Source of the DNA: Elusimicrobiales bacterium
GTDB lineage: Bacteria; Elusimicrobiota; Elusimicrobia; Elusimicrobiales; UBA9959
Assembly: GCA_031082205.1 (NCBI GenBank)
Contig: JAVHLJ010000007.1
Span: 51,339 to 86,305 of the forward strand
Length of the DNA: 34,967 nucleotides
Direction of reading: 5' to 3'
Below, in pieces: positions 1-34,967 of this stretch; position 1 is the first letter of the stretch, and each line of letters begins with the position of its first letter. The notes under the pieces are model-generated. The model did no database searches, had not been told where the DNA came from, and worked only from the letters and a program-made list of their open reading frames with translations. The translations under genes were made by a program, and so were the position numbers.

Positions 1-1
1 C

Positions 2-1045
2 CAGTCCGCTCTTCTGGCCGAACTGGAGAAGCGCGGCCTGGCCGATAGTGACATGATAGACGATATGCACGGCGTGCTGCTCAAAGTCCGGCGGTTCGCC
101 GACGCCGAAGCGTTCAGGCTGGCGCGTCCCGGCGAAAAACTGCAGGCGGTGCCCGGGATAAAGGGAAAAGCCCCCCGCGGCGAACACGCCCTGGCCGTTT
201 ACTTCCTGGAAAAACAGGGAGCCCCGATGCGCCTGCGCGGAGAGGATATGCGCGGCGAAAAGATCGTCATAGCGGCCTTCCCTGGCTGCAGCGCCGCCGA
301 CCGGGCGCTGGAAGAGATAGGGGCGGCCCCGGGGACGCTGGAGGTCTTTAAAAAGCACGGGGTCCCTCTGACTGAAAAAGTCGATTTCGCCCGCATTGGC
401 AAATGGAACGGCTCTCATGACCTGAAATACCGGCTTGCGGCGTCCCGGGAGGATTGGCCGGATATAGATTTCAGTCTTTCGCCGACCTTTTACTTCATGC
501 GCGACGGCAAAATAGCCTACCGATTCAACGGCTGGGGCCCAGGCGCGATGGATAATGTGTACCGGGGGCTCGGTTATCTTTTTTACGGCGGGACCTGGAA
601 GGGGGACGAGGACAAGGAGGACGCGGCTCCGGCCGCGGCCCCCGCGCGCTCCGGAGGTCCGCTGGGTAATTTTTTGCGGGGGCTGACTTTGGATCAGAAG
701 CACCGGTTCTGTTACGGCCTGAGCTACGCGGGAGGGGTCTTCGCCGGCGCGCCGCTGGAGGAGATAAAGGAGACCCTGGGGGAGGGCGCTGCGGAACGCC
801 TCAGGGCCTATATCGCCGGCCCCTCGGCCGCTGAGCCGCCGGCCGGGGATGAGCCGCGGACTTTCGGCGAACTTCTGCCCGGCATGGGTAAAAAAGAACT
901 GGCGCGAACCTGTGAAACCATCATGTTCTTCGGCGGCAATTTCGGCGGATTGAATTTCGGAGATATCTGGGGCCGTTATGATGAAAAAAAGACCCGCGAG
1001 GTTTTCTCCTTCTTCTCTCCTCCGAGCCCGAAGAGAGCCGAATAG
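2..1045 (+). CDS. Thioredoxin-fold-like protein of unknown function, 5' end cut by window edge
   Basis: The reading frame is open from base 2 to the stop at 1045. The first internal ATG is at 53, but coding-like sequence precedes it (ending ...LEKRGLADSD), so the true start probably lies outside the window. The first third of the visible protein has a redoxin-like pattern: a predicted beta strand ending in FPGCS (about residue 78 counting from the ATG at 53), a helix, and later SPTFYFMRDGKIAYRFNGWG, which resembles the cis-Pro strand and following hairpin of thioredoxin folds. There is one cysteine in place of CxxC, so disulfide exchange of the usual kind is doubtful. An Ala/Pro linker near residue 190 leads to a helical C-terminal part that I do not recognise. 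No signal peptide can be judged because the N-terminus is missing. The assignment to the thioredoxin superfamily is weak. Confidence 0.6.
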   Translation, partial: QSALLAELEKRGLADSDMIDDMHGVLLKVRRFADAEAFRLARPGEKLQAVPGIKGKAPRGEHALAVYFLEKQGAPMRLRGEDMRGEKIVIAAFPGCSAADRALEEIGAAPGTLEVFKKHGVPLTEKVDFARIGKWNGSHDLKYRLAASREDWPDIDFSLSPTFYFMRDGKIAYRFNGWGPGAMDNVYRGLGYLFYGGTWKGDEDKEDAAPAAAPARSGGPLGNFLRGLTLDQKHRFCYGLSYAGGVFAGAPLEEIKETLGEGAAERLRAYIAGPSAAEPPAGDEPRTFGELLPGMGKKELARTCETIMFFGGNFGGLNFGDIWGRYDEKKTREVFSFFSPPSPKRAE

Positions 1046-1122
1046 TCCGCCTTTCCAGAATTGATATCATGGGATATGGCCGGGCCGCGCGCCCGGCGTA
1101 TCCCCGATCATCTGGAGGCGAC

Positions 1123-2289
1123 ATGACCGGTCCCGGAAAATCCGAACTGAAACGACGCGAGGGCATGCTGCTGGAGTTCGCCTCGGCGCCGGCCGCTGCC
1201 GGTCACGAACGGGCCGTCGAAGTCCTGGTCGAAAAATGGGCCGCGCGCAGGGCCGGCCTGACGCTGGAGCGCGACAGCCACGGCAATCTCATCGTCCGGC
1301 GCCGCGATTTCAAAAAGGCCTGCCGTAAGACGGCGCCCCTTTTCATCACGGCGCACATGGACCATCCCGCTTTCGTCGTCCTGTCGGTCTCCGGAAAAGA
1401 AGCGAAGCTGGAGTTCCGCGGCGGCGTCCATGATCAGTATTTCAAGGGCGCGCGGGTGGAGATATTCGACGCCGGCCTGCGCCGCTCGTATCCCGCGAGG
1501 ATAGTTTCGCTCGACGCGCCGGCAAAACCTTTCAAGACCGTCGTCGCCAGGCTGGAACGGCCCGCCCCGGTCGGGCCGGGCTGCCTGGGCCGCTGGCTTT
1601 TCCCGAAGTCCTCCGTGAAGAAGGGCCTCGCCCGGGCCAATGGCTGCGACGACGCGGCCTGCGTGGCCGCGGCGCTCATCGCCTACGAGGGGATATCCCG
1701 GGACAAAAAACTCGGACATGTCGCGCTGCTGTTCACCCGCGCGGAAGAGACCGGTTTCGTCGGGGCTATAGGCGCGGCCCGCGGCGGCACTCTGCCTAAG
1801 AACGCCCGCCTGGTCTGCCTGGAATGCTCGCGCAGCTTCCCTCACGATTCGCCGATAGGCGCGGGGCCGATAGTCCGGGTCGGGGATAAGATGAGCGTCT
1901 TCACGCCGGGGCTGACCAACGCCGTGTCCGATATCGCCGCCGCGTATCAGAAGTCGCGCCCGGACTTTAAATTCCAGCGCAAGCTGATGCCGGGAGGTAC
2001 CTGCGAGGCTTCCGCTTTCTCGTTCTACGGGCTTAAGGCTACCTGCCTCTGCCTGCCGCTGGGCAATTATCACAATATGGCCGATATCGAAGGCGTCCTG
2101 GCAGGCGGGAAGGCCCGCGTCGGGCAGGAGCATGTCGCCGTGTCTGATTTCCACGGCCTTGTCGATCTCATCCGCGAGACGGCCTCGCGCCTGGACGCGC
2201 CGGGGCGGCCGGCGCCGCGCCAGGGCATGGAGAAGATCTGGAAGGAAAGGGCTTTCGTGCTGGGCCCGGCCGTCAGGCCGCGGCGCTGA
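1123..2289 (+). CDS. M42/M28-type zinc aminopeptidase-like metallopeptidase
   Basis: A 388-residue cytoplasmic protein (no signal peptide) with the metal-binding layout of the M42 (glutamyl aminopeptidase/endoglucanase M) and M28 clans. It has HMDH at residues 78-81 (first ligand), NGCDDA around 174-178 (bridging Asp), RAEETG around 207-211 (catalytic Glu pair), and a late NYHNM that supplies the last histidine. Family members remove N-terminal residues from peptides with two divalent metals. I chose the ATG at 1123 because GGAGG lies at 1114-1118, four bases upstream. An in-frame ATG at 1069 lacks such a site and would add 18 atypical residues. The 3' end overlaps the convergent glycosyltransferase gene by 17 bases, which is tight but both ends look natural. 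Substrate specificity cannot be read from sequence. Confidence 0.85.
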   Translation: MTGPGKSELKRREGMLLEFASAPAAAGHERAVEVLVEKWAARRAGLTLERDSHGNLIVRRRDFKKACRKTAPLFITAHMDHPAFVVLSVSGKEAKLEFRGGVHDQYFKGARVEIFDAGLRRSYPARIVSLDAPAKPFKTVVARLERPAPVGPGCLGRWLFPKSSVKKGLARANGCDDAACVAAALIAYEGISRDKKLGHVALLFTRAEETGFVGAIGAARGGTLPKNARLVCLECSRSFPHDSPIGAGPIVRVGDKMSVFTPGLTNAVSDIAAAYQKSRPDFKFQRKLMPGGTCEASAFSFYGLKATCLCLPLGNYHNMADIEGVLAGGKARVGQEHVAVSDFHGLVDLIRETASRLDAPGRPAPRQGMEKIWKERAFVLGPAVRPRR

Positions 2290-3010
2290 ACAGCCGGCCG
2301 CGCAGGCCCAGCCGGGCCAGGAAGAAGCGGAGCATCGTCCAAAGCGTCAGCAAGCCGTAAACTGTGCTGCGCCTGAAATTTATCGAAGAAGCCTCTTTGA
2401 AATACCTGGTCTCCACCGGGACGTCGCCCATGCGCAGCCCGAAGAAGGAAGCCTGGGCCAGGAACTGCATGTCGAAGACGAAATCGTCCGAATTGGTTTC
2501 CCAGGGTATGGCGCTCAGCGCTTTCGCCGAATAGGCGCGCAGGCCGCTGTGCCATTCGCCAAGGTTCTCGCCGGTCACCACGTTGCATAGCAGGGAAAGA
2601 AAACGGTTGGCGGCGTACTTGTAGAGAGGCATGTCGCCGGCCAGCGCCTCCCGGCGCGTACGGACCCGGTTGCCCAGGACCACATCGCAGATCCCCTCCT
2701 CGATAAGCCAGACCATGTGAGGCACTATCTTCGGGTTGTACTGGTAGTCCGGGTGCAGCATGACCACGATGTCCGCGCCGGCCTCGAGAGCCAGGCGGTA
2801 GCAGGTCTTCTGGTTGGCGCCGTAGCCGCCGTTGCGGTCCCGGCGCACGACGCGCAGCCCCAGTTCCTCCGCGACCTTGACCGTGTCGTCGGAGGACGCG
2901 TCGTCCACTAAAATAGCGTCGGCGAAGTACTCGCGCGGCAGGTCCCTTAATGTGTTCTTCAGGGTCGCGGCCGCGTTATAGGCCGGCATAACTATTACGG
3001 TCTTGGGCAT
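2273..3010 (-). CDS. GT2 family glycosyltransferase (dolichyl/polyprenyl-phosphate hexose synthase-like)
   Basis: The protein has 245 residues and begins MPKTVIVMPAYNAA, the typical first strand of GT-A family 2 enzymes. VDDASSDDT at 35-43 is the nucleotide-sugar binding segment, and HPDYQY near residue 87 occupies the DxD-like metal site. GEWHSGLRAY further on resembles the conserved acceptor-side motif of polyprenyl-phosphate mannosyl/glucosyltransferases. The C-terminus is hydrophobic and basic (LLTLWTMLRFFLARLG) and may touch the membrane. Family members move a sugar from a nucleotide donor to a lipid phosphate or glycan; the sugar here is unknown. The ATG at 3010 is preceded on the minus strand by a GGAG-type site. 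A longer in-frame reading to 3352 runs through the DoxX gene in the wrong frame and is not real. It is the last gene of a minus-strand trio, about 34 bases after the DoxX stop. Confidence 0.85.
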   Translation of the reverse strand: MPKTVIVMPAYNAAATLKNTLRDLPREYFADAILVDDASSDDTVKVAEELGLRVVRRDRNGGYGANQKTCYRLALEAGADIVVMLHPDYQYNPKIVPHMVWLIEEGICDVVLGNRVRTRREALAGDMPLYKYAANRFLSLLCNVVTGENLGEWHSGLRAYSAKALSAIPWETNSDDFVFDMQFLAQASFFGLRMGDVPVETRYFKEASSINFRRSTVYGLLTLWTMLRFFLARLGLRGRLFSAAA

Positions 3011-3044
3011 ATTCTCCACGGAACGTCCCGGCTGCGCGGCTCTG

Positions 3045-3486
3045 TCAGATATTACCCCCGAAGATCTTCCGGTCCAGGCTGAACCGGCCGGCGCCGGCCA
3101 GGACCAGCCCCGAGAGGACGAAGAACAGCTCGATGGCGTGGGCGGCGCCCTTGAGCCCGTCGCCGGCTGCCAGGTGCATGGGTGGCCGCCACCAGCATCG
3201 TGAAGGCGATGGCCGCGGCCGCCGGGCGGGCCAGCAGCCCTATGGCAAGGAAGAGACCACCGAAACATTCGGACGAGGCGGCCATGAAGCCCCAGAAGGC
3301 GGGCGCGAAGCCTATGCCCAGGTTGCCCATCGCGCCGCCGAGCTTCGCCCACAGCTCCGGCCCCGCCTGTATCTTGGGCAGGCCGTGCACGAAGAAGAAC
3401 ATCAGCCCTACGCCCAGGCGTACGACCAGCAGGCCGTAGTCCCTGCCGGTATCGAAAATATCTTTCCAGTTTTTCCCGGTTCCCAT
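3045..3486 (-). pseudogene. DoxX family membrane protein, broken by a one-base frameshift
   Basis: Translation from the ATG at 3486 gives a normal DoxX start and middle: KDIFDTGRDYGLLVVRLGVG, then membrane segments ending in AFTMLVAAT. It then turns into arginine-rich nonsense at about base 3180. Dropping one C in the CCC run of the coding strand (bases 3179-3181) restores the usual DoxX end: MHLAAGDGLKGAAHAIELFF followed by LVLAGAGRFSLDRKIFGGNI and a TGA at 3045-3047. The whole interval is 442 bases, one more than 146 codons plus a stop. DoxX proteins are four-helix inner-membrane proteins linked to thiol or redox stress and quinone-type partners. The start sits two bases after the stop of the upstream decarboxylase gene and has AAGGGG upstream, so the pair is probably co-transcribed. 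The break is either a consensus error in a homopolymer or a recent natural mutation. Confidence 0.85.
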
Positions 3487-3488
3487 AT

Positions 3489-4268
3489 TCAATTCCCCTT
3501 GAATTCGGGCCTGCGCTTCTCCATGAAGGCCTTTATCCCTTCGGCGTAATCGTGGCTGTTGTAGACCTTGCGGCGCAGGGCCTGTATCCGCTCGAAAGCC
3601 TCGGGGCTTATCGAATGTCCCTCGCTGAGTATGCGGAACTGCTCCTTGATGACGGCTATGGCCATCGGCGAGTTGGCGGCCATGGTCTCGGCCAGGCCGG
3701 CCGTGAACGACTCTATCTCCCTGGAGCTGACCAGGTAGTTGAGCAGGCCGGAGTGGTAGGCCCTGTCGGCCTTCATCGGCTGGGCTGTGAAGAACATTTC
3801 CTTGGCGATATTGAGGCCCAGGCGGTTTATGAAGTGCATTATGCCGGCCGCGTTGTAGGGCAGCCCGATCTTGACCGGCGTTATGGCGAAGGTGGAGGTC
3901 TCGTCGCCGATGGCCAGGTCGCAGGTTACGGCCAGGTCGCAGGCCCCGCCCCAGACCCCGCCCTGAACCATCGCGATGACCGGGCCGGGGTATTCCTGCA
4001 CCGCGCGCAGCGCCCGCTCCATGGGGCTGTCGAAAGCCAGCGGCTCGTGATGCACCTTGGGGAGCTGGGTTATGTCGTGGCCGGAGGACCAGGTCCGGGC
4101 GTCCTTTTCGGCGCGTATCACCACGACGGGGATATGCCGTTTTTTGAACTCTCCGAGCTCTTTCACCAGTTCCTTGCAGAGTTCCAGGCTCAGCGCGTTC
4201 TTCCTCTCCGGGTTGTTGATCTGCAGCCAGCCGGTCTTGCCGGTCACGGAGCTTATAACGAAGGGCAT
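3489..4268 (-). CDS. scpB: Methylmalonyl-CoA decarboxylase-like enoyl-CoA hydratase/isomerase (crotonase) family protein
   Basis: A 259-residue crotonase-fold protein whose motifs match E. coli ScpB/YgfG closer than ordinary hydratases: SSGHDITQLP around residues 61-70 with His64, GGVWGGA at 103-109 forming the oxyanion hole, TPVKIGLPYNAAGI with Tyr138, and a C-terminus of the form FMEKRRPEFKGN. In ScpB the equivalent His and Tyr serve decarboxylation of methylmalonyl-CoA to propionyl-CoA, the last carbon step of succinate-to-propionate conversion. The second glutamate typical of hydratases is not evident in GGACDL. The start has AAGGA upstream on the minus strand. DoxX and a GT2 gene follow closely, and no mutase or CoA transferase is in the window, so the pathway cannot be confirmed. 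It could be another acyl-CoA decarboxylase. Confidence 0.85.
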   Translation of the reverse strand: MPFVISSVTGKTGWLQINNPERKNALSLELCKELVKELGEFKKRHIPVVVIRAEKDARTWSSGHDITQLPKVHHEPLAFDSPMERALRAVQEYPGPVIAMVQGGVWGGACDLAVTCDLAIGDETSTFAITPVKIGLPYNAAGIMHFINRLGLNIAKEMFFTAQPMKADRAYHSGLLNYLVSSREIESFTAGLAETMAANSPMAIAVIKEQFRILSEGHSISPEAFERIQALRRKVYNSHDYAEGIKAFMEKRRPEFKGN

Positions 4269-4306
4269 ATCGTTTTTCCTTTTTTGTTAAAATCTTCGAG
4301 AGGATA

Positions 4307-4318
4307 ATTCTACAAAAT
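4307..4318 (-). promoter_or_regulatory. Candidate -10 promoter region for the scpB-doxX-GT2 unit
   Basis: On the minus strand this reads ATTTTGTAGAAT, with TAGAAT placed about 40 bases before the scpB-like ATG. Almost the same string precedes the start at 19453. No good -35 box is seen. It overlaps the start codon of the divergent zinc-ribbon gene. Confidence 0.4.
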
Positions 4319-4526
4319 GACGCGCCCGATGAAATGTCCCAATTGCGGGCAGGTGATAAGGGGCCCCGCGGCCAACTGCCCCCGCTGCGGCGGGGTCTTC
4401 GCGCGGCTGGGGCCGGACGAAGACCGCCGGGGCGGACGGGGCGGGGGCAAAGGAGGCTGGCCGCCGGAGCTGCTGCCCCTGCTCGTCGCCGCGCTGGCGG
4501 CGGCGGTCTGGCTCCTCCTGCGCTGA
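4317..4526 (+). CDS. Small zinc-ribbon protein with C-terminal membrane anchor
   Basis: The protein has 69 residues. The N-terminal third is a zinc ribbon with two knuckles, CPNCG and CPRCG, spaced as in the zinc-ribbon domains found at the ends of many bacterial membrane proteins. A Gly/Arg/Lys-rich hinge follows, then a single hydrophobic segment (LLPLLVAALAAAVWLLLR) that runs to the stop, so this is probably a tail-anchored inner-membrane protein with the ribbon in the cytoplasm. Function is unknown. The start may be 4317 or the ATG at 4329; neither has a good Shine-Dalgarno site, and a GATAAT box at 4303-4308 lies so close that the mRNA could be almost leaderless. A frame that overlaps it (4334-4543) is Arg/Pro-rich shadow sequence. 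Confidence 0.7.
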   Translation: MTRPMKCPNCGQVIRGPAANCPRCGGVFARLGPDEDRRGGRGGGKGGWPPELLPLLVAALAAAVWLLLR

Positions 4527-4538
4527 AACTTAACTTTG

Positions 4539-4544
4539 TATAAT
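4539..4544 (+). promoter_or_regulatory. Candidate -10 box (TATAAT) for purM
   Basis: A perfect TATAAT, preceded by CTTTG, sits in the AT-rich gap between the zinc-ribbon gene and purM. It would give a leader of about 35 bases before the ATG at 4586. No matching -35 element is visible at 16-18 bases. Confidence 0.5.
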
Positions 4545-4585
4545 TCCTATAAGTAGTCCCACCATATTCCCGGTCCCGGAGCCTT

Positions 4586-5551
4586 ATGACGACATACAGG
4601 AAAGCGGGCGTAGATATCAGGCTGGCCGACAGGTTCACTGAGTTCCTCCAGAAAAAGTCCAAGGCTATCGGCGGTTTCGCCGGCGTGTTCCCGCTGAGGG
4701 AGACGGGCGGAGAGTTCAGCGTGGTGGCCTCCACCGACGGGGTGGGCACCAAGCTCAAGCTGGCCTTCCTCCTCGACCGCCACGACACGGTCGGCGTGGA
4801 CCTGGTCGCGATGTGCGTCAACGACCTGCTCTGCTGCGGGGCGAAGCCGCTTTTCTTCCTCGATTATTACGCGACGCCGAAGCTGGACCTGCGGCGTTCG
4901 AAAAAGGTGATAGACGGCATCCTGGAAGGCTGCCGCCAGTCCGGCTGCGCCCTGCTGGGCGGCGAAACGGCCGAACTTCCCGGTTTCTATAAGCCCGGCG
5001 AATACGACCTGGCCGGCTTCTCGGTCGGTCTGCTCAGGCGCGGAGAGGAGATAGACGGCCGCGGGGTGCGTCCCGGCGACGCGCTGGTCGGTCTGCCTTC
5101 GACCGGCTTCCATTCGAACGGTTACTCTCTCATACGCGCCGTCATGAAGGGCGCCCCGCTGAAAAAGCACGCGCGCGCCCTGCTGACGCCCACGAAGATA
5201 TATGTCCGCGACATAGCCGCCATGCGCGCGGCCCTGCGCCGCTCCGGCCACGACATACTGGGCCTCTCCCACATAACCGGCTCCGGTATCCCCGGCAACC
5301 TTCCGCGATTCTTCCCGAAGGGAGTCTCGGCAGTCATGCGGAAAGGATCCTGGAAGATCCCCGCCGTCATGCGCCTGGTACAGGAGAAGGGCAGGATAAG
5401 CGACTCCGAAATGTTCGACACTTTCAACATGGGCCTGGGTATGATCGCCGCCGTCAGGCCCGGGGCCCTGAAGACGGCTCTGCGCTCCGTCCCCGGCGCG
5501 CTGCATGTCGGCGAGGTCGTCCGCGGCCGAGGCGAAGTCCTGTTCAGTTGA
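4586..5551 (+). CDS. purM: Phosphoribosylformylglycinamidine cyclo-ligase (AIR synthetase)
   Basis: A 321-residue protein with the PurM signature. YRKAGVDI near the N-terminus matches the conserved Y-x-x-AGVDI, STDGVGTKLKLAF is the ATP-binding and catalytic strand, and GVDLVAMCVNDLLCCGAKP is the most conserved block. GGETAELPGFY and GLPSTGFHSNGYSL follow in the usual order. The enzyme closes the imidazole ring of aminoimidazole ribotide, step five of purine synthesis, using ATP in the cytoplasm. The length is slightly under that of E. coli PurM (345). GGAG lies a few bases before the ATG. It heads a co-directional run with a serine hydrolase and the purN-purH fusion, so three activities of the same pathway lie close together. 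Confidence 0.95.
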   Translation: MTTYRKAGVDIRLADRFTEFLQKKSKAIGGFAGVFPLRETGGEFSVVASTDGVGTKLKLAFLLDRHDTVGVDLVAMCVNDLLCCGAKPLFFLDYYATPKLDLRRSKKVIDGILEGCRQSGCALLGGETAELPGFYKPGEYDLAGFSVGLLRRGEEIDGRGVRPGDALVGLPSTGFHSNGYSLIRAVMKGAPLKKHARALLTPTKIYVRDIAAMRAALRRSGHDILGLSHITGSGIPGNLPRFFPKGVSAVMRKGSWKIPAVMRLVQEKGRISDSEMFDTFNMGLGMIAAVRPGALKTALRSVPGALHVGEVVRGRGEVLFS

Positions 5552-5560
5552 GGTGATAAG

Positions 5561-6889
5561 ATGAGGCTTTTAAAACTCGCGCTGGTTCTGATACTGGCTC
5601 TGCCCCTGGCTGCGGCGGACGCCAAGCGCCCGTCCAAGCGGCCGGCTAAGAAGACGCCTGCCGCGTCCGCTGAGACCGTCACTCCCGACGTCAGGCGGAA
5701 GCTAGTCCGGGCGGCCTGGAGCGTGGCCTCCAAGATATCGCCGGACCCCAAAAAAGTGGAAACCGTCTTCTCTCCCGCCTTCTTCAAGCTGGTGGAGCAG
5801 GAAAAAGTGACGGCTATGTTCAAGTCGCTGCGCGAGAAGCACGGCGCGGTGAAGCGCGTCAGCCTTTCCGCCACCGAGGGCTCCAATGTCGCCCACTTCA
5901 TATTCCACACCGACCGGGAGTACATGCTGCCGGCCTCGGTCACGGTGGACCCGGCCAGCGGCCTTATAACCGGGCTTTTCTTCAGGCCGGCCTACCAGCA
6001 CGTCGCCGGCATGGCGGACATAAAGGAACGGCTGACCGCGCTGCCCGGGACCAAGTCGCTGCTGCTGACCAGGCTCGACGGCCGGGACGGGCCGGTGGAG
6101 TCACTTGAGCCCGACGAGCCGCTCAACATCGGCTCGGCCTTCAAACTCTATGTGCTGGCCCAGCTCCAGGAATCCAAAGCGCAATGGAAGAAGACCGTCG
6201 AGATACCTTCGGCGGCCCGGTCGCTGCCTTCGGGCCGGCTGCACGCCTGGCCCGAGGGCGCCCCTTTCACCGTCTACACTCTCGCCGCCCAGATGATATC
6301 TGAGAGCGACAATACGGCCACCGACGCCCTTATAGACCTGGCCGGCCGGCGGAACATCGAACGCAACCTCGGCAAGTTCGGCCATTACAGCCCCGACAGG
6401 ATGAAGCCGTTCCTCAAGACCTCCGAGTATTTCCGGATAAAGGGCTCGACCGCCGCCGCCGCCGGCTGGACGGCCGCCCGGCAGGACGACAGGTACGACC
6501 TGTTGGAGAAGAAGGTCCCCGCGCTGCCGCTTTCGGCCGCCGCCCTGCCCGCCTCGCCTTTCGAGATATCCCGGATCGGCTGGTTCGCCTCGGCCTCGGA
6601 CCTCTGCCGCGTCATGGACCGCTTCCGCCGCAGCGGCGACCCTGCCGTGCTCGACATGCTGGCCATAAACCCCGGCCTGCAGATCGACAAGGCCGCCGTG
6701 CCATACGCCGGCTATAAAGGCGGTTCCGACAAGGGCGTCATCAGCATGACCTGGCTGCTCAGGACCAGGGCCTCGGCCTGGTACTGCCTGTCGGCCGCCT
6801 GGAACGACGAGAAGTCCCCGCTGGACGATAAGGAATTTATCGGGATAATGCAGGGCGCGCTGAAGCTGGTGGAGGCGGATAATTTCTAG
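5561..6889 (+). CDS. Secreted class A beta-lactamase-like serine hydrolase
   Basis: The protein has 442 residues with a clear signal peptide (MRLLKLALVLILALPLAAADA) and then a Lys/Pro-rich basic stretch. Residues 45-145 form a small alpha/beta domain like the DUF3887-type domain often placed before such hydrolases. The beta-lactamase fold follows: SAFK at 192-195 (nucleophile Ser192 and Lys195), SDN at 249-251, and YKGGSDKGV near residue 385 in the KTG position. The Glu166-type omega-loop residue is not obvious. It is therefore more likely a cell-wall or peptide hydrolase, or a penicillin-binding relative, than a drug-resistance enzyme. It starts nine bases after purM with GAGGTGATAAG ahead of the ATG and precedes the purN-purH fusion by 24 bases. 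The link to purine genes looks positional only. Confidence 0.85.
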   Translation: MRLLKLALVLILALPLAAADAKRPSKRPAKKTPAASAETVTPDVRRKLVRAAWSVASKISPDPKKVETVFSPAFFKLVEQEKVTAMFKSLREKHGAVKRVSLSATEGSNVAHFIFHTDREYMLPASVTVDPASGLITGLFFRPAYQHVAGMADIKERLTALPGTKSLLLTRLDGRDGPVESLEPDEPLNIGSAFKLYVLAQLQESKAQWKKTVEIPSAARSLPSGRLHAWPEGAPFTVYTLAAQMISESDNTATDALIDLAGRRNIERNLGKFGHYSPDRMKPFLKTSEYFRIKGSTAAAAGWTAARQDDRYDLLEKKVPALPLSAAALPASPFEISRIGWFASASDLCRVMDRFRRSGDPAVLDMLAINPGLQIDKAAVPYAGYKGGSDKGVISMTWLLRTRASAWYCLSAAWNDEKSPLDDKEFIGIMQGALKLVEADNF

Positions 6890-6913
6890 CTTCGGCCGCG
6901 CCGGGAGGCGGGC

Positions 6914-9094
6914 TTGAAAGAGATCAAACCGGTCAGGATAGCGGTGCTGGCTTCCGGCGGCGGGAGCAACCTGCAGGCGATAATGGACGCCTGCGCCTCG
7001 GGACGGGTCGGCGGCGAGGTCTCGCTCGTCGTCTCCAGCCTCAAAAAAGCCGGCTCCCTGGAGCGCGCGGCCAGGGCCGGGATCAGGGCCGAGACCCTGC
7101 CGCTAAAGGATTCTCCTTCTCCCGAAGCGCACGACGAGGCGCTGACCGAGCTCTGCCGCGGGGCCGACCTGGTCTGCCTGGCGGGCTGGACGCTCAAGCT
7201 CGGCCCTAAATTCCTTTCGGCCTTCAAGGGCCGCATCCTCAATATCCATCCAGCCCTGCTGCCGGCCTTCGGAGGCAAGGGATTCTACGGGATGAAAGTG
7301 CACGAGGCCGTGACAGCCGCCGGCGTCCGGCTGAGCGGCTGCACGGTCCATTTCGTCACGGAGGATTACGATTCCGGGCCGATAATAATGCAGCGTTCGG
7401 TGCCGGTCTTTTCCGACGACACGCCGGCCTCGCTGGCAGCCAGGGTCAACGCCGCCGAGCTCGAGGCCTATCCCGCCGCCGTCTCGCTGTTCTGCGACGG
7501 CCTGCTGGAACTCAAAGGAGGCCGCGTCCTGGTAAAGCGGGCCCCCGCCGACGGCCGCGCGCGGCGCGCGCTGGTCTCTCTCTCGGACAAGACGGGCGCC
7601 GTCGATTTCGCGCGCGCCCTCTCCGCCAGGGGAGTGGAGGTCGTTTCCACCTCGGGCACGTACAAGCTGCTCAAAGAGGCCGGCCTGCCGGTGAGGCCGC
7701 TGGAATCGCTGACCGGCTTCCCGGAGATACTCGACGGCCGCGTGAAGACGCTGCAGCCGGCGGTGCACGGCGGCATACTCTACCGCCGCGACCGGGAAGC
7801 CCACGCCGAGCAGCTTTTCCGCCACGGCATAGAGCCGATAGACATCGTGGCGGTAAATCTTTACCCGTTCGAGAAGACCGCCGCCAAGGCCCGGGCCTGG
7901 TCGGAGGAGCTTATAGAGGATATAGACATAGGCGGCGTGGCGCTGCTGCGGGCTTCGGCCAAGAACTGCGCCTCGGTCACCGTGCTCACCGATCCGGCCG
8001 ATTATCCGCGCGTCCTGGACGCGCTCGACGCCAACAAGGGCAGGGTTCCCGAGGCGCTCAACCGCGAGCTGGCGGTGAAGGCTTTCGAGCTTACCTCGTC
8101 CTACGACGCGGCCATAGCCGGCAAGCTGGGCGAGGAGCCTCTCTCCTGCGAGTTCTTTCCGTCCCGGCTGAAAGCTCCGCTCAACAAGATCTGCGACCTG
8201 CGCTACGGCGAGAACCCTCATCAGCGCGCGGCGCTTTATTCCAGGAACCCGGGGCTGCCCTTCGAGAAACTCGCTGGCAAGGACCTCTCGTACAATAACA
8301 TCCTCGACGCCTACGGCACCTGGCAGGCGGTCAGCGAGTTCGAGGCCCCGGCCTGCGTCATATTCAAGCACGTCACTCCGTGCGGCCTGGGCACCGGCTC
8401 CAATATCCGAGAGGCTTTCGAGCGGGCCTGGAACACCGACCCGCTTTCCGCCTTCGGGGGCATAATAGCGGTGAACCGCACCTTCGACCGGAGCATGGCC
8501 GAGTTCCTGGCCAAGCGTTTCGTCGAGGTGATATGCGCGCCGGACTTCGACGGGGAATCTGTCCGCCTCTTCTCCAAGAAGCCGAACCTGCGCCTGCTCA
8601 AGTGGGAGGCGCTGCCCAAGGGCCGTCTTATGTTCCGCTCGCTGGGCGACGAGGTCCTGGTCAGCGAGGACGACGAGCGTCTGCTGGGCGACAAGTGGGA
8701 AGTCCCCACCGTAAAAAAGCCCTCGAAGGCCGAGGAGGAGGCGCTGCGCCTGGCCTGGGCGGCCTGCAAGTACGTGCGCTCCAACGCCATAGTCCTGTCG
8801 GACCGGCATCAGACCGTCGCGATAGGCGCGGGCCAGATGTCGCGGGTGGATTCCGTCTTCATGGCGGGACGAAAACTGGGTCTTTATTTGAAGGACAATC
8901 CGAAGCCGGAGGTCATGGTCATGGCCTCCGACGCGTTCTTCCCTTTCCCCGACGCGCTGGAAGAGGGGGTCAGGCTGGGCGCCACGGCCGTGATACAGCC
9001 CGGCGGCTCGGTCAAGGACGCCGAGGTGATAGCGGCCGCCGACCGGCTGGGCGTCTCAATGGTGCTGACCGGGCTCCGTCACTTCCGCCACTGA
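6914..9094 (+). CDS. purN-purH: Bifunctional fusion: PurN (GAR transformylase) + PurH (AICAR transformylase/IMP cyclohydrolase)
   Basis: One 726-residue frame carries two enzymes. Residues 6-200 are PurN: LASGGGSNLQAI binds substrate phosphate, NIHPALLPAF supplies Asn110 and His112, and YDSGPII supplies Asp153, the catalytic trio of 10-formyl-THF-dependent GAR transformylase. From about residue 215, RRALVSLSDKTGAVDFA starts the IMP cyclohydrolase domain, with STSGTYKLLKEAG and GRVKTLQPAVHGG. The AICAR transformylase domain has GENPHQRAAL, FKHVTPCGLG (Lys485-His486) and RSNAIVL. It thus covers steps 3, 9 and 10 of purine synthesis. The start is TTG at 6914 with GGAGG at 6904-6908; there is no ATG that keeps the PurN glycine loop. 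The linker is short (about 15 residues) and basic. PurN and PurH are normally separate proteins in bacteria. Confidence 0.93.
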   Translation: MKEIKPVRIAVLASGGGSNLQAIMDACASGRVGGEVSLVVSSLKKAGSLERAARAGIRAETLPLKDSPSPEAHDEALTELCRGADLVCLAGWTLKLGPKFLSAFKGRILNIHPALLPAFGGKGFYGMKVHEAVTAAGVRLSGCTVHFVTEDYDSGPIIMQRSVPVFSDDTPASLAARVNAAELEAYPAAVSLFCDGLLELKGGRVLVKRAPADGRARRALVSLSDKTGAVDFARALSARGVEVVSTSGTYKLLKEAGLPVRPLESLTGFPEILDGRVKTLQPAVHGGILYRRDREAHAEQLFRHGIEPIDIVAVNLYPFEKTAAKARAWSEELIEDIDIGGVALLRASAKNCASVTVLTDPADYPRVLDALDANKGRVPEALNRELAVKAFELTSSYDAAIAGKLGEEPLSCEFFPSRLKAPLNKICDLRYGENPHQRAALYSRNPGLPFEKLAGKDLSYNNILDAYGTWQAVSEFEAPACVIFKHVTPCGLGTGSNIREAFERAWNTDPLSAFGGIIAVNRTFDRSMAEFLAKRFVEVICAPDFDGESVRLFSKKPNLRLLKWEALPKGRLMFRSLGDEVLVSEDDERLLGDKWEVPTVKKPSKAEEEALRLAWAACKYVRSNAIVLSDRHQTVAIGAGQMSRVDSVFMAGRKLGLYLKDNPKPEVMVMASDAFFPFPDALEEGVRLGATAVIQPGGSVKDAEVIAAADRLGVSMVLTGLRHFRH

Positions 9095-9095
9095 A

Positions 9096-9431
9096 ATGAA
9101 CTTCGGCGATTTCGGGGCGGTGACGCCCGCCAAGACAGAGGAACTGCGGCGCAGGATAGCCAGGCTGGGCCTGGACCTCCGCCTGGTCGAAGAGAAGTCG
9201 GTGAAGGGCGGGGGGAAGGGCGGCCAGAAGATCAACAAGACCGCCAGCTCCGTTCAGCTCAAATACCCGCCGCTGGGCCTTTTCGTCCGGTGTCAGCGCG
9301 AGCGCAGCCGCGCCGTCAACCGCTTCCTGGCCCTGCGCGAGCTGGTCGACCGGGCCGAGATGGTCCTGGCCCCCGCGACCTCGGCGCGGCTGGCGGAATA
9401 CGAGCGCCTGCGCCGAAAAAAACACCGCTGA
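9096..9431 (+). CDS. Small RF-1-domain (GGQ) peptide chain release factor-like protein
   Basis: A 111-residue protein that holds only the catalytic domain of class I release factors. [18 protein letters not shown] (about residues 38-55) contains GGQ at 42-44, the loop that triggers peptidyl-tRNA hydrolysis in the ribosome. The codon-reading domains of RF1/RF2 are absent, as in ArfB/YaeJ and MTRFR-type rescue factors. The C-terminus is short and basic (ERLRRKKHR), compared with the longer basic tail by which ArfB enters the mRNA channel. This suggests a role in ribosome rescue or release of nascent chains, but this is family inference. The ATG comes one base after the purN-purH stop, so translational coupling is likely. 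Confidence 0.8.
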
Positions 9432-9455
9432 GAAAGCGATGGGGCGCCGGCAAAG

Positions 9456-9464
9456 TGCTATCAT
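9456..9464 (+). promoter_or_regulatory. Candidate extended -10 promoter (TGCTATCAT) for the nitrogenase-like genes
   Basis: TGC followed by TATCAT fits an extended -10 element. A transcript from here would begin near 9471, which favours the ATG at 9487 over the ATG at 9439. No strong -35 is visible. The element lies in the 55-base gap after the release-factor-like gene. Confidence 0.4.
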
Positions 9465-9486
9465 TGGAGCCGGCGGGATCACCGAT

Positions 9487-11904
9487 ATGGAAAGGATCGT
9501 TTTCTTCGGCAAAGGCGGGATAGGAAAGAGCACTATCGCCGCGAACCTGAGCGCGGCGCTCGCCGCCCGCGGCGGCCGCGTGCTTCATATCGGCTGCGAT
9601 CCCAAATCCGATTCCACGGTGTCCCTGGCCGGCCGCCAGGTGCCGCCTTTTTCACCGGCCGCCGGGGGCGGGCCCGGCTCCGTTATCTCCTGCGTGCATC
9701 CTTCCAGGGTAAAAGGCGTAGACTGCATGGAGGCCGGCGGTCCGAAACCCGGAATGGGCTGCGCCGGCGCCGGAATAGGCGCTATGCTGGACGCCATCGG
9801 GGATAGCGGCCTCCTCGAAAAAGGGGGATATTCCGCGGCCGTATTCGACGTGCTGGGCGACGTGGTCTGCGGTGGTTTCGCGGCCCCGCTGCGGGCCGGT
9901 TTCGCCGGCAAGGCCGTAATAGTCACTTCCGAGGAATCCCTTTCCCTCTACGCCGCAAATAAGCTCATGGCGATGGTGAAGAACTACTCCCGCAACGGAG
10001 TCCGCCTGGCCGGTCTGGCCGCCAACCTGAAGGACCCGGCGGGCGAGAAGAGGGTCAGGGAGTTCGCCGCGGCGGCCGGGACCCGGGTGCTGGGAGTGCT
10101 GCTGCGCGACCCCGCCGTCACTTCGGCCGAGAGGCTGGGGCGCCCCGCCGCGCTGCTCTTTCCGCGCAGCGATTTCGCCCGCCGGCTGGTGAAGCTGGCC
10201 GCCGCCATAAAGGCGCCGGCCCCCGCGGGAGGCTTCGCTCCGCTCACCGACCACGCCTTCGCGGAGTTCGCGGCCGGCCGGCCTTTTTCCGGAGGCAGGC
10301 CGCCCGGCGGGGGCAGGTCCGTCCGCTCACGGCCCCCCGCCGCGGCCGAAGCCCTGAAAGCCGCCGGCTTCGAGCCCGCCGGCGTGATCAAAGGCCAGCT
10401 CGTCTACGACTGGCGCCGCGGCAGGTCGCGCTACCGGGTCATCGTCGCCGAGGGGATGGCGGCGCGCCCCGGCATGAACCACGTCTCCGACTGGGCCGTC
10501 TGTTTCCATCCCGACATGCGCGGTCTGCCGGCGCTGGACGGAGGGGAGCTGGCGGCGGCCGCGGGAGGTCTATCCCATCTCTCCTTCGCCGACCTTCTGG
10601 CCTGCCACGGCTTGAGCGGTACGCGGCCCGCGCCGCCGGCCCACCTGCCGCAGTCGGACGATATCATCGATTCGCCCCCGGGTTCTGGGCAATGGAGGGG
10701 TTTCCTGCTGGGCCGTTCGAGGCGGGAATGCGCCGTCCCGCCCGGGTCAGTCATGGTGGAGCACGGCGACTCCGACTGCCTCTTTTCCTCGTGCATAGGC
10801 GGCAGGCTCAACATGTTCAGGGGCGAGCAGGCCGCCTCCGGCCCCGGGCCGGTCTTCCCGAAGGGAGAGCCGGGCACTGCCAACACCGGTTTTTCGGACG
10901 GCGACGCCGCCGGCGGGGACGAGGACAGGATACTCGGAGCCATGACAGCGGCCGGCCGGGCCGCGGGCCCCGGCGCTCTGGTGGAATTCTACACCGGCTG
11001 CTCGCCGATGCTGCTGGCCTCCGACAGCGCCGCTCTGGCGGCCGAAGCCCGGAGGCTGACCGGGGCCGCCGTGCGGCTGGAACCATACAACAATTTCACC
11101 GCCCCTGCGGAGGAGAAGGTCAAGGCCAGGGCGGCTTTCATGGCCTCCAGGTTCAAGGCGGCCGCCAGGCGCCCGAAGGCCGACGTCAATATCGCGGGGG
11201 GCGGCGCCGCGCCGGCCCCGCTGCTCCGCCTGCTGGACAGGCTCGGAGTATCCGTGGTTCCCGCCGGCGCGGATTTTTACGAAGCCGCCGCCTCCGCAAG
11301 GCTGCAGGTGCTGGAGCGGCCGGACCCGGCGCTTTGCCCGGCGCTGGACCGCGCGGGGCTTAAATGGACCGTCCCGCCCGCTCCCTACGGTTTCGCGGGG
11401 ACTTCGGCCTGGGCGGCCGACATACTAAAGGGACTGGGCCGCCCGGGGAGGGCCGCCCCTTCGCCCGCTGAAAAAAAGGCCGCCGCCGCGCTGCGCGCGG
11501 CAGCCGCCGGAACGGGGGCCTGCTTCATCTGCGAGGCGGAACAGGTGGAGGGGCTGCTCTCCGGCGCCGCTTTCGGCGGTCCGCGCCTGCCTGCCGCGCT
11601 GGAGGAGGCGGGTTTCGGGGTCAGCGTATTCGTCAGGGGCGAAGGGCCGCTGCCGCCCCGTTCCCGGGAGCGGTCCTGGCGCGTCGTCCGCTTTTCCTCC
11701 GACGGGGAATTGAGCGGGCTTCTGAAGAAAACCGGGGGGCTGCGCCTTGTCTATTCCGACATAGAGATGGACCGCCGTGTCCTGGAGGCGGGCAAGATCC
11801 CTTTCTCGCTTTCCGTTCTCCTGCCCGGCTACGAGGGGGCGCTGGAAACCTGCCGCAGGCTGCTGCGCCTGGCCCGCTGGGATTACCATGGAACATACCT
11901 TTAA
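9487..11904 (+). CDS. Nitrogenase-family fusion protein: NifH-like reductase joined to NifD-like component
   Basis: The 805-residue protein starts [16 protein letters not shown], a canonical NifH/BchL P-loop. NifH features continue: CDPKSDST (37-44, switch I), Cys92 in GMGCAGAG and Cys128 in [11 protein letters not shown] (121-131, switch II), matching the two [4Fe-4S] ligands per subunit, and LYAANKL. The residue equal to NifH Arg100 is Ala95. The NifH-like part ends near 262. A Pro/Gly/Arg linker leads to an unrecognised segment (about 281-410), then a nitrogenase component 1 fold: Cys415 (RREC), Cys431 in EHGDSDC, Cys505 in YTGCSPMLL, and the terminal [10 protein letters not shown] block. 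The three cysteines correspond to the P-cluster-side ligands of NifD/BchN. The FeMo-cofactor ligands Cys275 and His442 have no counterpart. ATG 9487 is preferred; an ATG at 9439 would add 16 residues. Likely an ATP-driven, low-potential reductase of unknown substrate. Confidence 0.9.
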
Positions 11905-13156
11905 GAAAGCCGAAAGCCCCCTGTCGATGCCGGCCCAGCTGGGGATCTTCCTCGCCGCCAACGCCGTGAGCGACGCGGTGCTGGCCGTGGACGGCCTGCA
12001 CTGCGCCATACACAAGGCCGATTACATAGCCGGCAATCACGACCTGCGCTCCACGCTGCTTTCTGACGACGGGAGGCACCGGGTTCTTTACTCCATGGCG
12101 GCGCCCCTGCCGCAGGAGAGGGACCCGGAGGGCCGGCTCGCCGGTTTCCTGCGCGCCTCCGCCGGCTCGCCCGGCGCGGGGGTGGTACTTCTGACCGCCC
12201 TGCCTTTCCTGAAACTGACGGGAGCGGATTACTCCGGCCTGGCGGCCGCCGCCGGGGAACGGGTCCCCGTGGCGGACGCGGTGCCATCCTCGATGGAGGC
12301 GGACTGGCTGGACGGCTACGCCCTGGCGCTCGACGCTCTCGTCAGGGCGCTGGGCCCGCGGAAGACGAAAAAGAACCGGCGCGACGTGGCCCTGGTCGGG
12401 TACATGTACGATCGTGGCGAAGGGGATCACGCCGGAAATATCGCCGAACTGGGGCGGCTGCTGGGCGCCTGCGGGCTGCGGCTGCGCTGCGTGCTGCCTT
12501 CCGGCGCCGCCTTCCGGGACCTGTCGGCGGCGCTGGAGGCCGGGGTGGTGGTCTCGCTGCCTTACGGCCGGGAAGCCGCGGCCAGGCTGGCCTCCGCCTC
12601 CGGCGCGCGGCTGGTCGAAACCGGGCTGCCGATGGGTTTCGCGGGAACGGCGCGCTGGCTCGAGTCCGTCTGCGCCGCGGCGGGAGTGAAGCCCCCGTCA
12701 TCCGCCGCGCGCCTGAGGCGGGAGGCGGCTCTCTCCGCCGCCCCCGCGCTGCGCGCCCTGGCGAACCGGAAGGCCGCCTTCTTCGGGGATCCCTGGCTAT
12801 TCGGGGCTTTCGCCGGTTTCGCGGAAGAGCTCTGCATGACGGCGCCCTTCGCCGTCCTCGCCTGCCGGCCGCGCGGGCTTTCGCTGCGGGAGGTCCCGGA
12901 GCTGCTTCTTTTCTCTCCGCGCGCGGGGGAGGCCAGGGAGGCCCTGGCCTCGTTTCCCGGCTGCGGCGGCCCCGACCTGGCGGTCGGCAACTCTTTCTGG
13001 AGGTCGGAAGGCCTGGCGCCGGGCCTTCCTTTCATGGAATTCGGTTTTCCTTCCTACGGGCGCCACGCCTTGTCGGCGGAGCCTTTCCTCGGTTATGAAG
13101 GGGCCGTGCGGCTGGTTTCGCGCCTGCTGAACACGCTGCAGTCCGGCGCCGGCTGA
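11888..13156 (+). CDS. NifK/NifE/BchB-like nitrogenase component 1 partner
   Basis: The 422-residue frame overlaps the NifH-D-like gene by 17 bases (ATG at 11888), so the two are surely co-translated. Component 1 landmarks appear in order: [13 protein letters not shown] with Cys39 at the place of the second NifK cysteine, [16 protein letters not shown] where the third cysteine would be but is Ala, ADAVPSS and a [10 protein letters not shown] helix, [11 protein letters not shown] opening the second Rossmann domain, [34 protein letters not shown] opening the third, and [11 protein letters not shown] with [10 protein letters not shown] at the end. The first NifK cysteine position is about Met14. 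With one cysteine it cannot share a P-cluster as NifK does, but it could donate a fourth ligand to a [4Fe-4S] cluster held by the NifD-like part. Homology is clear; function is unknown. Confidence 0.88.
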
Positions 13157-13159
13157 GGT

Positions 13160-14602
13160 TCACTCGTCGAGCATCTTGTGCTCGCGCAGGTAGTGCCGTA
13201 TCTTGGACCGGGCGCTGGCCGTCTTCACTATCGTCAGCCAGTCCTTGCGCGGGAAGGAGTTCTTGCGGGTGATGATCTCGCAGATGTCGCCGCTCTTGAG
13301 GGCGTGGTCGAGCTTGACCATCTTTCCGTTGACCTTGGCCCCGACGCAGGTGTCGCCTACGTCGGTGTGCACGTAATAGGCGAAATCCAGCGGCGTTCCG
13401 TCCACGGGCAGCGTCTTCACCTCGCCCTTGGGCGTGAAGACGAAGATCTGGTCCAGCTCCAGGTCGGTCTTGAAGCTCTCGATGAACTCGCGCGGGCTCG
13501 AGAGGTCCTGCAGCCACTCTATCCACTGCCGCAGCCAGTTGAGCTTCTCGTCGAGGTGCCGGTCGGCGCCCTTCTCCCCCAGCTTGTAGCGCCAGTGCGC
13601 GGCGATGCCGTACTCCGAGGTGCGGTGCATCTCCTCGGTGCGGATCTGTATCTCCACCTGCTCGCCGGACGAGGCGACGACGGTGGTGTGAAGGCTCTGG
13701 TAGAGGTTGCGCTTGGGCACGGCGATGTAATCGGTGAAGGAATTGGTGACGGGCTTGAAGGCCGCGTGCACCACGCCCAGCAGCGCGTAGCAGTTGACGA
13801 CGGAGTCGGTTATGATGCGCACGCCGAGCGCGTCCTGTATCTCCTCGAACGGCTTGTCCTGCTTGAGCATCTTGCGGTAGATGGAGTAGAGGTTCTTGGC
13901 CCGCGAGACCAGGCGGTAGGGGACCTTGGAGGACAGCAGATGCTTGTCCAGCGCGTCCTGGAACTCGGCGAGCAGCTTCTCGCGCTTGGCGAAGCGGATC
14001 TGCACCTTGGCGTGAAGTTCCTGGTACTCGTCGGGATGCAGGTACCTGAAAGAGAGGTCCTCGAGTTCCGATTTTATCTGGAACATCCCCAGCCGCTGCG
14101 CCAGCGGCGCGTAGAGGGAGATGGTCTCGTGGCTGATCTCGAGCTGCTTGGCGGGGCTGAGCCAGCCCAGCGTGCGCATGTTGTGCATGCGGTCGGCCAG
14201 CTTGATGACTATGACGCGGATATCCTTGGCCGTGGCCAGTATCATGCGGCGCCAGTTCTCGGCCTGGGCCTCGTCGCGAGAGGAGAACTTGAGCGTCTCT
14301 ATCTTGGTAACGCCGGCGACCAGGTTGTTGATCTCGTCGCCGAACTCCTTCTTGAGCGTGTCCGGCGGGATCGCGGTGTCCTCGAGCACGTCGTGCAGCA
14401 GGCCGGCGCAGATCGTCTCCTGGTCCATGCGGAAGTCGGCCAGGATGTCGGCCACGGCGCGGCAGTGAACGACGAACTCCTCCCCCGAGGCGCGCTTCTG
14501 GTCAGCGTGGGCCTCGGCGGAGAAATTCCAGGCCAGCTCGAGGAGCGTGGTGTCCTGGGAGGAATATTCCCGGAATTTCTTCAGAAGGTCCTGGAGTTCC
14601 AT
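13160..14602 (-). CDS. relA/spoT: RelA/SpoT homologue (ppGpp hydrolase/synthetase-type), short form without C-terminal regulatory region
   Basis: A 480-residue protein with three domains. The HD hydrolase domain has His46 and LLHDVLEDT (His70-Asp71) with RMHNMRTL later. The synthetase domain has LYSIYRKM, ALGVRIITD, and DYIAVPKRNLYQSLHTTV followed by EIQIRTEEMHRTSEYGIAAHW. A TGS domain starts at DQIFVFTPKGEVK. It then stops soon after the TGS, whereas full-length RSH proteins (about 700 residues) continue with helical, zinc-finger and ACT domains that sense the ribosome. With both catalytic domains apparently intact it may be bifunctional for (p)ppGpp, but ribosome control would differ. It is the last gene of the minus-strand operon (one base after the ZIP gene), and its stop lies three bases from the stop of the NifK-like gene. 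Confidence 0.9.
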   Translation of the reverse strand: MELQDLLKKFREYSSQDTTLLELAWNFSAEAHADQKRASGEEFVVHCRAVADILADFRMDQETICAGLLHDVLEDTAIPPDTLKKEFGDEINNLVAGVTKIETLKFSSRDEAQAENWRRMILATAKDIRVIVIKLADRMHNMRTLGWLSPAKQLEISHETISLYAPLAQRLGMFQIKSELEDLSFRYLHPDEYQELHAKVQIRFAKREKLLAEFQDALDKHLLSSKVPYRLVSRAKNLYSIYRKMLKQDKPFEEIQDALGVRIITDSVVNCYALLGVVHAAFKPVTNSFTDYIAVPKRNLYQSLHTTVVASSGEQVEIQIRTEEMHRTSEYGIAAHWRYKLGEKGADRHLDEKLNWLRQWIEWLQDLSSPREFIESFKTDLELDQIFVFTPKGEVKTLPVDGTPLDFAYYVHTDVGDTCVGAKVNGKMVKLDHALKSGDICEIITRKNSFPRKDWLTIVKTASARSKIRHYLREHKMLDE

Positions 14603-14603
14603 C

Positions 14604-15329
14604 TCAATGTCCGGCCAGCATGTGTATTAGTATCACGGTCGCGTAGCCCAGCGGGAAGAAGACCGCCGTCAGGCGGTCGCAGGCCGTGTGCAGCCGAGGC
14701 AGTATGTCGGCCATGGCTATATAGATGAGCGAGCCCCCGCTGGCGCCCAGCGCGAAAGAAAGCCCGGCGGGGGACATGCCGGCCAGGAGGGAGTCCACCG
14801 CGAACGCGCCCAACGGGGTGGCCGCGGCCAGCAGCGCGCTCATGGCCAGTATCCTGAGCGGCGACGCGCCGGCGTGAGCCAGCAGCGAGGCCAGGGCCAC
14901 GCCGTCGGCCAGCTTGTGGAGGATGACGCCCAGCGAGGCGTTGAGGCCGGCCGCGTGGCCGGCGCTGAAGCCGGCGGCCATGTTGAAGCCGTCGAGCAGC
15001 GAGTGGAGGCCCATGGCCAGCAGCGCGAGAGTCCCCATCGAGTGGACGTGGCAGTCGCCGACATATTCGCTGCAGCTGCTGTGGGCGGCGAAGTTCTCGA
15101 GCAGGAAAAGGGCGAAGAGCGCCGCCAGGCAGCCGGCCGCCGCCGGTTCCGGCGCCAGCTCCCAGGCCTCGGGGAAGATGCCCAGGAAGGCCACCGAGAT
15201 CATTATGCCGGAGGAATAGGCCAGCAGGCGCGACATCGCGTTCTTGCCGAGCGCGCCCAGCCGCGCCGCCGACCAGGCGCCGGCTACGGTTATCAGGGCC
15301 GCGATGAGGGTAAGAGCCGCCAGTTTCAA
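14604..15329 (-). CDS. ZIP family divalent metal transporter
   Basis: The 241-residue protein is almost wholly membrane-spanning, with about eight hydrophobic helices. The ZIP metal path is visible in two helices: HSLLDGFNMAAGF and HKLADGVALASLL, matching the His-Ser/Asp and His-(Glu/Lys)-Asp-Gly motifs of TM4 and TM5. A short Cys/His-rich loop (HSSCSEYVGDCHVHSM) between TM3 and TM4 could bind metal. ZIP proteins bring Zn, Fe or Mn into the cytoplasm. The start is a TTG at 15329 that overlaps the stop of the exporter gene (TTGA), and its own stop is one base from the next start, so it belongs to the same transcript. Confidence 0.88.
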   Translation of the reverse strand: MKLAALTLIAALITVAGAWSAARLGALGKNAMSRLLAYSSGIMISVAFLGIFPEAWELAPEPAAAGCLAALFALFLLENFAAHSSCSEYVGDCHVHSMGTLALLAMGLHSLLDGFNMAAGFSAGHAAGLNASLGVILHKLADGVALASLLAHAGASPLRILAMSALLAAATPLGAFAVDSLLAGMSPAGLSFALGASGGSLIYIAMADILPRLHTACDRLTAVFFPLGYATVILIHMLAGH

Positions 15330-17053
15330 GACTGGGCCTCCCAGAGCTTCTTATAGACCCCGCCGCGCGACATCAGCTCCTCGTGGCTGCCGCTCTCGGC
15401 CAGGGCCCCCTTGTCAAGCACGAAAATCTTATCGGCGTTGCGCACGGTGGAGAGCCGGTGCGCGACCATGAGGACCGTGCGGCCCTTGAGTATCCGCTCT
15501 ATGGAGGCCTGCACGGCCTGTTCGCTGGCGGTGTCGAGGTTGGAGGTCGCCTCGTCGAGCAGCAGTATCTTGGGCTTCTTGATGATGGCGCGGGCGATGG
15601 CCAGGCGCTGGCGCTGGCCGCCGGAGAGCTTCACGCCGCGTTCGCCGAGCTGGGTGGCGTAGCCCTGGGGCATGGCGGTTATGAACGGATGGGCGTCGGC
15701 CGCCTCCGCGGCCTCGCGTATCTCGGCCTCGGTCGCGCCCGGCCGGCCTATCGTCAGGTTGCCGGTCACGTCGTTGTCGAACAGTATGGTGTCCTGCGTC
15801 ACCAGGCCGGTGGCGGCGCGCAGCTCGGCGGGGTCCAGTTCGCGCAGGTCCTTGCCGTCTATGAGCACCGCGCCCGAGAGGGGATCGAAGAAGCGCAGCA
15901 GCAGCTGTATGATGGTGGTCTTGCCCGAGCCGGAGGGGCCGACGAAGGCGGCCACCTCGCCCTCTTTCACCGAGAAGCTGAGGTCGCGCAGCACTACCGT
16001 GTCGCGCGAGGGGTACTTGTAGGTGACGCCGCGGAACTCGACCGTGCCGCGCACGTCGCCCAGCCGCGCCGGGCTGGCCGGGGCCGGGACGTCGGGGCGC
16101 TCGTCGAGCACCTGCCTGACGCGGTCCCACGAGGCCAGGCCCAGCTGCACCCTGGTGTTGAGGCCGGCTATGTTCTTGAGCGGCATGTAGGCCGTGAAGA
16201 AGGCCGCGATGAAGGAGAAGAAGTCTCCCGGCGTCATCCTGTCCGCCATGATCTCGCGCCCGCCCAGGAAGATCATCCCCACCAGCATGATATTGCCGAG
16301 CAGCTCCATCAGCGGGCTGGAGATGGCCGAGGCGCGCAGGAAGCGCATGGTCTCGGAGAAGAAGTCGTCGTTGGAGCGGCGGAACCGGGAGATGGCCTGC
16401 TCCTCGTAGTTGAAGGCCTTCACCACCGTCATGCCCTGCAGGCTCTCCTGGAACTTGTGCGAGATGTCGCCCATCGTCGCCTGCGCCTTGGAGCTGGAGC
16501 GGCGCATCTTGCGGCTGAGCACCTTGAGCATCCAAGCTGCGGTCGGCAGGATGAACAGCGAGACCGCGGCGAAGCGCCAGTTGAGGTAGAACAGCACGCC
16601 GACCAGCGCGACGACGGTGAAGAGGTCGCGTATCAGGTAGAGCGGCACCGACTGCACCGCCGACTGCACGTTGCCCAGGTCGTTGATGACCCGGCTCATC
16701 ACGTCGGAGGAGCGCTTGCGCCAGTGGAACTCCATCGAGAGCTGGTGGACGCGGGTGAAGAGGTCGTCGCGCATCCGCTGCACGGTCTTCTGGCCGACGT
16801 AGTTTATGAGGTAGGAGGTGGCGTAGTCCGCGGCGGCCTTTATGACGAAGACGGCCGGCAGCCCGATCATGATCAGGCGCAGCATCTCGGTGTTGCGGTC
16901 TATGAATACCGTCTGTATGACGGGGCCTATCAGGTAGGCCACGGCCGCGCGCATGGCGGCCAGGACGGTCATGGCCAGGGCGGCCTGCAGCAGGCGGGCC
17001 TTGTGCGGCCGGATATAGCCCAGGAGGGCTTCTACGTCCGGGGTTATCTTCAT
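15326..17053 (-). CDS. msbA: MsbA-type lipid A/phospholipid ABC exporter
   Basis: A 575-residue half-transporter. The N-terminal 320 residues hold six membrane helices with the coupling segment RSSDVMSRVINDLGNVQ typical of ABCB exporters. The ATPase domain has Walker A GPSGSGKTT (about 372-380), signature LSGGQRQRLAIARA (about 474), Walker B ILLLDEATSNLD and the switch His in MVAHRLSTV. In Gram-negative bacteria this family flips core-lipid A across the inner membrane. Its position directly after lpxB (four-base ATGA overlap) supports that role over a drug exporter. Length matches E. coli MsbA (582). Confidence 0.9.
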   Translation of the reverse strand: MKITPDVEALLGYIRPHKARLLQAALAMTVLAAMRAAVAYLIGPVIQTVFIDRNTEMLRLIMIGLPAVFVIKAAADYATSYLINYVGQKTVQRMRDDLFTRVHQLSMEFHWRKRSSDVMSRVINDLGNVQSAVQSVPLYLIRDLFTVVALVGVLFYLNWRFAAVSLFILPTAAWMLKVLSRKMRRSSSKAQATMGDISHKFQESLQGMTVVKAFNYEEQAISRFRRSNDDFFSETMRFLRASAISSPLMELLGNIMLVGMIFLGGREIMADRMTPGDFFSFIAAFFTAYMPLKNIAGLNTRVQLGLASWDRVRQVLDERPDVPAPASPARLGDVRGTVEFRGVTYKYPSRDTVVLRDLSFSVKEGEVAAFVGPSGSGKTTIIQLLLRFFDPLSGAVLIDGKDLRELDPAELRAATGLVTQDTILFDNDVTGNLTIGRPGATEAEIREAAEAADAHPFITAMPQGYATQLGERGVKLSGGQRQRLAIARAIIKKPKILLLDEATSNLDTASEQAVQASIERILKGRTVLMVAHRLSTVRNADKIFVLDKGALAESGSHEELMSRGGVYKKLWEAQS

Positions 17054-18192
17054 CTAAGGACGGCGGCTATGCGCTCGGCGGCGCGGGCTGCCACGCCTTT
17101 CTCGCCCAGCATGGCGCGCACGGCCTTGTAGTCGCGGCGCATCGCCTCGGCCTTGGACGGGTTGTTGAGCACCGAGAAGGCCTCCTGGGAGAGGAGCTCC
17201 ACGGTGGCCTTGTCCTGGATGAATTCCTTGACGGCCGGCTTCTTGAGCAGGACGTTGACCAGCGAGATGTAGGGGACGGTGATGACGCGTTTGGCTATCT
17301 CGTAGGTGAAGCGGGGCATGCGGTAGGCGACCAGCATGGGCACGCCCAGCAGCGCGTTCTCAAGCGTGGCGGTGCCGGAGGCGGTGAAGGCGAAGTCGAG
17401 CGTGCCGCGCACGGCGTAGTCGCTCTCGCGGACTATCTCTATCTCCTCCTCGGCGCCGGGCCAGGCGTCGGCCAGCATGGGCAACAGCTTCTCGTCCGGA
17501 AATTCCGGCACGGCGAAAACATAGCCCTTCGCGTCGGCGTGCACCGACTTTATCTTGTAGAAAGCTTTCACGAAAAGCGGCAGGTGCCGCTCCAGCTCGG
17601 AGCGGCGCGAGCCGGGCAGCAGGCCTATGCGCAGAGGCTCGCCGGCCGGCTTCCTGGCCGGCTCCTCCGGGATGATGTCCAGCAGCGGGTGGCCGAGGAA
17701 CTTCGCCCGGCCGCCGGCCTTGGCGTAGATGTTCTCCTCGAAGGGGAAGATGACGAAGATCTCTTTGGTCAGCCGGGCTATGGCCTTCGCGCGGCCCGGG
17801 CGGGAGGCCCAGACCTGGGGGCTGATATAGTAGTAGGCGGGGATCTTGCGGTGCGCGGCGAGCCCAAGTATCTGGTGGTTGAAGCCGTAGAAATCCACGG
17901 CGATCACGCAGGCGGGCTTCTTCTCCTCCAGGTAGCGGCGCACCAGCCGGATGAGCTTGAGCCAGAGGAAGAAGTTCTTGAAGGGCTCGGCGAAGCCTAC
18001 CGCGCCGACCGAGACCAGGTTGTAGATGAAATGGGTCGAGACCTCGCGCATGCGCACGCCGCCTATCGAGGTGACGGAGATCTCGGGGTCCTTCTCCTCC
18101 AGGGCCTTTATCAGGCGCGCCGCGTGGAGGTCGCCGGATGGGTCCCCGGCCACTACGAGAACGTTCTTTGTGGTTGAAGCTATCTGTGCCAT
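17050..18192 (-). CDS. lpxB: Lipid-A-disaccharide synthase
   Basis: A 380-residue GT-B glycosyltransferase (family 19). LVVAGDPSGDLHAARLIKAL is the LpxB N-terminal signature. VDFYGFNHQILGLAAHR, YYISPQVWASRPGRAKAI and FVIFPFEENIY follow in the usual order, then LGHPLLD, LLPGSRRSEL and the donor-binding segment TASGTATLENALLGVPMLVAYR. It joins UDP-2,3-diacylglucosamine to lipid X (the LpxI product) to form the beta-1,6 disaccharide of lipid A at the inner membrane. The start at 18192 has no obvious Shine-Dalgarno site. The upstream Gfo/Idh gene ends 45 bases before, and msbA overlaps its stop. Confidence 0.95.
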   Translation of the reverse strand: MAQIASTTKNVLVVAGDPSGDLHAARLIKALEEKDPEISVTSIGGVRMREVSTHFIYNLVSVGAVGFAEPFKNFFLWLKLIRLVRRYLEEKKPACVIAVDFYGFNHQILGLAAHRKIPAYYYISPQVWASRPGRAKAIARLTKEIFVIFPFEENIYAKAGGRAKFLGHPLLDIIPEEPARKPAGEPLRIGLLPGSRRSELERHLPLFVKAFYKIKSVHADAKGYVFAVPEFPDEKLLPMLADAWPGAEEEIEIVRESDYAVRGTLDFAFTASGTATLENALLGVPMLVAYRMPRFTYEIAKRVITVPYISLVNVLLKKPAVKEFIQDKATVELLSQEAFSVLNNPSKAEAMRRDYKAVRAMLGEKGVAARAAERIAAVLR

Positions 18193-18237
18193 AAATCGTA
18201 AGGGCGCGGTCCGGCCGCGCTCCGCTCCGCCGCCGGC

Positions 18238-19311
18238 TCAGGACTTGTCGATGCCGATGTTCCTGAGGGCCTCTTCGGCCAGGACCTTGGTCGCCTTGCC
18301 TATGTCCCCGATGGAGCGGGCCAGCGAGTCGTCCGTGTCGGCGCCCTCCGGCTCCGAGACCTCGAAGCGGCGCATCTTGTCGGTTATGTCCAGGGCCAGG
18401 CGCAGCGCCTTGAGCCCCTTCTCGCCGCTGGGCGTGGGCGTCTTGGAGGTGCGTATGCAGTCTATGAAATGGTTGAGCTCCTCGCGTATGGGCTGCTTGG
18501 GCTCGAGCTTGGGGTAGGTTATCTCGATATCCTTCAGCGTTTTTATCGTGGGGACCTTCTTGCGGTAGATCTTGAGACGGGCGCTGACATAGTCCACCGA
18601 GATGTAGGCGTCCTGCTGGTAGACGCGCATGCGGCGGGAGGCCTCCATCGTGGCCCGGCTGGCCGTGACGTCGGCGACGCAGCCGTTGCGGAACTTTATG
18701 CGGACATTGGAGATGTCCTCGTGGGCCGAGAGCATGCTGGCGCCTATCGCCTCGAAGGACTCGACCTCTGAGTCCATCATCGTAAGCAGGATGTCGAGGT
18801 CGTGTATCATCAGGTCCAGGGTCACGCCGGTGGCCGCGACGCGCGGGTCGAAGGGGCCGAGGCGCTCTATCGTTATGTAGCGGGGGTTCTTTATGTGCTT
18901 GAGGGTCTCTACCACCGCGGGGTTGAAACGCTCGGAGTGGCCCACCTGCAGGACCGCCTTCTTCTTCTCGGACATCTCGAGCAGCTTGCGGGCGCCTTCC
19001 TCGGAATTGGTGATCGGCTTCTCCATCAGGACGTGCACGCCGGCGCCCAGCGCCTTGAGGCCTATCTCGGCGTGGTACTCGGTGGGGGCGGCCACCACCA
19101 GGGCGTCCACCTGGGGGAGCAGGTCGGCGTAGTCCTTGTACGCGATGCAGTTGTACTGCCAGGCCAGGACCTGGGAGCGGCGGAGGTTGGGGTCGGCCAC
19201 GCCGACCAGCTCTACCTCCGGCATCATGGAAAGGGTGCGGGTATGGAAGCCGCCCAGCTTGCCGGCGCCGACTACGCCGAACTTGAGTTTCTTGGGTTTG
19301 TTCTCCGACAT
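18238..19311 (-). CDS. Gfo/Idh/MocA family NAD(P)-dependent oxidoreductase, possibly GnnA-like
   Basis: A 357-residue protein with a Rossmann N-terminus (FGVVGAGKLGGFHTRTL), the family EKP motif in VLMEKPITNSEEGA, the following QVGHSERFNPA, and DLMIHDLDILL in the catalytic helix (Lys, Asp and His of the family). Members oxidise or reduce sugar hydroxyls or imines. Gfo/Idh genes beside lpxA/lpxB in other bacteria include gnnA, which oxidises the 3-OH of UDP-GlcNAc so that GnnB can place an amino group for amide-linked lipid A. No gnnB-type aminotransferase is in this window, so GnnA is only a hypothesis. AGGAG precedes the ATG. It opens the minus-strand operon with lpxB, msbA, ZIP and RSH. Confidence 0.85.
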   Translation of the reverse strand: MSENKPKKLKFGVVGAGKLGGFHTRTLSMMPEVELVGVADPNLRRSQVLAWQYNCIAYKDYADLLPQVDALVVAAPTEYHAEIGLKALGAGVHVLMEKPITNSEEGARKLLEMSEKKKAVLQVGHSERFNPAVVETLKHIKNPRYITIERLGPFDPRVAATGVTLDLMIHDLDILLTMMDSEVESFEAIGASMLSAHEDISNVRIKFRNGCVADVTASRATMEASRRMRVYQQDAYISVDYVSARLKIYRKKVPTIKTLKDIEITYPKLEPKQPIREELNHFIDCIRTSKTPTPSGEKGLKALRLALDITDKMRRFEVSEPEGADTDDSLARSIGDIGKATKVLAEEALRNIGIDKS

Positions 19312-19452
19312 TTCAGCTCCTGGAGCCCCGTAACGGGGATAAAAGGGATAGGGCCACTATGCGGGCCGGGTCGACCTTATTTTACAATAATAAGGAGCGG
19401 GACGGCGAGGCGCCCTATTTTGTAGCATTGAGCTCCGGATGCCTGAAGCGAC
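19312..19452. promoter_or_regulatory. Divergent promoter region between the Gfo/Idh operon and the TPR membrane protein
   Basis: This AT-richer gap holds a plus-strand ATTTTGTAGCAT at 19417-19428, about 25 bases before the ATG at 19453, and a minus-strand TTGTAAAAT reading from 19387 to 19379 toward the Gfo/Idh gene. A near-perfect palindrome CCCCGTAACGGGG lies at 19326-19338, just upstream of the Gfo/Idh ribosome site. These are promoter candidates by pattern only. Confidence 0.4.
19375..19395. repeat. Short inverted repeat in the divergent promoter region
   Basis: CCTTATT at 19375-19381 and AATAAGG at 19389-19395 are exact reverse complements around a seven-base spacer. The repeat covers the putative minus-strand -10 box, so it could be an operator. 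It lacks the T-run expected of a terminator. Confidence 0.4.
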
Positions 19453-22038
19453 ATGAGATCCGCCCGATACACAGAAAAAGCCGCCGCCTGGCTGCTTTTA
19501 TCCGCGGCCGCAGCGCTGGCGCTGCGCGTCTTCGTCCTGGACCCGGTTTACGCGCCTCACTGCCTGTCCTGCTTCACCGACAGGGGGGAGCTGCTTTTCC
19601 ACGCGCTGCGGGACAAGGCGGTGAGTTTCGCCATGCCGCTGCCGGGCCTGCTCTTCGCCTGGTTCAGGTTCCACATGGGAGGAGATCCCTACCTGCCCGT
19701 GAAGGCTGCGGGGCTGCTGTCCTGTCTGGCGGCCTATTCCGTCGGCCGGGCCGGCGGCCCGCCGGCGAGGGGGGCTTTCTTCGCCCTGGCGGCCGCGCTG
19801 GCCGGGTACTCCATCCCCGCTCACGACCCCGAACAGGTCCTCTACTCTTTCGCCCTGCTCGTATTCCTGCGCCTGGAGCTTCTCCGGCAATCCTCCGCCG
19901 GCGTCATGCCGGCCGCCGCCGCGGGGTTGTCCGCCGGATTCTCCATGCTGGTACGTTCGCCCCTTTTCGCCTTCCCGCCGCTGGCCGCGGCCTGGGGGCT
20001 GCTGCGCGGCGGTCGCGCCGGCCGGACCGGGCGGGGGCTGGCCGCGGCCGGGCTGTTCATCGTCTGCGCCTACCTGCCCCTGGCGCCCTGGGCCGGGCTG
20101 AACTATTCACTGTTCGATTCCTTCATCCCTCTGGAGGAGTCCCGTCCCGCCAGCAATGTGATAGCCGGCGCCAAAGGGCTGGTCTTCACGATGGAGGGCG
20201 ACGCCAGGGCTTTCGCCGGCATATCGCGCGACGAGAGCGTCTACGCCTGGGCGGCCAGGACCGTTCTGGCCGATCCCGGAGCCTATGCCGGCGCGGTGCT
20301 GCGCAGGCTGGCGGCGGCGTTCATGATGTCCCCCTGGCTCTTCCTGCTCGCCGGCGCGGGGCTGGCCCTGTGCCGTTCCCCGGGCAATCTTTTCACCGCT
20401 TTCATGGCCGGGTATTTCATTCTCGTCCACTGCCTGCTGGCGATAGAGCCCAGGTACTTCCAGCCGCTGAAATACCTGCTGGCCATGATGGCGGCAGCCG
20501 GGGCCTGGCGGGTGATCGCCGGCCGGAAAAAGATGCCGTCGGCTTCACCGGAGCCGGCGGCCGTCCCGGCGCTGCTTTTCGCCGCCCTGGCGCTGCCGTC
20601 CGCGGCGGCGCTGGCGAAGGTCCTGGCCTATCCCTCGTCGGCCGGCACCGGCCTGCCCGCCGTGACCGCCGAGGCGGCGAAGTATCCCTCGGACGAATGG
20701 CTGCTGCGCCGGGAGGGGGAGACCCTGCTCGCCGTCGGTATGACGGCGGCCGGGCTCGACCGGCTGGGTCGGGCCTGCGGCCCGGCTTTCCCGGGGCTTT
20801 GTTACCTCGCCTCGCTGATGGAGTCTCCGGCGCCGGCCGCTCCGTCGCGAGGCCTGGGGGACTGGTACGAGCTGGCGCTGGTAAAGGCCCTGCGCGAACT
20901 TCAGCTGGGGCGCTTCCGGGAGGCGGAGGAGTCCCTCGCCGAGGCCAGGCTCCACTGGCTCGGCGAGCGCAACGCCGTGCGCGGCGCGGCCGACCGGGAG
21001 CACCTGGACAGGATAAGGGAGACGAATCCCACTTTCCTCGACCATGACCTGCGCCGCGCGCTGATATACTGGACCCCCGCCGAGCGTTCGCTGATACTCT
21101 CGCGCCTTTCCCGGCTGGAACCCCTGACTCTCCGCCTGAAGGCAATAATGCTCCGCGGCAAAAAGGCTCCGGCCGCCGCGGAGGCCAGGGAGCTGTCGGC
21201 CCTCGACGGGGAATTCCCCGACGACGCTTCCGGCGCGGAATACGACTGGCCCGGCAATCTCCGCGCCCTGTCCGCAGCTTTGCTGGCCGCCGCGCCGCCC
21301 CCGCCGGCGGACGCCGGCGGCCCGGCGGGGCTGCTGCTGTCGCTGCGCCTGCCGCCGGAAAGGACGCTCGAACGCTTCGCCCCGCCATCGGCAAGACCGG
21401 TGGGTCCCGCGCTGAGGGCGGCGGCCGCCGCCTTCATACTGGCGCCGGGTTCGGAGTCGCGCCGCGAAGCCGCGCGCCTGCTGCGCGGGACGGACAAAGA
21501 TGACCTGGCCTACGCCCTGATATGGCTGGGCGAGGAGAGATACTCCGCCGCGGCCATGGAGGAATTCCGCCGGGGGCTGGACGAGAGGCCTTATCCGCTG
21601 GCCGCCGGCGCCCTCGCCTACGCCTTAAGGGGCGAGCGGGAAAAAGCGCTGGAACTGGCGCGCGCCGCCGCGGCGCGGCCCCTGACGGAGGCGGGCTGGC
21701 AGCTGGCGCTGCAGGTATTCCAGTCCGCGGGCGAGTACGTCGAAGGCGCGGCCGCCGCCGGCCGGGCGCTGTCCGCGAGCCCCGGCTCGCCTTCGTTGCT
21801 CAATTCACGGGGAGTTCTGAGGTCTCTGGCCGGCGACGCGGCCGGGGCGAGGGCGGATTTCGAAGCGGCCCTGCGCGCGAGGCCCGGCTATTTCCCGGCG
21901 CTGATGGGGCTGGGGCTCCTCATGGAGCGGGCGGGTGAGAAGGAGCGGGCGGCCGGGCTCTACCGCGACGCTGTCGAAAAAGCCGGGCCGGACGCCGCCG
22001 GAGCGGCCGAAGCCCGCCGGGCGCTGCGGCGGCTGTAA
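19453..22038 (+). CDS. Polytopic membrane protein (GT-C glycosyltransferase-like) with C-terminal TPR repeats
   Basis: The protein has 861 residues. The first 390 hold about ten hydrophobic helices beginning with WLLLSAAAALALRVFVL. The segment LAIEPRYFQPLKYLLAMM resembles the E-x-RY-x-x-P feature of PMT/ArnT/family-39 GT-C enzymes, and an acidic loop after TM1 (FTDRGELLFH) could be the catalytic site. From about residue 460 the sequence is soluble and helical. The last 200 residues give clear TPR patterns, for example AGARADFEAALRARPGYFPA and LGLLMERAGEKERAAGLY. Such TPR-tailed GT-C proteins are thought to glycosylate exported or surface molecules using polyprenyl-phosphate sugars, but the substrate is unknown. 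The frame 19359-21047 over it is an Arg/Gly shadow. It converges on the vWA gene with 36 bases between the stops. Confidence 0.75.
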   Translation: MRSARYTEKAAAWLLLSAAAALALRVFVLDPVYAPHCLSCFTDRGELLFHALRDKAVSFAMPLPGLLFAWFRFHMGGDPYLPVKAAGLLSCLAAYSVGRAGGPPARGAFFALAAALAGYSIPAHDPEQVLYSFALLVFLRLELLRQSSAGVMPAAAAGLSAGFSMLVRSPLFAFPPLAAAWGLLRGGRAGRTGRGLAAAGLFIVCAYLPLAPWAGLNYSLFDSFIPLEESRPASNVIAGAKGLVFTMEGDARAFAGISRDESVYAWAARTVLADPGAYAGAVLRRLAAAFMMSPWLFLLAGAGLALCRSPGNLFTAFMAGYFILVHCLLAIEPRYFQPLKYLLAMMAAAGAWRVIAGRKKMPSASPEPAAVPALLFAALALPSAAALAKVLAYPSSAGTGLPAVTAEAAKYPSDEWLLRREGETLLAVGMTAAGLDRLGRACGPAFPGLCYLASLMESPAPAAPSRGLGDWYELALVKALRELQLGRFREAEESLAEARLHWLGERNAVRGAADREHLDRIRETNPTFLDHDLRRALIYWTPAERSLILSRLSRLEPLTLRLKAIMLRGKKAPAAAEARELSALDGEFPDDASGAEYDWPGNLRALSAALLAAAPPPPADAGGPAGLLLSLRLPPERTLERFAPPSARPVGPALRAAAAAFILAPGSESRREAARLLRGTDKDDLAYALIWLGEERYSAAAMEEFRRGLDERPYPLAAGALAYALRGEREKALELARAAAARPLTEAGWQLALQVFQSAGEYVEGAAAAGRALSASPGSPSLLNSRGVLRSLAGDAAGARADFEAALRARPGYFPALMGLGLLMERAGEKERAAGLYRDAVEKAGPDAAGAAEARRALRRL

Positions 22039-22074
22039 GCGTCCGGCGGGAGCGGTCCGTGCCTGCGGCCGCGG

Positions 22075-24534
22075 CTATTTAAGTTTTCCGGCATCGTCCC
22101 CGAGCGCCTCGAATCCGGCGCGAACGACGGGATCTTTCAGGTGGCCGCCGCTGTTGAGCGCCGCGGTCAGCGCGCCTTTGGAGTCCAGTCCGTCGTGCGA
22201 GCGGTCGCGCAGGTACGCCCAGGCCGAGTCCAGCGCCTCGTCCAGTTCCGGGCCGTAGAGCCGCCTGGCCTTGAGCAGCGCCAGCACGGCCAGCGCCTGG
22301 TCGGCCGGCGTCACCGCGCCGCCGTCGTCGCCGGTCATGACCCCGTCCCGCTTCTGCGTCGCAACCAGGAGCCGGGCGAGCCTGCGCGAAGGGCGGGACA
22401 GGAATTCCAGCGCCAGCGCGGCCACGCGGCTCCGGGCCGGAGCGGCGGGCCGGTAGGCGGCAGGGTCCGCCAGGGAACCGCCGGAGCGGGAGCCGAAACC
22501 CCCGGAGTACGCCGTTTCCCCCGGAGAGAAGAGCCCCGAGACGCTTTTCCGCGCGGCGGCCAGCATCCCGCTCCCGCCTCCGGCCGCGGCCCCGCTCCCC
22601 GCCGCCGCCGCGCCGGCGTCGCCGAAGAAACCCTCGTATTGCGTTCCCTCCGGCAGCTCGTTCTCCACGGGGACCAGCAGAGGCTGACCTGTCGTCGAGG
22701 TGCTCTCTTCCACCGCCACGAAAGAAGTGTACTGCGTCACCAGCGAATGCTCCAGCGCCAGCGCCGTTATCTCCTTCTCCGCCCCGCCGCCGCCGCGGAA
22801 ATGGGCCTGCCTCGACAGTTCGGCTATGCGCGAGCGCGCCCAGAGCGGGCCCAGCGCGGGATTGCCTGTTTCCTTTTCCGGCAGCACTACGCGGAAGGTC
22901 ATGGACCAGGGCTTGCCGCGCATTTTGCCTTTCAGCACGGCCTCGGCCTCGCCGGCCCTGCCGTAGCGGGCGTGCAGGAACAGCGGCTGGCCGGCGAACA
23001 GGTCGTTCAGGGCGCCGGGCGACTGCCGTTTCACGTCCAGTCCCTTCCAGTCCACCGAGAGGTCGCTGAGCACCGGCCGGGATATCCTCTCGTAGAACAG
23101 CTCGACGCTCTTCTCCGGCGCGACGGTCAGCGCCCCGAGGGTTACGTACTGCGCCGCGCCCTTGCCCATCGCCGCCAGCTCCTCCAGCAGGTAGCGGTTG
23201 GGAGCCGAGCCTATGCCGAGTGGGAAGACGCGGCTGCCGTTGAGATGCCTGCCGACGAAGCCCAGTACCTGGGCTTCGTTCCCGATGTAGCCGTCGGTGA
23301 CGAAAAGGACTATCCGCATTCGCCCGGGGTCCCGCGGGAATTCCAGCGCCGCGCGCAGGGCGTCGAGCATTCCCGTCCCGCCTTCGCTGGTCAGACCGTT
23401 TAACAGCCGCCGCGCCCTGGCGACGTTCTCCGGGCTGTTCCTCAGCGGTCTTTCGAAGTGGAGCCTGCTCTCCGTGGAGAAGGTGAGTATCTGGAAGGTG
23501 TCGTCGGGATTCATGCCCTCCAGGCATTTCAGGACGGTCTTCCTGGCGAGCTCCAGGGGGAAGCCCTTCATCGAGCCGGAGACGTCCAGCGCGAAGACCA
23601 GTTCCTTGGGCGTCACCTGCGACAGGGGGAAGTCGGCGGACGGCTGTATCGTCAGCGTCAGGTAGCCGTCGCCGCCGTCCCTGTGCGCCAGGACCGCGGC
23701 GTCCACCGGCTTGCCGGCGGCCTCGTAGGTCAGCAGGAAATCCCTGTTGGGGATCTCGTCCTCCCTTTCGAGTCTCACCGAATGAGTCCCGTCGCCCAGG
23801 TCGGCCGTCTCTATGTCGTGCGAGGCGCTGCGTATCCGCTTCACGGCTATGCCGGGGTTCAATTTCACCTCCAGGCTTATGTTCCGGCCGGAGCGGCTCC
23901 CCGGGCGGACCACGGGCGGCGTTATGCGCGAGGCGTCGGGCACGGCGCCGGTGTCCGGCGACCAGCCCGTGCCGGTCTTTCCGGATGGGGCGCCCGGTAT
24001 ATACCGCGGGCCGATCGTCATGGGGAAGACGAAAGTGTAGACGCCCTTGTCGTAGTAGAGGTCCTGGCTGTATTTAAGGGAGACCTTTATCTCGCGGCCG
24101 GGGGGGATATTGGCCACGGACTGGGTGAAGATATCCGGCCTTTCCTGTTCCAGCAGCGCCGCGGTGTGGCCGGCCGCGCGGGCCTTATCGTAAACCTCCC
24201 GGGCCTCCTGCCGCTTCTTTATCGTTCCCCTTATCTTCCTGCCGCCGGCTTCCAGCGTCATTTCCGTCACGGCGGCGTTCTGCGGCAGAGGGAATACATA
24301 TACCGCCTCTATCGGTCCCGTCGAAAGGTTGACGAAGAGCTGCGTGACGCTCACCTCGGATACGAATCCGGAGACGGCGGCCCGCACCGCGGTATGCTTG
24401 AGCGGCAGCAGGCGCGCCTCGCCGCCGCGTACCTGCAGCGAGCCCTCGCCGAGGTCATGCGCGCCGGCCGCGGCGGCCGGAGCCAGTATCAGGGTCAGCA
24501 GCGAAACTTTCCTTATCAGAGCCAGGGGTTTCAT
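22075..24534 (-). CDS. Secreted VIT and von Willebrand factor A domain protein
   Basis: The protein has 819 residues with signal peptide MKPLALIRKVSLLTLILAPA. A VIT domain (about 25-150) includes AVYVFPLPQNAAVTEM and IFTQSVANIPPG, both typical of inter-alpha-trypsin-inhibitor-like proteins. The vWA domain has the metal site DVSGS at 317-321 with the later threonine region and a VTDGYIGNE strand. After it come a beta-rich region, a Gly/Ala/Ser-rich hinge (with GFGSRSG at 679-685) and a helical C-terminal part. VIT-vWA proteins occur at bacterial surfaces, and some are sortase targets, but no LPxTG tail is present. I chose ATG 24534 for the AAAGGAGG site five bases upstream; an ATG at 24582 would spoil the signal peptide. 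It is divergent from the ECF sigma factor gene, which may control it. Confidence 0.88.
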   Translation of the reverse strand: MKPLALIRKVSLLTLILAPAAAAGAHDLGEGSLQVRGGEARLLPLKHTAVRAAVSGFVSEVSVTQLFVNLSTGPIEAVYVFPLPQNAAVTEMTLEAGGRKIRGTIKKRQEAREVYDKARAAGHTAALLEQERPDIFTQSVANIPPGREIKVSLKYSQDLYYDKGVYTFVFPMTIGPRYIPGAPSGKTGTGWSPDTGAVPDASRITPPVVRPGSRSGRNISLEVKLNPGIAVKRIRSASHDIETADLGDGTHSVRLEREDEIPNRDFLLTYEAAGKPVDAAVLAHRDGGDGYLTLTIQPSADFPLSQVTPKELVFALDVSGSMKGFPLELARKTVLKCLEGMNPDDTFQILTFSTESRLHFERPLRNSPENVARARRLLNGLTSEGGTGMLDALRAALEFPRDPGRMRIVLFVTDGYIGNEAQVLGFVGRHLNGSRVFPLGIGSAPNRYLLEELAAMGKGAAQYVTLGALTVAPEKSVELFYERISRPVLSDLSVDWKGLDVKRQSPGALNDLFAGQPLFLHARYGRAGEAEAVLKGKMRGKPWSMTFRVVLPEKETGNPALGPLWARSRIAELSRQAHFRGGGGAEKEITALALEHSLVTQYTSFVAVEESTSTTGQPLLVPVENELPEGTQYEGFFGDAGAAAAGSGAAAGGGSGMLAAARKSVSGLFSPGETAYSGGFGSRSGGSLADPAAYRPAAPARSRVAALALEFLSRPSRRLARLLVATQKRDGVMTGDDGGAVTPADQALAVLALLKARRLYGPELDEALDSAWAYLRDRSHDGLDSKGALTAALNSGGHLKDPVVRAGFEALGDDAGKLK

Positions 24535-24737
24535 ACGGCCTCCTTTCATCGCCTTCGCCCTATAGACACCGGCCGCGCGCAAAAGTTCCGCGCCGCCGCC
24601 CGTTTTGCTAAACTTTCAAGGGGACGGAATAAAAATGCCGCTTAAGAACGGAACTTTTTTCTCCGGCCGGTGTCCTTACACCGGGCGCCGCGGAGGACCT
24701 TACGGACGCTGAAGAGCTCTTCGGGCGGTTCTCGCCG

Positions 24738-25238
24738 ATGGTCTATAACCTGGCGCTGCGCCTGGCGGGCAACGCCAGCGACGCGCAGGACATAGCGCAG
24801 GACGCTTTTCTTAAAGCGGTGCGCGGCCTGGAGAACCTTCGCGACGATAAGGCCGCCGGCGGCTGGCTCTACAGCATCACGATGAACGTCTGGAAGAACC
24901 GCGTGCGCGGCGAGAAGCGGCGCTCCTTCTGGAAGACGCTTTCGCTGGACCGGGAGGGTGACGACGGCGCGCCGGCTATACAGCCGGAATCGCCCGAGCC
25001 GGCGGCCGGGGCGGAACTGGAGCGGCTGGAGGAGAAGGCGGCGCTGGAGCGGGCTATGGCCGCGCTGGACCCGGAGGACAGGGCGCTGCTGCTGCTGCGG
25101 GAGATAGAGGGCCTGTCCTACCAGGAGATAAGCGCGATAACGGGCAAGCCGCTGGGCACGGTGAAGTCTGGAATATCGAGGGCACGCGAGGCGCTCAGGC
25201 AGAAGCTGGCCCCGCGTCCGGAAAACGATGAAACATAG
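24738..25238 (+). CDS. ECF (sigma-70 family, group 4) RNA polymerase sigma factor, N-terminus uncertain
   Basis: The frame from ATG 24738 gives 166 residues. Region 2 has MVYNLALRLAGN and DIAQDAFLKAV with WLYSITMNVWKNR; region 4 has LPED-like LDPEDRALLLLREIEGLSYQEI and GTVKSGISRAREAL, the helix-turn-helix for the -35 box. But coding-like ECF sequence (LTDAEELFGRFSP) continues upstream of this ATG with no usable start codon. Removing one T from the T6 run at 24655-24660 links it to an ATG at 24635 that has an AAGGGGA site, giving a normal ECF N-terminus. So the gene is probably 24635-25238 with a one-base error or mutation. It overlaps the anti-sigma gene by 11 bases. It likely directs transcription of a small regulon in response to an envelope signal. 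Confidence 0.88.
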   Translation: MVYNLALRLAGNASDAQDIAQDAFLKAVRGLENLRDDKAAGGWLYSITMNVWKNRVRGEKRRSFWKTLSLDREGDDGAPAIQPESPEPAAGAELERLEEKAALERAMAALDPEDRALLLLREIEGLSYQEISAITGKPLGTVKSGISRAREALRQKLAPRPENDET

Positions 25239-26061
25239 CACCTGCAGGAAGAACCTTTCGGCCTATTACGACGGCGAGCTGCTCGAGGACGAGCGGCACG
25301 CGCTCGAAGACCATCTCGCCGCCTGCCCGGAGTGCCGCGCCGAGCTGGCGCAGCTCAGGGCGCTCTCCGGCGTCATTAAGAAGCACGCCATGGAGCCGGT
25401 GCCCGATTCGCTGAAGAGGTCGGTGTTCGCTCCGCCCCGCTCCGCGCCGCGGTGGCTAAGGCCCGCGCTCGCCTTCGCGGCCGTCGCGTCCGTGGTCGTC
25501 CTGGTTCTTAATCTGACCGGTCCCGGCGAAGACGGATACATGTCCGTCGGCTTCGGTTCGCGCTCCGGGGAGTTCCATGATCCTGAGCCGCTCCCCGCGG
25601 CCGATACCGGCGCCGCGGCCGAGCCCGCCGCCGGCCCGGCTCCGGCCGGAGAGGTCCGGCCTCCCCATATGCCGGAGCCCTCCGCCCTCCAGGCCGGAAG
25701 CGGGATGCCCGGAAGCGCGGCGGGGCCGCGCTCGGCCGGCGCGGTCATTTCGGCCGGGCCCGCCCCCGAATTCAGCGCGCCGGTCTGCGTGCTGGTACGC
25801 GGCCCGGCTTCGCTGGACGAGGCCGACGCCGAAATAGGCGAGGCCCTGGAATTCCTCAAGGGGGCCGGCGCGCGGCTGGCCCAGGTGGAACCCGGCCGCA
25901 TGCTGTTCGTCAGGACCGACGGCTCACGGACGGAACTGTCAGGCGACGACTGCTCCCGCTGCTTCATACTTTTCGACGGCGTCCAGACCCCGCTGGTGGT
26001 CGGCGACATCTCCTCCCTGCGGGCCGCCTACGCCGTTTATTTCAGCTCCGCCGCCCGTTGA
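25228..26061 (+). CDS. Zinc-finger (HC2-type) transmembrane anti-sigma factor
   Basis: The 277-residue protein starts MKHSTCRKNLSAYYDGEL, with Cys6 and then HLAACPEC at about 29-36, giving the His-x3-Cys-x2-Cys of ZAS/zf-HC2 anti-sigma domains that clamp ECF sigma factors. One membrane helix (LAFAAVASVVVLVLNLTG) lies at about 85-102. The outer part starts with GFGSRSG (108-114), a run of Pro/Ala/Gly-rich linker, and a compact C-terminal alpha/beta piece from about 188 with CVLVRGPASLDEADAEIGEA that I do not recognise. The 11-base overlap with the sigma gene and the family make it the probable partner and sensor. The gene ends just before a bidirectional terminator. Confidence 0.9.
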   Translation: MKHSTCRKNLSAYYDGELLEDERHALEDHLAACPECRAELAQLRALSGVIKKHAMEPVPDSLKRSVFAPPRSAPRWLRPALAFAAVASVVVLVLNLTGPGEDGYMSVGFGSRSGEFHDPEPLPAADTGAAAEPAAGPAPAGEVRPPHMPEPSALQAGSGMPGSAAGPRSAGAVISAGPAPEFSAPVCVLVRGPASLDEADAEIGEALEFLKGAGARLAQVEPGRMLFVRTDGSRTELSGDDCSRCFILFDGVQTPLVVGDISSLRAAYAVYFSSAAR

Positions 26062-26074
26062 GGCCGACACTGTA

Positions 26075-26109
26075 ATGAAAAAAAGCCGCCAGCGGGCGGC
26101 TTTTTTCAT
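26075..26109. terminator. Bidirectional intrinsic terminator
   Basis: AAAAAAGCCGCC and GGCGGCTTTTTT pair around the loop AGCG. The A-run and T-run allow use on both strands. It ends the sigma/anti-sigma unit on the plus strand and the bamA-lpxI operon on the minus strand. Confidence 0.9.
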
Positions 26110-26122
26110 TCTTGCCTTGAGT

Positions 26123-26968
26123 TCAGCGGGAGGCCGGGTCTATGGCGGTCACGGCGATGCCCAGCTCGGCGGCCCGGGCGAGGAACTTGTCCATCTCCAG
26201 TATCAGCGTGGTGCCGGCTTCCAGGGCCAGGGTGTCGGCGCCGGCGGCGGCCATGACCTCCAGCGTGGGGACGCCGACTACCGGCAGGTCGAAGCGCATG
26301 TCCTGGCCCGGCCTGGCCACTTTCACCACCACCATATCCTTCGGCGGTTCGTCGTCCGGCAGCAGCCTGCGGAAGATCTCTCCCGCCCGCTTCACGCATT
26401 CGTCGGTGCCCTCCATGCCTTCGACGGCCACTATGGCGCCGCCGCGGGCCACCACGGTCAGGCCTATGTCCAGGTCCGCTATGGTCCTGGCGGCCTTCCA
26501 GCCGGCGGCTATGCTGGCCTCGCGGTCCTTATGCGGCTTCTTCTCCGTCAGGGGGCCGGGCTTGGGCAGCGACGATTCGAGGAAGGTGGCCGAGCTGATG
26601 ACCTCTATGCCGTCCTTCGCCAGTTCGCCGGCTATGGCGGCGAAGATGGAATTGGGGCGGCGGTCCTTCAGCGTCAGCAGGAGTTTGGCGGCGCGCAGGT
26701 CGGGCAGGAAGCCGCCGAAAATGGAGACATGCTCTATCTTGCCGGCCATCAGCACGCGGGTCACTCCGTTCTTTTTGAAAAAATCTATCGGGGCGGAGAG
26801 CTGGCCGAGGCGGAAATAGGCCGTCTCCGCGGAAAGACCCTCGACTTCGGGTGAGGTCATGCCGGACAGGCCGGCCGTGAACACCTCGCGGCCGCGCGCG
26901 CGGGCCTCGCGGGCGAAGAGCAGCGGGAAGGTCCCGGCCCCCGCGATGAGGCCTATGCGCTCAGACAT
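26123..26968 (-). CDS. lpxI: UDP-2,3-diacylglucosamine pyrophosphatase (LpxI type)
   Basis: A 281-residue protein of the former DUF1009 family. It has IGLIAGAGTFPLLFAREARA at the start, VLMAGKIEH and LLTLKDRRPNSIF in the middle, and the conserved GQDMRFDLPVVGVPTLE with the Asp implicated in catalysis. LpxI cleaves UDP-2,3-diacylglucosamine to lipid X and UMP, a step done by unrelated LpxH in E. coli. No lpxH is needed or seen here. The start overlaps the lpxA stop by eight bases. It ends the minus-strand operon, 14 bases before the terminator. Confidence 0.93.
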   Translation of the reverse strand: MSERIGLIAGAGTFPLLFAREARARGREVFTAGLSGMTSPEVEGLSAETAYFRLGQLSAPIDFFKKNGVTRVLMAGKIEHVSIFGGFLPDLRAAKLLLTLKDRRPNSIFAAIAGELAKDGIEVISSATFLESSLPKPGPLTEKKPHKDREASIAAGWKAARTIADLDIGLTVVARGGAIVAVEGMEGTDECVKRAGEIFRRLLPDDEPPKDMVVVKVARPGQDMRFDLPVVGVPTLEVMAAAGADTLALEAGTTLILEMDKFLARAAELGIAVTAIDPASR

Positions 26969-27764
26969 CGGCCACGTCCGCCGCGGCCGAGCGGCGCGGG
27001 CGCGCTATGCCGCGCTTTGAGGATTCGACGAAGTCGAGGATGAGGGAAGCTTCGGGCGGCAGGTTCTCCCCGCGCAGCCGCGCGACGGCGTCCTTGAGCA
27101 GGAGTCCTCGGAAGAAGAGGGTCTTGAAGACGTGCTTGACGGCCTTTATCTGCTCGCGGGTATAGCCGTTGCGCTTCATGCCGACCAGGTTGAGGGTCAC
27201 CGGGCGGGCGCGGTCGCCCTGCGCGGTGACGTAGGGGATGATGTCCTGGTTGACCATGCCGCCTCCGGAGATCATCGCGAACTTGCCGATGCGGGTGAAC
27301 TGGTGTATGCCGGCCAGGCCGCTGATGAGCGCGCGGTCGCCTATCTCCACGTGGCCGGCGGCGGCGGCGCAGTTGACCATGACGACATTGTCGCCTACGC
27401 GGCAGTCGTGGCCGAGGTGGGAATTGGCCATCAGCATGCAGCCGGAGCCCATCGTGGTCACGTCGGTGTGGGCGCCGCGGTGCAGCGTGACGTTCTCGCG
27501 TATCACGTTGCGGTCGCCCATGATGAAGCGCTTGTGTTCGCCCTTGTAGGACCAGTCCTGCGGGGGCATGCCGACGTAAGCGGCGCCGGTGAAAAGGTTG
27601 TCCTTGCCGACGGTGCAGAACTCGAAGATGCACTGCGCGCCGATCTTAGTTCCGGCGCCTATCTGCACGTCCTCTCCGATGACGGTGTAGGGCCCTATCT
27701 CGACGTTCTCGTCTATCCGCGCCTTCTTGTCGATGAGGGCGGTGGGGTGTATCCTGGTTGCCAT
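26961..27764 (-). CDS. lpxA: UDP-N-acetylglucosamine (or analogue) O/N-acyltransferase
   Basis: A 267-residue left-handed beta-helix protein with hexapeptide repeats from IHPTALIDKKARI through IGPYTVIGEDVQIG. SHLGHDC holds His116 and His119, the latter matching catalytic His125 of E. coli LpxA. AGIHQFTRIG, the QGDRARPVTLNLVGMKRNGY segment and a helical C-terminus follow, all LpxA-specific rather than LpxD-like. It transfers a hydroxyacyl chain from ACP to UDP-GlcNAc or its 3-amino analogue as the first step of lipid A synthesis. I chose ATG 27764 for GGAGGAAG just upstream; the longer open frame to 28109 runs through fabZ in another frame. Confidence 0.95.
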   Translation of the reverse strand: MATRIHPTALIDKKARIDENVEIGPYTVIGEDVQIGAGTKIGAQCIFEFCTVGKDNLFTGAAYVGMPPQDWSYKGEHKRFIMGDRNVIRENVTLHRGAHTDVTTMGSGCMLMANSHLGHDCRVGDNVVMVNCAAAAGHVEIGDRALISGLAGIHQFTRIGKFAMISGGGMVNQDIIPYVTAQGDRARPVTLNLVGMKRNGYTREQIKAVKHVFKTLFFRGLLLKDAVARLRGENLPPEASLILDFVESSKRGIARPRRSAAADVADV

Positions 27765-27793
27765 TCTTCCTCCGGGTGTCTTAAAAAGCCGCG

Positions 27794-28255
27794 TCAGTCC
27801 ACGGCGAATATCATCTCGGCCTCGGCCGCCGGCTCGCCTTCCACGAAGCCCCGGCCGCTCACCTTTGCCAGGTGGCTCTTGAACCGCAGTATCTCCACGT
27901 GGAGCTTGAGCACGTCGCCGGGCACCACCTGCCTGCGGAACCTGGCCTTGTTGATGCCGGCGAAATAGGCGAACTTTCCCTTTATCCCCGGCAGGCCCAT
28001 CAGCATGGCCGCCGAGGTCTGCGCCATGGCCTCGACTATCAGGACGCCGGGCATGACGGGCTTGGCCGGGAAATGGCCGTGGAAGAACAGTTCGTTGGCC
28101 GTGACGCATTTCACGCCTACGGCGCGCTTGTTCTCCTCTATCACCTCCACCCGGTCTATCAGCAGGAAGGGGTAGCGGTGGGGGATGGTGCGGATTATTT
28201 CCTCGCAGCCTATCACCCGGCAGGCCTTGTATGGGGGGGCTTTCTTGTCTTCCAT
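27794..28255 (-). CDS. fabZ: 3-hydroxyacyl-ACP dehydratase FabZ
   Basis: A 153-residue hot-dog-fold protein. IPHRYPFLLIDRV and FFHGHFPAKPVMPGVLIVEA give catalytic His61 and Glu75, with the 14-residue spacing seen in FabZ. It dehydrates 3-hydroxyacyl-ACP in fatty-acid elongation and competes for the hydroxyacyl-ACP pool used by LpxA and LpxD, which explains its place in the lipid A operon. GAGGT precedes the ATG. It starts three bases after the lpxC stop and ends 29 bases before lpxA. The C-terminus FVEGEPAAEAEMIFAV is typical. Confidence 0.95.
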   Translation of the reverse strand: MEDKKAPPYKACRVIGCEEIIRTIPHRYPFLLIDRVEVIEENKRAVGVKCVTANELFFHGHFPAKPVMPGVLIVEAMAQTSAAMLMGLPGIKGKFAYFAGINKARFRRQVVPGDVLKLHVEILRFKSHLAKVSGRGFVEGEPAAEAEMIFAVD

Positions 28256-28258
28256 TTT

Positions 28259-29083
28259 TTACCTCGGTCCGCTTAGCAGTTTGGCGAAATTGACGTTATT
28301 GCGGTGGCCGGTGCGCCCGGCGCGCACGGCGGCGCGCAGGGGGGCGCCCAGGAGCGCCAGGTCTCCCAGCAGGTCGAGCGCCTTGTGGCGGACGGGTTCG
28401 TCGGCGAAGCGCGGGCCGCCGGAGCAGAGTATGCGGTCCCGCTCCACCAGCATCGCGTTGTCGAGGGAGCCGCCTTTCGCCAGGCCGGCGGCCTTGAGGC
28501 CGTCGAGCTCCTCGCGGAGGCCGAAGGTGCGGGCCGGGGCTATCTCCCTGAGGAAGGAGTCCGGTCTTATCTCAAGCGCGATCTCGGTACGGCCGAGCAT
28601 CGGGTGCGGATGGTCGAATACCACGGACAGGAAAAGTCCGCCGGCGGGCTCAGCCCGGTAAAAAGCCTCCCCGTCGTTCAGTTCGACGGGGCCGGGGAGG
28701 GGAAGCGCGGATATTTCCTGGCCGGTCTTTTCGGCCAGGCCCGCCCGCATCATGGCCTGGGCGAAAGGCAGGGCGGACCCGTCGGCGGCCGGCGGCTCGG
28801 GCCCGTCCATCAGTATGTCCAGGTCGTGCACGCCGAGGCCCGCGCAGCAGGCCAGGATGTGTTCTACGGTGTGCACGGTGCGGCCGCCCAGCGTAAGGTT
28901 GGTGCCGCGTACGGTAGAGGAAACGTTCTCCAGCAGGGCGGGGATGGGAGAGGAGCCGTCGGGAAGAAGGAAGCGCAGGCCCGTGGGCCCTGCGGCCGGC
29001 CGGAAAACCGCGCGGCAGGGCAGGCCGGTATGCAGGCCGGCGCCCTCCACGGAGGCTTCGGCACTAAGGGTTGTTCTTGTCAT
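28259..29083 (-). CDS. lpxC: UDP-3-O-acyl-N-acetylglucosamine deacetylase
   Basis: A 274-residue zinc hydrolase. HTVEH at 71-75 gives the general base Glu74 and zinc ligand His75. [11 protein letters not shown] supplies the second His and the Asp ligand, and GHRNNV near the end supplies the catalytic His that matches E. coli His265. [12 protein letters not shown] and RTFGLREE are also as expected. It removes the N-acetyl group in the committed step of lipid A synthesis. At 274 residues it is shorter than E. coli LpxC (305), mostly at the C-terminus. Its start overlaps the lpxD end by 20 bases. Confidence 0.95.
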
Positions 29084-30116
29084 CCCCGGCGGCGCCTTTT
29101 TTAAGCCGCTTGAATTCCGCGTACATCTCCGGAAGTTTGGAAAGCGTCGCCTCTATCCGCATGAATTCGCGGCGGGGCCGGCCCAGGGGCCCCAGCACTA
29201 TGGAGCCCTCTTTCAGGTCCGCTATGACGCCCGTGCGGCCCATTACTATGGAATTGGAACCGATCTTCAGATGGTCGCTGAGGCCGGACTGGCCGGCGAT
29301 CACGACATTGTCCCCTATCTCGGTCGACCCGGCTATGCCGGCCTGGCCGAGTATGAGGCAGTTGGCGCCGGTCTTTACGTTATGGGCGATATGCACCAGG
29401 TTGTCTATCTTGGTGCCCGGGCCTATGACGGTGCGGTCCAGCGCGGCGCGGTCTATCGTGCAGTTGGCGCCTATTTCCACGTCGTCGCCGATATCGACTA
29501 TGCCGAGCTGGGGGATCTTCTCGTGGCGGCCGCCGGCCCGCACATAGCCGTAGCCGTCGGAGCCGATGACGGTGCCGGCGTGCACGACGCAGCGCGCGCC
29601 CACCCTGCAGCGCTCCAGGAGCGAGACACGCGGGTGCAGGCGCGTGAGAGCGCCTACCGAGGCCCCGCGTCCGACATAAGAGCCCGCTTCCACCACGGCG
29701 CCCTCCCCTACGGACGCGCCGTCCTCCACCACGCAGCCGGGGCCTATCCAGGCGTCGGGCGCCACCGAGGCGGAGTCGGCCACGACGGCCGAGGGATGCC
29801 TGCCGGAGCGCCGGGGCGCGGAGATCTCCTTCTCCAGTTCCCGCAGGATGAGGGCGAAGGCGTAGCGGGGATTCTTGACGAAAATGTGGGCCCTGTCAGC
29901 GGAGGGCGCTGTCCTGGCGGCGGCTTCGGCCGGCAGCAGGACGGCGGCGGCGCGGCAGGAATCCAGCAGCGCCAGCTTGTCCGGCGAGTCGATGAAGCAG
30001 AGGTCGCCGGGTCCGGCCGACTCCGCCGGATTGACCCCGGTCACGGGACGCGCCGCCGCCCCGCCCTCCAGGCGGCCTTCCGTTATCCTGGCTATCTCTC
30101 CGTGTGTCAGGTTCAT
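29064..30116 (-). CDS. lpxD: UDP-3-O-acylglucosamine N-acyltransferase
   Basis: The 350-residue protein has an N-terminal uridine-binding domain ([17 protein letters not shown], then [13 protein letters not shown]) followed by a hexapeptide-repeat helix ([20 protein letters not shown] and on). [14 protein letters not shown] holds the catalytic His (His239 in E. coli), and [19 protein letters not shown] is LpxD-specific. A C-terminal helix ([20 protein letters not shown]) completes the usual fold. It adds the amide-linked hydroxyacyl chain to UDP-acylglucosamine. The start overlaps the skp/ompH stop by four bases, with GAGGA upstream. Confidence 0.95.
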
Positions 30117-30928
30117 CGGTCCTCGCCGTTCCCGTTGTTCTCGAGTTTTTCTATCAGCTTGCCGGTCAGGTCCACCGCGGCGTGGCCGAAGAGTATCGAG
30201 CGCTTGTCTATGACCACGCTGACCCCCTCGCTTACCGCCAGTTCGCGCAGCAGGAAATATATCCGGCCGAGTATGGCCTCGGTCTTCCTGGATTCCTTGG
30301 CCAGGAGTTCCTTCTCGGCGTTGCGCTGGTCGGTCCTGAGCGTCCCCTCCAGCTTCTCCAGCTCCTTTTCCTTGACGGCGATGGCGGCCTCTATGTCGGC
30401 CACCGAGGTGGAGACGGACATCCTGAACTTCTCCAGCGACATCGCGCCCACGCCCGGCATGTGTATCAGCGGCTGCCTGGGCGCCGCTGGGGCGGCGGCC
30501 CCGGCCGGGGCGGCGGGCGTCTCCCCGCCGGGCGAGGACAAGCCGGGCAGGCCCGCGGCCGCGGAGGTGGAGGCCTCCGGAGCGGCGGCGGCCGCGGTGG
30601 ATATCTCCGTCGCGGGCGCGGCGGCGGCGTCTTCCCCGAAGAAAAGCGGCAGGGCGGCGGCGAACTCGCGCTCCTGGCGCAGACGGGAGATCTCGGCCTT
30701 GAGGGCGAATATCCGCTTCTTCGAGGCGTCCAGCTCCCCTTCCTTCTTCTTCACCTCGGCCAGGAATTCGTCCCGCGCGCCGGTGGTGCCGGAGTATTCG
30801 CGGAACACCCGGTCCATGTCGACGTATCCTATCGTGCCGGATTCCCCCCGGTTCTCCTCCAGCGAGAGCTCCAGCGCGCCCGCGCCCGCGGTCAGCAGCA
30901 GCAGCGGGATGAACAGAAGTTTTTTCAT
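30113..30928 (-). CDS. skp: Skp/OmpH-family periplasmic chaperone with a long Ala/Pro insertion
   Basis: The 271-residue protein has a signal peptide ([18 protein letters not shown]). [15 protein letters not shown] opens the OmpH domain, followed by a coiled-coil arm (about 55-90). The other arm (about 185-230) has [17 protein letters not shown], and the end [13 protein letters not shown] closes the core beta strand. Between the arms, about 100-180, is an Ala/Pro/Gly/Ser-rich, low-complexity stretch in place of the usual short tip. Ordinary Skp is about 160 residues. Skp carries unfolded outer-membrane proteins to BamA; the order bamA-skp-lpxD is common in Gram-negative bacteria. AAGGAA precedes the ATG. 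Confidence 0.9.
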
Positions 30929-30966
30929 CGTTCCTTACCGTCCCTTGCCGGTCCCGGCCGGCCCGC

Positions 30967-33405
30967 TCAGAACAGGTTGCCCAGCGTGAAGTAGATGTCC
31001 GAACGCTGCGCGCCGTCCTTGTGGTTGAAGCCGTATCCCCAGTCGAGCCTTATCGGGAAGGCCGGGGTGGTGAAGCGTATGCCGAAACCGGCGCCCAGCT
31101 TGAGCTGCTTCTCCCCCTTGCCGGAGCGCAGGCTCACGTCGTCGAAGCGGTCCCAGGAGTTGCCCGCGTCGAAGAAGAAGGCCCACTGCACTATCGTGCG
31201 GCGGCGCTCCCTGGCCAGCGGGAACTTGAACTCGACGTTGAGGACGTCGTAGAGCCTGCCGCCCTCCGGCGGGCCGACCTGGCCGTTCGAATTGTATCCC
31301 CGTATCGTCTCGGAGCCGCCCAGGAAGTATTTCTCGTAGAAAGGCACCCGGTCCGTTTCGCCGAAGCGCGCCACGTAACCCATGCGGTTGGCTATGGAGA
31401 GGACGAACGGGTAGTCGTCTATGGAGAACAGTTTGAAGTTGTGGCTGTAGGAGAGGCTGGGCTTGTAGAAGTTGACGTCGCCCATCAGCGGGCCGCCCGT
31501 GAACTCCAGGCCGACGGCGCCGCGGCCGCCGCGCGTGGGGTCCCAGACGCTGTCGCGCGTGTCGCGGGCGAACTCCACGAAGACCGACGAAGTGGCGCTG
31601 GTGCCGGCCTGCAGTTCGCCGACGTAGATGTCGTCCACGTCCATTATGCGCACGTTCTCGTAGGAATAGGAGGTCGTGAGCGTGTACTTGTCGTCCTCGA
31701 ACCTGGGGGCCAGCGTCACCTTGCCTCCGGTGCGGCGCTCGGTATAGGCCGACAGAGAGGTCTGGTAGGGGCGGTAGCGGCGGGTGTTGAACAGGTTGAG
31801 GCCCAGGGTCATGGGCCTGTCCCCTACCCAGGGGGAGGACCAGCTGAAGTTGTAGTCCTGCACGCGCTTGCCGAAGTTCCAGGCCAGCGACATCCTCTGC
31901 GCCAGGCCGAACATGTTGAGGTGCGACACCGACAGCGTTCCCACCACGCCTTCGCGGGAGGAGATGCCGGCGCCGGCCGTCAGCATGCCCGGCTTGCCCT
32001 CGGCCACGTCGAAGACCAGGTCGACGGTGTCGGGGTCGGCCGTCGGGTTTATGACCGGGTTCACGTCGTCTATGAAGCCGAGGTTGAAGATCTTCTCCTG
32101 GCTGCGCCGCACTTTGGCCGCGCTGAACACCTCTCCCTCTTTCTGGGCCACCTCGCGGCGCAGCACGTGCGTCTTGGTGGCCTTGTTGCCCTCGACGTCT
32201 ATGTGGCCGACGAAGATGGGGGAGTTCTCGACCACGGCGAACTCTATGTCGAGTTCGCCCGTCGCCTCGTTGGGGACCTTGAGCGGCCTCACCTGCGCCC
32301 GCAGGTAGCCCTTGTCGGCGTATTTTTCCTGCACGGCCCTTACGGTGTCCTCGAAACGGTCCTGGTTGTAGAGCTTGCCGCGGCGGTAGGCCAGCGCCCC
32401 CGCCAGTTCCGGGGCCGTGTAGACGGAATTGCCGGAAAAAGTCGTCTCTCCGAACATCTTCTTGGCGCCCTCGCGGACCGCCACGGTTATCGTGACGCTG
32501 CTGCGGTTCCCGTTGAAAACGGCGGAAGACTCGAGTATCTCGAAGTCGCTGTAGCCGCGGTTGCGGTAATGGTCCCCGAGCGCCTGGAGGTCGCCGGCGA
32601 GCTCGGCCGGCTGGTATATCTTCTTAGGGCGGTTCTTGAAGCGCTTGACCAGTTTTTTTGCGCTGAAGCCTTCCACCCCGGCCAGGTCCACGGCGGCCAC
32701 CCGCACCTTGCTGCCTTCCTCCACCTTCACCGTCAGCGCGCAGGTCAGGGAGGCCGTGTCATGCGCCACCTCGTAGTCCACGGAGACGTCCAGGAAGCCT
32801 TTCTCCCGGTACTTGTCGGCGATCTTTATCAGGTCCTCGCGGATCTTGAGCTCGTCGAAGAAGTCCCTTTCGCGCAGGGACATTTCGTCCTTTACCGAGG
32901 TCTTGGAGAGCTGCTTCGCGCCCTCCACCTCGACCTTCTTTATCATCGGCTTTTCGGATACGATATAGGTCACGCGCGCCTGCAGCGGAGCCGGCAGGAA
33001 GGGGGCGAGCTTGGGGGAGGACGGCCTGCCGGGGATCTCCTCGATGTCCACCGAGACCTTCTCCACGCTGCCGAGGCCCAGTATGGCCTCTACGTCCCTG
33101 GTGACGAAGTCGCGGTAATAGAGCCTGCCCTTGCGCGCCTTGGCCGCGCCGGTGACGGCCCTGGGCTTAACGTTGACGGTGCCGCGCACCGCCACTTCGC
33201 CTATCTCCCAGGGCCCGGGGAATTCCTGCGCCGCGGGGGGGGGCGCTTCGGGTGGAGCGGGGCTCCCGTCCGGTCCGCCGGAGGCGGTCTCTCCGGCCGC
33301 CGCCGGCCCGGCGCCGCCGGGCTCCTGGGCGGAGGATAAAAGGGCGAACGAGTTCAGCGATGCCGCGAGCAGGGCCGCGGCGGCGATGCGGTATATGTTT
33401 TTCAT
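30967..33405 (-). CDS. bamA: Outer membrane protein assembly factor BamA
   Basis: The 812-residue protein has a signal peptide ([20 protein letters not shown]), a Pro/Ala/Gly-rich spacer (about 28-65), and then a series of POTRA domains, recognisable from [77 protein letters not shown] and [20 protein letters not shown]. That makes five. The C-terminal 350 residues form the Omp85 barrel, with [17 protein letters not shown] (the RGY motif of loop 6) and a terminal aromatic strand ending YFTLGNLF. It inserts barrel proteins into the outer membrane. The start at 33405 lacks a clear Shine-Dalgarno site. It opens the minus-strand envelope operon and diverges from phoH. Confidence 0.95.
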
Positions 33406-33463
33406 GATATATGTCCGGCGCCAATGATACTATTTTTGGCCGCGGGGCCGAAACGGCGGTTCT

Positions 33464-33493
33464 TTGACAGGAGAGGGAATAAAGTATCATAAT
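33464..33493 (+). promoter_or_regulatory. Sigma-70-type promoter for phoH
   Basis: TTGACA at 33464-33469 is followed after 18 bases by CATAAT at 33488-33493; an overlapping TATCAT at 33485-33490 gives a 15-base spacing. It is the best promoter in the window. The transcript would have a leader of about 50 bases with a CGGGGC/GCCCCG hairpin at 33522-33536. The bamA promoter must lie in the same 145-base gap; a minus-strand TATCAT at 33429-33424 is a candidate. Confidence 0.65.
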
Positions 33494-33550
33494 TCACGCA
33501 TAAGAACGACCAAGGGGAGGCCGGGGCATCGCCCCGCTGACGCCGAAAAA

Positions 33551-34852
33551 ATGAAAAAGATCTACATCCTCGACACCAACGTCCTCATACACGACCCGCT
33601 TTCCTTCACCAAGTTCGACGACAATACCGTCATAATACCGATCTCCGTCATCGAGGAGCTCGACACTTTCAAGAGCGCCGGGGACGAGCGCGGCAAGAGC
33701 GCGCGCATAGTTTCGCGCAAGCTCGACGCGCTCCGGACGGCCGGCAAGCTCAACGAGGGCGTCAAGATGGAGAACGGCGGCACGCTGAAGGTCGAGCTGG
33801 ACCACCCGCAGGTCCTGCCGGCGGAGTTCGTCCTGCAGAAGATGGACAACCGCATCCTCAATACCGCCTTCTCGTTCATCAGCAAGAAGAACAATGCGAT
33901 ACTGGTCACCAAGGACACCAACCTGCGGCTGAAGGCCGAGGCCGTCGGGCTGATAGCCCAGGACTACGAGTCCGGCAAGGTCAAGATGGACGAGCTCTAC
34001 CCCGGCCTGGTGACGGTGGAGAAGGACGCCGCCTTCATCGACAAATTTTACAAGGACAAGTCCGCCAAGTCCGGCGAAGAGGGCCTGGTCGCCAACGAGT
34101 TCGTGGTCTTCCGCGCCAAGGAGGACCCCAAGAAGAGCGCTCTCGGCCGGGTGGACCCGATGGATACCTCGGTCGTGAAGGCGCTGGCCCCCGAGACGGC
34201 GCCGTGGGGCGTGAAACCGCTCAACAAGGAGCAGCGCTGCGCGATGGAGCTGCTGCTCGACGAGAAGATAGCGCTGGTGACGATGATAGGCACCGCCGGC
34301 ACCGGCAAGACCCTGATGTCGCTGGCCTGCGGCCTGCAGAAGGCGGTCGAGGAGAACGTCTACCGCAGGCTCATCATCTGCCGCCCCATCATCCCCGTCG
34401 GCAAGGACATAGGCTACCTGCCGGGCACCAAGGAGGAGAAGCTCTCCACCTGGATGGGCGCCATCTACGACAACCTCGAGTTCATCATGGACCGCCGCCA
34501 CCAGGACGACGCGCTGCAGAAGTTCGAGTACCTGCTCCAGAACGAGAAGATAGAGATCGCCTCCGTCACGCATATCCGCGGCCGCTCGCTGCCCAAGCAG
34601 TACATGATCGTCGACGACGCCCAGAACCTAACGCCGCACGAGATGAAGACCATCCTCTCGCGCGCCGGCGAGGGGACCAAGGTCGTAGTCACCGGCGACC
34701 CTTACCAGATCGACAACCCCTACCTCGACATGGCCTCCAACGGCCTGACCTACATAGTCGACAGGTTCAAGGGCCAGAAGATGTACGGCCACCTGACCTT
34801 CACCAAGACCGAGCGCAGCCAGCTGGCCGCGCTGGTGGCGGAACTGCTGTAG
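33551..34852 (+). CDS. phoH: PIN domain-PhoH family ATPase (YlaK/PhoH2 type)
   Basis: The 433-residue protein starts MKKIYILDTNVLIHDP, a PIN nuclease strand with the first catalytic Asp. IEELDTFK and VTKDTNLRLKAE supply further acidic residues. From about 225 a PhoH P-loop ATPase follows: NKEQRCAMELLLDE, Walker A GTAGTGKTL, CRPIIPVGKDIGYLPG, the Walker B-like MIVDDAQNLTPHEMK and GDPYQIDNPYLD. Related proteins act as RNA helicase/ribonucleases; the cellular role is not settled. I chose ATG 33551; an ATG at 33464 would start inside the promoter and add 29 unlike residues. The nearest GGGGAGG lies about 30 bases upstream, separated by a hairpin, so initiation is atypical. A strong terminator follows. 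Confidence 0.93.
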   Translation: MKKIYILDTNVLIHDPLSFTKFDDNTVIIPISVIEELDTFKSAGDERGKSARIVSRKLDALRTAGKLNEGVKMENGGTLKVELDHPQVLPAEFVLQKMDNRILNTAFSFISKKNNAILVTKDTNLRLKAEAVGLIAQDYESGKVKMDELYPGLVTVEKDAAFIDKFYKDKSAKSGEEGLVANEFVVFRAKEDPKKSALGRVDPMDTSVVKALAPETAPWGVKPLNKEQRCAMELLLDEKIALVTMIGTAGTGKTLMSLACGLQKAVEENVYRRLIICRPIIPVGKDIGYLPGTKEEKLSTWMGAIYDNLEFIMDRRHQDDALQKFEYLLQNEKIEIASVTHIRGRSLPKQYMIVDDAQNLTPHEMKTILSRAGEGTKVVVTGDPYQIDNPYLDMASNGLTYIVDRFKGQKMYGHLTFTKTERSQLAALVAELL

Positions 34853-34872
34853 CCCGCGTCGGCGGGAAGCGG

Positions 34873-34906
34873 AAAGGGCCGGGGGGAGTCCCCGGCCCTT
34901 TCTTTT
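34873..34906 (+). terminator. Intrinsic terminator after phoH
   Basis: AAAGGGCCGGGG (34873-34884) pairs with CCCCGGCCCTTT (34890-34901) around GGAGT and is followed by a short T-rich tail. The remaining 60 bases to the window edge show no clear gene. Confidence 0.88.
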
Positions 34907-34967
34907 CCGGGGCTGATGTAATCAGGTAGATCGTTTACACTTTTCAGCCTGCAATCCTCCGGTGTCA

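Follow-up and report, generated by a model that had tools for sequence, protein, structure and literature searches.

In the studied members of the nitrogenase superfamily, the Fe protein (H) is separate from component 1, docking and leaving at each electron transfer. MarHDK and IsrHDK are non-N2 reductases whose HDK subunits are linked to a radical-SAM protein (PMC11423573), and Mar uses nitrogenase metalloclusters (PMC12552129). The cluster of DPOR (BchLNB) is held by three Cys residues of BchN and one Asp residue of BchB, and the cysteine set of IsrDK, with one plus three Cys residues, is incomplete (PMC11423573). Group VI comprises nitrogenase paralogues already known from Elusimicrobiota (Meheust et al. 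2020, ISME J, as cited in PMC11257099), and a potential involvement in modifying tetrapyrroles has been ascribed to it (PMC11257099). A "fused nifH/nifE" of Ca. M. intestinalis appears in another paper (PMC4153887) as one table entry without analysis; similarly to the protein described here, it combines a reductase with a component-1 protein, but it is archaeal. The fused NifEN (PDB 9i0g) joins two component-1 proteins but contains no H. The literature search for an H-D fusion returned the one nifH/nifE table entry, with the original description of group VI lying outside that search. Group VI, as described by Meheust et al., reportedly has radical-SAM neighbors and occurs in Myxococcales as well.

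The window, i.e., the whole stretch of 34,967 nucleotides analyzed here, is part of contig C77 of an Elusimicrobiales genome that has 2.75 Mb and is rated 100% complete. By description, rather than by placement in a tree, its HDK family matches group VI: it belongs to the same phylum, represents a non-Nif HDK, and has relatives with radical-SAM neighbors, found in Elusimicrobiota and Myxococcota alike. The earlier note had pointed to divergent nitrogenase paralogues of Elusimicrobiota; this lead was right, and the family has already been reported as group VI (PMC11257099). The window differs from that description in having no radical-SAM gene adjacent to HDK and in belonging to a genome without HemB and HemC, which is at odds with the tetrapyrrole proposal.

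The HD and K genes

The HD frame is uninterrupted from its ATG to the stop codon (Table 1). An alternative in-frame ATG at position 9439 would give a product of 821 aa; the ATG at 9487 is preferred because this start position is common to most relatives. The K gene, which also starts with ATG, is in a different frame, and its first 17 bases are shared with the end of the HD gene.

Table 1. Features of the HDK locus (positions in the window)
Feature	Position	Strand	Remarks
HD fusion gene	9487..11904	+	805 aa: NifH-type ATPase, extra alpha/beta domain, NifD-type domain
H domain, residues 2-258	9490..10260	+	Profile match and structure model
C92, predicted [4Fe-4S] ligand of H domain (NifH C97 position)	9760..9762	+	48/48 fusions
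C128, predicted [4Fe-4S] ligand of H domain (NifH C132 position)	9868..9870	+	48/48 fusions
Extra alpha/beta domain, residues about 280-375	10324..10611	+	Between H and D; no match in Pfam search
D domain, residues 396-805	10672..11901	+	Nitrogenase component-1 family
C431, corresponding to NifD C88 and the second Cys of BchN	10777..10779	+	75/75 D sequences
C505, corresponding to NifD C154 and the third Cys of BchN	10999..11001	+	75/75 D sequences
K gene, NifK/BchB-type component 1	11888..13156	+	422 aa
K C39, taken as NifK C95 (Asp36 in BchB), with a one-position shift in one of the alignments	12002..12004	+	59/63 K proteins

The N-terminal part of HD matches the NifH family in Pfam (residues 3-242, 185 bits), and the model of the H domain resembles Fe proteins with target-normalized TM scores of about 0.9 (9fmg_D, 0.90; 1cp2, 0.89). 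Among solved structures, H is best matched by the reductase in the Mar complex 9fmg, with 36% identity in the structural alignment. For the D part, the scores lie around the Oxidored_nitro cut-off of 28.6 bits, at 27.3 bits in the hmmscan search of Pfam (residues 422-670) and 28.9 bits in the genome search; profile-profile comparison with NifD, NifE, BchN, and BchY gave a probability of 99.6%. Judged by these profiles, D is a true relative of component 1. Confidence in the HD model is good for most of H and D and low between the domains (pTM 0.51); the top 50 matches that Foldseek listed for it are Fe proteins only. Residues 108-417 of K match the component-1 family in Pfam (127 bits), and the predicted K model (pLDDT 88.5) has a component-1 fold, with TM scores to NifK, AnfK, and BchB of mostly 0.75-0.82, normalized by query length. 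The nitrogenase-like, non-Nif system that the earlier note had read here, with H and D in one 805-residue chain and an overlapping NifK-like gene, is thus borne out, including by the profile searches of both halves that it had proposed.

The same note had recognized the P-loop and both cluster cysteines of NifH, and these hold: the GKGGIGKST motif is invariant in 48/48 fusions, as are C92 and C128. The component-1 landmarks that it had seen in D stand for C431 and C505 but not for C415, which resembles the first P-cluster cysteine but has the wrong spacing and is a Cys in 1/48 fusions. The positions of NifD C62 and NifK C70 are lost in D and K, respectively, and position 108 of K (NifK C153), a Cys in 38/63 K proteins, is Leu in the window's K. 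Of the six P-cluster cysteines of nitrogenases, three each in D and K, three are thus left (C431 and C505 in D and C39 in K). Neither of the FeMo-co ligands NifD C275 and H442 is kept, the H442 column being a gap in 75/75 D sequences. Because the cysteine set is incomplete in both D and K, a P-cluster is unlikely, and one small Fe-S cluster at the D/K interface would be the simplest reading of the sequences. The type of this cluster and its ligation are uncertain, given that the window's K has no fourth cysteine.

The extra domain comprises about 95 residues of a whole intervening stretch of about 135-140. Its profile can be joined to the profile of the extension found at the N terminus of D proteins not fused to H via two intermediate fusions (E values of 1e-23 on one side and 1e-13 to 1e-15 on the other), and direct comparison of the two profiles is weak (14.8% probability). 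Since both profiles meet through these intermediates, the two domains are probably related. The domain found in the D extension also opens a radical-SAM protein that adjoins HDK in a Deltaproteobacteria MAG.

Relatives and their gene neighborhoods

The earlier note had suggested looking for the same fusion in related genomes. Among 341 genomes of the phylum, 48 fused HD ORFs of 739-882 aa were found in 35 Elusimicrobiota genomes, nearly all of them adjoining a K gene, which argues that the fusion is not an artefact. Full-length relatives share 42-51% identity within the family, and remoter ones occur elsewhere in the class. A single-protein scan of the genome contigs collection found no relative; a search with the K alignment found 43 loci. 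The named relatives come from Elusimicrobia MAGs and from MAGs of Myxococcota/Deltaproteobacteria, in which H and D are separate genes. Fusion of H with D is a common form of this family in Elusimicrobiota, not an isolated curiosity. The two trees, of H and of D, require four to five changes between the fused and unfused states, with L062_7, probably a fusion broken by a frameshift, scored as unfused in the H tree; at least two changes are forced by well-supported branches. The trees fit either one origin of the fusion with later splits or several origins.

Several individual loci deserve mention. An HD fusion has apparently been split by a frameshift into two ORFs in L062 (9353-11865) and L128 (3898-6410). 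The gene order is reversed, K preceding HD with a 4-base overlap, in L045, L047, L048, L056, L102-L104, and L106, and methyltransferase-family genes lie directly upstream of K in two of these loci. In a Myxococcales MAG, a 996-aa protein (L123:6913-9903) combines a radical-SAM domain with a nitrogenase component-1 (D) domain.

In the loci of relatives, whose genes were called with a self-trained coding model, radical-SAM motifs are encoded by 20% of the genes up to six positions from D on either side in the window's family, by 40-54% in the related families of the class, and by 52% in Myxococcota, against 4/104 genes further from D. Many of these neighbors resemble HxsC, and the His-Xaa-Ser system is also represented nearby by true HxsB and by HxsD-like proteins; the papers listed in a literature search on His-Xaa-Ser did not contain the term itself. 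In 17/42 genomes, an HxsB gene is found no more than 35 kb away from H or HD, compared with 2.1 expected under random placement, a null model to be read in light of the tendency of such islands to collect accessory genes. An obligatory role of HDK in the Hxs system was not adopted, because HxsB is encoded in nearly all genomes of the family, whether HDK is present or absent. A pair of ribonuclease-like and barstar-like genes is seen at the edge of one Hxs island (L102:8092-9029).

The window itself has no radical-SAM gene; its genome has 53 radical-SAM matches. Another contig of the same genome (C44 of G000; L175/L176, 1-40000) is densely packed with radical-SAM genes over about 40 kb and also encodes two HxsB proteins that score above the cut-off, HxsD-like proteins, and an HxsA containing many His-Xaa-Ser repeats. 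In a congener, 17 bases separate the match to the right end of the window from the match to the beginning of C44. From this synteny, C77 and C44 can be inferred to join, which would put about 24 kb and an insertion between HDK and HxsB; the island probably starts just past the window's end. The first ORF of C44 looks like a transposase, which would explain the assembly break. The "minimal two-gene" form that the earlier note had proposed thus holds for this locus but not beyond it, as radical-SAM genes surround HDK in the relatives and an island of this kind exists in the genome of the window, too.

At the place where C44 has some 136 bases, the same congener has a cassette of about 5 kb with a methylase-like gene, K, and HD, and two congeners have no HDK between relA and purNH. 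The GC content of HDK is 70-73% (window positions 10000-13000), compared with 63-68% in the flanking bins. HDK thus looks like a small cassette that is gained at some sites and lost at others.

Possible functions of HDK

The preferred reading, to which a probability of roughly 55% can be assigned, is that HDK is an ATP-driven, group VI-type reductase that has a covalently tethered Fe protein and, between D and K, a small Fe-S cluster, and that acts on an organic substrate derived from radical-SAM chemistry. The H domain is predicted to bind ATP, and the H dimer to hold one [4Fe-4S] cluster; two Cys of D and one of K, with one more K Cys in many relatives, would be enough for one small Fe-S cluster. 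H would pass electrons singly, with ATP hydrolysis, to the D/K cluster, and from there they would reach an organic substrate in a D/K pocket without any FeMo-type cofactor. As the fusion would fix H:D at 1:1, an (HD)2K2 complex would have just one H dimer, which could dock and leave on its tether, and the folded domain between H and D may bind the substrate or a carrier. The least certain step is the substrate, which may be a product or intermediate of radical-SAM chemistry; a small molecule or a compound linked to a peptide or carrier would be more likely than a tetrapyrrole made by the cell itself. A tentative proposal is that the tethered-Fe-protein enzyme reduces an intermediate that is made by radical-SAM enzymes and linked to a peptide or carrier, within or close to a His-Xaa-Ser system, and neither a tetrapyrrole nor N2. 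If true, it would be the first link of the superfamily to peptide-type maturation.

As proposed for group VI, potential tetrapyrrole modifiers (PMC11257099), HDK might instead be a tetrapyrrole reductase or reductive cyclase, similar to DPOR, COR, or CfbCD, that helps to make a novel tetrapyrrole cofactor. The best scores of H and K are to CfbC (194 bits, cut-off 402) and BchB (49 bits, cut-off 509), respectively, and the fold of K is close to that of BchB. An ATP-driven Fe protein, a component 1 without FeMo-co, and a small interface Fe-S cluster would be shared with DPOR and CfbCD. HemN-like radical-SAM and TP_methylase-family genes lie near some relatives, and HemB is usually present where the relatives belong to other families of the class. 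This function is nevertheless rather doubtful, as HemB and HemC are both absent from the window's complete genome and from the complete HDK-bearing congeners G119 and G120. HemB is missing in 16 of the 22 HDK-bearing genomes of the family, and none of these 16 has a full-length HemC (one fragment-sized match was seen); the TP_methylase matches are far under the cobalamin methylase cut-offs (20 of 93 bits), and two of them look more like RsmI. HDK can therefore be kept without a tetrapyrrole pathway, and the published prediction for group VI is weakened on gene content; salvage, which the window's genome would need, remains compatible with these absences. Membership in DPOR or COR (BchLNB, BchXYZ) was rejected on the sub-cut-off scores (153 bits for H against bchL, cut-off 345), the absence of hemB and hemC, and the position of H outside BchL and BchX in the tree. 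Membership in CfbCD, which has only D and no K, was rejected on the CfbC score, the presence of the K gene, and the same absences. Further differences from DPOR and CfbCD are the two rather than three Cys in D, the H-D fusion, and the lack of a second component-1 gene.

Reduction of small organosulfur compounds, as by methylthio-alkane reductase (Mar) or isethionate reductase (Isr), would fit the HDK make-up, a non-N2 reductase, the radical-SAM link, and the Mar reductase as the best solved relative of H; the cysteine set of Isr is also incomplete (PMC11423573). It is unlikely, since Mar uses nitrogenase metalloclusters (PMC12552129), whose ligands, like NifB, are missing here; moreover, the cysteine sets differ, H, D, and K are separate in Mar and Isr, and no sulfur-assimilation gene was noticed adjoining HDK. 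HDK could also be a decaying or idle paralogue, outside the island, fast-evolving, and with the fourth cluster cysteine lost. The terminal branch of 0.86 in the D tree, longer than those of most kin, the Leu at K position 108, and the lack of the relatives' cassettes at the matching places of the genome's island would agree with decay, which is still very improbable: the full-length frames, invariant H residues, D cysteines, and gene overlap are all kept, and several other lineages whose frames are intact likewise have Leu or Met at position 108 of K. The chance of a true nitrogenase (Nif, Vnf, or Anf) or of an assembly or frameshift artefact is close to nil. Family resemblance is all that speaks for the former, which was rejected because nifB is absent genome-wide, no PF00148 gene (NifEN included) exists in the genome beyond HD and K, the FeMo-co ligands are lost, and half of the P-cluster cysteines are gone; an artefact is contradicted by the same fusion in 35 genomes. 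The lack of nifB and nifEN-type partners, observed in the window by the earlier note, thus extends to the entire genome, which has one further weak match to the NifH family.

The conserved fusion offers a natural protein for testing whether the Fe protein has to be released in every cycle. Most fusion-bearing genomes of the family lack HemB and HemC, which narrows what group VI enzymes may reduce, and the repeated radical-SAM/His-Xaa-Ser context provides concrete substrate candidates.

Other features of the window

Scans for Rfam families, tRNAs, and promoters were empty, and the terminator scan was at chance level. Directly upstream of HDK, positions 9096-9431 encode a 111-aa release-factor-like protein with a GGQ motif, a homologue of which is found between relA and purNH in the congener G120. 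PurN and PurH are fused in a 726-aa protein (6914-9094). A Gfo/Idh-family protein encoded at 18238-19311, beside lipid A genes, has UDP-GlcNAc 3-dehydrogenase as its best NCBIfam match.
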